In this document: positions 1-64,000 of the stretch, piece after piece
Numbering within the stretch: the stretch's first letter is position 1
Layout: each line of letters begins with the position of its first letter
From: Pelodictyon luteolum DSM 273
GTDB lineage: Bacteria; Bacteroidota; Chlorobiia; Chlorobiales; Chlorobiaceae
Length of the DNA: 64,000 nucleotides
Direction of reading: 5' to 3'
Assembly (NCBI RefSeq): GCF_000012485.1
Contig: NC_007512.1
Coordinates: 1,303,001 to 1,367,000 of the forward strand
Notes under the pieces: model-generated
Database searches by the model: none
Told to the model about the DNA's origin: nothing
Seen by the model: the letters and a program-made list of their open reading frames with translations, nothing else
Program-made: the position numbers and the translations under genes

Positions 1-345
1 GGCGTAATCGTGGAGCCGGAATGCAATCAGCTGTGCCATGGCCGTCGTGCCGATTTCCGCGCCTAAAATCACGGCCAGCGACTGGCTGAAGGTCATGAGG
101 CGGGACTGTACGAGCCCGACGAGGGTGGCGATGATGGTACTGCTGCTCTGCACCACCATAGTTGCCATCGCTCCGGCAAACAGCCCGAATACAGGCCTGC
201 CGGCAATGCGTGAAACAAACACCCTCATCCGTTCACCGGAGGCCTTTTTCAGGCCGCTGCTCATCATCCTGATCCCGAACAGGAACAGAGCCAGACCGCC
301 GGAAAAATACACGGCGATGGATGTGAAGGAGATCACCTGGTTCAT
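1..345 (-). CDS. Na/Pi-cotransporter family protein, N-terminal part (runs off the window)
   Basis: Read on the minus strand from the ATG at 345, the frame is open to the window edge. It gives an N-terminus with one hydrophobic segment, then a QSSSTIIATLVG stretch and a GAEIGTTAMA stretch. These glutamine/serine-rich repeats are typical of the PF02690 Na+/phosphate cotransporter family (NptA/YjbB type), inner-membrane proteins that import or export phosphate with sodium. Only about 115 residues are inside the window, so full length and any C-terminal PhoU-like domain cannot be seen. The start codon lies inside a short tandem repeat and has no clear Shine-Dalgarno sequence; a TGA lies seven codons upstream, so no longer start exists. 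Confidence 0.8.
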   Translation of the reverse strand, partial: MNQVISFTSIAVYFSGGLALFLFGIRMMSSGLKKASGERMRVFVSRIAGRPVFGLFAGAMATMVVQSSSTIIATLVGLVQSRLMTFSQSLAVILGAEIGTTAMAQLIAFRLHDYA

Positions 346-367
346 GGCATGTTCATGGCATGTTCAT
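343..367. repeat. 11-bp tandem repeat over a start codon
   Basis: The unit catggcatgtt occurs twice in tandem (343-353, 354-364) and is followed by a partial third copy. Each copy holds an out-of-frame or in-frame ATG on the minus strand; the Na/Pi-type gene uses the innermost one. Confidence 0.85.
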
Positions 368-432
368 TAGCGAGTTAATAGTGCGTTCATGATTCGTGTA
401 CAGCTCGTTTTGGCTCGTTGTCGGCACCCGGT

Positions 433-942
433 TCATGATGGAGATGGAGACGGGCCGCCTGCAGGCAAATTACATATTTTTTCTCTGCCGAGCAGAGCAA
501 AGCCCCTCTGACGCCTGTATTCAAAAACCTCCCGGAGCCTATGGCTGAGGATGAATGAATCGACCAGTTCACCAAGAACGCCACCGGGCATACGGTAGAA
601 GATGGTATCGGTCATTTCCGTGCCCCCCTTGACCGCCTTGAACTCATGGCGATGCATCCAGTGCAGATAGGGACCGGAGAGCTGCACGTCCTCAAAAACA
701 AATGGCTTTTCTACCCGGCTGATTTCGGTTTCCCAGAAAACAGGGACAAGCATGAAGGGATAGAGTGTATAGGTGATGCGCATACCCTCATGAATGTGCC
801 CCGCGCCCGACCCTCCCGTTACCCTGAAGCGCATCTCAGGCGGAGTCAGGCGGGCAAGGTTCAGGGGACGCGAAAAAAAGTCCCAGACGCATTCAATCCC
901 GACCGGGAAGTGCTGTACGAACTGCAGTGTATGTGTTTCCAT
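433..942 (-). CDS. SRPBCC (START-like) ligand-binding family protein
   Basis: A 169-residue protein starting METHTLQF. It has the features of the COG4276/SRPBCC group: an N-terminal beta strand with FVQHFPVGIECVWDFFS, a central RVTGGSGAGHIHEGMRITY strand pair, and a C-terminal long helix ending in FEYRRQRG. The fold forms a deep hydrophobic pocket for lipids or other small ligands; the ligand here is unknown. Related proteins are sometimes labelled cell-division inhibitors, with little support. A longer start at 1032 is possible, but it would overlap the region upstream of the divergent binding-protein gene, and homologues usually begin at this METHT-like position. Confidence 0.75.
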   Translation of the reverse strand: METHTLQFVQHFPVGIECVWDFFSRPLNLARLTPPEMRFRVTGGSGAGHIHEGMRITYTLYPFMLVPVFWETEISRVEKPFVFEDVQLSGPYLHWMHRHEFKAVKGGTEMTDTIFYRMPGGVLGELVDSFILSHRLREVFEYRRQRGFALLGREKICNLPAGGPSPSPS

Positions 943-1065
943 AGTTCCTATAACGCTCCCGGGGCAAAAAAGTATCCCCGCCCTGTTGGCATTTACAACA
1001 CGCGCTATGTACCTTGCTACTGCATTTTCCACCCGATACCTTCAGTAACCGCAACAACCACCCGT

Positions 1066-1980
1066 ATGCGTCGACAGGGCAACCTTTTCCGGCAGATGGC
1101 CTTTCTGCCCCTCTTATGCATGTTCATCTTCACGGCCGCATGCACGGAAAAGCATGCAGAAACCCCGGCACAGGACGCCAGACGCCCGAAAATCGTCAGC
1201 CTCGCACCGAGCCTCACCGAAATGCTCTTCGCCATAGGGGCCGGGGACCAGGTCGTCGGGCGCACCAGCGCCTGTGACTGGCCGGTTGAAGCTAAAGCGA
1301 TCCCGGTAACCGGCGCCTTCGGCCGCCCCTCACTTGAAGTACTCGCATCCATCCACCCCGATCTTGCCATCGATGTCGACCTTGCCGATGAGAAGATGGG
1401 AGAAAAAATCAAAGGGCTCGGCATACGGCTTGAGACCATAAGCTGCAAAACCCCTGAAGAGATCCCGGACGCGCTGAGAAGACTCGGCCGGCTGACCGGC
1501 CACGAAAAGCAGGCCGACAGCCTTGCAGCCGTCATCACGGAAGGGCTCGGCCGATACCGCATGAAGGCCGAAGAACGCATGAAGGCCAGAGAAAAGAAAA
1601 CGCGCCCGAGCGTCTATCTGGAAATCTGGGACGACCCGTTCTGGACCGGCGGCAGCGGCAGCTACACCTCGGCACTGATCGAATGCGCCGGAGGACGCAA
1701 CATCGGGGACGTGGTGGAGAAGGAATATTTTGAAATATCCCAGGAGTGGGTGATTGCCCGGAACCCGGACATCATCGCCTGTATGTACATGGCCAGGGAG
1801 ACCTCCGCTGCCGGAGATGTGATGAAGCGCCCCGGCTGGGGGCACCTCCGTGCGGTGAAGGGGGGACATGTGTACGACGGGTTCGACAACAGCCTGTTCC
1901 TGCGTCCGGGGCCGAGGGTCCTTGAAGGAGTGGAAAGGCTGCACAGACTCTTTTACCCCGGGGACAAAGAGAAGGGCTGA
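1066..1980 (+). CDS. ABC transporter periplasmic binding lipoprotein, BtuF/FhuD type
   Basis: A 304-residue cobalamin/Fe-siderophore-type solute-binding protein (PF01497, Peripla_BP_2). The N-terminus has a hydrophobic segment ending LLCMFIFTAAC, a lipobox that predicts a lipid-anchored protein. Family features follow: KIVSLAPSLTEMLFAIGAGDQVVG at the start of the mature domain, a GRPSLEVLASIHPDLA strand, a central long helix, and a C-terminal WGHLRAVKGGHVY motif. No permease or ATPase gene is adjacent, so the transporter it serves lies elsewhere. The substrate (B12 or an iron chelate) is not determined by sequence. The frame is open far upstream, but the ATG at 1066 leads straight into the signal sequence; the ATG at 1096 is the alternative. 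Confidence 0.85.
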   Translation: MRRQGNLFRQMAFLPLLCMFIFTAACTEKHAETPAQDARRPKIVSLAPSLTEMLFAIGAGDQVVGRTSACDWPVEAKAIPVTGAFGRPSLEVLASIHPDLAIDVDLADEKMGEKIKGLGIRLETISCKTPEEIPDALRRLGRLTGHEKQADSLAAVITEGLGRYRMKAEERMKAREKKTRPSVYLEIWDDPFWTGGSGSYTSALIECAGGRNIGDVVEKEYFEISQEWVIARNPDIIACMYMARETSAAGDVMKRPGWGHLRAVKGGHVYDGFDNSLFLRPGPRVLEGVERLHRLFYPGDKEKG

Positions 1981-2035
1981 ATTTCAGGCCGGCAGTACCG
2001 ATTCGGCTTCAATTTTCTTATCTTTGGGGCTTTGA

Positions 2036-2053
2036 CCCCCCCGGCCGGGGGGG
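2036..2053. repeat. Perfect 18-bp C7-GGCC-G7 palindrome
   Basis: Seven C, GGCC, seven G, forming a perfect palindrome in the 102-bp gap between the binding-protein gene and the MFS gene. It is flanked by tttg and caaa that can extend the stem. No T-run follows on the plus strand, so it is not a standard intrinsic terminator. It may act as an attenuator or transcript-end stabiliser. Confidence 0.8.
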
Positions 2054-2082
2054 CAAACCGCTGAACAAAACGCTCCCTGTGC

Positions 2083-3357
2083 ATGAAGAAGTCGCCACTG
2101 TTCATCCTGCTCCTGACCGTCATGCTCGACCTTATCGGGTTCGGGATCGTGCTGCCGCTTCTTCCGACCTACGCAAAGGACCTCGGAGCGAACCCGTTCA
2201 TGATCGGCTTCATCGCGGCGATCTTCTCCATCATGCAGTTCATCTTCTCCCCGCTATGGGGAAAGCTGAGTGACAAGATCGGCCGGCGGCCGGTCATGCT
2301 CATCAGCATCTTCATCACTGCGCTCTCCTATCTGCTCTTCTCCCAGGCCAGCACCATACCGCTGCTCATTCTCTCCCGCGGCCTTTCCGGCATCGGCTCG
2401 GCCAACATCGCCGCCGCACAGGCCTACATCACCGACGTCACCGACAGCAAGAGCCGCTCCGGCGCGATGGGCATGATCGGGGCGGCATTCGGCATCGGCT
2501 TCATCATCGGCCCCCTCATCGGCGGCCTGCTCAAACACAACTGGGGCATCCCGATGGTCGGCTATGTCTCTGCCGGGCTCATCGCTTTCGACTTCCTGCT
2601 TGCCGTCTTCTTCCTGCCTGAATCGAACAAAAACGCAGGAAAGCTCTCCTTCAGCTTCGGCAGGTCGGCCAAAGGTCCCTCCCGCCCCGTTCTGGAAATC
2701 CTCGGGGAAAAGACCGGAGAATATGTCGACGGCCTGAAACTGGCCTTCAGTTCCCGCCCGCTGGCCATGCTGATGATCGCCAATTTCCTCTTCACCTTCG
2801 CCATCGTCAACATGCAGGTGGCCTCCATCCTCCTCTGGAAAGAGTATTTCATGGCGACCGACCAGGGCATCGGCTACATTTTCGCCTATGTCGGTTTCTT
2901 TTCCGTCGTTGTTCAAGGCGGCATGATCCGCAACCTCATCAAAAAGCTCGGAGAGCACAAGCTCTTTCTCTGGGGCCATATCTTCACCTTCATCGGGGTC
3001 TTTTTCGTCCCCTTCGCCCCTAAGGACTCCCTTTTCACCATCGGGCTCCTGATCCTCTTTTTCTTTGCAATCGGCACCAGCCTCGTGGCCCCGATCAACC
3101 TCTCAATGATCTCCCTCTACAGCTACAAGCAGCAGCAGGGACAGATACTCGGCATCTCGCAGTCGGTCAACTCGCTGGCCCGCATCATGGGACCCTTCAG
3201 CGGAAGCATCCTCTACGGCATGAACTTCCACGCCCCCTACATCGTCGCCGGAGCGCTGACGGTTCTCGGGGTACTGATCGCGCTTGATATGTTCAAGTAC
3301 CGGATCGAGGCCTTCGATACCGAGGGTGCCGCAGCTGTAGAATCCCCAAACGCCTGA
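2083..3357 (+). CDS. MFS transporter, TetA-like drug/metabolite exporter
   Basis: A 424-residue integral membrane protein of the major facilitator superfamily. It starts [11 protein letters not shown] and runs straight into TM1 with the [21 protein letters not shown] signature of the TetA/Bmr (DHA1) group. The loop 2-3 motif appears as [16 protein letters not shown], and motif C-like [19 protein letters not shown] follows in TM5. About twelve hydrophobic segments are visible, with a central loop near residues 190-215. It is likely a proton-driven exporter in the inner membrane; substrate unknown. The gene stands between a binding protein and an oxidoreductase without obvious functional link. 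Confidence 0.88.
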
Positions 3358-3403
3358 ATCAGAACCCCCTTCGGCAACCATGCCCTAACTGGAGAATACC
3401 ATC

Positions 3404-4462
3404 ATGAACATCGGAGTGATAGGCGTCGGCAAGCTCGGTGAGTTCCACACCAAGCTGCTGGCGGAAATAGCGCAGGAAACCCCCGGTGTCACCTGTGCCG
3501 GCGTATTCGACCTCGATCCCGCAAGGGCCCGGGAAATCGCCTCGAAATACGAGGTCTCGGTGTTCCCCACCATCGACAGTCTGGCTGAAGCCTGCGATGC
3601 GGCCGTCATCGCCACAACGACGAGTTCCCACTTCCAGATCGCCCGCGGCCTGCTTCAGAAAGGCCTGCACCTTTTCATCGAAAAACCCATCACAACTACG
3701 GTCGAAGAGGCAGACCTGCTCATCCGTCTCGAAAAAGAGATGGGCGTCACCATCCAGGTCGGCCATATCGAGCGGTTCAACCCGGCCCTGAGAGCGGTCG
3801 AAGCCCATATCGGGCGGCCGATGTACATCCAGGCAGAACGGCTCAGCGGCTTTTCACGCCGGGTGACCGATGTCTCTGTCGTGCTTGATCTCATGATCCA
3901 CGACATCGACCTTGTCCTTTCGCTCATCAACTCCGAGATCCGCCATATCTCTGCTTCCGGCGTCAGGGTGTTTTCCAACGAGCTCGACATGGCCACAGCC
4001 CGAATCGACTTCCAGAACGGTGCGACAGCAAACGTCACGGCGAGCCGGCTCAGCCGGAGCCGCAGCCGCAAGCTCCGCTTTTTCGGGACTGCGCCGAAAA
4101 GTTACGCATCGCTCGACCTCACGACAGGCAAATCCGAAGTGTTCCGGCTCGTGAAGCCCGAAGAAGCCTCATCGAAAAACCCCATCAAGACCTTTGCAGC
4201 AAAAAAGATCCTCGAACAGTTCGGCGAGATTCAGGAGTCAATGCAGGGCCTCGTGCTCGACTACATCCACCCCGACCCGCCGAAAGTCAATGCCCTGAAG
4301 GACGAGCTGCTGCACTTCATCGCCGCAGTGGCGGGTGAGGCTCCAGTGGCAGTCAGCTCCCACGACGGCCGACGGGCAATCATGGTGGCCGGACGCATCG
4401 CCGAGGAAATCGCCGCAAACGCAGAGGCCCTGAAAGCGGCTGAAGGAGCGATGGAGGACTGA
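3404..4462 (+). CDS. Gfo/Idh/MocA family NAD(P)-dependent oxidoreductase
   Basis: A 352-residue protein with an N-terminal Rossmann fold (MNIGVIGVGKLGEFH, a GxGxxG nucleotide-binding loop) and the EKPITTT motif near residue 94 that marks the Gfo/Idh/MocA family. The C-terminal half carries the GHIERFNPA strand and the LDLMIHDIDLV helix (the family's conserved HDID-type segment). Related proteins reduce or oxidise sugars, UDP-sugars or biliverdin. The sequence does not decide among these; GHIERFNP-type homologues often sit near lipid A genes, which is not the case here. It is followed after only 5 bp by the CCA-type nucleotidyltransferase gene, so the two are probably cotranscribed. Confidence 0.85.
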   Translation: MNIGVIGVGKLGEFHTKLLAEIAQETPGVTCAGVFDLDPARAREIASKYEVSVFPTIDSLAEACDAAVIATTTSSHFQIARGLLQKGLHLFIEKPITTTVEEADLLIRLEKEMGVTIQVGHIERFNPALRAVEAHIGRPMYIQAERLSGFSRRVTDVSVVLDLMIHDIDLVLSLINSEIRHISASGVRVFSNELDMATARIDFQNGATANVTASRLSRSRSRKLRFFGTAPKSYASLDLTTGKSEVFRLVKPEEASSKNPIKTFAAKKILEQFGEIQESMQGLVLDYIHPDPPKVNALKDELLHFIAAVAGEAPVAVSSHDGRRAIMVAGRIAEEIAANAEALKAAEGAMED

Positions 4463-4467
4463 AGCGC

Positions 4468-5895
4468 ATGGTAACTACTGTTCCCGATATCCTGTTCCGC
4501 ATTGGAGAAATCGCCGACAGGAGCCAGATGGGCTGCTACCTTGTCGGCGGCTATGTCCGCGACATGCTGATGCAGCGCCCCTGCACCGACATCGACATCA
4601 TGGTGTTGGGCGACCCCGTTCCCTTTGCAAAGACCGTCCAGAAAGAGCTCGGTGGCCGGAATTTCGTCTTGTTCGAACGGTTCCGCACCGCACGCCTCGA
4701 GCTTCCGGACCCGGAGGGTGCGACCTTTACCCTTGAGCTTGTCGGCGCCCGCAAGGAGTCCTACAACCACGACTCCCGCAAACCCATCACCCTCAAGGGC
4801 ACCCTCGAAGACGATCTCTCACGGCGCGACTTCACCATCAACGCCCTTGCCCTCGTCCTCAACCATGAAGGGCGCGGCACCATCGTGGACCAGCACTGCG
4901 GCCGGGAGGACCTTGAAAAGAAAATACTCCGCACACCGCTCGCCCCTCTGCAGACATACTCGGACGACCCTCTCCGCATGATGCGCACAGCGCGTTTCGC
5001 AGCACAGCTCGGCTTCACCCCGGCTCCTGAAGCAGTGGCGGCCATGGCCACCATGCACGAACGCATCAGGATCGTATCTGCCGAACGCACGAGCAGCGAG
5101 TTCCTGAAAATCATGCAGTCCCCCGAGCCTTCAGTCGGGCTCAAACTCCTGCATGAAACCGGAGTGCTCGCAGAAATCCTCCCTGAAACGGCAGCCATGG
5201 CGGGCATCGAACAGATCGACGGCCTTGGCCACAAAGACACCCTCTACCACACATTCCAGGTGGTCGACAACGTCGCCCGGGCGTCCCAGGACCTCTGGCT
5301 CCGGATTGCCGCGCTCCTGCACGACGTCGCAAAACCACAGACAAAGCGGTTCAGCAAACATGCGGGCTGGACCTTCCATGGCCATGATGCGGTGGGAGTG
5401 AGGGCGGCGGCAAGGATCTTCCGCGAAATGCGATGGCCGCAGGACCGGCTCGTCTATGTGCAGAAAATGATCCGCATGCACCACCGGCCCATTCCCCTCT
5501 CGAAGGAAGAGATCACGGACTCGGCCATCCGCCGGCTCATGTTCGACGCCGGAGAAGATCTGGAAGACCTGATGACGCTCTGCCGTGCAGACGTCACGAG
5601 CAAGAACCCCCGGAAGGTTGCCCGCATCATGCAGAACTTCGGAAATGTGGAGAAGAAGATCGCGGAAGTCGGAGAAAAGGATCTTCTGGCCAAATGGCGC
5701 CCGCCCGTCGACGGACTGGAAATCATGCAGGAGCTCCAGCTCCCGGAAGGCAGGATGGTCGGCATGATCAAGAAAGAGATGGAAAACGCCATCATCGACG
5801 GCACTCTCCCCTATGAGCGTGAAGCAGCGCTCGAGTATGTTCGGGAGGCATACAGGAGGTTATCGGGAGATGGCCCCCCTGCAGCGGGAAAATAA
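4468..5895 (+). CDS. tRNA CCA-adding enzyme / poly(A) polymerase family with HD domain
   Basis: A 475-residue class II nucleotidyltransferase. The N-terminal catalytic domain shows CYLVGGYVRDML and the metal-binding TDIDIMV (DxD) motif, then DLSRRDFTINALAL and DDPLRMMRTARFAAQLGF for nucleotide recognition. A C-terminal HD phosphohydrolase domain is visible (HTFQVV near residue 256, ALLHDVAKP near 288). This architecture adds or repairs the 3' CCA of tRNAs, and the HD domain may trim phosphates. It fits with the initiator tRNA in this window, whose gene does not encode CCA. The annotation could also be poly(A) polymerase; the families overlap. Confidence 0.88.
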   Translation: MVTTVPDILFRIGEIADRSQMGCYLVGGYVRDMLMQRPCTDIDIMVLGDPVPFAKTVQKELGGRNFVLFERFRTARLELPDPEGATFTLELVGARKESYNHDSRKPITLKGTLEDDLSRRDFTINALALVLNHEGRGTIVDQHCGREDLEKKILRTPLAPLQTYSDDPLRMMRTARFAAQLGFTPAPEAVAAMATMHERIRIVSAERTSSEFLKIMQSPEPSVGLKLLHETGVLAEILPETAAMAGIEQIDGLGHKDTLYHTFQVVDNVARASQDLWLRIAALLHDVAKPQTKRFSKHAGWTFHGHDAVGVRAAARIFREMRWPQDRLVYVQKMIRMHHRPIPLSKEEITDSAIRRLMFDAGEDLEDLMTLCRADVTSKNPRKVARIMQNFGNVEKKIAEVGEKDLLAKWRPPVDGLEIMQELQLPEGRMVGMIKKEMENAIIDGTLPYEREAALEYVREAYRRLSGDGPPAAGK

Positions 5896-5962
5896 GCACC
5901 GACTTTTCGTTATATTGAGCCTTTTTTGAAGAACCTTTTCGAACTCCAAAACAGCACCACCC

Positions 5963-7270
5963 TTGATACCTCGTTACTCACCCAAAGACATGACGGCGAT
6001 CTGGACCGATGAAGCCAAGTTCCAGCGCTGGCTCCAGCTTGAAATCGCCGCAGTCGAAGCCCGCATGGAAGCCGGAATCGTCCCCCCCCCTGCACTCGAC
6101 ACCATCAGGAAGAAAGCCGCATTCAATGTGGAAGAAATCCTTGAGATCGAGAAAGAGACCAAGCATGACGTCATCGCCTTCCTCACCAATGTCGCAAGCT
6201 ACGTCGGCCCCGACTCCCGCTGGATCCATGAAGGGCTGACCTCGTCCGACGTGGTCGACACGTGCCTGGCCATGCAGATGCGTGACGCCGGCGCCATTCT
6301 GGTAAAAGATATCGAACAGCTCGTCGCCGTGCTTGCCCGGCGTGCCGTCGAGTTCAAGTACACGGTCGAAATGGGCCGCACCCACGGCATACACGCCGAA
6401 CCGACCACGTTCGGGCTCAAGCTCCTGCTCTGGCACGAGGAGATGAAGCGCAACCTCCTGCGGATGAAGCGCGCGGTCGAGACCATCTCGGTCGGAAAGA
6501 TCTCGGGAGCCGTCGGCACCTACCAGCACCTCTCCCCCGACATTGAAGCAGCCGTATGCCGCAAACTCGGCCTGGAGCCCTCCAGCATATCGACCCAGAT
6601 CCTGCAGCGCGACCGCCATGCAGAGTTCGCAACCACCATGGCCATCGTCGCCTCAAGCATCGAGAAGTTCTCCGTCGAGCTCCGCCACCTGCAGCGCACC
6701 GAGGTCCGTGAGGCTGAGGAGTACTTCAGCAAAGGCCAGAAAGGCAGCTCGGCCATGCCGCACAAACGCAACCCCATCACCTTCGAGCGCCTGACGGGCC
6801 TGGCCCGCGTCGTACGCTCAAACTCCCTCGCCGCCATGGAAAACGTGGCACTGTGGCACGAACGCGACATCTCGCACTCCTCGGTCGAGCGCATCATCAT
6901 GCCCGACAGCACGACGGCACTATGCTACATGCTCCGCACCTTCTCGGAATCGCTTGAAACCCTCCTCGTCTACCCCGAACGGATGGAAGAGAACTTCAAC
7001 TCCTCCTACGGCCTCACCACATCGCAGACCCTGCTTCTGGCCCTCACGGCAAAAGGCCTGACCCGCGAAGATGCCTACCGGCTCGTGCAGCGCAACGCCA
7101 TGGAGAGCTGGGCGACGAAAACCCACCTGCGGGAGCTCGTACTGAAGGATGAAGAGCTTCTCCAGCACATCAGTGCAGAGGAAATCGCCGGTCTGTTCAG
7201 CTTCGAGACCATTCTCGGCAAGCTGAAGAACAGCGTTGACATCATCTTCAAGCGCAACGGACTTGACTGA
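5963..7270 (+). CDS. purB: Adenylosuccinate lyase
   Basis: A 435-residue fumarase/aspartase-superfamily enzyme that acts twice in purine synthesis, releasing fumarate from SAICAR and from adenylosuccinate. The signature [12 protein letters not shown] is present near residue 262, with the catalytic serine in the flexible loop. The catalytic-histidine motif [15 protein letters not shown] lies near 138, and the substrate motif TSSDVVDT near 95. The start is a TTG at 5963; it is preferred because PurB proteins nearly always begin with a (M)IxRYS sequence, found exactly here. The purC gene in the same pathway lies about 43 kb away, so there is no purine operon in this window. Confidence 0.95.
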
Positions 7271-7283
7271 AGGAGCTACACGA

Positions 7284-7706
7284 ATGTACGGACGGGTACA
7301 CGCCGTAAGAAAAGGCCTTGCAGAGATCATGGTCGTCTGTGAGGACGAAGCCCTGAAAGGCCCGCACTGCGGATTCTGCAGTGCCAGCGGCGGAGGTGCA
7401 GGCAAAGCGAAGAACGAGACCATTCTGGCACGGAACGACGCCGGTGCAACCGCCGGCACGATCGTTGAACTCTCCATCGGCGAGCATGCCGAGCTGAAGG
7501 CCGCACTCATCCTCTTTGTCATACCCCTCTCGACATTCATTCTCGCCCTCATCGCGGCGGCAGCCGTCCAGCTGCCGCTCCTGCAGGCGGCAGGTACGGG
7601 AGGAGCGGTCCTCCTTCTAACCCTCGTCGTCCTCAAGGCTGTTCTGAGAAACAAGACCTACCACAGGGTGGTCCGCGTCGTACCAAAACCCCTGAAACAC
7701 GGGTGA
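7284..7706 (+). CDS. rseC: RseC/MucC family membrane protein (SoxR-reducing/RNF-associated)
   Basis: A 140-residue protein. The N-terminal soluble part contains CGFCSASGGG, a cysteine pair like that of the RseC family. Two transmembrane segments follow (about residues 75-95 and 98-115). RseC is linked to SoxR reduction and the sigma-E response in enteric bacteria and is often found directly before rnf genes in other phyla. Here it lies 13 bp after purB and about 180 bp before rnfB, matching that arrangement. Its exact role in RNF assembly is not known. The start is the ATG at 7284, preceded by aaggag. Confidence 0.85.
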   Translation: MYGRVHAVRKGLAEIMVVCEDEALKGPHCGFCSASGGGAGKAKNETILARNDAGATAGTIVELSIGEHAELKAALILFVIPLSTFILALIAAAAVQLPLLQAAGTGGAVLLLTLVVLKAVLRNKTYHRVVRVVPKPLKHG

Positions 7707-7887
7707 AGAACGGCAATTGCCCTGCAGTACTTTTATTTCAGACAGAAAAGCCGTACCTTGAAAGTCAGAATTTTCAATGCCCGCACATTCGCTGCGGCTT
7801 CGAACGGGAAAACTGCCCCGTTACAGACCGCCTGAACCGGATGATGCATCAACCGGCATACCCGTATGCCGCCTCTATTACAAGCCA

Positions 7888-8721
7888 ATGGTAAATGAAG
7901 CCTTCATACCCGCCGTCCTCAGCCTGGGAACCCTTGCCCTCGCCCTCGGCGTCATCATATACTTTGTCTCCAGAAAGTTCCATGTCGCAGAAGACCCGAT
8001 GGTGACCATCATCAACGGGGTCCTGCCCGGTGTCAACTGCGGCGCCTGCGGCTATCCAAGCTGCAACCAGTTTGCCGAAGAGCTGGTACGAACCAGAGAC
8101 ACCTCGATGACCTGCCCGGTCGGAGGAAGTGATCTTGCCGCAAAGCTCGGTGACTCGCTCGGCATTGAAATGGCTGAGCCAAAGCCGGTTGTCTGCGCCG
8201 TCCTCTGCCAGGGTTCCGACAACGTCGCAAAGCCTTCTGCCGAGTACGTCGGCATCCAGGACTGCTGGGCCGCCACCCAGGCATTCGCCGGCCCCAAACT
8301 CTGCCGCCACAGCTGCATCGGCCTCGGCTCCTGCATCGCATGGTGCGACTTCAATGCCATGCGTATCGAAAACGGCCTCATCGTCATTGATTCCGACCTC
8401 TGCACCGGCTGCGGAGCCTGCATTCCCGCCTGCCCCACCGGAGTGCTCGTCATGCAGGACAAGAAAGCCGACAGAATCTTCATCGCCTGCAACTCGCACG
8501 ACCGCGGTGCCGACACCAAACGTGCCTGCGACGCCGGCTGCATCGCCTGCCAGAAATGTGTGAAAGAGTGCCCTGAACAGGCCATCGTCATCGAAGACTT
8601 CGTAGCCCGCATCATCCAGGAAAAATGCACCTCGTGCGGCAAGTGCATCGAGGTCTGCCCGACGAAAGTCAACTGCATCGTCCGGCTGAACGATACCGTC
8701 AAATCAAAACAAGCCTCATAG
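7888..8721 (+). CDS. rnfB: RNF complex iron-sulfur subunit RnfB
   Basis: A 277-residue subunit that takes electrons from ferredoxin. An N-terminal TM helix (about residues 5-27) anchors it. Next comes the four-cysteine domain of the [19 protein letters not shown] type for a [4Fe-4S] cluster. The C-terminal half carries several CxxCxxCxxxCP ferredoxin-type motifs (for example [24 protein letters not shown]). A frame open from 7777 would add 37 residues, but the ATG at 7888 gives the usual [12 protein letters not shown] start into the membrane anchor. It is the first gene of the rnfBCDGEA cluster and its stop directly touches rnfC. Confidence 0.95.
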
Positions 8722-10047
8722 ATGAAGACATTCACGGTTGGAGGCATCCACCCTCCCGAACATAAACTGACTGCATCGAAAGCGATTGAGGCCATGCCGA
8801 TTCCCGCCGAGATTGCCGTTTCTATGAACCAGCACCTCGGAAAGCCCGCCAAACCGGTTGTGAAAGTGGGCGACGAGGTCAAGAAAGGCCAGCTCATCGG
8901 TGAAGCCGACGGATTTATCTCCGCCAATGTCCATGCCGGCACGAGCGGCAAGGTCAAGGCTGTCAAATCGGCCCCGCACCCCGGCGGCAACTACTCAATG
9001 ACCGTCATCATCACCACCGACGGCAAAGACGAGTGGCTGGAAGGCTGCAACACCCCGGCCATTGACCCGACGAGTCTTTCGAAAGAGGAGATTCTGCGGA
9101 AAATCAAGGATGCGGGAGTTGTCGGAATGGGCGGAGCAGGGTTCCCGACCTCAGTGAAGCTCTCCCCTCCCAAGGACAAGCCGGTCGACACCATCATACT
9201 CAACGGCGCCGAGTGCGAACCGTTCCTCACCGCCGACCACCGCCTCATGCTCGAGTCTCCGGAAGGTATCGTGAAGGGCCTTCTGATCATCACCTCGCTC
9301 TTTGAGGGAAAGGCAAAACCCTTCATCGGCGTTGAATCGAACAAACCCGACGCCGTTCTTGCTCTCCAGAAAGCAGCTGCCGGAAAAGGCATAGAGATCG
9401 TCACCCTCGAGACCAAATACCCTCAGGGTGCGGAAAAACAGCTCATCAACGCCATCACCGGCCGCACCATCGAAGAGGGCCAGCTCCCCTTCGACAAAGG
9501 CTGCCTCGTCCAGAACATCGGCACGGCGCTTGCCGTCTACGAAGCCGTATGCCTGAACCGTCCGCTGGTTGAGCGCATTGTGACCGTATCGGGCATGGAG
9601 ATCAAGTCGGCAAAGAACATCAAGGCGGTCATCGGAACCCGCTTCAGCGACATCGCCGCTTTTGCAGGCAGCATGTCGGAGAAAACGAACCAGGTCATCA
9701 CCGGCGGACCTATGATGGGGCGCTCGCAGTTCACCCTCGACGTTCCGGTCACAAAAACCACGTCGGGCATCCTCTTCATCAACAACACCATGCTCACAGG
9801 TTCTCGTGAAAGGACCTGCATCCGATGCGGCAAATGCACGAGCGGCTGCCCACAGAGCCTGGAGCCATGGCTGCTTGCCACCGAAGCCGAGTTCCGCCGG
9901 CTGGATGATGCCGAGACTTACGGGCTCATGAACTGCACGGAATGCGGCAGCTGCAGCTACCAGTGCCCGTCAGGACGCGAACTCGTCCACTGGATCAAGT
10001 ACGCCAAGGCCCTCAGAAACAACCGCCGTCAACGCAAAACCGCTTAA
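8722..10047 (+). CDS. rnfC: RNF complex NADH-binding subunit RnfC
   Basis: A 441-residue protein with the RnfC order of domains. It has an N-terminal HPPEHK motif, a barrel-sandwich domain, then a Complex I 51-kDa-like NADH/FMN-binding fold with [16 protein letters not shown] near residue 133. Two C-terminal ferredoxin motifs follow ([12 protein letters not shown] and [14 protein letters not shown]). It is peripheral on the cytoplasmic side and exchanges electrons with NAD. It starts at the base after the rnfB stop codon, so the two are translationally linked. Confidence 0.95.
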
Positions 10048-10066
10048 CAGCAACAGCATTAGCCAC

Positions 10067-11041
10067 ATGGAACCACTGAAGTTGAAAGTATCCTACGCGC
10101 CCTTCGTCCGCTCGAAGGACTCGATAGAATCGGTGATGTACAACGTTGCCCTAGCGCTGCTGCCGGCAACCGCACTTTCGGTCTACTATTTCGGCATCCC
10201 CGCCCTGCTCGTGACCCTTACGGCCATCGCCGCATCCATCGCCTTTGAATGGATGACCGACCGCATCCGAAGGAAGCCCGATTCCTGCTTCGACGGCAGC
10301 GCCGTTGTCACCGGCCTGCTCCTTGCACTCAACGTCCCCTCCGGCCTTCCGCTCTGGATGGTCGTCCTCGGAGCCTTTGTGGCCATCGTCGTCACCAAGC
10401 ACCTGTTCGGAGGGCTCGGCTTCAACATCTTCAACCCGGCGCTTGTGGCAAGGGTGTTTCTCCTCATCTCCTTTCCGGTCGCCATGACCAGCTGGCCTGT
10501 CCCCTTCGCGGTGGACATGCAGACGGCAGCCTCCCCGCTCGGCATCCTGAAAACCGACGGACTCTCCGCCCTCCAGGGGTTCAGCTACATGGACGCGCTG
10601 CTCGGCAAAACCGGCGGAAGCCTCGGTGAAACCTCCGCGCTTGCGCTCCTCATCGGTGCGGCATGGCTCTTCTACAAGCGCTACATCACCCTCACCATCC
10701 CGCTGACCTTCATCGCCGTCACCGCAGTCTTCACCGGCATATTCTATCTCATCGATCCTTCGACCTACGCCACCCCGCTCTTCCACATCCTGACCGGCGG
10801 CCTCATCCTCGGTGCTTTCTTCATGGCTACCGATATGGTGACAAGTCCGATGTCGATGCGCGGCCAGCTGGTCTTCGCCGGCGGCTGCGGCATACTCACC
10901 GCAGTAATCAGACTCTGGGGCGGATACCCTGAAGGGGTCTCGTTCGCAATCCTCATCATGAACTCCCTGGTACCGCTGCTTGACCGGTGGGACCTCAACG
11001 ACATCAAGGCCAAGAAACAACAGTCCCTCGAAACAGCATGA
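10067..11041 (+). CDS. rnfD: RNF complex membrane subunit RnfD
   Basis: A 324-residue NqrB/RnfD-family integral membrane protein with roughly ten hydrophobic segments. The covalent-FMN site of the family is usually read as SGAT. The matching place here is [10 protein letters not shown], so the acceptor would be Ser156 where Thr is usual. [14 protein letters not shown] is the family's conserved segment just before it. RnfD forms the membrane channel part together with RnfA and RnfE. It begins 19 bp after rnfC and overlaps rnfG by 4 bp (ATGA). Confidence 0.94.
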
Positions 11042-11583
11042 GACCAGTCATCATACTTACCATCATCGGCCTTATCAGTGCCGCCCTTCTGGCAACGGTC
11101 GCCGACTTCACCAAAGAGCCAATCGCGATTGCCAAAGCTCAGATGGAGCGTCGTGCGATCGAGAAGATCTTCCCATTCCAGCTTGACAGCCTCCGAACCC
11201 TCGAAGCTGCCGGCACTTCATTCTTCGAAGCCTACGACACCGAAGGCACACTGAAGGGCATCGCCGTGAAATCATTCACGGAAAAAGGCTACGGCGGCAG
11301 GATCGAAATCCTGCTTGGTGTCGCCCCCGACCACAGCATCATCGACTACAAGGTCATCACGACCATGGAAACCCCCGGCCTCGGAGACAAGATCGACAAG
11401 GAGAAGTTCCGCCGGCAGTTCCACGGAGTCAGCCTGGACGGGCCGGTATGGAAAGTCCACAAGGATGGCGGGTTCGTCGACGAACTGACTGCGGCCACAA
11501 TCTCCTCGCGAGCCATCACCGATGCCGTCCACACCGGACTGGAACTGATCAACCAGCAATACCCTAACACCGCTGCAAAATGA
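11038..11583 (+). CDS. rnfG: RNF complex flavoprotein subunit RnfG
   Basis: A 181-residue subunit with one N-terminal TM helix (residues 4-22) and a periplasmic FMN-binding domain (PF04205). The flavinylation motif is visible as [12 protein letters not shown], so FMN would be attached to Thr154 by ApbE, whose gene ends this cluster. The start is ATG 11038, overlapping the rnfD stop as ATGA; a longer in-frame start at 10987 would lie inside rnfD and is unlikely. It is also ATGA-coupled to rnfE at its 3' end. Confidence 0.94.
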
Positions 11584-12182
11584 ACGAAGCACTCAATACA
11601 CTGACCCGGGGGTTCGTCAAGGAAAACCCCGTGACCAAGATGCTCCTCGGGCTCTGCCCGGTGCTCGCGGTCACCACTTCTGCGGTAAACGGACTCGGCA
11701 TGGGACTTGCGACCACCTTCGTACTGCTCGGCTCGAATGTCGTGATATCGCTCACATCGAAAATGATCCCCGACACGGTACGCATCCCGTCGTTCGTGCT
11801 CATCATCGCCACCTTCGTGACGATCGTCGATATGCTCATAAAGGCGTTCTCGCCTGAGCTGAACCAGGCGCTCGGCATCTTCATTCCGCTGATCGTCGTC
11901 AACTGCATCATCCTCGGTCGTGCTGAAGCCTTCGCCAGCCGCTCCGGAGTATGGTACTCGGTGCTTGACGCCATCGGTATGGGTATCGGCTTTACCCTGG
12001 CGCTCCTTGTTCTCGCCTCCATCCGCGAGGTTCTCGGCAGCGGAACAATATTCAATATGCCTCTCATCGGCGAGAACGGCACCCCGCTGCTCGTCTTCGC
12101 CCTCCCTCCCGGCGCATTTGCAGGCCTCGGAGCAATGATTGCACTCATGAACGCACTTGAAAAGAAAAGAGGAGTCAACTGA
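11580..12182 (+). CDS. rnfE: RNF complex membrane subunit RnfE
   Basis: A 200-residue NqrD/RnfE-family protein with about six membrane segments. Family features are [23 protein letters not shown] at the N-terminus and the inverted-repeat motif [21 protein letters not shown] near residue 98. RnfE and RnfA are related and form the antiparallel core thought to hold a membrane-embedded iron-sulfur site and the ion path. It overlaps rnfG by 4 bp and shares one base with the rnfA start. Confidence 0.95.
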
Positions 12183-12760
12183 TGGCTGAATATCTGCTCG
12201 TAATCGTCAGCGCTGTTTTTGTCAACAACGTTGTCTTCGCCCGCTTCCTCGGCATCTGCCCCTACCTCGGGGTCTCAAAGAAACTCGACACGGCCCTCGG
12301 AATGGGACTTGCCGTCACCTTCGTCATGACGCTCTCCACCGCCATCACCTATGTGCTCTACCACGGCGTGCTCGTGGCATTCCACATTGAGTTCATGCAG
12401 ACGGTCATGTACATCCTCGTCATCGCCTCGCTGGTACAGCTGGTCGAAATCGTCCTCAAGAAGGTCTCCAAGCCCCTGTACAGCGCGCTCGGCATCTACC
12501 TGCCGCTCATCACCACGAACTGCGCCATCCTTGGTGTGGCCCTGCTTGCCATCCAGGAGAAGTATTCGCTTGTGATGTCCGTACTCTTCGCCTTCTTCTC
12601 CGCCATCGGCTTCATCCTGGCCATCGTCATCTTTGCCGGTGTGCGCGAAAAGCTTGAAGACGCAGATATTCCGGCCCCGTTCAGGAACGTCCCGATCGGC
12701 CTGGTCTCCGCAGCAATCCTCTCGCTTGCATTCATGGGATTTTCCGGACTTGTGAAGTAA
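12182..12760 (+). CDS. rnfA: RNF complex membrane subunit RnfA
   Basis: A 192-residue NqrE/RnfA-family protein with six membrane segments. The N-terminal motif [21 protein letters not shown] and the second motif [18 protein letters not shown] carry the two cysteines thought to bind a cluster inside the membrane. It is the last rnf gene; a 65-bp gap with a strong inverted repeat separates it from apbE. Confidence 0.95.
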
Positions 12761-12777
12761 GATACCCCCGCGAGAAC

Positions 12778-12810
12778 GCAGCCTCCCCCGCCTGCCCGGG
12801 CGGGGGCTGC
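12778..12810 (+). other. G+C-rich inverted repeat between rnfA and apbE
   Basis: Arms gcag...ccccc-g-cc and gg-c-ggggg-ctgc fold into a stem with a short bulge. No T-run follows, so it is more likely an RNA-processing or attenuation hairpin than a full terminator. It could set apbE expression below that of rnf. Confidence 0.5.
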
Positions 12811-12825
12811 AAGCCAGAAACCGCC

Positions 12826-13839
12826 ATGCGAACTCCCTTCCGCCTCTCTCTTCTCATCTTCTTTCTCACCATCCTCTTCTCCTGCTCCGCCCGGCTGGAC
12901 GAAGCACCGGTGTACGAACAGGAAAAGGTCCTGATGGGGACCGTCTTCAAAATCAAGGCTGCAAGCAGGGATATCCCTGAAGAAAAAGTTGAAGCGGCTT
13001 TCACCAACGCATTCCAGAGAATTGCCTCTCTGGAGTCCCAATTGAGCGAGTGGATCGCCGAAAGCCCCGTCTCTCTGGCGGCACGTCAGGCAGGCCTCGC
13101 CCCCGTTCCCGTCACCCGGGACCTCGCGAACGTCACAGAGCTCGGCCTGGCCATATCAGACAGCACCGGGGGCGTATTCGACCCGACCTTTCTGCCGCTC
13201 GGGAGGTTGTGGGACATCAAGCACCGGAAGTCTCCGCCTCCCCCCGACAGCATTGCGGCTGCCCTGAAACTTGTCGACTACCGGGCTGTCCGGCTTGAGC
13301 GGAAGAAGATGACGCTGTATCTCGAAAAGAAGGGGATGAAAATCGGGTTCGGGGGGATCGCCAAAGGGTACGCTGCACGCGAAGCCGGCAGGATACTGGA
13401 GCGGGCGGGCATAGACGACTACATCATCAACGCCGGAGGAGATCTGTTTGTGCACGGCAGAAAGAACGGCGGGGAATGGAGCTCTGGCATACAGGATCCC
13501 GACAGAAAGGACGCCCCTCCGCTCATCCGCTTCAACATAAGGCGTGAGTGCGGCATCGCAACAAGTGGAGGGTATGAGAACTTCTTTATATGGAACGGCC
13601 GCCGCTACCACCACATCATCGATCTTTCGACCGGCCAGCCGGCTTCGGGTATGAAAAGCGCGACGGTCTTCGCCCATGACCCCGCAAAGGCAGACGCCTA
13701 TGCGACCGCCTTCTTCATCCTCGGGCCCGAGCTATCACGCGCCCGTACCATGCGTGACACAACCCTCGCTTACATCCTCATCGACAGCACAGGCCGCATC
13801 CACCGCAGCCCGAACCTTTCAGCCTTCATTGAAGAATGA
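12826..13839 (+). CDS. apbE: FAD:protein FMN transferase ApbE (lipoprotein)
   Basis: A 337-residue flavin transferase that uses FAD to attach FMN to Ser/Thr of target proteins such as RnfG and RnfD. The N-terminus is a lipoprotein signal ending LTILFSC, placing it on the periplasmic side. Family motifs are MGTVFKIKA, GVFDPTFLPLGRLW, GFGGIAKGYAAREA near residue 183, the YIINAGGDLFVHG strand and a GIATSGGYENF stretch. Its position directly after rnfA links it to RNF maturation; RnfG Thr154 and RnfD Ser156 are the predicted targets. Confidence 0.94.
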   Translation: MRTPFRLSLLIFFLTILFSCSARLDEAPVYEQEKVLMGTVFKIKAASRDIPEEKVEAAFTNAFQRIASLESQLSEWIAESPVSLAARQAGLAPVPVTRDLANVTELGLAISDSTGGVFDPTFLPLGRLWDIKHRKSPPPPDSIAAALKLVDYRAVRLERKKMTLYLEKKGMKIGFGGIAKGYAAREAGRILERAGIDDYIINAGGDLFVHGRKNGGEWSSGIQDPDRKDAPPLIRFNIRRECGIATSGGYENFFIWNGRRYHHIIDLSTGQPASGMKSATVFAHDPAKADAYATAFFILGPELSRARTMRDTTLAYILIDSTGRIHRSPNLSAFIEE

Positions 13840-14277
13840 GGCTCTACCAGGGGGCTCTGGCTTCAGGGAAGCTCAAGATAAAAGCCATCCGAAAGGCAAG
13901 CGATGAAAAGAGACAAACTGCTGACAGTGGCCCCGAGGGTCTGAGGCACCAAGGGAAAGAAGGGCGGAAGAAACTAAATCAAAATGCCCCCTGGGGAGGG
14001 AAACCGGGGTTGTGTATTGGAACATGTTGAACATCACCGGCTTCCGGCATTGAATAATCAGGGCTCACGTGAATAAAGAGCATGCGAACGAGTAAACCGC
14101 CTGAACAGACCCCAGGCGCACCACCGGGAGTCCTTATTGACTTCGGGCACGACAGATGGCGGACTCTAGTGGAATAACGTGGAGAGAGGTGTGGACCCGG
14201 CAATACGAACCCCCGGGGAGAAATCAGTATTTTCCCGGGGGTTCAATGCATGCCGAACGTGGCGAAATCAGAAATGA
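13840..14277. ncRNA. Gene-free structured element, possible group II intron (domain I-type) remnant
   Basis: About 440 bp between the convergent apbE and pgi genes with no credible ORF. Read on the plus strand it contains runs that resemble the 5' ribozyme part of bacterial group II introns: gccatccgaaaggcaagcg, a following aaactgctgac, and later ccgcctgaacagacc and agatggcggactc. It ends near a strong inverted repeat (14207-14244). No reverse transcriptase, domain V or clear boundary was found, so at best it is a truncated copy. The resemblance is from memory of such introns and was not aligned. Another structured RNA cannot be excluded. Confidence 0.4.
14207..14244. repeat. Perfect 11-bp inverted repeat between convergent genes
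   Basis: gaacccccggg and cccgggggttc are exact reverse complements with a 16-nt spacer that itself partly pairs (agaaat with atttt). It lies 33 bp past the pgi stop codon. No T-run follows on either strand. It may serve as a transcript-end structure for pgi or be part of the element to its left. Confidence 0.7.
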
Positions 14278-15936
14278 CTACCCGACCTTCTGCCCCTCGC
14301 GGTAGCTGCGGTAGCTGTTGATGAGGGCGTTGGTCGAAGCATCGTGGGCATCGCTCTCTTTCTGGGACTGGAGCTCAGGCAGAATCGCTTTGGCCAGCTG
14401 CTTTCCGAGCTCTACTCCCCACTGGTCGAACGAGTTGACCTGCCATATCACTCCCTGCACAAACACCTTGTGCTCATACATGGCGATGAGGCTTCCGAGC
14501 GTAAAGGGATTTATTTCATCCAGCAGGAGCGTATTGGTCGGTCGGTTTCCGGGGAAGACCTTGTGCGCCACGAGCATCTGCATCGTTTCTTCATCGACCC
14601 CCGCAGCCGCAAGCTCTTCAGATGCCTCCGAAGCACTCTTGCCGCGCATGAGCGCCTCGGTCTGGGCAAAGCAGTTGGCGACGAGAATGTCATGATGCTC
14701 ACCTATGGGGTTCTGGGTTTTCAGCGGCAGAATAAAGTCTGCAGGAATGAAACCGGTTCCCTGATGCAGGAGCTGGAAGAACGCATGCTGTGAATTGGTT
14801 CCGGGCTCGCCCCAGATGATCGGTCCGGTGGGATACTCGACCGTATTGCCGAGCCGGTCTACCCGCTTGCCGTTGCTTTCCATGTCCAGCTGCTGGAGAT
14901 AGGCCGGAAGGCGATGGAGATACTGGTCATAGGGAATGACGGCGTGGGAGGGTACATCGAAGAAATTGTTGTACCAGACGCCGAGCAGGGCGAGGATGAC
15001 GGGAATATTCTCTTCAAGCGGAGCCTCCTGGAAGTGCTCGTCCATGGCCCGGGCTCCCCGGAGCAGCTCCTGGAAAGCCTCAAACCCCAGATAGAGCGCA
15101 ATGGAAAGACCGATGGCAGACCAGAGGGAATAACGGCCCCCGACCCAGTCCCAGAACCTGAACATGTTCTCCGGATCAATGCCGAACTCCACGACCTTCG
15201 TGCGGTTGGTCGAGACGGCGGCAAAATGCAGGGCGATGTGGGCCGGGTCAATAGCCCTCGAAAGGAACCACTCCCTGGCTGTCATGGAGTTGGTCAGGGT
15301 CTCCTGAGTGGTGAAGGTTTTCGATGCAATGACAAAAAGGGTGGTTTCAGCATCAACCCTCTTGAGCACTTCGCTGACATGGGTGCCGTCGATGTTGGAC
15401 ACAAAGTGTACGGCAATGGCGCCATCTGCGAACGGGCGGAGCGCCTCCGTCACCATGCAGGGACCAAGATCGGAGCCGCCGATGCCGATGTTTACGACAT
15501 CAGTAATGCGCTTTCCCGTATACCCCTTCCACTCTCCGCCAACCACCTTGTCGGTGAACGCCTTCATCTGCCGGAGCACCGAGTCCACCTCGGCAGGCAC
15601 ATCGAGCCCGTCGACGTTCAAGGTGTAGCCCGGCTGGCGGCGCAATGCAGTATGCAGAACCGCACGGTTTTCGGTGAAATTGATCTTTTCTCCCGCGAAC
15701 ATCCCGTCCCGGGCCTCGATGAGGTTCGCCTGCCGGGCAAGCTCTACGAGCAGACCCATGGTCCGGGAGTTGATACGGTTTTTCGAGTAATCAAGAAGCA
15801 GGCCGTTCCAGCGGATTGAGAAGTGCTTGAAGCGGTCATGGTCGCTCATGAACATGTCCCGCATATGGAGTTGCTCGACCTCCTGGCGGTGTGATACGAG
15901 GGCGCTCCACGCAGCACTTCTTGAAAGATCCATCAT
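14278..15936 (-). CDS. pgi: Glucose-6-phosphate isomerase
   Basis: A 552-residue enzyme interconverting glucose-6-phosphate and fructose-6-phosphate. Both PGI signatures are present: the [15 protein letters not shown] phosphate-binding loop near residue 149 with the [13 protein letters not shown] segment near 207, and the C-terminal [14 protein letters not shown] signature near 505. The long form (about 550 residues) is the E. coli/eukaryote type. Two consecutive ATGs begin the gene; 15936 is chosen and follows an aaaggaac ribosome site. Confidence 0.96.
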
Positions 15937-15978
15937 GATGTTCCTTTGTCCTGTGTTTGGGGGGTTACTACAATGCCG

Positions 15979-16398
15979 TCAGTACGGTGCATAACGGAGG
16001 CGCAGCGTGCAGCCCTCCCTATTACACTCGACGTCGACGATTTCAGCAATGCTGGATATAATATACATCCCTCTGCCGGAAGAACGCATAAGGAACTGCG
16101 GTTTGGTTGGATCTGCAAGGTCGCGAAGTGCGAATCCGCAGCCGCAGTCCGTCACCTCTACCCGGAGCACGGGGCCGTTGGCTTCGAGGGTGGCATCGAG
16201 TTGCACGGTAATCGAGAGTTCCTCATGCCCGCAGTTCCCGTGCTGCACAGCGTTGACGAACACCTCTTTGAGTGAGAGCTGAAGCTGGCGGCGAAAATCC
16301 CGGCTGTACCCCTCCCCCCGGGCAAACGACTCCACCCGCCCCCGAAGGGACTCGTAGGCATCCACGTTGCCGTGGAGGGTAAGCATGCAGTTTCCCAT
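15979..16398 (-). CDS. Anti-sigma regulatory factor-type ATPase (RsbW-like HATPase_c_2)
   Basis: A 139-residue single-domain GHKL ATPase. The N-box is LKEVFVNAVQHGN near residue 44, the G1 box is the VTDCGCGFAL stretch, and SSGRGMYIISSIAE forms the lid/G2 region. Such proteins phosphorylate or bind STAS-domain antagonists and hold sigma factors. No sigma or STAS gene is adjacent; a STAS protein lies at 38.6 kb and a sigma-like protein at 63.2 kb, but a link to either is only a guess. Confidence 0.85.
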   Translation of the reverse strand: MGNCMLTLHGNVDAYESLRGRVESFARGEGYSRDFRRQLQLSLKEVFVNAVQHGNCGHEELSITVQLDATLEANGPVLRVEVTDCGCGFALRDLADPTKPQFLMRSSGRGMYIISSIAEIVDVECNREGCTLRLRYAPY

Positions 16399-16654
16399 AG
16401 GCCGTTGTCTTTCGAAAGAGCGCCAGAGACCGGTTCCTATGAGGAATGTAGCATTGCAGGGCCATCAGGACAAACCGGAGCATTCGGAAATGCGGCTTAA
16501 TTATTTAAGTCAGAAAGAATTTTGTGCTAATTATTTACTACTTATTTGTGTGAATGCATTATTTCTTTATATTAATCCCAGAAGTTCTCTTAAAGAATTT
16601 CCTTAATGGTCAACCTCGCTTAATCTTTTTAACAAACAGTAAACAATCAACAGC
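16399..16654. promoter_or_regulatory. AT-rich divergent intergenic region upstream of amtB
   Basis: About 250 bp, much more AT-rich than the neighbouring genes, between the divergent anti-sigma-type gene and amtB. It very probably holds the promoters of both. No confident sigma-54 -24/-12 element was found on reading, although amtB genes often use one. Confidence 0.5.
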
Positions 16655-17980
16655 ATGAAACGATCAACGCTGACATCAGGAGCTCTCTCCGTAGGCGCGT
16701 TTCTGGCGCTTGCCCTGCTCAGCCCGCCGCTCCAGGCAGCCGAAGCAACGGCGGACGCCGTCAACGCCTATGCGATAGACAACTTCTTTATCTTCATCTG
16801 TGCCGTGCTTGTCCTCTTCATGCAGGCAGGATTCGCTCTGGTCGAAACCGGACTCAACTCCGCGAAGAACACCGTGAACATCCTGTTCAAGAACCTGATG
16901 GACCTTTCAATCGGCGCCATCCTGTTCTACTTCGTAGGATACGGCATCATGTACCCGGGTGAAGCCTTCTCGGGCGGGTTCTTCGGCTTCGGAGGATTCG
17001 GCATCGGTTCCGTGGCACCGGAGACAGCCGCCGGCAACCTGCACCCTGCAGTCGACTTCCTCTTCCAGGTGGCCTTTGCCGCAACCGCTGCAACCATCGT
17101 CTCGGGCGCCGTTGCAGGAAGGATGCAGTTCAAGTCCTACCTGATCTATTCGGCAGTCATCAGCGGACTCGTCTATCCCATCAGCGGGTTCTGGCAGTGG
17201 GGCGGAGGCTGGTTGAGCGCGCTCGGATTCCATGACTTCGCAGGCTCACTCCTTGTCCACGCCCTTGGCGGATTCGCTGGACTTGCAGGCGCGATCGTAC
17301 TCGGACCAAGGATCGGCAGGTTCAATGCAGACGGAACACCGAACGCCATGCCCGGTCACAACCTTGCACTCAGCACGCTCGGTGTCTTCATCCTCCTCAT
17401 CGGATGGTACGGGTTCAACCCCGGCAGCCAGCTTGCAGTCGTCGGCGCTGACAACACCAATGCCGTCATGCTGATCGCAGCCAACACCACCCTTGCGGCA
17501 ACTGCCGGTGCGGTTGTGGCAATGTTCTTCGCATGGGCGCTCTTCAAGAAGCCCGATCTCACCATGGGGCTCAACGGCATGCTTGCCGGTCTTGTCGCCA
17601 TCACGGCCAACTGCGATGCCGTCACCTATGACGAATCGCTCATCATCGGTGCAGTCGGCGGTATCCTGGTCGTTGCCGGCATCAAGCTGCTCGACGTGCT
17701 GAAGATCGATGACCCTGTCGGCGCATGGCCGGTGCATGGACTCAACGGTGTCTGGGGCGGTGTGGCAGCATGGATCTTCGGCGGACAGCCGATGGTCGCG
17801 CAGCTCGTCGGCTCCATCGCCATCCCGCTCTGGGGATTCGCTACAATGCTTGTTCTGTTCTTCATCCTGAAGGCGATGGGCGTCCTCCGCGTCTCGAGGG
17901 ACGATGAAATGAAGGGCCTTGACATCTCCGAGCATGAGGAGGAGGCCTACTACGGATTCCAGATTTTCACAACTCAGTAA
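16655..17980 (+). CDS. amtB: Ammonium transporter AmtB
   Basis: A 441-residue Amt/Rh-family channel for ammonium uptake in the inner membrane. The N-terminus is a cleavable signal ending PPLQAAEA, as in enteric AmtB. Eleven further hydrophobic segments can be counted. The pore twin histidines are visible in LLVHALGGFAGLAGA and WPVHGLNGVWGG, and FVGYGIMYPGEAFSGG is the usual TM3 region. It is followed after 21 bp by a PII gene, the usual regulator that plugs the channel. Confidence 0.95.
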   Translation: MKRSTLTSGALSVGAFLALALLSPPLQAAEATADAVNAYAIDNFFIFICAVLVLFMQAGFALVETGLNSAKNTVNILFKNLMDLSIGAILFYFVGYGIMYPGEAFSGGFFGFGGFGIGSVAPETAAGNLHPAVDFLFQVAFAATAATIVSGAVAGRMQFKSYLIYSAVISGLVYPISGFWQWGGGWLSALGFHDFAGSLLVHALGGFAGLAGAIVLGPRIGRFNADGTPNAMPGHNLALSTLGVFILLIGWYGFNPGSQLAVVGADNTNAVMLIAANTTLAATAGAVVAMFFAWALFKKPDLTMGLNGMLAGLVAITANCDAVTYDESLIIGAVGGILVVAGIKLLDVLKIDDPVGAWPVHGLNGVWGGVAAWIFGGQPMVAQLVGSIAIPLWGFATMLVLFFILKAMGVLRVSRDDEMKGLDISEHEEEAYYGFQIFTTQ

Positions 17981-18001
17981 CCAAACAACCGGAGCTCACA
18001 C

Positions 18002-18343
18002 ATGAAATACATTGTCGCAATGATCCAGCCCCACAAGCTGCCTGACGTGAAGGCTGCGCTTGCAGAGGTTGGAGTGAGGAAGATGACGGTTACCAACGCG
18101 CTGGGTTGCGGTGCACAGGGAGGCTACACAGAGGTCTACCGCGGCGTACCGAGCGAGGTCAACCTCCTCAAAAAGATCAAACTGGAAATCGGAGTCAATG
18201 AAGAGTATGCCGAAAAAACCGTGAAAGCCATCGTCAAAGGGGCCAAGACCGGTGAAATCGGAGACGGAAAGATCTTCATCTTCGACCTCCCCGAATGCGT
18301 CAGGATCCGCACTGAAGAAAAAGGTGAAGACGCCATCGGATAA
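18002..18343 (+). CDS. PII-family nitrogen regulator (GlnK/GlnB-like) lacking Tyr51
   Basis: A 113-residue PII signalling protein. It begins [13 protein letters not shown] and ends with the C-terminal signature [13 protein letters not shown]. The B-loop [11 protein letters not shown] for ATP/ADP binding is intact. The T-loop reads [17 protein letters not shown]: Tyr46 is kept, but position 51, the uridylylated tyrosine of enteric PII, is serine. It may bind AmtB and 2-oxoglutarate but should not be controlled by GlnD-type uridylylation. Encoded with amtB and presumably cotranscribed. Confidence 0.92.
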
Positions 18344-18380
18344 GGAAAACAACTGTTCTTTTCAATAAACAACCCATCGT

Positions 18381-18407
18381 CGGGGTACCCGGAAACCGGG
18401 TGCCCCG
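18381..18407 (+). other. Stable hairpin in the PII-porin intergenic region
   Basis: cggggtacccgg and ccgggtgccccg form a 12-bp stem with one G-U pair and an AAA loop. It is followed by aacc rather than T's. It could partly stop transcription or stabilise the upstream amtB-PII mRNA. Confidence 0.55.
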
Positions 18408-18443
18408 GCAACCACACAACAATCAGCAAACAGGAGAAATCCA

Positions 18444-19118
18444 ATGAGAAAGACCGCAAAATTCCTGACACTCGCAGTAGCGCTGGCAGCAACATTTACC
18501 GGCACCGCAAAAGCAGACGAAGGCTTCAGCATCGGCGCAGACATTATCAGCACCTATGTATGGAGGGGTACCGAACTGAGCGACTCCCCCTCGATTCAGC
18601 CTAGCCTGAGCTACACATTCTCCGGCATCGGCATAGAAATCGGCGCATGGGGTTCATACGCCATCGATGACAAAGCAGATGGCACCCGCTACAAAGAAAT
18701 CGACCTTTATGCCTCCGTACCGGTCGGCCCTGTCACACTTACAGTGACGGACTATTGTGACGCCGCTGCAGATAACTCTTTTGACTTTTCGCAGGACGGC
18801 CCCAATGTCGTTGAACTGAGCGCAAGCTATGGAATCGATGACCTCAGCCTACTTGCTGCGATCAATGTGGCTGGAAAGGAAGGAAGTGCTAAAAACGCAG
18901 TCTACTGTGAAGCCGGCTACCAGTTCTACGACAAAGACGGCTACACTGCCTCCGGCGTAATCGGCGCAGGAGACCAGGCGTTTTACGGTGACACCCTGAG
19001 CAACGGATTCACTATCGTCAACACCGGCATCTCTGTCTCGAAGGACCGCTACACCGCATCCTACGTGTACAACCCCGATTCCGAGAAGTCAGTCCTCGCC
19101 TTCATGGCATCGTTCTAA
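18444..19118 (+). CDS. TorF-family putative outer-membrane porin
   Basis: A 224-residue exported protein. It has a signal peptide (MRKTAKFLTLAVALAATFTG...AKA), a mature part made of alternating strands and a C-terminal phenylalanine typical of outer-membrane beta-barrels. The SIGADIISTYVWRGTELSDSPSIQPSL start matches the TorF/TIGR02001 (gcw_chp) family. Members often lie beside amtB-glnK, as here, which suggests passage of ammonium or another small solute across the outer membrane. Substrate unproven. A terminator follows at 19183. Confidence 0.85.
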   Translation: MRKTAKFLTLAVALAATFTGTAKADEGFSIGADIISTYVWRGTELSDSPSIQPSLSYTFSGIGIEIGAWGSYAIDDKADGTRYKEIDLYASVPVGPVTLTVTDYCDAAADNSFDFSQDGPNVVELSASYGIDDLSLLAAINVAGKEGSAKNAVYCEAGYQFYDKDGYTASGVIGAGDQAFYGDTLSNGFTIVNTGISVSKDRYTASYVYNPDSEKSVLAFMASF

Positions 19119-19182
19119 ACCGCTGTTCCATGTTCTTTCCCATCGACTGTCTTGTGTGTGTGCTTGACAGAGATAGCAGCAG

Positions 19183-19208
19183 AAGGGCCTTAGGGCCCTT
19201 TTGTTGTT
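19183..19208 (+). terminator. Rho-independent terminator after the porin gene
   Basis: aagggcc-ttag-ggccctt stem-loop followed by ttttgttgttt, 65 bp after the stop codon. This closes the amtB-PII-porin unit. Confidence 0.8.
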
Positions 19209-19333
19209 TATGGGCTGAGGGAGGGGGATCCCTCCACACCATAGATTGGGGGTGCATCGCTTCCTTGCTTCCGAAGGGAAAAAAGTTTAAGGTGTCACAA
19301 CGGCAGTTATTTCCAACCTGTGACCGAAATAGC

Positions 19334-19642
19334 ATGGAAATCAGGAAAATCAGTGAAGAAGGCCGGATAAGCATCCCTGTCGCAATCAGGAATAAAGCAG
19401 GGCTGAATACCGGCGACACCGTAGCGGTGAGGATAGAAGGAGAGCACATCATAATCAGCAAGCCTGAACCGAAGGAGGATCCCTATCTGGCGATTGCCGA
19501 GGCTTCCCTTACAGAGTGGCTTGAGGCGGAAGATGAAAAGGCCTGGGAAGGGCTCTCTGGCCCGGAAGATAATGAAAGGCGAAAGGAAACATCAGGGGCC
19601 CGGCCACAGGGCGAGCGTCGCCGCCCTGAAGCAGAACCATAA
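19334..19642 (+). CDS. AbrB/MazE-like (SpoVT-AbrB) antitoxin-type protein
   Basis: A 102-residue protein. The first 47 residues match the SpoVT-AbrB swapped-hairpin DNA-binding fold: MEIRKISEEGRISIPVAIRN, then AGLNTGDTVAVRIEGEHIII. The rest (DPYLAIAEASLTEWLEAEDEKAWEGL) looks like the toxin-binding tail of MazE-type antitoxins. No toxin ORF follows: the next gene is convergent and starts its 3' end 8 bp away. It therefore looks like an orphan antitoxin, with a basic C-terminal end (ERRKETSGARPQGERRR) that may be read-through into decayed toxin sequence. Confidence 0.75.
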   Translation: MEIRKISEEGRISIPVAIRNKAGLNTGDTVAVRIEGEHIIISKPEPKEDPYLAIAEASLTEWLEAEDEKAWEGLSGPEDNERRKETSGARPQGERRRPEAEP

Positions 19643-19649
19643 AAAAAGA

Positions 19650-20786
19650 TCAGGCGATCTGTTTTTCGTAAATCACATACTCCTTATAGGGCTTGCCTCC
19701 GATGACCTTGGCGAGCTTGCTCATGGCCTCGTTGGACTTGAGCACCCAGCTCATCTCACTGGCGAACAGGCCGTGCTGGCCCCCGTAATCGGCAATATGC
19801 GTGTTCAGGATGCTGTCGATCCCCTTGTTGCGGTACTCGGGCAGCACTCCCATCACAATGGTGCGGACAAGGGAGATGTTGCGCCGGTACCAGAGGAACT
19901 TCACGAACCCCCAGGGAGTGAACGGGTTGCCGTTCACATGGCGGAGCGCCTGGTTGATGTCAGGCAGTGAGAGGGAGAACCCGATGGTACGTCCATTGGA
20001 GTCCTCTACGAAATAAATATAGTGCGGGTTGGCGATCGGCTTCAAACTCTTGGCCATGAAGTCGAACTCCTTGTCCGTCATCGGCACGAACCCCCAGTTT
20101 TTCTCCCATGCGCTATTGTAGATGTCACGCACCAGCTCGATTTCCCGTTCGAAATTCTTCATGTCGATGATCCTGATCGACAGCCCCTCACGCTTCATCA
20201 CATGCGCCGAGATTTTGCGTAGCCGCGCAATGTCGATGATCTTCTGGTCGATGTACCATGCCAGCAGTTCCTGACCGACATGGTGACCGGCTTTCTGGAC
20301 AAGATCGTTGTAATAGGGAGGGTTGTAGAGCATGAGGAAGACCGGAGGACTGTCATAGCCTTTGGTAAGCATGCCGCACTGGTCGTTCATTGAAGGGCTG
20401 ACAGGACCGCGCATGGTGTCCAGCCCTTTTCCCTTCAGCCAGTCCGCAGCTGCGGCAAAGAGGGCGTCGGCAACCCCCTGGTCGTTCAGGCACTCGAAAA
20501 AGCCCCAGAACCCGACACGGTCGCCATGCACCTCATTATGGCGGCGGTTGGCGATGGCGGCAATGGTTCCGGCCATGGAGCCGTCCTTCCAGGCGGTGAA
20601 CATTGCAAGTTCTGCATGTTCGTAGAGCGGGAAAGCCTCAGTGTCCAGCGTCTTCATGTAGTCGGAGATCACCGGCGGCACCCAGTTCTCTTTCAGCTGC
20701 CGGTCATCCCGGTAGACCTTCCAGGCGAACTTGATGAACGCCTTGCGTTCCTGCTTTGTATGAACCTGCCTGATTTCGATGGACAT
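19650..20786 (-). CDS. GNAT-like N-acetyltransferase family protein (YghO-like)
   Basis: A 378-residue protein starting MSIEIRQVHTKQERKAFIKF, after a very strong ggagggaggg ribosome site. It resembles a family of large GNAT-like proteins (about 370-380 residues) whose first half has a WKVYRDDRQLKENWVPP segment and whose C-terminal half has a GNAT-like acetyl-CoA loop around VMGVLPEYRNKGID near residue 314. The acceptor substrate is unknown. An agatc/gatct hairpin with T's sits at its 3' end and may terminate both converging genes. Confidence 0.75.
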   Translation of the reverse strand: MSIEIRQVHTKQERKAFIKFAWKVYRDDRQLKENWVPPVISDYMKTLDTEAFPLYEHAELAMFTAWKDGSMAGTIAAIANRRHNEVHGDRVGFWGFFECLNDQGVADALFAAAADWLKGKGLDTMRGPVSPSMNDQCGMLTKGYDSPPVFLMLYNPPYYNDLVQKAGHHVGQELLAWYIDQKIIDIARLRKISAHVMKREGLSIRIIDMKNFEREIELVRDIYNSAWEKNWGFVPMTDKEFDFMAKSLKPIANPHYIYFVEDSNGRTIGFSLSLPDINQALRHVNGNPFTPWGFVKFLWYRRNISLVRTIVMGVLPEYRNKGIDSILNTHIADYGGQHGLFASEMSWVLKSNEAMSKLAKVIGGKPYKEYVIYEKQIA

Positions 20787-20879
20787 TTCGCCCTCCCTCC
20801 TCGAATGGTTGTCTCATTTAGGAATACAAATCCCCCTGGAAAGGGGGATTATGTCATTGATAAATCACCGGCTGAAAGG

Positions 20880-21083
20880 TCACTTGAACGCGTTGCCGGG
20901 CTCGACGCCGAGTGCCTTCAGAATGAGGGCCATCGGGCAGAAACCGGTGAATGCGGACTGAAGCATCATGGCGCCGACAATGCCGGTGAGCCAGAGCCAT
21001 CCGGTGCTGATGGTAACAGCAAGGGAAACACTGACGAGAATGAGAAGTCCAGCTATGGCAAGAACAAGCTTATCGATATTCAT
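20880..21083 (-). CDS. Small inner-membrane protein of the DUF2892/YgaP-TM family
   Basis: A 67-residue protein with two hydrophobic helices. The pattern [23 protein letters not shown] ... [14 protein letters not shown] is characteristic of DUF2892. The domain is found alone or fused to rhodanese in YgaP; here it is alone. The conserved FTGFCP cysteine motif suggests a sulfur-related role, but none is established. Confidence 0.85.
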
Positions 21084-21115
21084 GTTGATTTGGGTTATGG
21101 TTTAGAAAGCGAAAG

Positions 21116-22183
21116 TCAGAGAATTGAGTGCATGGTATCGGCTCCCTCACGCAGCATCCGTTCAGTCTCTTCCCACGAGATGCACTCGTCGGTAATCGAG
21201 ACGCCGTAATGGAGCTTCTGGGGGTCTTCGGGAAAAGGCTGGTTGCCGGAACAGATATTGCTTTCGATCATGACGCCGGCAATACTTCTGCTGCCTTCAC
21301 GCTTCTGGCGGAGGATGTCCTCCCACACCTTCAGCTGCTGGGCGTGCTGTTTACCGGAATTTGCATGGCTGCAGTCAACAAGCAGGGACTGCTCGAGCCC
21401 GGCTTTCTTCAAGAGCGCTTCGGCTTCGGCGATGCTCGATGCATCATAATTAGGCCCCTTGCTGCCGCCGCGAAGAACCATGTGCCCGAACGGGTTGCCC
21501 TTGGTGGTGATCACGCTGCTGCGCCCTTCCTGGTCGATGCCGAGAAAACTGTGCGGGTGCATCGCCGAGCGGATGGCGTCAACGGCTACGCCGAGACGGC
21601 CGTCCGTCGAGTTTTTGAACCCGACCGGCATGGAAAGGCCGCTGGCCATCTGCCGGTGCGTCTGCGACTCGATGGTGCGGGCGCCGATGGCAGCCCAGCT
21701 GATGACATCGGCCACATACTGCGGGGTAATGGGGTCAAGGAACTCCGTCGCACAGGGCAGACCCATGGCATTGATTTCAAGGAGCAGCTTGCGGGCATGA
21801 TAAAGACCGTGCTCGATATCGTAGGTATCGTCTAGATGCGGATCGTTGATGAACCCTTTCCATCCGATGGTCGTGCGCGGTTTTTCGAAGTAGACCCGCA
21901 TGACGATGACAAGGTCCTCCTCAAGCTCTTTGCGCAGGATTGCCAGCCGCTGGGCATACTCGCGGGCAGCGTTGATATCATGAATCGAGCAGGGGCCTAC
22001 AATGACCAGCATGCGCCGGTCCTTGCCCGTGAGGATCCCCTCTATTTCGCGACGTCCTGCAGCAATGGCCAGTGCCGCCGCCTCATCAACCGGAAGCCGG
22101 TCTTTGAGGTCACCGGGGGAAGAAAGCCGGATGATGCTCGAAACCCGTAAATCATGTAACTGTTCCATCAGCGATACAGACAA
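21116..22183 (-). CDS. 3-deoxy-7-phosphoheptulonate synthase (DAHP synthase, type I)
   Basis: A 355-residue first enzyme of the shikimate pathway, joining PEP and erythrose-4-phosphate. AroF/G/H-type motifs are all visible: [10 protein letters not shown] near residue 60, [16 protein letters not shown] near 95, [42 protein letters not shown], the metal-ligand region [12 protein letters not shown], and [13 protein letters not shown]. Which aromatic amino acid inhibits it cannot be read. The start could also be the ATG five codons in (MEQLHDL). No other aro gene is nearby. Confidence 0.93.
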
Positions 22184-23095
22184 TAATGCTCAAAAATGCT
22201 CGAAGAATGCTCGTTCAAATCAGTCACTGAAGATAAAAAAAACCACGAGATATAATGAAGATACCCCACAATAAATTCCAGCGTCAGGGCACACTGCAGT
22301 GCAGGGCATCGGCATTATGACGCATCAGGCACCACGTCGCCAGTATAACAATCCGTTTAAAATGGAAGCCTTTGAACTGCCCCTCAAGGACAACAAGACC
22401 GGCGAAGGAGGCAGCCGATGATCTCGGAGTTTATCCAGACGCAAATGCGCCGAGGGCTCGCAAAGAGCGGACAAAGGAAAGACCAAGGCGCTTCTGTCGC
22501 TCGAAAAGAAGCTGGGCAAATGGCTTGCAGAGAGCGCTCTTTTGCCCAGATCCTGGATTGGTCTGACTGCCTTGAGACCACCCACGTGCAGACTGCCATG
22601 GGCAGCTACCGCTGGGCGGCCGAGTCAGTTGCCAGAGACAGGCTGTTTCTGGAGTATCCGGGCATGACTTCATGACCTCGTGTATGCATTCTCCTACTGT
22701 TTGGTTAGGATACCATCGTTCGGGTCGGCGTTTAACTGACCGGCTGAACTCATCGCAGTTGCGCCCGGTTAATAAAAAAGGATAAACCGCCTTGCACTGA
22801 AGGATCTTTTTGGAACGCCGGAGTCATTTCCGTACCGCCAGCAAGAAGAGATGATCGGATTGACGGTGCCAGCTTGACACGGAGCAAATGCCGCAGAGCT
22901 GGCTGAGCGGCTGTTTCGGAGGTGGGACGGGACGCGGCCGGCATGGCGAGAGGCTATCAGCGCAGCAAGCCAGGCGTAGCGCGTGCAGGCTGGATCACTC
23001 CGCCCGGCAATTTCGCCCGGCATCTTCATCCATCCCACGCTGCCACCGTCCGGCGTGCACCCCATGACACCACCACTCACTCCACGTCCCCCATT
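22184..23095. other. Decayed intergenic region (about 0.9 kb) with coding fragments
   Basis: No intact gene. Short open stretches exist on both strands but none has a good ribosome site or recognisable full domain. One fragment near 22360 begins MEAFELPLKDNKTGEGGS and then stops. Another, in a different frame near 22480, reads KTKALLSLEKKLGKWLAES. The pattern suggests a once-coding region broken by frameshifts. Origin not recognised. Confidence 0.5.
22790..23094 (+). pseudogene. Possible broken gene fragment with in-frame stops
   Basis: In one plus frame the sequence reads LKDLFGTPESFPYRQQEEMIGLTVPA, then a TGA at 22875, then HGANAAELAERLFRRWDG, then a TAG at 22977, then more open reading to a stop just before 23100. 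The long protein-like stretches split by two stops suggest a pseudogene. The family was not recognised; accessory or phage origin is only a guess. Confidence 0.35.
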
Positions 23096-25549
23096 TCATT
23101 GAGGGGGGAGGTATGACTGGGGCTCCAAAGACCGCTGAACCAGACCGACAAGATCTTTGATGCTGAAAGGCTTGCGGATGAAGTTCACTCCTTCCTGCAG
23201 CGACTGAAGGTGATCAAGGCTTTCAGGTGCGTAGCCGGACATGAACATACATTGCAGGTCGGGATCGGCCTCCTGCATAATCTCATAGAGCTGAGGGCCG
23301 TTCATGCCCGGCAACACCACATCAGTAAGAAGCAGGTTGATGCCCTGCGGGTCCAGCTTGAGGGCGCTTTCGCCATCCGGAGCCGAGCGCACCCGGTATC
23401 CTATTTTTTCAAGTATCGTCTGGACGAGATGCAGAATATCCGGCTCGTCTTCAACAATGAGGATGACCTTGCTATCCTCTACGGCCGGCTCACTCCGTTC
23501 ATCATCGGCAGGTTTTTCTGCCACTACGGGATCGCTATACAGGGGGAAGGACAGGGTAAAGGTGGTTCCTTTACCCTGTTCGCTGGAGCATGCAACATGG
23601 CCGTTGTGCTGCTTCACGATCCCGTAGACGGTTGAGAGGCCGAGGCCTGTGCCCTTCCCTACCTCTTTAGTGGTGAAGAACGGCTCGAAAATGTGCGGAA
23701 GATGACGCTCATTGATGCCGATTCCGGTATCGGAGACGGTAAGGACGGCATATCCCGGTGTCGTACTCTCGCCGGCGTTGATCGTAATGGTACCGTTCTC
23801 TTTTATGGCGTCGCGGGCGTTCAAGCAGAGGATGAGGAGGATCTGGTCGAATTGCCCGGGATCGATCGAGATGGAGTTGATGGCGGGGCCGGGGTGCCAG
23901 ACGCAGGCGATGGATTCACCCATAGCACCACGCAGCATCGGGAGGCACTCTTCAACCAGTGCATTCAGCCTTACGACAGCCGGCTGCACGGTCTGCTTGC
24001 GGGCGAATGCCAAAAGCTGGCTGGTGATTGCCACTGAACGCTCGGTTGAGTTCAGAATGGCCTTAAGCCCGTTGAAAAACGGATGGGATTCCGGTACCTG
24101 GTCAAGCAGCATTTCCACATGGCCGAGCGTGATGGCAAGCATGTTGTTGTAGTCATGCGCGATGCCTCCTGCGAGCTGGCCTACAAGTTCCAGTTTCTGC
24201 GACTGGTTCAGCTGTTCCTGCATGACCTGCTCCGCCCTTTCGGCATGCTTGCGGGCAATGATGTCCCACGCAAAGCCGGCAAGGTTGTTGACGAGGGATG
24301 CATCGTCTTCGGTATAGTCGTAGGGGCAGTTGCCGATACCGAAAATGGCCGTGACTGTAGTCCCCTCCATATGGGGAACAACCAGTTCACGCTGCACGTC
24401 GCTGTGGCCGTGAGGCAGCGGGCGGTTGCGGTTGAGGGACTTGAAATCATTATGGATGAGTGCTTTTCCGTCCCGCAGGGCCTCTTGCCAGATACCGGCC
24501 ATCCGCACGCCCATATCGCCCTGGTCAGTATCCATCCGGCATTCGTGCTGCATCGTGTTCGTTGACCATACCCGCTGCATATCCGGAGAGAATGGGCCCG
24601 AAAGCACGTGGCAGAACCCGATGATGCTGTCAGTCAACCGTTCAGCTTCGTTGAGGGTTGCTCGAAGCAGCTCCGCTTCAGTAGCGGTCTCCGACATCTG
24701 GTAAAGGCGTAGCCGGAACGCCATCAGGGATGCAAGGCGGTTGCGTTCGGTGATATCGTTGATGATGAGATAGACGTAGGGTTTGCCATGGATGCTGATT
24801 TTACTTCCGAAAGCCTCTACGTCGCGGATGGTACGGTCAGCCCGCCGATGACGGAACTCAAAGTGCTGGCTTTCGTGCTCTTGCCATGATGCCAGATGCG
24901 ACTGTATTGCTTCCCATGGCAGCACATTGATCTGGCTGATGTTCATGGACTGCAGCTGGCCTGCCGGCCAGCCATAATAACGCTCTGCGCAACCGTTTGC
25001 GTCAATGATGTTGCCGCTGGCAGGATCGAGGATGAGTTTGATGACGCTATTGCTTTCAAACACCGCCTTGAACCGGGCCTGACTTTCACGGCGCATCCCG
25101 TCAGCCCGCATCCACTCGGTGACGTCAAGAACTATTCCGGCATATCGGATGACCTTGCCCTGTTCGTCCCGTACCGGAGTCCCTTTTGACATGAGCCACT
25201 GAACTTCGCTGCTGTTCAGGCCATTCACCCGCCATGTGCAGTTGAATTCCGTGCCCTTCGCCACAGCGTTATGAATGGTCGATTCAACGGCCTCCCGGTC
25301 TTCGGGAAAGATCGTCTCACGCCACGCTTCATAGGATGGCTCGGTGGAGTGAGGATCGAGGCCGTACAATGGCCACAGCTCCTCTGACCATTCGTTGGCG
25401 TTCGTCGTGATATCCCACCCCCATCTGCCGGCGTGCACCAGCGAAAGGATGGGGTCAGAAGTGCCCTCAGCAATGCTGTCAATCAGCCCAGTCAGGCGGG
25501 ATTGGCCGATACCGCCGGAAAGACTGGAGAGATGTTGTGTCTTCTCCAT
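23096..25549 (-). CDS. Hybrid sensor histidine kinase with PAS, PAS, GAF and C-terminal receiver
   Basis: An 817-residue soluble-looking kinase. Two PAS/PAC units occupy about residues 30-150 (ending IRYAGIVLDVTEW) and 155-272 (ending YLIINDITERN). A GAF-like domain follows at about 285-440. The H-box GGIAHDYNNML places the phospho-accepting histidine at 465. The ATPase has an N-box LNARDA near 578, DTGIGI near 607 and GTGLGLST near 633. A receiver domain follows with LLTDVVLPGMNG, Asp743, and FIRKPF for its lysine. No TM segments, so it senses an internal signal. No partner response regulator or Hpt gene is adjacent. It is a lone gene in a disturbed region. Confidence 0.92.
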   Translation of the reverse strand: MEKTQHLSSLSGGIGQSRLTGLIDSIAEGTSDPILSLVHAGRWGWDITTNANEWSEELWPLYGLDPHSTEPSYEAWRETIFPEDREAVESTIHNAVAKGTEFNCTWRVNGLNSSEVQWLMSKGTPVRDEQGKVIRYAGIVLDVTEWMRADGMRRESQARFKAVFESNSVIKLILDPASGNIIDANGCAERYYGWPAGQLQSMNISQINVLPWEAIQSHLASWQEHESQHFEFRHRRADRTIRDVEAFGSKISIHGKPYVYLIINDITERNRLASLMAFRLRLYQMSETATEAELLRATLNEAERLTDSIIGFCHVLSGPFSPDMQRVWSTNTMQHECRMDTDQGDMGVRMAGIWQEALRDGKALIHNDFKSLNRNRPLPHGHSDVQRELVVPHMEGTTVTAIFGIGNCPYDYTEDDASLVNNLAGFAWDIIARKHAERAEQVMQEQLNQSQKLELVGQLAGGIAHDYNNMLAITLGHVEMLLDQVPESHPFFNGLKAILNSTERSVAITSQLLAFARKQTVQPAVVRLNALVEECLPMLRGAMGESIACVWHPGPAINSISIDPGQFDQILLILCLNARDAIKENGTITINAGESTTPGYAVLTVSDTGIGINERHLPHIFEPFFTTKEVGKGTGLGLSTVYGIVKQHNGHVACSSEQGKGTTFTLSFPLYSDPVVAEKPADDERSEPAVEDSKVILIVEDEPDILHLVQTILEKIGYRVRSAPDGESALKLDPQGINLLLTDVVLPGMNGPQLYEIMQEADPDLQCMFMSGYAPESLDHLQSLQEGVNFIRKPFSIKDLVGLVQRSLEPQSYLPPQ

Positions 25550-25737
25550 AACGAATCATGTTTGATGTGAACCAACGCCCATACCGATGAGAGACGCACT
25601 AACACAGGCGTTTTGCACGAAGTCCCCGCCCATGGCTACCGTCACGATGGCAACGGACTGCGCCGCCATAACCTGCTACACCAAAGAATTCATCGGCGCG
25701 ATTTTTGGGTGATGTCGCGAAACGGGTTTCCAATAAA

Positions 25738-25986
25738 CTACAGCCCGCTTCCGGTTGTTTGATTTGCTGACCAGTACATTTTACGAAGTTTCTGCTTCTC
25801 TCCCCATGCTCTTTTTCTTTCAGCGATAATCCCTGCTGCAAGGTCCCGATGCATCTGTTCCGGGGTCACATATCCGATGCGTGAATGGTAGTGCTCCGTG
25901 TTATACCAGCGGAAATACTTCTCGAAAAAGTCCATGACGACTCCTTCATTCCAGTGCGAAAACCTGCCCATGTACACACTTTTCAT
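25738..25986 (-). pseudogene. IS3-family transposase, C-terminal fragment
   Basis: The reading KYFRWYNTEHYHSRIGYVTPEQMHRDL is the end of the IS3-type integrase core (rve) domain, where WYN...HxxIGYxTPxxxH is strongly conserved. Only about 80 residues remain; the catalytic DDE part, orfA and the terminal inverted repeats were not found. The sequence just upstream is broken by stops. It is an old, inactive insertion-sequence remnant upstream of the histidine-kinase gene. Confidence 0.75.
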
Positions 25987-26045
25987 CCGTCGTCCGGCGA
26001 ATATGCGCCCTTAGGGTTGCAGTCCTTACAGCGAATCGGGGAGGG

Positions 26046-26540
26046 TCACATGGTTAGCCTTTCCTCCAAAGACGCTCTCCCCGATGGAGTGCCGGCTCCT
26101 CTCCTCCCCGTGCTTGAAACTGATCCATATGGGGCTGAACCCTGCAATTGTACTGATTCAATACCGACGACACTTTTTCCGGACGCAAAATCAAATTCCA
26201 GGCCACCCCACCGATAAGCGCCTGACGCCTTGAAATTGAGCCCTGAACGGGACACCTGCCAGAGAACAGTGAGGATGACATCACGCTTGATGCTGCTCTG
26301 CAGGATAGCCGGGGCTTCCCTGCCGTCCGGATATCCGGTGAGGGCTGCGTTCCTGATGGAACGGCCCAGCACTTCAGTCTCAGTCGCACTATGAAGCATA
26401 CCGGGAGAGGCGAAAAGAAGCAAAAGAAGAAAAATGGGGGTCAGAGGAACCGCAATGCAACTACACCGTCGTCCATATAAAGAGTTTCCAAGACTCGGAG
26501 CTGACACTAAACGTGCGGCAGGGTAATGGGGAACAGACAT
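26046..26540 (-). CDS. Hypothetical exported protein
   Basis: A 164-residue ORF of unknown function. Residues about 27-52 form a strong hydrophobic segment followed by a possible signal-peptidase site (FASPGMLHSA). The mature part contains GSIRNAAL-like and YRWGGLEFDFASGKSVVGIE stretches that could be beta strands. No family recognised and no good ribosome site at the first ATG, so the start is uncertain. It neighbours an IS3 remnant and may be a recent acquisition, a fragment, or not a gene. Confidence 0.4.
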   Translation of the reverse strand: MSVPHYPAARLVSAPSLGNSLYGRRCSCIAVPLTPIFLLLLLFASPGMLHSATETEVLGRSIRNAALTGYPDGREAPAILQSSIKRDVILTVLWQVSRSGLNFKASGAYRWGGLEFDFASGKSVVGIESVQLQGSAPYGSVSSTGRRGAGTPSGRASLEERLTM

Positions 26541-26745
26541 AAGAGTTACTTTAGTCCTTCATTATACCACCCATCACAAGAATACACTACACTCGATACA
26601 GCGCGGCAGACAGTCTACGGCAGACAATGCCAGTCAACTGTTGCTTCTCTTATAAGAGACTCCGTTGCGCCCCTCGTCGTTCGCCGAGCTCAACCCACAG
26701 GATGAGTTTCAACACCAAGAGGGGGCCTGTACTGGGCCGCACCCA
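26541..26745. other. Short gene-free stretch between a hypothetical and the ArsA-like gene
   Basis: No ORF or RNA gene recognised. The stretch is followed to the right by the terminator of the minus-strand ArsA-like gene. Confidence 0.5.
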
Positions 26746-26783
26746 ATAAAAAAAGCCCACCGGAGTACGGCAGGCTTTTAGAG
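26746..26783 (-). terminator. Rho-independent terminator after the ArsA-like gene
   Basis: On the minus strand aagcctgccg-tactc-cggtgggctt folds into a stem with two internal mismatches and is followed by a run of seven T's. It lies 37 bp beyond the stop codon. Confidence 0.8.
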
Positions 26784-26819
26784 AAAAGTGCACCCCGGAG
26801 GCCCGGGATGCATGGGGGC

Positions 26820-28010
26820 TTATTCCGGCCTGGAGAAATCGATGCTGAGCCACTTGTCCTCGAACGAGGCACCGGTGGACTCCATGCCGGCAAGGAAGAT
26901 CGGCAGGGCAACGATTTTCTGGTAGTCGCCGATACGGATGGTAAGGTCATCGCCGAGCTTGAGGATCTTCGGTTCAAGACCCATGTGGTCCATGAACGGA
27001 AGACGGACGCGAACCTTGTAATGACCCTCAGATACCTTCTTGATGTCGATCGGGTTCTCCTTGAAGAGGATCTCAAGCGGGTTGGTCTCACCATATACTT
27101 TCTCGCCGACCTTGCGGAGCATCTCGAGACCCACGACCTCACCCTCGAACAGCGGAACCTCTGCAATCGGAATCGGGGCGAACGCGCTCTTGATCTGCTC
27201 GATGTAATGCTGCTGGATGGCACGCCATTTCTTGAAATAGGGGTCCTCTGTGTGATCCGGCATGATCCGGTTGATGGTGATGCTGTCGACCGTGATGCCG
27301 TAGAGGTTCAGGTAGGTCAGTGCACGCATGGACTCCTTGATGACCATCTTCTCGGGGTTCATGACGAGGCGGACGGTGGACTTGCTGCCGTCGGCAAGCA
27401 GGTCGATGATGCCTTCGGTCGAAGAGAAGAGGTTGTCGACCTTTTCGTAGACCTCTTCAGGTGCGACGAAATCGTCGATCTTCTTGATCTTTTTGGAGAG
27501 CGGCCTGATGACCGGCTTCACCATATATTTCTCGACGTTGCGGATGAGTTTGATGAACCAGCCGAATGTCTCGGGAAGCGAGAGGAGGCGGAGGGTTTCG
27601 CCGGTCGGCGCGCAGTCGACGACCAGAAGGTCGAAATCGGCCTGCTCTTCATTGTAGCGCTTGATGTAGGAGAGAGAGAACAGCTCTTCCATGCCGGGCA
27701 GAACGCCCATTTCTTCGGCGTAGACGCCTTCGACACCGCGCGACTCCATCAGCTGGGCAAAATGCTCCCTGACGACGTCCCAGTTCAGATTGAGGTCGCC
27801 GAACACACTGACTTCCTGACCCCAGAGGTTTTCAGCAACCTTGACGGGAGAAGGTCCGAGCGTGACGTCGAGTGAGTCACCGAGGCTGTGAGCCGGGTCG
27901 GTGGACATGATGAGGGTCTTGTACCCCATATCAGCAGCTCTGAGAGCCGTGGCTGCAGCAACTGAGGTTTTACCAACGCCGCCCTTTCCGGTAAAAATGA
28001 TATTACGCAT
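26820..28010 (-). CDS. ArsA/Get3-family ATPase
   Basis: A 396-residue P-loop ATPase of the deviant Walker A class: [22 protein letters not shown] with the two lysines. Switch II appears as [14 protein letters not shown] near residue 130. This is a single ATPase unit, like Get3, whereas enteric ArsA is a fused double. The C-terminal about 85 residues ([13 protein letters not shown] ... [16 protein letters not shown]) form the HSP20-like beta domain found in many bacterial ArsA-like proteins. No arsB, arsC or arsR gene is present, so arsenic export is doubtful; handling of a hydrophobic or membrane protein client is an alternative. Green sulfur bacteria carry several such genes. Confidence 0.88.
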
Positions 28011-28183
28011 ACGATTTAATGATTCTCATTTAAGGAATTATTGAAAAAGCTGTGTCCCCAAGCTGTGTCCACCACATGCCGTCTGCCGCCATGCAAACAT
28101 GAAAAGGCTAAAGATAATAAATTAATCAATTAATCTGAACACCACCTCGGCAACTTATTACCTCCCTGACAGGAGGAAGTGAT

Positions 28184-29752
28184 TCAGGGAGACACCCGAA
28201 GTTTCTGTCCGGTTCGGATGATTTTCTTATTGGAGATCCGGTTCCACTCCGCCAGACGTCGGACACTTATCCGGTACTCTGAGGCGATGTCCGAAAGGGT
28301 CTCTCCCCTTCTCACCCTGTGGTAGCGCACATCCCTGCCGGAATTCTTCCGGCTCCCTGTGTCCGTGGTGGCGATGCTGAGCCGCTGACCGCGCTGGATC
28401 AGCATCCTGCCGCCAAGGCCGTTAAGTTCAGCAAGTTCCCGGATGCTTATTCCATAACGGCGTGCGATGGAGGCCGCAGTTTCCCCCTTTGCAACCCTGT
28501 GGGTCGTGATGCGGGCCGGGGGAGAAGGTTGCAGGGGGGAAACATCCGGAACAACCTCGGCTGTATCAGTTATCCCCTCCGGGATATCGAGTGCGGTCAC
28601 GACGGGATCGTAGAGGTCGTTTTCACGGTCGGAGAAGACGCGGGCATACTGCTCCGGGATGCGAAGCTCCCCTTTTGCCGTGTTCCCTGCCGGGACGAAT
28701 CCGATCTTGTACTGCGGGTTGAGGAACCGGAGATCCTCGATCGGAAGGCCGAGCGTAAGGCTCACCCGTTCGAAGGAGACCGGGCGGCGTACCTCGACGG
28801 ACTCGATGTCACGGTACAGGAAACCCGGCAGGAGAGGCTCGAGATTATGCTCCCTGTGGTAGTTCATGATATAGTGGACAGCGATGAACGCCGGCACATA
28901 CCCGCGGGTTTCAGCGGGCAGATACCGCCATATGGTCCAGTAATCCCTGTTCCCCGATGACCCCGAAGCTGCCCGGGCTTTCCGGATGGCCTTGTTGACG
29001 TTTCCGGGTCCGGAATTATATGCGGCGAGAGCAAGGAACCAGTCACCGTATATGTTGTAGAGGTCGCGAAGGTGGCGTGCTGCTGCATCACTGGCTTTCC
29101 GGGGATTGAACCGGTCCTCGATGAATGATGATGACTCCAGACCGTAGCGGCTGCCGGTTCCGTACATGAACTGCCAAAGCCCCTTTGCCCCGGCCCGGGA
29201 CACGGCAGTGGGATTGAGGGCCGACTCGACGATGGCAAGGTATTTCATGTCCGCCGGCACATTGTGGCGGGCAAGGGCGGCCTCGAACATCGGGAAATAG
29301 ATGCGGGTGAGTCCGAGAATTTTCGTCGTCGCAATCCGCTTGTCAACCGCATAGACCCTTATAAAACCCTTGACATGGTTGTTGTAGGTCAGATTGAAAG
29401 GCGTTTTACGGTTGAGGGCCTCGATTCTTGCGGCATAGACCGAATCGCTGTACTGGGGGACGAACTGCAGCGGAAATCCTGAACGCGTCTCGGTACCGGA
29501 CGGAACGGCGAAATGCTCGTCGCTGAAGTATGATGCCTGCATGAGGCTGTCGAGCGACGCCGAGAGCGAGGCGCTCGAGAACACATCGGGAGCGGAGGCC
29601 GCGGCCGCTGGACGCCCGATGGGCGCAAGAAGGAGCAGCAGCAAAGGAAGCAACAGCCCCGGAAGGGCATAAGGGATCCTGATGGTCACAGGTGGCACGG
29701 GAAACGTATATGGAAGATTCATGGGTACGAAGGAAACGCCCCCGATCAACAT
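28184..29752 (-). CDS. Lytic murein transglycosylase, MltD-like, with two LysM repeats
   Basis: A 522-residue exported enzyme cleaving peptidoglycan glycan strands. Signal segment at about residues 28-52. The SLT domain has the catalytic glutamate in [28 protein letters not shown] (Glu176) and the [13 protein letters not shown] motif near 250. Two LysM domains for glycan binding follow near 417-460 ([18 protein letters not shown]) and 475-520 ([18 protein letters not shown]). Order and length match MltD. A second start at 29722 (MNLPYTF) is equally good and puts the signal peptide nearer the N-terminus. Confidence 0.92.
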
Positions 29753-29790
29753 ATGAACACTTCCCCAGTATTACAAGCGACGGAAGCGGC

Positions 29791-30552
29791 TTATCTCAGC
29801 TTCCGGCATCCGTAATCATCCGGATACACCACCCGGGATAGAAAGAGGCCGGAGGCGGCTGCCGGCCGAACCCTCCGGGCATGGGCATCGGCATCGAGCA
29901 TCGCCTTGAAGGAGCATGGATCGAGCCGGCCCGCACCTATGTCCATCATCGCGCCCACCAGTCCGCGAACCATGCTCCGAAGAAACCGGTTGGCCGCAAT
30001 ATGGAAGACCAGAAACCCCCGATGGCGGTACCATCCGGCCATGCGGACCGAGCACAGGCTGCCCGTTCCGTCCCGGTCCTCACGCGAAAAAGCGCTGAAG
30101 TCATGGATGCCCTTGAGGGTTACGGCAAGAGAGTGCATGAGGGGTAGGTCAAGCGGCCTGGACGAACAGCCGGCAAAACGTCCGAAAACGGCCGAGGGTT
30201 CTTCCATGAGGAAGTAACGGTACTGACGCTCGGCAGCACTGAACCGGGCGTGGAACTCCATGTCTACTTCCTGAGGGCAGTCAACCCTGATGGTATCCGG
30301 CAGGAGGCAGTTGAGTGAATGCGCGATACGCTGTAGCTCAAGCGATGAGGCGGTCTGAAAATTCACCACCTGACCGAGGGCATGCACGCCCCGGTCGGTA
30401 CGGCCGGCTGCTGCAAGGTTGACCCTCTCCTGCAGGATACGGCTGAGGCACGCCTCCAGTTCCCCCTGTACGGTCACGATGCCGCCCGGCTGGCGCTGCC
30501 ATCCTGCATACGGAGTACCGTCATATTCTACGCGCAGTCTGATATTCCTCAT
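29791..30552 (-). CDS. truA: tRNA pseudouridine(38-40) synthase TruA
   Basis: A 253-residue enzyme making pseudouridine at positions 38-40 of tRNA anticodon arms. The catalytic motif AAGRTDRGVHALGQVVNF places the nucleophile at Asp53. The N-terminal RLRVEYDGTPYAGWQRQP and C-terminal FLRSMVRGLVGAMMDIGAG segments are family hallmarks. It is divergent from the GH13-like gene across about 100 bp. Confidence 0.95.
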   Translation of the reverse strand: MRNIRLRVEYDGTPYAGWQRQPGGIVTVQGELEACLSRILQERVNLAAAGRTDRGVHALGQVVNFQTASSLELQRIAHSLNCLLPDTIRVDCPQEVDMEFHARFSAAERQYRYFLMEEPSAVFGRFAGCSSRPLDLPLMHSLAVTLKGIHDFSAFSREDRDGTGSLCSVRMAGWYRHRGFLVFHIAANRFLRSMVRGLVGAMMDIGAGRLDPCSFKAMLDADAHARRVRPAAASGLFLSRVVYPDDYGCRKLR

Positions 30553-30653
30553 GAGAATTGCTACATTTCATTCCGTCAGTGCCAACAATGCACTGAACAG
30601 GAACAGATATTCAACCAGAACTGATATTCAATTCATATACAACAGCCCCCATC

Positions 30654-32558
30654 GTGCATAGAGAGCATTTAGAGATTGTCCAGAGCGCCCTTCGGGCCCT
30701 CTCCCCCGCCCCGGAATCATCCAGCTACCGCGTCCCCCGGATGTGGGTGGATGAACAACCCGGAGCAATCGCAGTAGATCCGGTCCTCTGGCATCTGGAG
30801 CAGCTTGGGGAACTGCTGGCCTCCCCGTCAGCGGACACAGCCGTCGACTGGCACCGGGAAGCCGTCGTCTACAACCTCTTTGTGCGCTTCGGCTGCGCCT
30901 TCGATCACGACGGGGACGGCCGGATAGCCCCGGAGCCCCTCGCTTCCGGCTTCAGGGAGACCGGCACGCTCCTGAAGGCGATCGCAATGCTTCCTTATAT
31001 AAAAAAACTTGGTGCCAATACCATCTACCTGCTCCCTCTCACCACCATAGGCGAAAAAGAGAGGAAAGGCACCCTCGGTTCCCCCTACGCCGTTCAGGAT
31101 CCGCTACGGCTCGACCCGATGCTGGCTGAGCCAGCTCTCGGACTCCAGCCCGAAACCCTCCTCAAGGCATTCATTGAGGCCGCACACCTTCAGGGCATGC
31201 ACGTGGTGCTGGAGTTCGTCTTCCGTACTGCCTCCGTCGACAGCCGCTGGATAGGGGAACATCCAGAGTGGTTCTACTGGCTGAAAGAGAGCGTTCCCCC
31301 GGAATCCTACGGCCCGCCGCACTTTCAGCAGGATACCCTGAACGAGATCTACAGCCTCGTCGACCGCCACGAGATGGAAGGCCTCCCTGCCCCTTCGGAA
31401 AGCTATCGCAACCAGTTCGCCCGCCGCCCCGTTACGGCCGAGCCCCAAAAGGAAGGCGGGTATAGGGGAATCGATGCCGACGGTGAAGCATGCAGAATCG
31501 CCAGCGCGTTTTCCGACTGGCCGCCGGACGACCGGCAGCCCGCCTGGACCGATGTCACCTACCTCCGCATGCATACACCTCCGGAGTTCGACTACATCGC
31601 CTACAACACCATACGCATGTACGATGCCGCGCTCACAAACCCTGAAACCCACAACACCGGTCTCTGGGAGGAGATCTCGGGCATCATCCCCCGCTTCCAG
31701 CGTGAGTACGGCATCGACGGCGCCATGATGGACATGGGCCACGCACTGCCGGCAGCACTGAAAAAAGAGATCGTCACGCGGGCACGGAAAACAAGGCCCG
31801 ATTTCGTCTTCTGGGATGAGAACTTCGACCCGACCCCGGCCATACGCGACGAGGGCTTCAACGCCGTCTTCGGCTCGTTCCCCTTCGTCGTCAGCGACAT
31901 CATCTATATCAGGGGGCTGCTCAATTTCCTCAACAAGACCGGCGTGGCCCTACCCTTTTTCGGGACCGGAGAAAACCACAACACCCCCAGAGTTCCGTTC
32001 CGCTACGGTGAACAGGAGGCAGGAAGAAGCTTCTCGACCTTCATCTTCACCCTGTCAGCCGTCCTTCCTGCCGTTCCCTTCATCCACTCCGGCATGGAGA
32101 TCCTTGAATGGCGTCCGGTCAACCTCGGGCTCAACTTCAATGATGAAGACCGCGCCATGTGGCCCCCGGAAACCCTTCCCCTCTTCAGCGCCGCAAGCTT
32201 CGACTGGGAGAGGACGAACAGCCTGCAGCCGCTGAACGGGTACGTCAAAAAAGTACTCGACGTGCGAAGCCGCCATCTCGACATCATACTCTCCGGAGAG
32301 CAGGGCTCCCTCGTTATCCCCATCGTCTCCGACGACGCCATCTTTGCACTGAAGCGGACGGCCGGAGGCCGCTCGCTGCTCTTCATCGGCAACAGCGCCA
32401 TTGACAACCCGAGAACCGGCTACATCGAGTTCAAAAAAGAATCCGCAGCCCTTGACGACCTGCTGACCGGAACAATATGCATGGTAGAAAATCACCGGCT
32501 CGAACTCACCCTCAAGCCCGGCCAGTGCATGCTCTTTCTCCTTCCGGATGAAAATTGA
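30654..32558 (+). CDS. GH13 alpha-amylase-superfamily protein, GlgE-like, with altered catalytic motifs
   Basis: A 634-residue protein with a (beta/alpha)8 barrel of the GH13 type. [14 protein letters not shown] is strand 2-3; [14 protein letters not shown] ... EHPEWFYW resembles the GlgE/maltosyltransferase region. Region II reads [14 protein letters not shown] with Asp360 as likely nucleophile, but the arginine usual two residues before it is Met358. Region III is FVFWDEN with Glu389. Region IV is GENHNTPR, where the third catalytic aspartate is Asn443. Substrate and activity are therefore uncertain. Starts at a GTG; the ATG at 30741 is an alternative. Followed by a sugar kinase and a sodium-solute symporter, perhaps one sugar-related unit. 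Confidence 0.8.
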
Positions 32559-32631
32559 GGCACCTTGGAATCATACTGCGTAAAATCGTATCTTGAGTAC
32601 TTTTACCCGAACCACTAAACGACCCTCGACC

Positions 32632-33543
32632 ATGCCCATACTCATTGTCGGCTCCCTAGCATTCGATGACATCGAAACCCCCTTCGGCAGTTCCATGAAC
32701 ACCCTTGGAGGCTCCTCCACCTATATCGCCCTCTCGGCAAGCTACTTTGCCGACAAAATCCAGATGGTCGGCGTGGTAGGATCCGATTTCGAGGCAGAAC
32801 ACTTCCAGCTTCTGCACGACAGGGACATTGATACCAAGGGAATCCAGGTCATCGAAGACGGCAAAACCTTCCGCTGGGCCGGCCGCTACCACTATGACAT
32901 GAACACCCGTGACACCCTCGACACCCAGCTCAACGTCTTCGCGGATTTCGACCCCCATATCCCCCACCAGTACCAGGATACCGGCATCGTCGTGCTCGGC
33001 AACATCGACCCCGAACTGCAGCTGAAGGTGCTTACACAGATAAAGAAGCCTGAAATGGTCATCCTCGACACGATGAACTTCTGGATCGAGGGCAAGCCCG
33101 AAGCGCTTAAGGAAACCCTCAAGCACGTCGACGTCTTCATCCTCAACGACAGTGAAGCACGCCTGCTCAGCGGCGACCCGAACCTCGTCAAGTCCGCCCG
33201 CATCATCCGCGAGATGGGACCCAAGACCCTCATCATCAAGAAAGGCGAGCACGGCGCACTCCTCTTCACCAACGGAGGCATCTTCGCTGCACCGGCGTTC
33301 CCGCTTGAGTCCATCTACGACCCGACAGGAGCCGGAGACACATTTGCCGGCGGATTCATCGGCCATCTCTCCCGCTGCGGGGAAGTGACCGACATGGAAC
33401 TGCGCAAAGCAGTGCTTTACGGCAGCGCCATGGCCAGCTTCTGCGTCGAGAAGTTCGGCACTGAAAAGATTGCAGCGCTTGATATGCTTGAAATCGAAGA
33501 CCGGTACGACAGCTTCCTCGAACTCTCCAGAATCGACGTCTGA
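32632..33543 (+). CDS. PfkB-family carbohydrate kinase
   Basis: A 303-residue ribokinase-type sugar or nucleoside kinase. The first signature is visible in the LGGSSTYIALSASYF segment, and the second is DPTGAGDTFAGGFIGHL near residue 225, with the catalytic aspartate in GAGD. The start is ATG 32632, giving MPILIVGSLAFDDIETPFG; an upstream in-frame start would add 13 residues without conservation. Substrate unknown. It is 73 bp after the GH13-like gene and 80 bp before an SSS symporter. Confidence 0.88.
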   Translation: MPILIVGSLAFDDIETPFGSSMNTLGGSSTYIALSASYFADKIQMVGVVGSDFEAEHFQLLHDRDIDTKGIQVIEDGKTFRWAGRYHYDMNTRDTLDTQLNVFADFDPHIPHQYQDTGIVVLGNIDPELQLKVLTQIKKPEMVILDTMNFWIEGKPEALKETLKHVDVFILNDSEARLLSGDPNLVKSARIIREMGPKTLIIKKGEHGALLFTNGGIFAAPAFPLESIYDPTGAGDTFAGGFIGHLSRCGEVTDMELRKAVLYGSAMASFCVEKFGTEKIAALDMLEIEDRYDSFLELSRIDV

Positions 33544-33584
33544 GCCCACTGTTCAAAGGGCCTAAGGGCCATTATCCCATGAAC

Positions 33585-33607
33585 CCGGGGGGCAGAGAAT
33601 CCCCCGG
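33585..33607 (+). other. Inverted repeat between the PfkB and symporter genes
   Basis: ccggggg and cccccgg arms with a nine-base loop, without a T-run. A weak ggcc-taag-ggcc hairpin precedes it. Together they could reduce read-through into the symporter gene. Confidence 0.4.
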
Positions 33608-33622
33608 ATCCCCTCCAAGCCC

Positions 33623-35380
33623 ATGAATGCGCTCAACGCCCTCGACTACAGTTTCATCATCGGCTATCTCCTCCTGACGCTCTTCATCGGACTCTGGTTC
33701 TCCCGGAGAGCCTCCGAGAACGTCGGAGAGTTCTTTCTGTCCGGCCGCAAGCTTCCCTGGTGGATCGCCGGGACCGGCATGGTGGCCACCACCTTCGCCG
33801 CCGACACGCCGCTGGCCGTAACAGGCTTTGTCGCACGCCATGGCATTGCCGGCAACTGGGTCTGGTGGACATTCGTTTCAGGAGGCATGCTCACCGTCTT
33901 CTTCTTCGCCCGACTCTGGCGCCGCGCTGAAATCCTCACCGACCTCGAATTCATCGAACTGCGATACAGCGGCCCTGCCGCACGGTTCCTCCGCGGGTTC
34001 AAGGCCATCTACTTCGGACTCTTCATCAACGCCGTCATCATCGGGTGGGTCAACCTCGCCATGTTCAAGATCATCAGCATCATGATCCCTGAACTGAACC
34101 CGCAGCTGACCATCATAGCCCTCGTCCTCTTCACCACCTTCTACTCCAGCCTCTCAGGCCTCTGGGGCGTCTCCATCACCGATGCCGTGCAGTTCGTGAT
34201 CGCCATCGCGGGCTGCATCATCCTGGCGGTTCTTGCCGTCCAGTCGCCGGCAGTCGTCAATGCAGGCGGGCTGCAGGCAGCGCTGCCGGAGTGGATGTTC
34301 GACTTTTTCCCGGCCATCACCGCTAAAGACTCCGGCGGAGCCGGTGCCTTCGCACTCCCCTTCGCCTCGTTTGCCGCCATGGCCTTCGTGCAGTGGTGGG
34401 CATCCTGGTACCCCGGCTCCGAGCCCGGAGGCGGAGGCTACATCGCACAGCGCATGATGAGTGCCAAGGATGAAAAGCATTCACTGCTGGCCACCTTATG
34501 GTTCACCGTGGCCCACTACTGCCTGAGGCCGTGGCCATGGATCATCGTCGGCTTGGCTAGCCTCGTGATGTTCCCCGACCTGCCGGCGGCAGAGAAGGAG
34601 GACGGGTTCGTCTACGTCATGCAGGCCGTATTGCCGCCGGGCCTCAAGGGCCTCCTCATCGCAGCATTCCTGGCCGCCTACATGTCGACCCTTGCCACCC
34701 ACCTCAACTGGGGAACCAGCTACCTTATAAACGACTTCTACCGCCGCTTCATAACGATCGACGGTTCGCCAAAGCACTACGTCGCAGTCTCAAAAATCAC
34801 CACCGGCCTCACTGCCGGCTTCGCCCTCTACATCACGTTCTTTGTCCTCCACACCATCACGGGTGCATGGGAGTTCATCATTCAGTGCGGAGCAGGCACC
34901 GGGTTCGTGCTTATCCTCCGCTGGTTCTGGTGGAGGCTGAACGCATGGAGTGAAATCACCTCCATGCTCGCCCCGTTCCTCGCTTACGGATACCTGTCGC
35001 TCTTTACACAGATCGTGTTCCCCTCGTCGATCTTCATCATCGTCGCATTTACCATCACTGCCACTCTGGCCGTCACCTTTCTCACCGCGCCCACCGAGCG
35101 AAAGCACCTTGAGGCTTTCTACCGCAAGACCAGGGTTGGCGGGGTCCTCTGGGAGCCTGTCGCAAAAAACCTTCCCGATGTCCACTCAGACACCGGATTT
35201 CTCCGGCTCTTCTTCGACTGGGCGCTTGGTATTGCCATGGTTTACGCCATACTCTTCGGCACCGGCCGGATCATCTTCGGTGAACCGCTGACCGGAGCAC
35301 TTTTCCTTGCCGGAGGCGCCGTAGCCGGAACCCTCATCTTCATGGACCTGAACCGACGCGGCTGGAACAACCTGAACTGA
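33623..35380 (+). CDS. Sodium:solute symporter (SSS family)
   Basis: A 585-residue integral membrane protein with about 13-14 hydrophobic segments. Family traits are GEFFLSGRKLPWWIAGTGMVATTFAADTPLAVTG after TM1 (the Na+-binding TM1 region of LeuT-fold SSS proteins) and LLIAAFLAAYMSTLATHLNWGTSYLINDFYRRF in the TM8 region. It imports a sugar, amino acid or other solute with Na+. Its position after a GH13-like protein and a PfkB kinase suggests a sugar, but the sequence alone does not show it. Confidence 0.88.
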   Translation: MNALNALDYSFIIGYLLLTLFIGLWFSRRASENVGEFFLSGRKLPWWIAGTGMVATTFAADTPLAVTGFVARHGIAGNWVWWTFVSGGMLTVFFFARLWRRAEILTDLEFIELRYSGPAARFLRGFKAIYFGLFINAVIIGWVNLAMFKIISIMIPELNPQLTIIALVLFTTFYSSLSGLWGVSITDAVQFVIAIAGCIILAVLAVQSPAVVNAGGLQAALPEWMFDFFPAITAKDSGGAGAFALPFASFAAMAFVQWWASWYPGSEPGGGGYIAQRMMSAKDEKHSLLATLWFTVAHYCLRPWPWIIVGLASLVMFPDLPAAEKEDGFVYVMQAVLPPGLKGLLIAAFLAAYMSTLATHLNWGTSYLINDFYRRFITIDGSPKHYVAVSKITTGLTAGFALYITFFVLHTITGAWEFIIQCGAGTGFVLILRWFWWRLNAWSEITSMLAPFLAYGYLSLFTQIVFPSSIFIIVAFTITATLAVTFLTAPTERKHLEAFYRKTRVGGVLWEPVAKNLPDVHSDTGFLRLFFDWALGIAMVYAILFGTGRIIFGEPLTGALFLAGGAVAGTLIFMDLNRRGWNNLN

Positions 35381-35387
35381 TAGGAGG

Positions 35388-35969
35388 ATGAGGACACCGA
35401 ACATTCTGCTTGCATCGCAGTCGCCGAGGCGTCGCGAACTCTTAGCCCTCTTGGCCATTCCTTTCACGGCTGTAAGGGTTGATACGCCTGAACAGTTCGA
35501 ATGCGCTGCATCTCTTGAAGAGAACGTGCGGAGGATAGCGGAAGAAAAAGCACGGGAGGCGCGGCGTCTCTACCCCGAAGAGTCAAGCTCTTCCATCATC
35601 CTCAGCGCCGACACAGTGGTCGAACACGACGGGCTGATCCTGCAGAAACCACAGGGAGAGGAGGAGGCCCTTGCCATGCTCCAAAGCCTCCAGGGACGAA
35701 CCCACTCTGTCCACACGGGGTATGCGCTTCTCTACGGAGAACGGAAGCATACCGCCATGGCAACCACCCGGGTCACATTCAACGCAATGCCGAAGAGGGA
35801 GATCATGCGCTACATCGCCACAGGAAGCCCCTTCGACAAGGCGGGGGCCTACGGCATCCAGGACCCGGTGATGGCCTCCTATGTCAGTGGGATAGAGGGA
35901 TGCTACTACAATGTTGTCGGCCTGCCGCTCTCAGCGGTATGGGCGGCCATTCAGAAAATGGTTGTTTAA
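35388..35969 (+). CDS. maf: Maf-family nucleoside triphosphate pyrophosphatase
   Basis: A 193-residue Maf/HAM1-fold enzyme that hydrolyses non-canonical or dTTP/UTP-type nucleotides. ILLASQSPRRRELL at the N-terminus is the Maf signature, and IILSADTVVEHDG near residue 66 holds the catalytic aspartate. SPFDKAGAYGIQDP is the third family motif. Begins 7 bp after the symporter stop and ends 25 bp before miaA, so it lies in one run. Confidence 0.92.
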   Translation: MRTPNILLASQSPRRRELLALLAIPFTAVRVDTPEQFECAASLEENVRRIAEEKAREARRLYPEESSSSIILSADTVVEHDGLILQKPQGEEEALAMLQSLQGRTHSVHTGYALLYGERKHTAMATTRVTFNAMPKREIMRYIATGSPFDKAGAYGIQDPVMASYVSGIEGCYYNVVGLPLSAVWAAIQKMVV

Positions 35970-35994
35970 GACGGTGGGGAAAGTCTCTGGAAAC

Positions 35995-36909
35995 ATGACG
36001 GTACCGGTCATCACCGGACCGACGGCGTCCGGCAAGTCGGCCCTCGCTCACCGGCTCGCCCTTGAAACCGGTGCAGAGATCCTCTCCGCCGACTCCCGCC
36101 AGGTCTACCGTGAACTCACCATCGGCTCGGCCAAGCCCTCCCGGGAGATGCTCCGGGAGGTAGCGTACCACTTCATCAACGAAAGAGCAATCACGGAGCC
36201 CTTCAGCGCCGGCGCGTTCGCCCTTGAAGCCACAGCACGCATCCGGGAGATCAAGAGGCGCGGCAAACGGGTCATTGTGGCCGGAGGGTCGGCGCTGTAC
36301 CTGGAGGGGCTCATTAGTCCCTTTGCCGAACTCCCCCCCCAAAATGCAGAAATCCGCCGGAAGCTCAGCGAGCAGCTGGCGGACCTCGGAGGCGAACTCC
36401 TGTATGAACGACTCAAACAGCTGGACCCGGAACAGGCCGAAACGCTTGACCCGACAAAAACCCACCGCCTGCTCCGCAGCCTCGAAATCATTGAGATCAC
36501 GGGGCGGACCGTAACGGAACTGCAGGCAAAAAAGAGCGGAGAGCCGTCCCCCCCGAGTTCGCTGCACTTCAAAACCTTTGCGATAGATATTCCCCGAGAA
36601 GAACTCTACCGGCAGATCAACCGGCGCACGGAATCGATGATGGAGGAAGGGCTCCTCATTGAGGCTGAACAGCTCTGGAAGCGGTACCGGATCGAAATTG
36701 AAAACAAGTCACTGCCGGCACTTCTCACCGTCGGCTACCAGGAACTCTTCGACCACTTCAGGGGCCGCACCACCCTTGACGAGGCCGTCACCCTCATCCA
36801 GCAGCATACCCGCAATTACGCAAAAAGACAGCTGACGTTCATGCGCAACCGGCTCACAGTCCAATGGATGCCGGCCGATACGGACTGGACTGCGCACTTC
36901 ACGGGATAG
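35995..36909 (+). CDS. miaA: tRNA dimethylallyltransferase MiaA
   Basis: A 304-residue enzyme adding a dimethylallyl group to A37 of tRNAs reading U-initial codons. The P-loop ITGPTASGKSALAHRLA is near residue 7. SADSRQVYRELTIGSAKPS and VAGGSALYLEGL are typical substrate and DMAPP-site motifs, and TRNYAKRQLTFMRN is the C-terminal signature. The start is ATG 35995; the frame is open further up into maf, but without conservation. Confidence 0.95.
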   Translation: MTVPVITGPTASGKSALAHRLALETGAEILSADSRQVYRELTIGSAKPSREMLREVAYHFINERAITEPFSAGAFALEATARIREIKRRGKRVIVAGGSALYLEGLISPFAELPPQNAEIRRKLSEQLADLGGELLYERLKQLDPEQAETLDPTKTHRLLRSLEIIEITGRTVTELQAKKSGEPSPPSSLHFKTFAIDIPREELYRQINRRTESMMEEGLLIEAEQLWKRYRIEIENKSLPALLTVGYQELFDHFRGRTTLDEAVTLIQQHTRNYAKRQLTFMRNRLTVQWMPADTDWTAHFTG

Positions 36910-36967
36910 AACAAGCGGCTCCATCAAGAGGAGCCCAGCCGGGCATGCCCGTTCAGACAAACAGATC

Positions 36968-37213
36968 TTAATTCCCGTTCAGCGATTGGGCCGGTTCGTT
37001 CTTTGTGAGGATGCCGTCAGCGACCATCTTCTCGATGGCTTTACCGAGCTCTGCGTGTGTCCTCAGCATGCCCTGCATTGACATGGCGACTGCGGCAACA
37101 GGACGTACGCTGGCCTGCTGATCTTCAATTTTGGTGACGTTGACAAGATCCATACGGATGACTCCGTCAATGAGCATGATATTGGCGATGCCGTCGGCAT
37201 AAATGGTCTGCAT
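36968..37213 (-). CDS. Small conserved hypothetical protein
   Basis: An 81-residue protein with no recognised domain name. It starts MQTIYADGIANIMLIDGVIRMDLVNVTKI, which looks like a small beta-sheet unit, and ends with a helix-like GKAIEKMVADGILTKN. It is compact, non-membrane and has a plausible independent promoter in the 200-bp region shared with the divergent DUF481 gene. Function unknown. Confidence 0.65.
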   Translation of the reverse strand: MQTIYADGIANIMLIDGVIRMDLVNVTKIEDQQASVRPVAAVAMSMQGMLRTHAELGKAIEKMVADGILTKNEPAQSLNGN

Positions 37214-37415
37214 GGCAGGGAAGGTTTTAATGGTGGTTGATACGAGCCATAATTAACGAAATATGTGCCATCCATCCAATAATCCGGATCCAGGCGGGTA
37301 CTCTCCGGATGATAAAAATTTGTCTGGATGCAAAAAAGAAGGTAGGTTGGCACCAAATACAGATACGATACCCCGTATCCAAAACCCAGCAAACCCTTTA
37401 CCCCCCTATTCCGCC

Positions 37416-38411
37416 ATGCAGTTGTGTTCCCCCGCCCGCCGATCTCTTGCCCCCGCACTCTTTCTCGCCCTTCTTTTCGTCCACTCATCCCCTGCTCTTG
37501 GCATCGACCGGGTAAGCCTCTCGAACGGCGACCAGCTGAGCGGCACGGTGGTGAAGATGGAGAATTCCGCCCTCCGCTTAGACACCGGGTACGCAGGACC
37601 GATTTCTATAGCCTGGAATAAAGTGATTGGGCTCACCACAGAGAAACCCATGCGCATCCTTCTGGAAGACGGCAGGATCATGGAGTCCACCGCCCTCGTG
37701 CAGGCCGATCTGCTGCCGGTGCAGCAGATCAACCCCGAAGCGTGGGTGACCGGCGATGGACACCTCTTCAAAGGCGAGGCCGCACTGTCGCTGAACTTAG
37801 ACCGGGGCAATACGCGATCTGACGAAGCCGATGTCGACACAGCCATGGAGTGGCGGCATCTCCGCCACCGGGTAAAGCTGTCAGGTGAACTGGAGTACGA
37901 CACCACGGAAAGAGCAACGACGAACGACAAATGGTACGTGCTCGCCAAATACGACCATATCGCCTCCCCTCTCCGCTACTACGGCGCGAAGGTGGACTTC
38001 AAGACCGACCGCATCGCTGGACTCGACCTCCGCTTCGCCGCCGGCCCCTATCTCGGGCTCCAGTTCATCCACACCCCCGCAACCCGCCTCAGCACCGAAC
38101 TCGGAGCGGATCTGGTGAGTGAGCGGTTCACGGCCATACCCGGCAACAACTACATGGCCGGCTCCTGGTCGCTTGACTGCAGCCACACGCTCCTTACTGA
38201 CACCCTCGAGCTCTACCATCACCAGAAAGGCCTCGTGAACGTTGAGAGCCTCTCGGGTGTCATCCTCGACACCTGGACCGGCCTGAAAATCCCGATCCGG
38301 GGAGGATTCAGCACCAGTGCGGAACTCAAGGCCGAGTACAGCGGCGACGTCGGGGAAAACATCAAACCCTGGGACCTCTCATACCGCCTGAAATTCGGGT
38401 ACAACTGGTAG
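37416..38411 (+). CDS. DUF481-family outer-membrane protein (YdiY-like)
   Basis: A 331-residue exported protein with a signal peptide ending near SPALG. An N-terminal beta domain with VSLSNGDQLSGTVVKMENSAL is followed by a DUF481 barrel of repeated aromatic strands (LSLNLDRGNTRSDEADVDTAMEW is the typical first part), ending in GYNW. YdiY is a salt-induced outer-membrane protein in E. coli; the function here is unknown. The ATG at 37416 is used because it leads into the signal peptide; the frame is open 51 codons further upstream. Confidence 0.85.
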   Translation: MQLCSPARRSLAPALFLALLFVHSSPALGIDRVSLSNGDQLSGTVVKMENSALRLDTGYAGPISIAWNKVIGLTTEKPMRILLEDGRIMESTALVQADLLPVQQINPEAWVTGDGHLFKGEAALSLNLDRGNTRSDEADVDTAMEWRHLRHRVKLSGELEYDTTERATTNDKWYVLAKYDHIASPLRYYGAKVDFKTDRIAGLDLRFAAGPYLGLQFIHTPATRLSTELGADLVSERFTAIPGNNYMAGSWSLDCSHTLLTDTLELYHHQKGLVNVESLSGVILDTWTGLKIPIRGGFSTSAELKAEYSGDVGENIKPWDLSYRLKFGYNW

Positions 38412-38453
38412 GAAGCACCACAAGGTGCGGCATTTTCAGCGCATAAAAAAAAT

Positions 38454-38482
38454 TCTTTGTGTGTGGATTTTTTGCCTATAAT
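38454..38482 (+). promoter_or_regulatory. Possible sigma-70-type promoter upstream of the STAS gene
   Basis: A TATAAT hexamer at 38477-38482 with a weak tctttg at 38454 gives 17-bp spacing, about 95 bp upstream of the STAS start codon in an AT-rich gap. Confidence 0.35.
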
Positions 38483-38577
38483 AATTCTGTGGGACAAGGA
38501 AGAGACCGGCTTTTTCCGGGAAAGTCTTAACAGGTTCTGCCCGTAATATCTTACAGGTTTTATCGTAGGAATTTACA

Positions 38578-39192
38578 ATGAAGCACTCAGTATCGAACCG
38601 CAAGGAACTGACCATTCTGAAAATAGAGGAAACCGTCTTTGATTTCCGGCACGGCACCTCGTACAAGAAAGCCGTAGAGGATCTCATAGAAAGCGGCAGC
38701 ACCAACCTCATCATCGACTTCAGCCATGTCAAGGCGATCGATTCATGCGGCATCAGCTCCATACTCCTCACCCATCAGCTTGCCAACCATGCCCACGGGC
38801 TCGCTATATTCGTCGCTCTCTGCCAACAGATCAAAGATCTTCTCAAACTCACCAACCTCGACAAGCAGCTCTATATATTCTCATCGATCAACGAGGTGGT
38901 GACGCTGGTCGAACCCGCCATGAAAACCCGGCGCTGCTCGCGCGCAAAATCTAAATCCGCAGCATACGACCACCCGGACGAAGTCGGTGACGAGCTGGAC
39001 CTGCTCCACGAGAACGACATTGACAGTGTGATCGATGAAGATGATATGGGCGTATCATCTTTCGATGATGATGAAGAAGAATTGACCGGCGATGACCGGG
39101 TTGAAGGCGAAGGGAGCAAGAAGAGAGGACGTCCGAAAAAAACCGCCGGACCCACGATCGGCAGAAACGGAAAGAAAAGCACACGGGCCTGA
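38578..39192 (+). CDS. STAS-domain protein with acidic C-terminal extension and AT-hook-like motif
   Basis: A 204-residue protein. The first about 113 residues form a STAS (anti-sigma-factor antagonist) domain, with VKAIDSCGISSILLTHQL placing the phosphorylatable serine at 56. After it comes an extension rich in Asp/Glu (about 132-180, including SFDDDEEEL) and then KKRGRPKK at 181-188, which matches the GRP core of AT-hook DNA-binding motifs, and a basic end. The combination of a STAS switch with a DNA-minor-groove peptide is unusual. An RsbW-type kinase gene lies at 16 kb but is not linked. Confidence 0.82.
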   Translation: MKHSVSNRKELTILKIEETVFDFRHGTSYKKAVEDLIESGSTNLIIDFSHVKAIDSCGISSILLTHQLANHAHGLAIFVALCQQIKDLLKLTNLDKQLYIFSSINEVVTLVEPAMKTRRCSRAKSKSAAYDHPDEVGDELDLLHENDIDSVIDEDDMGVSSFDDDEEELTGDDRVEGEGSKKRGRPKKTAGPTIGRNGKKSTRA

Positions 39193-39265
39193 ACGATGGC
39201 CCCTTCAATACCGGCGTAACTGACCGCAACATCCCCCGAGGAAAGACTGCAAAGGAGTCTATGCC

Positions 39266-40387
39266 ATGGGGGATTTTTCATTGTGCCGGAGCCATGTGGA
39301 GCGCCTGCTCCAGCCTGCCGGCATCCAGGTGAACGGGCCGGAACCCTGGGACATCAAGGTCCACGACAGACGTTTCTATCGCCGCATACTCACCGACGGC
39401 CATCTCGGAGCCGGTGAATCCTATATGGAGGGATGGTGGGACTGCCGCGCCCTTGATGAGTTCATCTACAGGGTGCTCCGGGCAGGCGTCGACAAAAAGG
39501 TATCAGGCTTCCGGGGGTTCCTGGAGCACAGCCTCGGAAGGCTGATGAACCGCCAGGCACCCCGGAGGGCATGGACCGTCGGCAGAACGCACTACGATAC
39601 CGGCAACGACCTGTTCCAGGCCATGCTCGACAGCAGGATGATGTACAGCTGCGGATACTGGAAGGATGCCGATACGCTCGAACAGGCGCAGGAACAGAAA
39701 CTCCGGCTCGTATTCAATAAACTCGACCTCAAGCCCGGCATGCAGGTGCTCGATATCGGATGCGGCTTTGGAGGGGCGGCAAAGTTCGCAGCCGAGGAGT
39801 ACGGGGTGGAGGTTACGGCGGTGACCATATCCGGCGAACAGCACCGCCTTGCACGGGAGCGATGCCGCACAAGAGATGTACAGATAGAGCTCATGGATTA
39901 CCGCGACATCCGGAAAACCTTTGACCGTATCTACTCCATCGGCATGTTCGAGCACGTAGGGTACCGCAACTACCGAACCTACTTCGACACCCTGAATCGC
40001 TGCCTCAAAAAAGACGGTGTCACACTCCTCCACACCATCGGTTCCAACAGGCCCTCGACAAGCGGCGACCCGTGGAGTGAAAAGTACATCTTCCCCAACT
40101 CCATGCTCCCTGCAGCAAGCCAGATCACCAGGGCCTACGAGGGGCGCTTCATGCTTGAAGACTGGCATGTATTCAGTCTGGACTACGCCCGGACCCTCAT
40201 GGCATGGCACCACAACTTCGAAACCGCCTGGCCACAACTCCGCCACCACTACTCCGACACATTCAGAAGAATGTGGAACTACTATCTCCTGAGCTTTGCA
40301 GGAGCCTTCAGGGCCCGCAACATCCAGCTCTGGCAGGTGCTGCTTTCAAAAAAGGGTATGAACAGCCGAAAGGGCGTGCCGCGATAG
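39266..40387 (+). CDS. cfa: Cyclopropane-fatty-acyl-phospholipid synthase
   Basis: A 373-residue SAM-dependent enzyme that methylenates double bonds of membrane lipids. The SAM site is LDIGCGFGGAAKFAAEEYG near residue 164. MFEHVGYRNYRTYF and HYDTGNDLFQAMLD are hallmark motifs of the CFA family, and the C-terminal RMWNYYLLSFAGAFRARNIQLWQ segment is also conserved. N-terminal part slightly shorter than in E. coli. Stands 73 bp after the STAS gene. Confidence 0.94.
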   Translation: MGDFSLCRSHVERLLQPAGIQVNGPEPWDIKVHDRRFYRRILTDGHLGAGESYMEGWWDCRALDEFIYRVLRAGVDKKVSGFRGFLEHSLGRLMNRQAPRRAWTVGRTHYDTGNDLFQAMLDSRMMYSCGYWKDADTLEQAQEQKLRLVFNKLDLKPGMQVLDIGCGFGGAAKFAAEEYGVEVTAVTISGEQHRLARERCRTRDVQIELMDYRDIRKTFDRIYSIGMFEHVGYRNYRTYFDTLNRCLKKDGVTLLHTIGSNRPSTSGDPWSEKYIFPNSMLPAASQITRAYEGRFMLEDWHVFSLDYARTLMAWHHNFETAWPQLRHHYSDTFRRMWNYYLLSFAGAFRARNIQLWQVLLSKKGMNSRKGVPR

Positions 40388-40696
40388 CCCTTTGAAGACC
40401 ATGGTATGCCTGTTGGGGCTCCCCTGCCGCGCGTTCATGCCCTCCAGCCGTCACGGGTCTGCGGCATTCTCAAGAAAGCGGACCACGTCGGGTTCTATAC
40501 GATCATGTACCAACAGACGAGACTGGCGGCGGCACTCATCGCCAAATCCTGCAATGCCGGGTGTCCGGAACAACGACCATAAATGACCTCAGGCCTCGCA
40601 TTCGTAACAGCTGGAGATACTTCTGTCTTCTTTCTGTCTGCTCCCGGTCATGAGTCCCCTGTATTCTTGCGGGAGCCTTTTTACGGAAGGAAACCC
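40388..40696. other. Gene-poor stretch between cfa and a convergent gene
   Basis: A 58-codon ORF (40406-40582, starting MPVGAPLPRVHALQ) has some protein-like character (VCGILKKADHVGFYTIMYQQ) but no recognised family and no ribosome site. A possible terminator follows at 40640. Otherwise nothing is seen. Confidence 0.4.
40640..40685 (+). terminator. Candidate rho-independent terminator
   Basis: gctcccg and cgggagc arms flank a loop of about 23 bases, followed by cttttt. It could end the cfa transcript. Confidence 0.55.
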
Positions 40697-41905
40697 TCAG
40701 GGATACAGCAGAAGGGGCCGGAAACCCTCAGCCTCACGCCGGCTTTCAGCCACGATATCGCGGGGCGTCATGCCGGAGGTGATCATTTCACGGAACCGGG
40801 GCGTGCCGGCAAGGCGGTCGAAGAAAGTGCGCTGGCGGTCGATGCCGAGCTCCTGCGGGTAGCGGTTATGGAGCAGAGAGAGTATGACGGAAGCGGTCAT
40901 GAAGGGATCGAACACGTCGCGATCGGTCACCTGTAGCCGCACCCCCCCGCACCTCTCGCCCTTGAACTTCGACGAATTAGGGACAAAACGTACCGCCTTG
41001 AAGCGGACGCCCGGAAGAGCGTACAGATTCAGACGCAGGGCGAGCTGTTCCCCGTCAATAAAGGGCGCACCGAACTGCATGAAGGGATGGCCTGTCCCGC
41101 GGCCCTCACTGACGTTGGTTGCCTCAAGAAACACCGTTGCAGGATAGAGGATGGCCCCGTCAACACTCCGGATGTTCGGGGAGGGGCTCCGGAAACTATA
41201 GCCGGGAAACTGATCGCCGAAGCGCCCGCGGTCCCACCCGCTCATTTTCACGACCCTCAGCGACAGATCCGGGCAGTACCTTTTTTTGATGAAAAGGGCT
41301 ATTTCACCGACCGTCATGGCGTGGAGGAAAGGCACATCGAGAGAACCGACGAACGAGGTGGATGCGGGTTCGAGCATGAACCCTCCCCTCCCAAGCGGTG
41401 AAATGGGGTTGGGGCGGTCGAGCACCATGAAGGAAATGCCCGCCTCGCTGCATGCCTCCATGGCATACTTCATGGTGGAGATATAGGTATAGCAGCGCAC
41501 GCCGACATCCTGGAGATCAAACACCAGGATATCGACCTCCCGAAGCAGCGATGGATCGGGTCGGCGCGAGGCCCCGTAGAGCGAATGGACCGGGAGGCTA
41601 CCGGAAAGAACCGCTCCCCCGGCCTTCTCTCCAGCCTCCACATCAAGGGCGAACCCATGCTCTGGTGAAAGAAGATAGCGGAGAAGGACCCCCTGGCGGA
41701 GCATCATCCGATACCCCTGCTCCCCGCTCTTGGTCCGTGCAGCCGCATTGGTGATAAGGCCCACCCGGAGGCCTTTAAGATCACTGCAGCCGGTTACCTC
41801 CAGACTGTCGATGCCAGAGAGCAGCCGCTCTCCTGCCTCGGCGCGCGCCCACTGAATCAGCGAGCCCGGAACGAGAAAGAGAGCGATGATGAGAGAGGTA
41901 ATTAT
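40697..41905 (-). CDS. DUF1343 family (NamZ-like exo-beta-N-acetylmuramidase), start codon unclear
   Basis: About 400 residues of a DUF1343 protein: LKGLRVGLITNAAARTKSG at the N-terminus of the domain, LLSPEHGF, VDILVFDLQDVGVRCYTYISTM, FMVLDRPNPI and the C-terminal half FFDRLAGTPRFREMITSG. NamZ of this family removes terminal MurNAc from peptidoglycan in B. subtilis. A hydrophobic segment (IITSLIIALFLVPGSLI) predicts export. No ATG, GTG or TTG occurs in frame between the upstream tRNA terminator and the domain. The given 5' end is the ATA/ATT pair at 41905/41902, chosen only as the place where the signal sequence begins. Confidence 0.78.
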   Translation of the reverse strand: MITSLIIALFLVPGSLIQWARAEAGERLLSGIDSLEVTGCSDLKGLRVGLITNAAARTKSGEQGYRMMLRQGVLLRYLLSPEHGFALDVEAGEKAGGAVLSGSLPVHSLYGASRRPDPSLLREVDILVFDLQDVGVRCYTYISTMKYAMEACSEAGISFMVLDRPNPISPLGRGGFMLEPASTSFVGSLDVPFLHAMTVGEIALFIKKRYCPDLSLRVVKMSGWDRGRFGDQFPGYSFRSPSPNIRSVDGAILYPATVFLEATNVSEGRGTGHPFMQFGAPFIDGEQLALRLNLYALPGVRFKAVRFVPNSSKFKGERCGGVRLQVTDRDVFDPFMTASVILSLLHNRYPQELGIDRQRTFFDRLAGTPRFREMITSGMTPRDIVAESRREAEGFRPLLLYP

Positions 41906-41979
41906 GAAAGGGAAAAAACGAGCAGGAAGAAAAGCCGGAGGAAACCAGCTCGACCGGCTCCCCCACCGCGGAAAACGCG

Positions 41980-42010
41980 AAAAGCCGGTTCCCCTTATGA
42001 GGACCGGCTT
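41980..42010 (-). terminator. Terminator after initiator tRNA
   Basis: On the minus strand aagccggt and accggctt form an 8-bp stem followed by tttcgcg, starting 9 bases past the tRNA 3' end. This should separate the metG-tRNA transcript from the DUF1343 gene. Confidence 0.7.
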
Positions 42011-42018
42011 CTGCTTTG

Positions 42019-42091
<73 letters not shown>

Positions 42092-42137
42092 GTGTTTGTA
42101 TGCACAATGTACGGAATCCCGAATCATTTCCAAATTA

Positions 42138-44246
42138 TTATTGCACACTCTGGCCATTTATTTTCTCTCCCTGCGGTTCAACCATGAAAAGCCGCCCCCC
42201 TTCACCCTCGACGGCAAGCAGCATCCCTTCGGAAATCTCACCGCGGATGGTGCGGGGCGCAAGGTTGGCTACAAGCAGCACGTTTTTGCCTACCATCTCT
42301 TCCGGGCTGTAGTGTTCGGCAACGCCGGCAAGCACCTGACGCTGGGTTGAGCCGACCTGCACCTGCAGCTTAAGCAGTTTCGAAGCCTTTTTGACCTTTT
42401 CGGCGGCCCTCACCGTGGCGACCCGAAGGTCGACTTTCTGGAAGTCGTCGAACCCGATTGCCGGCTTGAACTCAATTTTCACCTCAATGGCTCCCGCTTC
42501 GCGCGCTTCGGCTTCACGGACGAGCTGCTCGATCTTCTGGAGTTCGGGCTGTATCTCCTGGTCCTCAATCTTTCTGAACAGGATTTCACTCTCGGGGCTG
42601 AGTTTGTGTCCCATCGGAAGAGCTGGCTCAAGAAGTGTCTTGAGGATGGGCTCACATTTGCGTACAAGGCCGTCCACTCCACCCTTGAAGCCAAGCATCC
42701 TGTGGATGCGGTCACAGGTTTCGGGAATGACAGGATAAAGGGCAATGGAGAGTGCATGGCAGAGATTCAGCGAGAGCGCCATGGTCCTTCCGGCAGCTTC
42801 AGGATCGGTCTTTATGGCTTTCCAGGGCTCTGCCGAGGTAAGGAAACGGTTGGCTGCACGCGCAATGTCCATTGCGATGGTTGCGGCCTCCCTGAAATGG
42901 AACCCCTCGTAAGCCTGGTCGAGCTGGCTCTGGGTGGCGTACCAGTCGATACCGAGCCCTTCCCACTCCTGAACGGTGCAGCTGTGCGGCACTTCGCCCC
43001 CGAAGCGCGAGTTGGTGAAGTCGATTGAGCGCTTGATGAAGTTGCCAAGCGTATCGGCCAGTTCACCGTTGGTACGGTTCTGGAAGTCGGTCCAGCTGAA
43101 ATCAGTATCCTTGTTCTCCGGGTAGTTCATCGCGATGCTGTAGCGGAGGGTATCGGCAGGGAACTTCTGGAGGAACTCACCGAGATAGACGGCGTAGTTG
43201 CGCGACTTGGAAAACTTCCGGCCCTCGAAGTTCATGAACTCGGATGCCGGCACGTTGTCGGCGAGGTTGTATATCCCATCCTCCCGACCCTCGTTCCAGG
43301 CCATGAGGATGGCGGGGAGCATGAGGGTATGGAAGACGACGTTGTCTTTGCCGATGAACTGGACGAGACGGGTTTCAGGGTTCTGCCACCAGTGGCGCCA
43401 GAGATCCCGGTCGCCCTGCTCCTCAGCCCACTGCCGGGTGAAGGAGATATAGCCGAGGACGGCGTCAAACCACACATAGAGCACCTTGCCTACCGCTTCC
43501 GCCTCGCCGAGCGGCACCTTGATGCCCCAGTTGAGGTCGCGCGTGATGGCCCGGTCGTTGAGGCCCCCTTTGAGCCAGGTGCGGGTGTAGTTGAGGACGT
43601 TCGAGCGCCAGTCATCCTCGTGGGAGTTGACGAACCGCTCAAGTTCAGCCTGGTAGCGCCCGAGCGGAAAATACCAGTGGAGGGTGTCGCGTAGCTCCGG
43701 GGTGGCGTTGGAGATCTTGCTTTTCGGGTTTATGAGCTCCATCGGGCTGAGGTGCGTGCCGCACTGTTCGCACTGGTCGCCGCTGGCCTCGGTGCTGCCG
43801 CAGATGGGGCAGGTACCGCTCACATAGCGGTCCGAGAGGAAGCGCCCGCCTTCGGCGTCGTAGAAGAGTTTTTCGGTCCTGCGGTTGAAAATCCCCTTCC
43901 GCTCCAGCTCAAGGAAGAACTCCTGGGCGGTTTCATGATGGAGTTCCGATGAGGTGCGGCCGTAACAGTCGAATGAAATGCCGCACTTCAGGAACGCCTC
44001 AAGGTTCATCCGGTGGTACCGGTCGACCACGTCACGCGGACTGATGCCTTCCTTCTCCGCCGTAATGGTGATCGGCACGCCGTGCTCGTCTGAACCGCCG
44101 ATATGGAGAACCTCCTCCCCTTTCAGGCGCTTGTGGCGGACATAGATGTCGGCCGGAAGGTATACGCCGGCAAGATGGCCGAGATGGACAGGACCGTTTG
44201 CATACGGAAGAGCGGTAGTGACAAGCGTTCTTTTGAACTGGGCCAT
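42138..44246 (-). CDS. metG: Methionyl-tRNA synthetase
   Basis: A 702-residue class I synthetase. TTALPYANGPVHLGHLAGVY carries the HIGH-type motif, and FSKSRN near residue 340 the KMSKS-type motif (KFSKS). A zinc-binding insert has CPICGSTEASGDQCEQCG. The C-terminal about 110 residues form a tRNA-binding (Trbp111-like) domain: IGFDDFQKVDLRVATVRAAEKVKKASKLLKL. The start MAQFKRTLVT is the ATG at 44246. An initiator tRNA is the next gene downstream in the same direction. Confidence 0.96.
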   Translation of the reverse strand: MAQFKRTLVTTALPYANGPVHLGHLAGVYLPADIYVRHKRLKGEEVLHIGGSDEHGVPITITAEKEGISPRDVVDRYHRMNLEAFLKCGISFDCYGRTSSELHHETAQEFFLELERKGIFNRRTEKLFYDAEGGRFLSDRYVSGTCPICGSTEASGDQCEQCGTHLSPMELINPKSKISNATPELRDTLHWYFPLGRYQAELERFVNSHEDDWRSNVLNYTRTWLKGGLNDRAITRDLNWGIKVPLGEAEAVGKVLYVWFDAVLGYISFTRQWAEEQGDRDLWRHWWQNPETRLVQFIGKDNVVFHTLMLPAILMAWNEGREDGIYNLADNVPASEFMNFEGRKFSKSRNYAVYLGEFLQKFPADTLRYSIAMNYPENKDTDFSWTDFQNRTNGELADTLGNFIKRSIDFTNSRFGGEVPHSCTVQEWEGLGIDWYATQSQLDQAYEGFHFREAATIAMDIARAANRFLTSAEPWKAIKTDPEAAGRTMALSLNLCHALSIALYPVIPETCDRIHRMLGFKGGVDGLVRKCEPILKTLLEPALPMGHKLSPESEILFRKIEDQEIQPELQKIEQLVREAEAREAGAIEVKIEFKPAIGFDDFQKVDLRVATVRAAEKVKKASKLLKLQVQVGSTQRQVLAGVAEHYSPEEMVGKNVLLVANLAPRTIRGEISEGMLLAVEGEGGRLFMVEPQGEKINGQSVQ

Positions 44247-44313
44247 AAAAACTGAATCTGGAAAAAGCTGGTAAAAACTGTTTGTACTAGGACGGTGGAT
44301 CCCCCCGCAACCC

Positions 44314-45309
44314 TCAGCTGCGGCGCTCCCGTTTCTGAAGGAACATGGCGTTGAAGCGTTCGAGCGGCAGTCGGCGTTTGCGCGAACCCGCTTCATAAAC
44401 GATCCATACCACTTTCTTCTCCAAGTCGACGCTGTCGATGACGGCCGGGCCGTCGGGGGTCGAGAGCAATGTGCCGGCGACGGGCAGTTGCGGCCCCTTG
44501 CAGGAGGAAGCGGCCGGATCGTTTTTACTGAACCCGAGACAGCATTTCGGCTTGTTGCAGAGACCGGTGATGTTGAAGGCGTGGCTGTCGGCATTGCCGG
44601 TATCAGCATACTGGGTCTTGTCGGCAAACGGATTGGCATGGATCTTCTGGAGCCAGCTCGAGCAGCAGAGCATGCACCCGCAGGGGCCGAACGCATTGGC
44701 GCGCCGGGCCTCCTCGCGCGTCGTGATCTGCACCATCTGGATCCTTGCACGGAACTCCCCGGCAAGGTCGCGCACAAGGTTGCGGAAATCGACGCGGTGC
44801 GACGAGGTGTAGTAGATGGAAAGCTTCTGCTGGTCCATGCGCAGCTCCACGTCGACCAGTTTCAGCTCAAGGGCGTGGCGCCGTACCTTCGCAATGCAGA
44901 CGTCACGGATCTCATCCTGCTTTTTCATCACATCCTTAAGCATCACGAGATCCTCGGGGGTAGCCAGACGAAGGATTACCGGACGGGTTTCATGCTTCCG
45001 GTCGAGCCCCTTGAGAACGAATTTCTTGCGGGCTATCCGGCCCGTCGAATAGACCATACCGAAATCATACCCCCCGTCTGACTCCACGATGACTTCCTGG
45101 CCGACATCGAGCGGCACGGCTGTGTTGTTCAGGAAAAAGTCACGGAGACAGCCTGCAAGCTCGACTTCACAGATATCTCCCTCTACGCCGGTCACCTCAT
45201 CAGCGGAGCCGGAGTAAAGTTCTTCGACTTCGCTGTGCAGCAGCTGTGAAAGCCGCAGCCTGACCTGTGCGTTGTCGCCCTGAAGGCAGCTGCATACAAC
45301 ATTACCCAT
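44314..45309 (-). CDS. PSP1-domain protein (YaaT/RicT-like)
   Basis: A 331-residue protein with the PSP1 C-terminal domain. The cysteine-rich stretch CGCMLCCSSWLQ near residue 211 and GLCNKPKCCLGF near 251 match the YaaT/RicT group, which binds iron-sulfur clusters and helps control RNase Y and development in Bacillus. HRVDFRNLVRDLAGEFRARIQMVQI precedes it. The start at 45309 (MGNVVCSC) follows an aaggag site; an upstream start at 45342 is possible. In many genomes it lies beside metG or holB; here it is just upstream of metG. Confidence 0.9.
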   Translation of the reverse strand: MGNVVCSCLQGDNAQVRLRLSQLLHSEVEELYSGSADEVTGVEGDICEVELAGCLRDFFLNNTAVPLDVGQEVIVESDGGYDFGMVYSTGRIARKKFVLKGLDRKHETRPVILRLATPEDLVMLKDVMKKQDEIRDVCIAKVRRHALELKLVDVELRMDQQKLSIYYTSSHRVDFRNLVRDLAGEFRARIQMVQITTREEARRANAFGPCGCMLCCSSWLQKIHANPFADKTQYADTGNADSHAFNITGLCNKPKCCLGFSKNDPAASSCKGPQLPVAGTLLSTPDGPAVIDSVDLEKKVVWIVYEAGSRKRRLPLERFNAMFLQKRERRS

Positions 45310-45334
45310 AGTCGTTATTTCACTCCTTAGGTGA

Positions 45335-45380
45335 GGCGCCAAAAAGCGCCTTAATGTATGGGGCGCAAAAAGCGCCTTAA
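45335..45380. repeat. Two near-identical hairpin-forming repeats at the PlsC 3' end
   Basis: ggcgccaaaaagcgccttaa (45335-45354) and ggcgcaaaaagcgccttaa (45362-45380) are near-identical and each can fold as ggcgc/gcgcc. The second lies in the last codons of the PlsC-like gene; the first is noncoding, before the PSP1 gene. Confidence 0.8.
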
Positions 45381-46112
45381 GGTTTCAATCCGCCGGTTTA
45401 TCGAAGCCTTTCCCCTAAGAAGGGTACGGGCCCCCTCAAGCCGGCGGGCTATGACGTTCTCTTTGAGCGTGTCGAGCCGGGCCGAAGTTTCCTCCTCAAG
45501 GAGGCCGGTCAGCCGCTCCGTGCCAGGAAACGTTTCCCGGGTGACTTTCTCTGGTGGAGCGATCGACAGGAACAGCTCAGGTTTCTGTTCTTCAAGATAT
45601 TCAATCCGGCTGACAACTGAAACAAGGTAAATGCTCTCTCTGGATTCCAGAACACGCTTCACGATGGAGGCCGCCCCGCGGTAATAGCCGAGCGGGCGCC
45701 GGTCGACATGCTCGATCCTTCCCTGCGGGAAGAGCCAGAGCGCGTTCTGCCTCTCGGAGGGGGCAAGGAGCAGTTCGGCCGCATAGGAGAGAGTCCGGGC
45801 CGCACTGCGAGGGTTCTCCCTGTTGAGTGAAAATGCCCCGAGACGGGTGAAGAACCGGTGCTTTTGGAGCTGTCGTTCTTCAATGATGATGTGAAGGTTC
45901 TGGCAGAAGTACTCCTCTGTGAGGAGCTGCGACCAGAACCCGTCCCACCAGTATGCGTGGTTGCAGTGGAAGATGACGGGCACACGGAGGTCCATCTCCC
46001 TGAGGGCGGGGTCCAGCAACACCCTCACGGAGTTGAAAAACCGCCTGAACTGCCGGCGCGAGTACCAGCCGAACCAGAGGGTGTACAGCCTGCTGCGCCG
46101 GACATACAGCAT
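45351..46112 (-). CDS. PlsC-like acyltransferase family protein
   Basis: A 253-residue protein of the lysophosphatidic-acid acyltransferase superfamily. The HX4D catalytic motif is visible in FHCNHAYWWDGF, and LWLFPQGRIEHVDRRPLGYYRGAASI provides the second conserved block (usually FPEGTRS). No clear TM segment; it may attach peripherally to the membrane. Acyl acceptor unknown. The start MLYVRRSRLY at 46112 overlaps the upstream aminotransferase gene by 8 codons' worth of shared bases at most; longer starts at 46220 lie deep inside that gene. Confidence 0.78.
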   Translation of the reverse strand: MLYVRRSRLYTLWFGWYSRRQFRRFFNSVRVLLDPALREMDLRVPVIFHCNHAYWWDGFWSQLLTEEYFCQNLHIIIEERQLQKHRFFTRLGAFSLNRENPRSAARTLSYAAELLLAPSERQNALWLFPQGRIEHVDRRPLGYYRGAASIVKRVLESRESIYLVSVVSRIEYLEEQKPELFLSIAPPEKVTRETFPGTERLTGLLEEETSARLDTLKENVIARRLEGARTLLRGKASINRRIETLRRFLRPIH

Positions 46113-46119
46113 CAAGTCC

Positions 46120-47328
46120 TCACTGGAATGCGCGGCTGATGCGGAGGACAGCCTCCTCCAGAGAGGCAATTGAGGCCGCATAGGAGAGGCGGAGGTTTTC
46201 GGGGGCACCGAACGCGTCACCCGGAACCGTCGCCACGTAATGCTCCTTGAGGAGGTACTCGGCCACGTCTGCCGAATCCTTCATCACCTTTCCGCCAAGC
46301 GTCCTGCCGATGATGCCCCTGATGGAGGGGAAGATGTAGAATGCGCCCTCAGGAAGCGTTGCCTCCACGCCGGGAATGGCGTTGAGGGCATGGAACATGA
46401 AGTCGCGCCGTTTTTCAAACTCACGCCTCCGCTCCTCGACAACCGACTGATCGCCCTCGAGGGCGGCGACAGCAGCTTTCTGTGCGATGGCGTTGGGGTT
46501 CGAGGTGGTCTGCGACTGGATCTTGTCGCAGGCATCGATGATCCATTTGGGGCCGGCGAGGTAGCCGATGCGCCAGCCGGTCATGGCATAGGTTTTCGAA
46601 ACACCGTTGCTGACAATCACCCACTCCTTCATTTCGGGGATGCGGGCGGGCGAGAACGCCTTGACGGCGCCGTAAACGATCATGTCGTACATCTCGTCGG
46701 AGAGGACAAAGATCTCGCGGCCTTTGAGCACATCCATCAGCGCACGCACTTCCGCCTCGCTATATACAGAGCCTGAAGGGTTCGAGGGAGAGTTCAGGAC
46801 CAGCATGCGGGTTGCAGGGGTGATGGCAGCCGTAAGGTCGGCGGGAGTCATCTTGTAGCCGTTTTCGATCGAGGTCGGAACCGTTACCGGGGTTGCACCT
46901 GCCAGGCGAACCATTTCGGGGAAGCTGACCCAGAACGGGGCAGGAATAAGCACTTCATCGCCTTCCTCGCAGAGGGCGAGGAACGTGTTGGCAAGCGTCT
47001 GTTTGCCGCCGTTGCTCACCATGACCTGGTTCGTTTGGAACTCCAGGCCGTTGTCGCGGCGGAACTTCTCCACAATGGCTTTTTTCAGCTCGGGGATGCC
47101 GGAGTTGGCCGTGTAACGGGTAAAGCCGGAACGGATGGCCTCGATGCCGGCCAGGTTGACGAAGTCAGGGGTCGGGAAATCAGGTTCCCCGGCTGAAAGA
47201 CTGACAATATCCTTGCCCTCGGCCTTCATGGCGTTGGCAAGTGCTGAAATCCTCATGGTCTGCGATTCCTGCATGCTCCTGACCCGGCGTGTCAGGTATT
47301 TTTCTGCAGGCGAAGTGGTGGTCGGCAT
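46120..47328 (-). CDS. Aspartate aminotransferase (class I/II aminotransferase)
   Basis: A 402-residue PLP enzyme. The Schiff-base lysine is in [17 protein letters not shown] (Lys245); [13 protein letters not shown] and the C-terminal arginine region [10 protein letters not shown] are usual for group I gamma aminotransferases such as AspB. It probably interconverts aspartate and oxaloacetate; the family can also act on aromatic amino acids or prephenate. Confidence 0.92.
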
Positions 47329-47345
47329 AGTGGTCTGTTATTCGT

Positions 47346-47852
47346 TTATGATGTGGTGTTAGGTTTCAGTTCTTTTCGTTTGCGGTGCAGCATCGAGAGC
47401 ACGGAAGGGTGCACGAACTTGCTGACGTCACCGCCAAGCATTGCGACCTCCTTGATGATGGAGGAGGCGATGTAGGTGTACTTGACATTCGGCATGAGAA
47501 AGACGGTGGTCACATCGGGATTCAGGTGGCGGTTCAAAAGCGAGAGCTGGAACTCGTACTCGAAGTCCTTTACCTGGCGCACCCCCCTGATGATGGCATT
47601 GGCGCCCACGTCACGGGCATATTCGGCCAAAAGACCATCATGCAGCACTTCCACATGCAGCCCGTCCATACCGATGGTGATTTCGCGGATTGCGTCCATC
47701 CGCTCCTCCACCGTAAAGAGGGTGTTTTTATTGCTGTTTTCGGCAATGAGCACCGTTACCTCCTCGAAAATCGTCAGCGCCCGCTCCAGTACGTCGAGGT
47801 GTCCGTTGGTAAACGGGTCAAACGTGCCTGGATATATGGCTTTCTTTTTCAT
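47346..47852 (-). CDS. coaD: Phosphopantetheine adenylyltransferase
   Basis: A 168-residue enzyme making dephospho-CoA. [23 protein letters not shown] is the nucleotidyltransferase (T/HxGH) signature, and the [25 protein letters not shown] block is the other family hallmark. Follows rsmD after 12 bp, an arrangement seen widely in bacteria. Confidence 0.96.
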
Positions 47853-47864
47853 GGTGCAGGGAAT

Positions 47865-48401
47865 TCAATGCTGAAAAAAAGTAATTCTCGTCATACCGTA
47901 GTCACGGTGGAACGAGTAGTAGGGCGAAAGGGAAAAATCACCGTGCGCATCGTGCTCGATGAGCAGCCAGCCATCTTCTTCGAGGAGGCTTCCTGCCATA
48001 ATGCCCTCAATCAGCCTGGGATAGTCTTCCCATGCATACGGGGGGTCAGCGAATATCAGGTCGAAGGAACCGGTCTCGGACTGCAGAAACAGGGTGACGT
48101 CTTCATTCACAATAGAGACCATCTCTTCCACCTTGAGCTCTCCTGCCGTTTTCCGGAGGGAGCGGAGCGAAACGGGATGACGGTCGACGAAGGTGACCCT
48201 GGAGGCTCCCCTGCTCAGGGTCTCAAAGCCAAGGGAACCGAAGCCTGCAAAAAGGTCGAGCACACAGGACCCTTCGAAATCCATTCTGGAGTGAAGGATG
48301 TCAAAAATCGACTTCTTCACCCTGCTGCTGCACGGACGAACATCCTGCAGGGGGGCAGTCGTTATCCTGCGGCCCCGGTATCTGCCCGCGATGATCTGCA
48401 C
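47865..48401 (-). CDS. rsmD: 16S rRNA (guanine(966)-N2)-methyltransferase RsmD
   Basis: A 178-residue Rossmann methyltransferase. MQIIAGRYRGRRI is the characteristic N-terminus, VLDLFAGFGSLGFETLSRGA the SAM loop, and DLIFADPPYAWEDY the N6/N2-methyltransferase catalytic motif near residue 134. It modifies the 30S subunit. Paired with coaD as usual. Confidence 0.95.
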   Translation of the reverse strand: MQIIAGRYRGRRITTAPLQDVRPCSSRVKKSIFDILHSRMDFEGSCVLDLFAGFGSLGFETLSRGASRVTFVDRHPVSLRSLRKTAGELKVEEMVSIVNEDVTLFLQSETGSFDLIFADPPYAWEDYPRLIEGIMAGSLLEEDGWLLIEHDAHGDFSLSPYYSFHRDYGMTRITFFQH

Positions 48402-48416
48402 TGGAGGCCCGTTGCC

Positions 48417-49322
48417 CTAGAAATCGCCGAAGCGGGTCTCTTCGAGGATCGCAAGCGCTTTTTCGGCATCGTCCTTCGAGGGCGGCTTGCCGTGCCAGTT
48501 GGTATTGTCCTCCATGGTGCCTTCAAAGAACGGAACCCCCTTGCCCATGATGGTGACAGCAAGGATGACTGAAGGGTTCGGGGCTGCCGCCAGCTTCACC
48601 TTCTCGACGGTGGCGACAAAGTCCTCGATGTCGTTGCCGTCGCAGTGATAGACGTTCCAGCCGAATGCACGCCATTTGTCTGCGAAGGGCTCGATACCCA
48701 TGACGTTTTCCACCTCTCCGTCAATCTGCTGGTTGTTGTAGTCGACGATGCCGATGATGTTGCCGAGGCCGTAATGGGCGGCACTCATCGCAGCCTCCCA
48801 GATCTGGCCCTCCTGGCACTCGCCATCTCCCATGAGGCAGAAGACATGTCCACCCTGCCTGTTCATGCGCTGGCCGAGCGCGGCTCCCGTTGCAACCGAA
48901 AGACCCTGGCCGAGTGAGCCGGACGCGATGCGGATGCCGGGAAGCCCTGCCTCACACGTCGGATGGCCCTGGAGATAGGAGTTGAGCTGGCGGAGGGAAC
49001 CGAGCTCCGAGAGGCAAAAGTATCCTGAACGGGCAAGGACGCTGTACCATACCGGAGCGATGTGCCCGTTGGAGAGGAACAGCAGGTCCTGGTCGCCATG
49101 GTCCCAGAAATCATGGGGGCGGTGGCGGAGAACCCTGAAGTAAAGGGCTGTGAAAATGTCTGCCATGCCAAGGGAGCCGCCGGTATGGCCGGAACTGGCC
49201 ATTGAGAGCATGCGGACGATGTCGCGGCGGACCTGGCGGGCCATAGCCTTGAGGTCTTCAAGTGAGCCGAGCTCAAGTAGCTCGCCTTTTTTTTCAGCAG
49301 GATAGCGCTTTAAAGTTGCCAT
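48417..49322 (-). CDS. Transketolase, N-terminal subunit
   Basis: A 301-residue thiamine diphosphate-binding half of transketolase. SSGHTGGSLGMADIFTALYF and the GDGECQEGQIWEAAMSAAHYGLGNIIGIVDYNNQQIDG segment (the ThDP/Mg GDG...NN motif, near residue 157) are intact. The C-terminal (pyrimidine/swivel) half is absent: the next gene is rsmD. The partner subunit must lie elsewhere. Role: pentose-phosphate and reductive carbon metabolism. Confidence 0.93.
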   Translation of the reverse strand: MATLKRYPAEKKGELLELGSLEDLKAMARQVRRDIVRMLSMASSGHTGGSLGMADIFTALYFRVLRHRPHDFWDHGDQDLLFLSNGHIAPVWYSVLARSGYFCLSELGSLRQLNSYLQGHPTCEAGLPGIRIASGSLGQGLSVATGAALGQRMNRQGGHVFCLMGDGECQEGQIWEAAMSAAHYGLGNIIGIVDYNNQQIDGEVENVMGIEPFADKWRAFGWNVYHCDGNDIEDFVATVEKVKLAAAPNPSVILAVTIMGKGVPFFEGTMEDNTNWHGKPPSKDDAEKALAILEETRFGDF

Positions 49323-49425
49323 GGGGAGTAGTACTGCGTTCGTGTATGAAAAATAAAGGGAAATTCAGTGGCTCTTGCCCGGTAAGCCGAAAGTTAAAGG
49401 GCTTGGCAGAAATAACAAAAAAAAC

Positions 49426-50070
49426 TCACTCACCTTCGCGCTTTCTCTCCCTGTGAAATCTGCGGAGGGCGAAAAAAAGGAAGAGCGCGAAAAGAATCGT
49501 GATGGGCACGCTGTAGAGCGCAAGATAGCCTGAGGCCTCCTGCCAGTTGCTGCCAAGGAAGTAGCCGCCGTAGAGCAGGAGCAGGTTCCAGAGGAGCGAG
49601 CTAAGAAATGCGGCCGGAAGAACCCGGGGCACATGCAGGTGCATGAGGCCCGCCATGATGGAAATGACGGCCCGTGAACCGAACAGGAACCGGTTTACCA
49701 GGACGGCAAGGTAGCCGTGCCGGGAAAACTTCCTGCGCAGGACCACCATGTCACCGGGGGGGAAAAGCTTGTGGAGACTGCGGGAGAGCCAGTGCTTCAC
49801 GGGCCCTGCATCGTCGGCATAGAGACGGACGCCGAGCCCCCGGCTGAAGAGGAAAAGCAGCATGAACCCGGCCGTGGAACCGAGGGTGGCCGATAAAAGC
49901 GACCAGCCCATCGAAATCGTGCTGAAGGAGATCATGTAGCCGACAAAAGCCACCGGCACGTCCCCCGGAATCGGGGGAATGACGTTTTCAAGGAAAGCGA
50001 CAAGGAACAGCAGGAGGTAGACCGAAAGAGGGTCTGCCTGCTGCAGCCACTGTATCGCAGGTTCCATCAT
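49426..50070 (-). CDS. DedA-family (VTT domain) membrane protein
   Basis: A 214-residue inner-membrane protein with about five hydrophobic segments. LENVIPPIPGDVPVAFVGYMISF is the DedA re-entrant motif with the conserved E/P residues, and FSRHGYLAVLVNRFLFGSRAVISIMAGLMHL is the second family block (FxxRxxPGxR type). DedA proteins take part in lipid carrier recycling and membrane homeostasis. Its ATG overlaps the purC stop as ATGA, so the two are coupled. Confidence 0.88.
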   Translation of the reverse strand: MMEPAIQWLQQADPLSVYLLLFLVAFLENVIPPIPGDVPVAFVGYMISFSTISMGWSLLSATLGSTAGFMLLFLFSRGLGVRLYADDAGPVKHWLSRSLHKLFPPGDMVVLRRKFSRHGYLAVLVNRFLFGSRAVISIMAGLMHLHVPRVLPAAFLSSLLWNLLLLYGGYFLGSNWQEASGYLALYSVPITILFALFLFFALRRFHRERKREGE

Positions 50071-50786
50071 GAAAGCGCCCCTGAGCCGAGTACCCGCTTC
50101 TGCACTTCGCTGTAGGCATCCTCAATGCCGCCAAGATCAAGGCGGAACCGGTCCTTGTCAAGCTTTTCGTTGGTCTCGAGGTCCCAGAACCTGCAGGTGT
50201 CGGGGCTGATCTCGTCGCCGAGCAGGATTTCGCCGTGATGGCGGCCGAACTCTAGCTTGAAATCGACAAGCTTGAGCTTCACGCCGGCAAAAAAGGGCTT
50301 CAGCACCTCGTTGACCCGGAGGGCGCGTGTTCCAAGCACGGCAAGTTCATCAAGGCTGGCCACACCGAGAGCCACGGCATGCGATTCGTTCATCAACGGG
50401 TCGTCGAGATCGTCGTTCTTGAGGTAAAACTCGACGATGGGCTCCCGGAGCACACTTCCTTCCGTAAACCCGTAGCGCTTCACCAGAGAACCTGCGGCGA
50501 TGTTTCGCACGACAACCTCGACCTTGATGATATCAAGCTTCTTGCAGAGCATGTCGCGGTCGGAGAGTTTTTCTACCAGATGGGTGCGGACCCCCTCGCC
50601 TTCCAGCATGGTGAAGAGCTTGCAGGAAATGGCGTTGTTCACCACCCCCTTTTCTGCTATAGTGCCCTTTTTCTTGTTGTTGAATGCGGTGGCGTCGTCC
50701 TTGAACTCCTGAATGACGAGATCAGCTTCATCGGTCAGGAACACTTTCTTTGCCTTGCCTTCATGGAGGAGCGTTGTCTTTTTCAT
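50067..50786 (-). CDS. purC: Phosphoribosylaminoimidazole-succinocarboxamide synthase (SAICAR synthetase)
   Basis: A 239-residue purine-biosynthesis enzyme. HEGKAKKVFLTDEADLVIQEFKDDATAFN at the N-terminus, VVVRNIAAGSLVKRYG near residue 92 and the VDFKLEFGRHHGEILLGDEISPDTCRFWD signature near 175 are all typical. The start is ATG 50786 (MKKTTLLHEGK); upstream in-frame ATG at 50819 gives only a poor extension. Confidence 0.96.
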   Translation of the reverse strand: MKKTTLLHEGKAKKVFLTDEADLVIQEFKDDATAFNNKKKGTIAEKGVVNNAISCKLFTMLEGEGVRTHLVEKLSDRDMLCKKLDIIKVEVVVRNIAAGSLVKRYGFTEGSVLREPIVEFYLKNDDLDDPLMNESHAVALGVASLDELAVLGTRALRVNEVLKPFFAGVKLKLVDFKLEFGRHHGEILLGDEISPDTCRFWDLETNEKLDKDRFRLDLGGIEDAYSEVQKRVLGSGALS

Positions 50787-50874
50787 TATGCGGTTACGTT
50801 GGTGAGTAGGTGATAACAAACGGGTGAAAAAGGATGGCGGCGCCCTCTGGGGCGCAGGTGGAAAGAGGATTTGC

Positions 50875-51279
50875 TCAGCGCCCGTCCGTACGCTCTGAAG
50901 CAGCCTGCTGTACCGCGCCGGTAAGCACGATCGTGATCTGGTCGTCGGTTAGGCCGCGATCTTTGAGGAAACTCATGAACCGGAACACTCCGAGGTCGGA
51001 GAGCATGGCTTTCGGCTGGTCTCTGTCATCCAGCCCTCGCGAGCGACTGTGCTCACAGGAGGTATGGATCCAGTCTTCGATAAACGGCTCTGTCTTGCCC
51101 TTCTCAAGAAAAAAAGCCGTGACAATACGTTCGACATCCTCCAGAGAGGGCTCCGGATGGGCTTCGAATACCAGCTGCATCTCTTCGGAAATTCTGGTCA
51201 GGACGATGACTGCCTCCCTGTCAAGAGTCTCTTCAAGAATGTCCTTGGCACGGTCCTTGACATCTCGTTTCCGATCCAT
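50875..51279 (-). CDS. Hypothetical protein, acidic/helical
   Basis: A 134-residue soluble, probably all-helical protein starting MDRKRDVKDRAKDILEETLDREAVIV. Rich in charged residues, with SLEDVERIVTAFFLEKGKTEPFIEDWIHTS in the middle and FMSFLKDRGLTDDQITIVLTGAVQQAA at the end. No known domain recognised. The frame stays open beyond the start into the antisense of the divergent EEP gene, which is a shadow. Confidence 0.65.
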   Translation of the reverse strand: MDRKRDVKDRAKDILEETLDREAVIVLTRISEEMQLVFEAHPEPSLEDVERIVTAFFLEKGKTEPFIEDWIHTSCEHSRSRGLDDRDQPKAMLSDLGVFRFMSFLKDRGLTDDQITIVLTGAVQQAASERTDGR

Positions 51280-51357
51280 ACCGCGTTCCCCTGCAGTGAA
51301 TGAAATAAAAATTGAAACTGGAAAAATCCCGATTAAGTTACATAAAGCATACTGATT

Positions 51358-52404
51358 ATGACAATGAAAAAAATACTCTCCGCCTTTTTGCTCCTCTCGC
51401 TTCTCCATGGAGTGGCCAAAGGCGGTGAAAAGACTGTAGATGACCGCCCCGAAAGCCTGCTCCTCCTGTGGTGGAACGTCGAGAACCTCTTCGACACGAC
51501 GGATGATCCAGGGATCTCCGACGAGGAGTTCACCCCGGAAGGCCGGCTGCACTGGACCCCTAAAAAACTCCTTCTCAAAGAGATGCGCATCGCCTACGTC
51601 ATGAAAGCGATCGCCACCCATCCTGACTACGGCCAGCTTCCCGCCGTGCTCGCCTTCGCCGAGGTTGAGAACGGTGCCGTGTTCCGCCGTGCCCTCCAGA
51701 AAATCAAGGGAGCCCGGTACCGCGCCCTCTACCATGACTCCCCCGACCTGAGAGGCATCGACATCGCGCTCGCCTATGATCCGGAGCGCCTGGACTTCAC
51801 CGGAATGAAGACCTACAGCGTTCCGCAGGATGGGCGTCCAACGAGGGACATCATCGTCGCCGGGTTCAAGAACCGGGGCCGCCCCTTCACCCTCATCCTC
51901 AACCACTGGCCTTCCCGCGCATTCGGCAGCGCCCTGACTGAGAAGAAACGCATCATGGCCGCCAGGGTGGCAAGGGCTGCGGCCGACAGCCTCCTCCTCC
52001 AGAACCCGGATGCCGACATCATCGTCATGGGCGACTTCAACGACAGCCCCCAGGACCGATCGGTGAGGCGCACCCTCCGCGGCACCCTCAATCGTCTGCA
52101 GGCCCAACGAGCCAAGGACGGCACCCTCTACAACTGCTGGGGTGGAAGCAGCCAGCCCGGCAGCTACTCCTACCGGGGCCGGTGGGAACGGATCGACCAG
52201 ATCCTTGTCTCAAAAGGCATGCTCTCCGGCCCCGGCATCCGCACCGATGAACCCGGTGCGTTCAGCTGCTTCTTCTTCCGCCCCATGTTCACAAAATCCG
52301 GGAAAAAGCCCTGGAGAACCTATGAGGGAGGAAAATACAGCGGCGGCTACAGCGACCATCTCCCCCTCCTGCTCAAAGTCGCCACCACGTCGCACCCGCA
52401 CTGA
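51358..52404 (+). CDS. Exported endonuclease/exonuclease/phosphatase-family protein
   Basis: A 348-residue protein with a signal peptide (MTMKKILSAFLLLSLLHGVAKG). EEP-family motifs are WWNVENLFDT with the metal-binding Asn/Glu region, LAFAEVEN, LNHWPSR, VMGDFNDSP near residue 224 and YSDHLPLLL near 335, all in order. It cleaves nucleic acid or phosphoester substrates outside the cytoplasm. Related Bacteroidetes/Chlorobi proteins often lack defined substrates. Confidence 0.88.
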   Translation: MTMKKILSAFLLLSLLHGVAKGGEKTVDDRPESLLLLWWNVENLFDTTDDPGISDEEFTPEGRLHWTPKKLLLKEMRIAYVMKAIATHPDYGQLPAVLAFAEVENGAVFRRALQKIKGARYRALYHDSPDLRGIDIALAYDPERLDFTGMKTYSVPQDGRPTRDIIVAGFKNRGRPFTLILNHWPSRAFGSALTEKKRIMAARVARAAADSLLLQNPDADIIVMGDFNDSPQDRSVRRTLRGTLNRLQAQRAKDGTLYNCWGGSSQPGSYSYRGRWERIDQILVSKGMLSGPGIRTDEPGAFSCFFFRPMFTKSGKKPWRTYEGGKYSGGYSDHLPLLLKVATTSHPH

Positions 52405-52524
52405 TTCCTGCGTACTTTTCCCCCGCAAAAAGAACCTTTCCGACTGGCCGATACAGTCCGTTAACAATCGTTATCTTGTTCTTTATAAAAAACTTATACG
52501 TACATTACTGCTAATTGATTCTTC

Positions 52525-52540
52525 CTCTCTCTCTCTCTCT
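52525..52540 (+). repeat. (CT)8 dinucleotide tract in the leader of the octaheme cytochrome gene
   Basis: Eight uninterrupted CT units end 24 bp before the start codon, in a pyrimidine-rich tract that continues with tttt. It could affect expression by slipping or by structure. No ordinary Shine-Dalgarno sequence is visible before the start. Confidence 0.85.
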
Positions 52541-52564
52541 TTTGCAACCGTAAACAAACCACCC

Positions 52565-54175
52565 ATGATGAAAGTGCTCGTGGGCCGGATTCTGCCGGTT
52601 ATGCTCATCCTCTTTGCCTCAGGGCCTCTTTCCGGAGCGGTCTACCACCTCCCCAAGGACTCTCTCTCGGTCTCGACGGCCGACCACAGCAAATTCCGGC
52701 AGCTGCAGCGGGAGTTCAAAAGCGGGCCCGAAGTCACAAAAGCCTGCCTTGAGTGCCACACCGAAGCTGCAAAACAGGTCCACCGCACCAAGCACTGGAC
52801 CTGGGAAGTGCCGATGAAAGACGGCAAGATGCTCGGCAAGAAAAACGTGGTGAACAACTTCTGCATCTCCGTTGAAAGCAACGAAGCGCGATGCACGTCC
52901 TGCCATGTGGGGTACGGATGGAAAGACAAGCAGTTCGACTTCAGGAGCGAACAGAACGTCGACTGCCTCATCTGCCATGACGGAACCGGCACGTACCAAA
53001 AGCTGCCCGCCGGAGCCGGCCACCCCGCCTACGAGGCGACGGTGCAGGAAAAGAAGAAGTACCCCAAAGTAAACCTCTCCTACGTTGCCCGGAACGTGCA
53101 GAACCCGGACCGCCAGAACTGCGGCATCTGCCATTTTGAAGGCGGAGGGGCCGACGCGGTGAAGCACGGAGACCTGGACGGCTCACTCATAAAGGGGCCG
53201 CGTTCGCTCGACGTGCACATGGCGACGGGCAAAAACGAGCTGAACATGACCTGCGTCGACTGCCATAAAACCGAAGGACATCAGGTTCCCGGCAGCCGCT
53301 ACACACCTATGGCTCGTGATACCCACGGCTTCGACTATCCCCTGGCCGACGACTTCCCGACATCCTGCGCCTCGTGCCACAGCCTCGAACCGCACCGGAA
53401 GAACAAGAAGCTCAACGACCATATCGACAAGGTGGCCTGCCAGACATGCCATATCCCCCATATCGCAAAAGAGCGCCCGACGAAAATGTGGTGGGACTGG
53501 TCGAAGGCGGGCAAGTTCGACGAAAAGGGAAAAATGATCACGAAAAAGGACGCTGCCGGCATGCCGACCTACGTCACCAAAAAGGGCGAGTTCCGCTGGG
53601 AGAAAAACGCTCGGCCCGAGTACCGCTGGTTCAATGGCGAAATGAACTACGTGACATTCCACACCACCATCAACGACAAAGGAGTGGTGTCGGTCAACCG
53701 TCCCTCCGGCATGACCGGCGATACACTTTCCCGCATATGGCCCTTCAAGGTGCACCGCGGGCTCCAGCCCTACGACACGGAGCTGAAGCACTTCGTCAAG
53801 CCGAAACTCTTCGGCCCGAAAGGCTCCGGCGCCTACTGGTCGGACTTCGACTGGAAGCGCTCGATAGAAGCGGGCATGAGGGAGTCCGGGCTTAAGTACA
53901 GCGGCAGCTACGGGTTCGTAGAAACCGAAATGTTCTGGCCGATTTCGCACATGGTTTCACCTAAAGAAGATGCGCTCGGCTGCGTGGAGTGCCACGCCCG
54001 CGGAGGACGGCTTGAAAACCTCTCGGGATTCTACCTTCCCGGCCGAGATGTCAACCTGTTCGTTGAAATCATCGGACTCCTCGTCACCGTCGGCTCACTG
54101 GGAGGAGTCATCATCCACAGCATCGTGCGCTACTACACCACAAAAAAACACAAGGAACGGGAGGAGAGAGCATGA
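52565..54175 (+). CDS. Octaheme cytochrome c, tetrathionate reductase (OTR)-like
   Basis: A 536-residue exported multiheme protein. Eight CxxCH haem motifs are present: CLECH, CTSCH, CLICH, CGICH, CVDCH, CASCH, CQTCH and CVECH. Signal peptide at the N-terminus (VMLILFASGPLSG); near the C-terminus a TM helix (FVEIIGLLVTVGSLGGVIIHSIV) anchors it with a short basic cytoplasmic tail. It resembles the OTR family, which reduces tetrathionate, nitrite or hydroxylamine in vitro. The start ATG is 52565; the frame is open upstream through the EEP gene. Overlaps the cytochrome b gene as ATGA. Confidence 0.9.
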   Translation: MMKVLVGRILPVMLILFASGPLSGAVYHLPKDSLSVSTADHSKFRQLQREFKSGPEVTKACLECHTEAAKQVHRTKHWTWEVPMKDGKMLGKKNVVNNFCISVESNEARCTSCHVGYGWKDKQFDFRSEQNVDCLICHDGTGTYQKLPAGAGHPAYEATVQEKKKYPKVNLSYVARNVQNPDRQNCGICHFEGGGADAVKHGDLDGSLIKGPRSLDVHMATGKNELNMTCVDCHKTEGHQVPGSRYTPMARDTHGFDYPLADDFPTSCASCHSLEPHRKNKKLNDHIDKVACQTCHIPHIAKERPTKMWWDWSKAGKFDEKGKMITKKDAAGMPTYVTKKGEFRWEKNARPEYRWFNGEMNYVTFHTTINDKGVVSVNRPSGMTGDTLSRIWPFKVHRGLQPYDTELKHFVKPKLFGPKGSGAYWSDFDWKRSIEAGMRESGLKYSGSYGFVETEMFWPISHMVSPKEDALGCVECHARGGRLENLSGFYLPGRDVNLFVEIIGLLVTVGSLGGVIIHSIVRYYTTKKHKEREERA

Positions 54176-54777
54176 GGAAAATCTATCTGTATGCACGGTT
54201 TCAGCGCTTCTGGCACTGGATGCAGGCCCTCATCATCTTCGGCCTTCTCTTCACGGGAATGGAGGTTCACGGGCTCTTCAAGATCATGGGCTACGAAGCG
54301 GCATTCCATGTGCACAACTTTTTTGCCGTCGCGCTTTTGAGCTTCATTGTCCTGGCCTTCTTCTGGTACATCACCACCGGTGACTTCCGCCAGTACCTGA
54401 CGGAGGGCAACCTGGTCGAGAAGATCCTCATGCAGGCCCGCTATTATGTCATCGGGATCTTCCGCAACGAGCCGCACCCGTTCAAGAAAAACGAGATCTC
54501 CCGGCTGAACCCGCTGCAGCGTATCACCTATCTCGGCCTCACGCTTGTCGGCCTGCCGCTGCAGATCATTTTCGGGTTCATCTACTACTACTTCAATGAG
54601 CTGGTAGACCTCGGCATGAACCCGGCATGGCTCGAGCCGGTGGCCCACATCCACACGCTCCTTGCCTACCTGCTCATCGGGTTCGTGGTGATGCACGTCT
54701 ACATGACCACCACCGGCCACACCGTCACCTCCAACATCAAGGCCATGATCACCGGCTGGGAAGAGGTGGAGGACTAG
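54172..54777 (+). CDS. Cytochrome b561-type membrane subunit
   Basis: A 201-residue protein with four TM segments and haem-ligand histidines in FQRFWHWMQALIIFGLLFTG (TM1), AFHVHNFFAVALLSFIVLAFF (TM2) and HIHTLLAYLLIGFVVMHVYMTTTGH (last TM). It belongs to the cytochrome b of Ni,Fe-hydrogenase/formate dehydrogenase type. It is translationally coupled to the octaheme cytochrome gene, so together they probably pass electrons between the quinone pool and the periplasmic haem protein. It ends within a 4-bp overlap of the convergent DUF1848 gene. Confidence 0.88.
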   Translation: MRKIYLYARFQRFWHWMQALIIFGLLFTGMEVHGLFKIMGYEAAFHVHNFFAVALLSFIVLAFFWYITTGDFRQYLTEGNLVEKILMQARYYVIGIFRNEPHPFKKNEISRLNPLQRITYLGLTLVGLPLQIIFGFIYYYFNELVDLGMNPAWLEPVAHIHTLLAYLLIGFVVMHVYMTTTGHTVTSNIKAMITGWEEVED

Positions 54778-55607
54778 GAGGCGTAACAGTAGAGGCAGCG
54801 GTGGCTGCAGGTTCCATAGGTTCCAATGTCCCGGCTTGGCGCACACCCGCACTGGTGGCGCTGGCCGGGATCTTTTTTTCTCCCTCCTTCCCTATTCCGC
54901 CCGAGCCCAAGGTCCAGCTGAGCACGGCCCGAAATCCGGAGGAGCAGATCCCTGTCGACGCAGCTGGCGGGGCGTACGCCCGCCTGCGACAGGTCCAGCG
55001 CCTCGGCGCAGGCGGAAAGCTCCATACCGCACTCCGCGGCAATACGGGCACAGCCTCCCGCAACAGCCTCCATCGCTGCAGCATCCAGCTCAAGCGTTCC
55101 CAGAGCCTGCATCGCCCGCTGTGTCTTGCGGTACCGGTCGACGAAGCTGATGATGGCGTGCCGGGTATAACCCGAGAGCTCACGGGCGAAGTGAGCGAAC
55201 GATTCCAGATGCCACTGGACGTCCATCCGTGCGGTAAGGATCACGGGATCGTACCGCCAGATAACCCGTTCAGGACCGAGATGCTCTGACAGGCACCGGA
55301 ACCGGTCCACGAGAAGCGGCTTCGGAGGAAGGCACGGCTCGATGTCGGTGCCGTAGGGGGTGAGGGTGAAGAGGAAGTAGTAGGGGTAGCCCATGCGGTC
55401 CAGCTCCGGGAGGAAGGGCATGAAGGGGCCTGGATCTTTCGTCCAGAACACGATGCCCTCAAGGGCATCGGGGTTGAGGGCAATGCGGCTCACCTGGCTC
55501 GGCCGCATGGGATTGGGAACCAGCACCTCACCCGCTCGCAGGCACTCCATAAACCACTCCCCGTGGCATGCCGGTATGTCGGTCCGGCGGCTTGCGCTGA
55601 TGATCAC
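54774..55607 (-). CDS. DUF1848 family protein (radical-SAM-like Fe-S)
   Basis: A 277-residue protein starting [23 protein letters not shown], which is the DUF1848 signature. [30 protein letters not shown] and a C-terminal cysteine motif [24 protein letters not shown] follow. The Cx3C-type C-terminal cluster and weak similarity to spore photoproduct lyase suggest an Fe-S, possibly SAM-dependent, enzyme. The start is a GTG whose bases overlap the umuC stop (GTGA), so it is translationally coupled to umuDC. Function unknown; DNA-repair link is an inference from position. Confidence 0.8.
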
Positions 55608-56902
55608 CTGTGAGCGGGAGCGGGTGGGGCCTGCGGTGCGGAGGGAACCCGGAGGATCTCCTCCCAGGAAGTGGTGTAGCGTGGGGAGATGTGCCGGCAA
55701 AGCGGCTCCCAGGCCCGGGAGTCCTCCGCGGCAAGGCGGATGCTGCCGTTTCCGTAGCGGAGGTTGACCTGTTCCATGACCTGCTGGAGCGCTTCAGCTC
55801 TCCCCTCACCCTCGTCGCCGAAGAGCAGGAATGACTCTCCCGGAGGGTTCTTCGGAGCAATGGCTCCGAGAAGCACACCGGCTTTCCGGTACGGGTGGCC
55901 GCCCTGGTAGATCGCCTCGAGCACCCGGGAGGCGGCCGTGACGAGCGTCATGGCATCGTCGGCCGCACGGGGAAGAGAGACGGTGCGTGAGGCCTCGCGC
56001 CGGAGAGCGGAAGCGGCAAACGGGCTCGTGGAGATGAAGACGGTGAGAAGCGAGGCCGTCGAGCCCTCACGGCGAAGCTTCGAAGCGGCCCGGGAAGCGA
56101 AGCTTGCAACAGCCTCTTGCAGTTCCTCAACCGAGAAAACGTTCCGGCCGAACGAACGGGAGGTGCAGATGGTCTGTTTCATGGGCCGGACAAGCTCCAG
56201 CGGGAGACATCGGTGCCCCTGGAGCTCAGCCTGTACCTTTGCGCCGGTGACCCCGAGCAGCCGGCGCACAAGCGCGGGAGGCATACCGGCAAAGTCGGCT
56301 GCGGTTTGAATACCCTGCAAAGCGAGTTTCAGGCTCCACTGCCGACCGATACCCCAGACATCCTCCAGATGGGTGGATGCAAGGGCACGGCGCACCCGGT
56401 CCGCCCCCTCAAGCATGAGCACGCCGCCGCACGAGGGGTCTTTCTTGGCCGCCTTCGCTGCAAGTTTGGCGAGGGTCTTGGTATGGGCGATGCCGATGCT
56501 GACGGGGATACCGGTGTGTTTGAGCACGGTGCGTCGCATGAGGGCCGCATGCTCCCTGAGGCCGAAACGCCGGAACCCGGAGAGGTCGAAAAAAGCCTCG
56601 TCGATAGAATAGCGCTCCTGCTCCGGAGCCATGGCCCCGAGGGTGTTCATCACCCGTGAAGACATGTCACCGTAGAGGGGGTAGTTGGAAGAAAAGACTG
56701 CGACGCCGTGGCGGCCAATCACATCCCGGCACCGGAACAGCGGAGTACCCATCGCTATGCCAAGCGCTTTCGACTCCTCGGAGCGGGCGATGACGCAGCC
56801 GTCATTGTTGGAAAGCACCACCACCGGCCGCCCACAAAGCATGGGGTTGAAGACCCGCTCGCAGGACACATAGAAGTTGTTGCAGTCGGCAAGGGCGAAC
56901 AT
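55604..56902 (-). CDS. umuC: DNA polymerase V subunit UmuC (Y-family)
   Basis: A 432-residue translesion polymerase. [20 protein letters not shown] begins with the first metal-binding aspartate (Asp6); [13 protein letters not shown] holds the second acidic pair near residue 98. [22 protein letters not shown] and the HhH region [17 protein letters not shown] are standard. Follows umuD after 13 bp. Its C-terminal part is proline-rich ([11 protein letters not shown]). Confidence 0.93.
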
Positions 56903-56915
56903 AAGCGCTCCCCGT

Positions 56916-57368
56916 TCAGCGGGACTTGTGGATGACATAGGTGACGATACCCCACACCTGGAAATCGCTCTCCTCGCCGATCCGGATGGGGCTGTATGCG
57001 CTGTTTTCAGGCATGAGCATGAGCACCCCGTCATCCATGGCAATGCGCTTGACGGTGAACTCCCCATCCAGAAAACAGAGCGCGATGTCGCCCTCCTTCG
57101 CATCCAGGGAGCGGTCGATGACAAGGATGTCGCCTTCGGCGATGCCGGCCTCGATCATCGAACTCCCCTTCACCCGCGCATAGAAGGTTGCATCGGGGTG
57201 GCGGACGAGGGCCCGGTTGAGGTCAAGGGTAACTTCGAGATGATCCTCGGCCGGCGAGGGAAACCCTGCCGAAACAGCCGTTTCAGCCAAAGGAAGCGGC
57301 AGCGGAACCGAGAGGTCGGCCCGATAGAAATCAAGGAAAAGAGTATGGTGTATGCTGCTTAGTCGCAT
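56916..57368 (-). CDS. umuD: UmuD-type SOS mutagenesis protein (S24 peptidase)
   Basis: A 150-residue LexA-family autoprotease. The self-cleavage site is the Ala-Gly of [14 protein letters not shown] (near residue 30). The catalytic serine is in [22 protein letters not shown] and the lysine in [11 protein letters not shown], both in the right order and spacing. The cleaved form joins UmuC as DNA polymerase V. The start could be 57368 (MRLSS) or 57389 (MFRLLT). No LexA operator could be recognised in the upstream sequence because the LexA site of this group is not known to the reader. Confidence 0.9.
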
Positions 57369-57673
57369 GAGGGTTAATAAACGAAACATTCCAGGAGCCG
57401 GCAAGAAAAGTAGCAGAGAACCCGCCCGGAGGGGGGGCTCCCATATACCCTTATGATACGCCATATCGAAAGAATTATCAGAATCGGAACCGTGAATAAC
57501 GCCCCGGAGCCCGCCCTGAAGTTTGCAGTCCGCTTCATAAATCGTAAATTTCATCTTTACTATGACTTAGACTCCATCATAAGCCGGCACGCCGGTCCTG
57601 TTCTTTGGCCTTTTGCAGCATCGGCTTCCCTGAAGCCCGGATCTACTGTTCCTCACACCGGAACAGTGGATTT

Positions 57674-57697
57674 CGCACGTTCGCACGTTCGCACGTT
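57674..57697. repeat. Three perfect 8-bp direct repeats upstream of hppA
   Basis: cgcacgtt repeated exactly three times in tandem, ending 24 bp before the hppA start. Each copy holds the palindrome acgt. It could be a protein-binding array or a slippage tract in the untranslated leader. Confidence 0.85.
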
Positions 57698-57721
57698 CAA
57701 ACATCCAACAAAAAAAAAGCC

Positions 57722-59800
57722 ATGGACAATTCAACTGTGCTGTACGCAATTCCTCTCACCGGAGTACTTGCGCTGCTGTATGCCTTGTTCAAAGCCTCCT
57801 GGATTTCAAAGCAGCCGGAAGGTACTGAAAAAATGTCGACCATCGCCGGGCACATCGCCGACGGGGCCATTGCGTTCCTGAAGCGCGAGTACAAGGTCCT
57901 CGTCATCTTCGTCGCATCGGTTGCAGTTCTTCTCGCCTTCGCCAACAGCGGCAGAGAGGGTACATCCCCGATCATCGCCGTGAGCTTCGTCGTCGGAGCG
58001 TTCTGTTCCGCTTTGGCCGGATACTTCGGTATGAGGGTGGCGACGAAAGCCAATGTGCGCACCACCCATGCTGCAAGAACAGGCCTCGGAGAGGCACTCA
58101 ACATCGCCTTTTCGGGCGGTCTCGTCATGGGGCTTTCCGTCGTCGGACTTGGCATCATCGGCCTGTCCGGACTCTTCATCATCTACAGCCAGATGTTCAC
58201 GGACATGGCTGAAGTCATCAACCTCATATCCGGCTTTTCGCTCGGAGCATCTTCCATCGCGCTCTTTGCCCGCGTGGGTGGAGGCATCTACACCAAGGCG
58301 GCCGATGTCGGTGCCGACCTGGCAGGAAAGGTCTATGAAGGCATCCCGGAAGACGACCCCCGCAACCCCGCCACCATTGCCGACAACGTGGGCGACAATG
58401 TGGGTGACGTGGCCGGCATGGGCGCCGACCTTTTTGAGAGCTATGTAGGCTCGATCATCGGAACCATGGTGCTCGGTGCCGCGTTCATCCCCGTATTCAA
58501 CAGTATCGGGTTCCCCAACCCCATCGCCGCCGTCATGCTTCCGCTGGTGCTTGCCGCAGTCGGCATCCTGGTCTCCATCGCCGGATCGTTCCTCGTGAAG
58601 GTGAAAGAGGGAGGCAACCCGCAGACCGGCCTCAACATGGGCGAGTTCGGAGCATCCATCGTCATGGCGGTGCTCAGCTACTTCCTCATCACAGCATACC
58701 TCCCCGCAAGCTGGACGGCTGAGGGCATCGTCTACAGCTCGCTGAATGTTTTCTATGCCGTCATCATCGGTCTGGCCGCAGGCGTCATGATCGGCCTCAT
58801 CACCGAGTACTACTGCTCCACCGACAAGGCTCCGGTCATCGGCATCGCCCGCCAGAGCATCACCGGTGCGGCAACAACCATCATTGCAGGCCTCGGCGTC
58901 GGCATGATGTCGACGGCCCTTCCCGTCCTCGTGCTTGCTGCAGCAATCGTCGCCTCGCACTATTTTGCAGGCCTCTACGGCATCGCCATCGCAGCCCTCG
59001 GCATGCTCTCCGTCACCGGCATCCAGCTGGCCGTCGATGCCTACGGACCGATTTCCGACAACGCCGGCGGCATCGCCGAAATGGCAGGGCTCCCGGCCGA
59101 AGTGCGTGAACGGACCGACAAGCTTGACGCAGTCGGAAACACCACCGCCGCCATAGGCAAAGGCTTTGCCATCGGCAGCGCAGCCCTGACGGCCCTGGCC
59201 CTCTTCGCTGCTTACCGCCAGCAGGCCCACATCACCTCTCTCGACATCGCAGAGCCGATCATCATGGCAGGCCTGCTGATCGGTGCCATGCTGCCGTTCG
59301 TATTCAGCGCCATGGCCATGGGAGCGGTAGGGCGCGCAGCAAGCGACATGATCAACGAAGTCGGCCGCCAGTTCCGTGAAATCCCCGGCCTGCGCGAAGG
59401 AACTGCTCCTGCAGAGTTTGCGCACTGCGTCGACATCTCCACCAAGGCAGCCATCCGCGAAATGATCCTTCCCGGCCTCATGGGCGTGCTCGTTCCTGTA
59501 GTGGTCGGGTTCATATCCAAGGACATGCTCGGCGGTCTGCTTGCCGGCGTGACCTCATCGGGCGTGCTGATGGCCATCTTCCAGTCGAACGCCGGCGGTG
59601 CATGGGACAATGCCAAGAAACGCATCGAGGGCAAGATCGAGTTCGACGGAGTGGTTTACGGTAAAGGGTCCGATACCCACAAGGCCGCCGTTGTCGGCGA
59701 CACGGTGGGCGACCCGCTCAAGGATACCAGCGGCCCGAGCCTCAACATTCTTATGAAGCTGATTGCGGTTGTGGCGCTCGTGATTGCCCCGCTGCTTTGA
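57722..59800 (+). CDS. hppA: Membrane-bound ion-pumping pyrophosphatase (K+-dependent type)
   Basis: A 692-residue integral membrane pyrophosphatase with about 16 TM segments. Substrate-binding motifs are [51 protein letters not shown] near 191-241 and [21 protein letters not shown] near the C-terminus. [10 protein letters not shown] (near 472) carries alanine where K+-independent enzymes have lysine, so it is the K+-dependent type. ADLFESY places Glu239 at the position typical of Na+-pumping members. Na+ translocation is therefore plausible; H+ cannot be excluded. The ATG at 57722 is used, not the longer open frame. Confidence 0.93.
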
Positions 59801-59825
59801 TAACTCGGCAGCTTTTCGTACCATT

Positions 59826-59857
59826 GGACGGCCTTCAAATGAAGGCCGTCCCTGTTT
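59826..59857 (+). terminator. Rho-independent terminator after hppA
   Basis: ggacggccttc-aaat-gaaggccgtcc is a perfect 11-bp stem with a four-base loop, followed by ctgtttt. It lies 25 bp past the hppA stop and just before pth. Confidence 0.85.
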
Positions 59858-59884
59858 TCACCCTCTCTCTGAAGGTCTCAAGCA

Positions 59885-60457
59885 ATGAAACTCATCATCG
59901 GCCTCGGGAACCCTGAATCCCGTTACAACAATACCCGTCACAACATCGGCTTCGACCTTGTCGACAGCCTCGCCGCCGCGTTCGGCTCATCGTTCAGCTC
60001 CGGAAAGGGAAAATACCTTGCCGCAAAGATCACGCACCGTCAAGAGACCTTGATGCTCATCAAGCCGACCACCTACATGAACCTCTCGGGCCATGCCGTT
60101 GTGGCAGCAATGAACTTCCACAAGGTACAGAAGAACGACATCCTCGTCGTCTGCGATGACCTCAACCTCCCCTCCGGCACCATGCGCCTGCGCGCAAAAG
60201 GCTCGGCCGGCGGCCAGAACGGCCTGAAGCATATCATCGAATCGCTCGGAAGCGACGAGTTCGCGCGCCTTCGCATCGGCATCCGCCTTGGAGAGATGCC
60301 GCCGGGGTCGTTTTCGTCGTTTGTGCTGGGAAAATTCAGTGCGGAAGAGCGGGTTGTGATGGACCGGACACTCGAATCATGCCGGGAAGCCGTTCTGGAC
60401 TTTGCCAAAAACGGCATCGAGCACGCCATGAACCACTACAACAAGTCGGCAGAATAA
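59885..60457 (+). CDS. pth: Peptidyl-tRNA hydrolase
   Basis: A 190-residue enzyme recycling peptidyl-tRNA. MKLIIGLGNPESRYNNTRHNIGFDLVD carries the catalytic histidine region (His20), KPTTYMNLSGHAV near residue 60 and CDDLNLPSGTMRLRAKGSAGGQNGLKHI near 89 are the two other signatures. Complete. Confidence 0.97.
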   Translation: MKLIIGLGNPESRYNNTRHNIGFDLVDSLAAAFGSSFSSGKGKYLAAKITHRQETLMLIKPTTYMNLSGHAVVAAMNFHKVQKNDILVVCDDLNLPSGTMRLRAKGSAGGQNGLKHIIESLGSDEFARLRIGIRLGEMPPGSFSSFVLGKFSAEERVVMDRTLESCREAVLDFAKNGIEHAMNHYNKSAE

Positions 60458-60460
60458 CTT

Positions 60461-60490
60461 CAGAATGATTGCAGAATGATTGCAGAATGA
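60461..60490. repeat. 11-bp tandem repeat after pth
   Basis: cagaatgattg occurs twice and then a partial third copy (cagaatga). It lies in the 46 bp between the convergent pth and hydrolase genes. Confidence 0.85.
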
Positions 60491-60503
60491 CGCGCTCTCT
60501 CGT

Positions 60504-61349
60504 TCAGCAGGCAACGAGGCATGCGGGTGCAGCTTCCTCGATCCCGGCAACCGCATCCATACCTCCTGATATCTCCTGAAGGAACATGATTGCCCGGTGG
60601 TTGAATTCGACGGGCTGGTCGACGTTGCAGACATGGCCGCTGTTGGTGATGACCTGCAGAAAAGAGTTGGTATGCCGGGTAATGATGATGCGGACCGCCG
60701 GCAGGAACATATGGTCCTCCTCCCCCATCAGGTAGAGGGTGGGGATGCCGGTATCCTTTTCCTCAAAGTACCGCAGGAGCGGTGTGAGCTCATAGGTGAG
60801 CCGGAACCAGCGCATGAACTCTTTCTGCGCCACCTTTTTCGCCTCGTTCACAAAGAGCAGGCGCGACTTCTTGTGGCGCTCCCGCGGCATGATGATCCAG
60901 GCAAAGAAGCTGTAGAGCCACATGTAGGGCACCACACGCTTGAACATATTGCCGAGGGTGACGAGCACCTTGGCCCTGACGTTGAGCCGGATGATGGCCC
61001 CGCCCATCACCATGGAGCTGACCCGTTCGGGAGCCAGTTCGCTGAGGTTGCGGATGAGGATGGTGCCGAGGGAGATGCCGATGAAGTGGGCCTCACGGAT
61101 CTTGAGGGAGTCAAGCACCTCCAGAATGTCGCGGGTGATGTCCTCGAAGTTGTAGTGGCGGTCTTCCTTTGATCCGGCGACTGCCTTGGATCGCCCGTGG
61201 CCTCGAAGGTCGACGAGCAGCACGTTGAAGTGGCGGATGAACTCCTTGATCTGAAGGAACCATATCGAGGAACTTCCGCCTGCGCCGTGCACGAACACGA
61301 CCCACGGGGCCCCAGGTTCAACCAGTTGATATGTCTTGTAATGCAGCAT
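60504..61349 (-). CDS. Alpha/beta-hydrolase-fold protein
   Basis: A 281-residue hydrolase. Oxyanion loop VVFVHGAGGSSSIW; nucleophile elbow FIGISLGT with Ser93; a DLRGHGRSKA segment; the acid residue in LMGEEDHMFLPA and the histidine in TNSGHVCNVDQP complete the triad. Substrate unknown; family members include esterases and haloalkane-type hydrolases. Confidence 0.88.
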   Translation of the reverse strand: MLHYKTYQLVEPGAPWVVFVHGAGGSSSIWFLQIKEFIRHFNVLLVDLRGHGRSKAVAGSKEDRHYNFEDITRDILEVLDSLKIREAHFIGISLGTILIRNLSELAPERVSSMVMGGAIIRLNVRAKVLVTLGNMFKRVVPYMWLYSFFAWIIMPRERHKKSRLLFVNEAKKVAQKEFMRWFRLTYELTPLLRYFEEKDTGIPTLYLMGEEDHMFLPAVRIIITRHTNSFLQVITNSGHVCNVDQPVEFNHRAIMFLQEISGGMDAVAGIEEAAPACLVAC

Positions 61350-61427
61350 TGAAGAACACTTTTGAAACGCCGTTCTCTATAGTTACCCACTCCCTACCCC
61401 CTACTAACTCCGGAATGCCGGAAAACC

Positions 61428-61976
61428 TCACCCGTCTGCCCGAAACACCCGTACCAGCTCGAAAAGCGCCACGCCTGCGGCAACTGACACGTTCAGGGAG
61501 TGCTTGGTTCCGTACTGCGGAATTTCAAGAACCCCGTCCGAGAGCCTGAGCAGACTGTCATCAATCCCCTGAACCTCATTGCCGAGCACCAGGCAGAGGG
61601 GGAAATCAACAACCGAAAGCGACGTGTAGGGCCGGCTCCCTTCGGTAATTTCAAGGCCAAAGACCTTCCGGCCGGAAGCTTTCATCTCAAGAACCGCCCG
61701 GTGCGGGTCCGGGATGTACTCCCAGGGCATGCTCAAGTCGGCCCCGAGTGCGGTCTTCGAAATCTCCTTGCGCGGCGGTGTTGCCGTATAGCCCGAGAGG
61801 AGGATCTTTTCGATGCCTGCACAGTCGGCTGTCCGGAACAGTGAACCGACATTCCACATGCTCCTGATGTTGTGCAGGAGCAGCACGACGGGATGGCGGT
61901 CCGTGGGCGGATACTCGCCGGGGTCGAACCGCCCCATCTCACTGGCCTCAAGCTTGCGGAAGCCCTCCATTGCCAT
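61428..61976 (-). CDS. SpoU/TrmH-family RNA 2'-O-methyltransferase
   Basis: A 182-residue knotted SPOUT methyltransferase. LLLHNIRSMWNVGSLFRTADCAGIEKILL is motif 1, FPLCLVLGNEVQGIDDSLL motif 2 and IPQYGTKHSLNVSVAAGVALFEL motif 3, in order. RNA target not determined. Its start codon touches the hisC stop codon (0 bp between). Confidence 0.9.
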   Translation of the reverse strand: MAMEGFRKLEASEMGRFDPGEYPPTDRHPVVLLLHNIRSMWNVGSLFRTADCAGIEKILLSGYTATPPRKEISKTALGADLSMPWEYIPDPHRAVLEMKASGRKVFGLEITEGSRPYTSLSVVDFPLCLVLGNEVQGIDDSLLRLSDGVLEIPQYGTKHSLNVSVAAGVALFELVRVFRADG

Positions 61977-63050
61977 CTAGCGAAGCGCCCTGGAAAGCCC
62001 GTCGAGCAGGCGACGGTTCTCGTCCCGGAGACCGATGTTGCATCGCAGGCAACCCTCCATCAGCGGATATCCCGACACGTTCCGCACCAGAATACCCTCT
62101 CCACGAAGATGCTGGAAGACCGCCCTCGGATCGGCAACGCGGATGATGAGGAAGTTCGTGTCGCTCATGAACGGCTGCAGGCCATCCATTCCCTCAAGTT
62201 CAGAGTACATTCGTTCACGCTCATCCAGAATATACGATACCGAATCCTTAACAATAGAATAATTCGCGAGCACATGGCGGAGGGTGATCTCGGCAAGCCG
62301 GTTCGATGCGAACGGAATTTTGGGTTTTGTGAGCTCGGCCATCAGCGCTTCCGGCGCTATAGCGAAACCGATGCGCATGCCGGCAAGGGCAAGCGCCTTC
62401 GACATGGTTCTGAGGATCACCACGTTCGGAAGCTCATCGACTAAGGGAAGGGCTGAGGGATGGCGTGAAAACTCGATATAGGCCTCATCGACAAGCACGA
62501 TGGCACCGGACTCCGTGGCTATGCGCCGGATGTCATCAGGAGAAAGGGACTTACCGGTCGGGTTGTTCGGCGTGGAGAGCACGATGAGGTCCACAGCCTC
62601 AGCTTTAGCCCTTTCAAGAATAAGGTCGGCATCGAAATCCAGTCCCCGACGCATAGGCACTGAAACGATGTCGGCCTGCATGAGGAGGGCGATCTTCTCA
62701 TACAATGAAAACGAAGGCTCCGGAATCAGGATCCTGCGGCCCGGACCGAGACACGCCATGAATATGGTGTAGAGCAGCTCGTTCGAGCCGTTGCCCATGA
62801 TGACGCGGCCGGCCGGAACCCCCAGGAACTCCGCGTAGGCCTCGATCCCCCGGTAGGGCAGGATGTCGGGATAGCGGTTCCAGGGCTCGCGGACGAACTC
62901 TCTGGTGATGGCCTCCTTGAGCCACATCGGAACGTCAAAGGGACTCTCGTTCTGGTTGAGTTTCACAGGGGCCTCCTGGCCCCCCTCCACCACGTATGCG
63001 CCTATCTTCTGAAGAGCCGGATTGAGGTGTCGGTGGATGTCGTTCTGCAT
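61977..63050 (-). CDS. hisC: Histidinol-phosphate aminotransferase
   Basis: A 357-residue PLP enzyme of the histidine pathway (class I/II fold). The Schiff-base lysine is in LRTMSKALALAGMRIGF (Lys218). KLNQNESPFDVP, STPNNPTGKSLS and VDEAYIEFS are all typical of HisC. It could also act on aromatic precursors. Translated directly into the SpoU gene; no other his gene is in the window. Confidence 0.93.
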   Translation of the reverse strand: MQNDIHRHLNPALQKIGAYVVEGGQEAPVKLNQNESPFDVPMWLKEAITREFVREPWNRYPDILPYRGIEAYAEFLGVPAGRVIMGNGSNELLYTIFMACLGPGRRILIPEPSFSLYEKIALLMQADIVSVPMRRGLDFDADLILERAKAEAVDLIVLSTPNNPTGKSLSPDDIRRIATESGAIVLVDEAYIEFSRHPSALPLVDELPNVVILRTMSKALALAGMRIGFAIAPEALMAELTKPKIPFASNRLAEITLRHVLANYSIVKDSVSYILDERERMYSELEGMDGLQPFMSDTNFLIIRVADPRAVFQHLRGEGILVRNVSGYPLMEGCLRCNIGLRDENRRLLDGLSRALR

Positions 63051-63217
63051 GGGAATGCGGAGAGGAGTTGCTTACATATTGATTACGTTCTCTGGTCCGT
63101 TGAAAAATATCTTTTTCCGAGAATTCACGAAAATAAACTGGACAATGATCCTTTTTATTCGTACCTTAAAACAAGACAAAAAATATCCTGTATCTAAATC
63201 CTAGAAGGAGGACAACA

Positions 63218-63640
63218 ATGACGACGATCAAGAAATCCCCGATAGACCTGCTTGATGACATATACAGTCTTGCATACTGGATGACAGGCAGCGAGAAGGC
63301 CACAAGCGAGCTGGTCAACATGACCTATGTCAATGCCGATATGCGCTCTGAGGAAACCGCCATCCTCAAGACGTTCCGCGAGTGCTACATAGACCGGTAC
63401 GGCCAGGAAACAGACTTCTGCATCGACAGCATCGACTGCAAGCCGGAACGGAATCTTATGGCCGTGCTTCGCCAGTGGGCAGCCGACATAAAACTCAGCG
63501 TCCTGCTCAACGAGATTTCAGGGCTGAAGCACGCCGAGATCTCGGAAATCATCGGCAAACCGGTCGAGACCATCCGCACCTGGCTCTTCCTCGGCCGCAA
63601 GCTGCTTGTCTCCGACATGCTCCTGAAAGTCTCAGCCTGA
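63218..63640 (+). CDS. Short ECF-sigma-like protein
   Basis: A 140-residue protein resembling the ends of an ECF sigma factor. The N-terminus (DDIYSLAYWMTGSEKATSELVNMTYVNA) looks like region 2.1. The C-terminus (LLNEISGLKHAEISEIIGKPVETIRTWLFLGRKLL) matches region 4.2, the helix-turn-helix that reads the -35 element. The core of region 2 that melts the -10 is largely missing. It may be a regulator, a decoy or an anti-sigma partner rather than a working sigma factor. A ribosome site aggagg precedes the start and a terminator follows. Confidence 0.78.
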   Translation: MTTIKKSPIDLLDDIYSLAYWMTGSEKATSELVNMTYVNADMRSEETAILKTFRECYIDRYGQETDFCIDSIDCKPERNLMAVLRQWAADIKLSVLLNEISGLKHAEISEIIGKPVETIRTWLFLGRKLLVSDMLLKVSA

Positions 63641-63671
63641 GCCGCTCAGGGCCCCAATGCAACAGTCGTGC

Positions 63672-63703
63672 AAAGACCGCCCTCCTTCACCGGGCGGTCT
63701 TTT
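63672..63703 (+). terminator. Rho-independent terminator after the sigma-like gene
   Basis: aaagaccgccc and gggcggtcttt form a stem around an eight-base loop, followed by tttgtttt. It starts 31 bp after the stop codon. Confidence 0.9.
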
Positions 63704-63803
63704 GTTTTACGCCCTCCCTCACTATATTGGTCCTTAACTAGAGACGGTGCCCGCTGCAGGGAACCCAGAGGACAGCCCTGAGAACAATTTTCATCATCCC
63801 CGC

Positions 63804-64000
63804 ATGATCATCATCACCGGCGGCGCAGGATTCATAGGAAGCGCCATGCTTGCCGAACTCAACATCCTCGGAGAGGAAAACGTCACGATCGTTGACGAGC
63901 TCGGCCTCACCACCCCGCCGAAGTGGCGCAACCTCTCCGGACTAAGATACCGGGACTTCATCCATAAAGACGACTTCCCCGCCCTGCTTCAGCGCCATGC
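63804..64000 (+). CDS. NAD-dependent epimerase, probably ADP-glyceromanno-heptose 6-epimerase, N-terminal part
   Basis: Open frame from ATG 63804 to the window edge (about 65 residues). MIIITGGAGFIGSAMLAEL is the short-chain-dehydrogenase GGxGFIG loop. VTIVDELGLTTPPKWRNLSGLRYRDFIHKDDFPALL closely follows the HldD/RfaD pattern (VDNLxxxxKxxNLxxLxxxDYxDK). HldD makes the L,D-heptose of lipopolysaccharide, which fits a Gram-negative cell. Full domain and active site are outside the window. Confidence 0.8.
   Translation, partial: MIIITGGAGFIGSAMLAELNILGEENVTIVDELGLTTPPKWRNLSGLRYRDFIHKDDFPALLQRH

Follow-up and report, generated by a model that had tools for sequence, protein, structure and literature searches.

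Partner-switching proteins are treated as soluble proteins that act by sequestering other proteins. SpoIIAA and RsbV have about 110 to 120 amino acids and no tail, and are encoded with their own kinase and sigma factor. The layout in which an acidic segment precedes an AT-hook is, apart from the protein described here, best known from the myxobacterial CarD, and DNA binding by a single AT-hook is usually weak. In CarD, the tail has its RGRP hooks after an acidic segment, binds AT-rich DNA and is needed for full activity of the protein (PMC4374960). The actinobacterial WhiB7 has one AT-hook at its C terminus, whose site of action is immediately upstream of -35 (PMC3905903). CapS is a repressor in which a STAS domain is joined to a winged helix, and its phosphorylation by CapK at the equivalent serine makes it leave DNA (PMC13373217). 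These three precedents render each half of a DNA-tethered phospho-switch plausible.

We analyzed a window of 64,000 nucleotides from Chlorobium (Pelodictyon) luteolum DSM 273 (contig NC_007512.1, positions 1,303,001 to 1,367,000). The genome is one contig of 2,364,842 bases, and Pelodictyon luteolum and Chlorobium species are its close relatives in the genome collection. The gene at 38578..39192 on the + strand is an open reading frame of 204 amino acids with an ATG start. The preliminary description had assigned to it a STAS domain, an acidic linker and an AT-hook-like KKRGRPKK motif, and all three were found where they had been placed. The STAS domain (amino acids 1-112; 38578..38913, + strand) was recognized by Pfam PF01740 over amino acids 10-106 with an E value of 3.2e-9 and 36.9 bits against a cut-off of 22.6. 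In the AlphaFold2 model the pLDDT exceeded 90 over residues 1-110, and the nearest solved folds found with Foldseek were the anti-sigma factor antagonists TM1442 (TM-score 0.88 by target length), SpoIIAA and RsbV. The curated anti-sigma antagonist model TIGR00377 gave 30.6 bits, below its cut-off of 53.45. The protein resembles SpoIIAA and RsbV in its fold, in the switch serine of a DSxG motif and in the RsbW-like kinases of its genome, but differs from them in having a tail.

The tail follows a conserved basic patch just after the STAS domain (amino acids 116-126; 38923..38955, + strand). The patch has the pattern K-x-K/R-R-x-x-R/K-x-K/R and includes K116, K/R118, R119, R122 and K124, with K116 and R119 invariant among 81 distinct sequences. 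The acidic variable linker that comes next (amino acids 127-178; 38956..39111, + strand) is predicted to be disordered, with a pLDDT of about 50. KKRGRPKK itself occupies amino acids 181-188 (39118..39141, + strand) and is followed by a variable basic C-terminal end; the tail has a charge of +8 to +10 versus a net charge of about -22 in the linker. The motif has a GRP core between basic residues, which is how an AT-hook is defined (PMC11354804). Above noise, STAS models alone matched the 204-amino-acid protein, in which we found neither the N-terminal RNA polymerase (RNAP)-interaction domain of CarD nor a Pfam winged helix-turn-helix; the tail is predicted to be disordered.

With an acidic segment followed by RGRP in a C terminus that is predicted to be disordered (pLDDT of about 50), the protein has the HMGA-like tail layout of CarD, as judged from its charge and entropy profile. 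As in CarD of Myxococcus xanthus, an N-terminal protein-interaction domain precedes an acidic disordered segment and a basic RGRP AT-hook, and in both cases tail-less relatives are widespread (CdnL there, bare STAS proteins here) while the tail is limited to one lineage (PMC4374960). CarD, however, has an RNAP-binding CarD domain and four hooks, whereas the protein described here has a STAS domain, one hook and a phosphoserine site. It shares with WhiB7 a small size, a regulatory character and a single C-terminal AT-hook (PMC3905903), but WhiB7 has an Fe-S domain, binds SigA directly and has neither a STAS domain nor an acidic linker. With CapS it shares an N-terminal STAS domain with the same conserved serine and, as proposed here, a C-terminal DNA-binding part (PMC13373217). 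The DNA-binding part of CapS is a winged helix and its kinase is encoded beside it in immune operons, whereas the protein described here is the product of a core chromosomal gene and has a disordered AT-hook tail without a winged helix.

The gene was present in 95 of 98 Chlorobiales genomes and in all 74 of the high-quality ones, and is a core gene of the Chlorobiales. Lack of conservation of the C-terminal motif among orthologues had been named as grounds for abandoning the AT-hook proposal, and we found [KR]KRGRP kept in 82 of 83 Chlorobiaceae orthologues spanning two genera. Among the 81 distinct sequences, the mean Shannon entropy per site was 0.16 bit over the eight motif positions, compared with 0.58 bit in the STAS domain, 1.95 bit in the linker and 2.05 bit at the extreme C terminus. 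The R, G and P of the motif were each encoded by four to six different codons among the orthologues. The low entropy of the motif, together with its variable synonymous codons and drifting flanks, indicated purifying selection on the amino acids rather than on the DNA. The segment that leads from residue 113 up to the motif was 57 to 96 residues long, and thus the motif has been retained while its spacing varies.

In the C. luteolum genome, this gene has the single occurrence of the RGRP[K/R]K pattern. The motif was also the best match of the genome to Pfam AT_hook PF02178 in a long open frame, at 15.3 bits, below the curated cut-off of 17.4. A chance origin of the motif was ruled out by its 82/83 conservation, its codon variation and its uniqueness in the genome. 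Across 86 genomes of the family, KRGRPK-type patterns were by eye no commoner than a reversed-pattern control, which ruled out AT-hooks as a general habit of Chlorobiaceae genomes. In two orthologues that are close relatives of each other (L096 and L114) the motif is eroding, to KKRGRPNRSKK and KKSRRTSRSKK, with DSCG intact.

The orthologues in the Chlorobiales lie in a locus with the order SSF symporter, Maf-like, MiaA, STAS and NamZ-like genes. Since this locus, with its miaA, SSF and NamZ neighbours, is common across the order, the genes for tailed STAS proteins in it are orthologues. Throughout the Chlorobiales the linker is acidic and the tail is basic. In the sister families f2, f3 and f4, the STAS domain and acidic linker are followed by a Lys-rich, H1-like tail without GRP, and in family f5 a long acidic tail has a short basic end, PRKRK or RRR. 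The Lys-rich tails of f2 to f4 suggested that the capacity to bind polyanions probably predates the AT-hook, and the absence of the GRP core there suggested that positive charge alone may suffice for function.

The tail may instead bind a polyanion other than AT-rich DNA, most notably structured RNA or the ribosome, so that the STAS switch would act on RNA-bound partners. The Lys-rich tails without GRP are consistent with this, and RNA is bound both by the AT-hooks of HMGA1 and by the extended AT-hook (PMC11354804). The STAS gene also adjoins miaA in the Chlorobiales, and at one locus in the Bacteroidota its neighbour is a tRNase Z-like gene. However, the neighbours vary by group (ligA, miaA, SSF), and gene order therefore tells little, while in the Chlorobiaceae the GRP core is strict and flanked by basic residues, a minor-groove signature that goes beyond the needs of charge. 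We regard RNA as an unlikely ligand of the tail, and DNA as the likelier one.

The search for relatives of the tailed STAS protein covered the Chlorobiales and other Bacteroidota. In the rest of the phylum, 191 of 296 genomes gave a STAS homologue in a profile search, and the loci examined mostly encoded bare STAS proteins of about 110 to 125 amino acids, often in a cluster of the order ligA, DUF6913-like, STAS and SSF. One locus of another Bacteroidota family (L171:3001-3783) encodes a STAS protein of 260 amino acids whose long tail is acidic throughout and lacks a basic end. Comparison of these sequences suggested a stepwise build-up, in which a STAS domain would have gained first an acidic segment, then a basic tail and finally the AT-hook.

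The predominance of bare STAS proteins among the other Bacteroidota orthologues examined, and the ordinary fold, would also fit a soluble anti-sigma factor antagonist of the ordinary kind with a functionless disordered tail. This view is strongly disfavoured, and in our judgement highly improbable, given a motif under purifying selection in 82 of 83 orthologues. Another view is that the basic end docks on the acidic linker of the same protein or on a partner and thereby gates access of the kinase to Ser56, with no nucleic-acid ligand. Such docking would make use of the opposite charges of linker and tail within one chain, and the long acidic tail with a short basic end (PRKRK) in f5 and the acidic tail alone at L171 point in the same direction. 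Yet the linker varies freely in sequence and in its length to the motif while the motif is fixed, and a fixed G and P would not be expected from pure charge pairing. We consider docking distinctly unlikely, and tethering to DNA remains the reading that we prefer.

STAS domains are also regulators of SulP and Mla transporters. An SSF gene lies directly 3' of the STAS gene, whether bare or tailed, at loci L052, L053, L159, L164, L168 and L173, and likewise directly after it at the sister-family loci L041, L043-L046, L048 and L051. This arrangement, which several sister genomes of the Chlorobiales share with Bacteroidota across the phylum, raised the possibility that the STAS protein ancestrally regulates the neighbouring sodium:solute symporter and that the tail serves localisation. 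In the Chlorobiaceae, however, the SSF gene is gone and a cyclopropane-fatty-acid-synthase-like gene follows the STAS gene, which persists together with its motif, and the intact phosphoserine site indicates kinase partners. Regulation of the symporter is thus very unlikely in our view, and a kinase-controlled switch is preferred. A mobile or phage origin of the gene was rejected, as we found no relative in viral contigs and no plasmid match, and gene order is conserved across the order.

The proposed phosphoserine was borne out by alignment. Ser56, in the DSCG motif (codon at 38743..38745, + strand), aligned with the phosphoserine of SpoIIAA, Ser58. At this position 1TH8 has Ser, whereas 1TID, a crystal form of SpoIIAA with Ser58 changed to Ala (PMC13373217), has Ala. 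The Ala at the first position in 1TID ruled out the second Ser of DSSG, which is Cys in this protein, as the switch serine. The Ser56 column is nearly invariant in the orthologue alignment, which makes this residue the candidate phosphoacceptor. Some Chlorobium genomes contain a second copy of the gene, and these copies form a paralogue clade of 11 members (L055-L057 and L123-L130) with a support of 100. DSxG was lost in all 11 (DPTV, DATV, DASV or DSTV), and RGRP was kept in 2 of them. The loss of DSxG together with the decay of RGRP fits the idea that hook and switch may be parts of one function, although the joint loss belongs to one clade and counts as one independent pair, so the coupling is without statistical support.

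The C. luteolum genome encodes four strong stand-alone HATPase_c_2 proteins, and its STAS set comprises five small proteins and two in longer frames of 510 and 599 amino acids. Three of the four kinases adjoin STAS genes, near SpoIIE phosphatase genes. The fourth, an RsbW/SpoIIAB-like kinase at 15979..16398 on the - strand (HATPase_c_2, E value of 8.7e-18), keeps its ATP-binding boxes, ExxxNAxxHG (N-box) and DxGxGF, and is the only one of the four without a STAS gene beside it. Since the other three kinases have STAS proteins of their own, this kinase and the tailed STAS gene are left as two orphans, and by elimination only the kinase is the best candidate for the partner of the protein. Of the 98 Chlorobiales genomes, 88 contained it; the two genes are about 22 kb apart here and about 15 to 23 kb apart, on the same contig, in many Chlorobiaceae. 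No kinase match at an E value of 1e-10 was found in G085, G012 and G097, three near-complete genomes in which the tailed STAS gene is present, and no kinase or sigma gene adjoins the tailed STAS gene. The conserved DSxG and the leftover orphan kinase indirectly support a partner-switching role. The C. luteolum genome also contains two apparently duplicated partner-switching modules (contig positions 976961-984747 and 1182724-1190514), both of which have SpoIIE phosphatase, STAS and HATPase_c_2 genes with the same spacing.

A candidate target of the hook, in the putative promoter region of the gene itself, is the AT-rich stretch at 38441..38490 (+ strand), which contains A8, T6 and TATAATAATT and lies about 90 to 140 bp upstream of the start codon. 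It has 74% A+T in a window of 57.7% G+C and is one of six separate places in the window that are this AT-rich over 50 bases. Some orthologues have similar upstream A/T tracts. Since promoters are often AT-rich, the stretch remains a candidate target of putative function, and a promoter scan upstream of the gene gave a match no better than those in shuffled sequences.

We consider it just probable that the protein is a STAS phospho-switch tethered to DNA by an HMGA-like tail. The sequences document the architecture, the conservation of the motif and the selection on it, the conserved Ser56, the predicted fold and disorder and the evolutionary order; binding to DNA, the choice of kinase, the way in which the switch turns and its output are proposals. 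An ancestral Bacteroidota STAS protein of the anti-sigma-antagonist type would have gained an HMGA-like, CarD-like tail, acidic and disordered at first and then basic with an RGRP AT-hook. The AT-hook, aided by the basic patch at amino acids 116-126, would hold the protein on AT-rich DNA, for instance at tracts upstream of promoters or on the nucleoid. The STAS domain would be the switch, binding a GHKL kinase, for which the orphan at 15979..16398 is the best candidate, and being phosphorylated by it at Ser56. Phosphorylation may alter the choice of partner or the retention of the complex on DNA, so that the STAS domain would swap partners while tethered or be released.

The DNA-tethered reading offered in the preliminary description is thus plausible and partly supported. 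Its statement that the combination is not known as described holds for the fusion of STAS domain and AT-hook in the literature searched, but a STAS domain on a DNA-binding part, in CapS, and the tail, in CarD, are each known. We found no description of this protein in the open-licence literature, which is weak evidence of novelty. A putative STAS switch with an HMGA-like tail is fixed in one bacterial family, the Chlorobiaceae. Together, orthologues with a bare STAS domain, an acidic tail, a Lys-rich tail or an AT-hook provide a ready series from which the contribution of the tail could be worked out. If the proposal is true, a lineage-wide core gene would put a phosphoserine switch on the chromosome, and the tail would be the second bacterial tail of the acidic-plus-AT-hook (HMGA-like) kind, evolved on an unrelated domain. 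We suggest tentatively that green sulfur bacteria may universally have a regulator that brings a SpoIIAA-type switch to AT-rich DNA through a tail that arose independently of CarD, perhaps a nucleoid or promoter factor controlled by phosphorylation; partners would then be switched on the chromosome itself. Signalling in green sulfur bacteria has been little studied, and the gene offers a defined point of entry to it.
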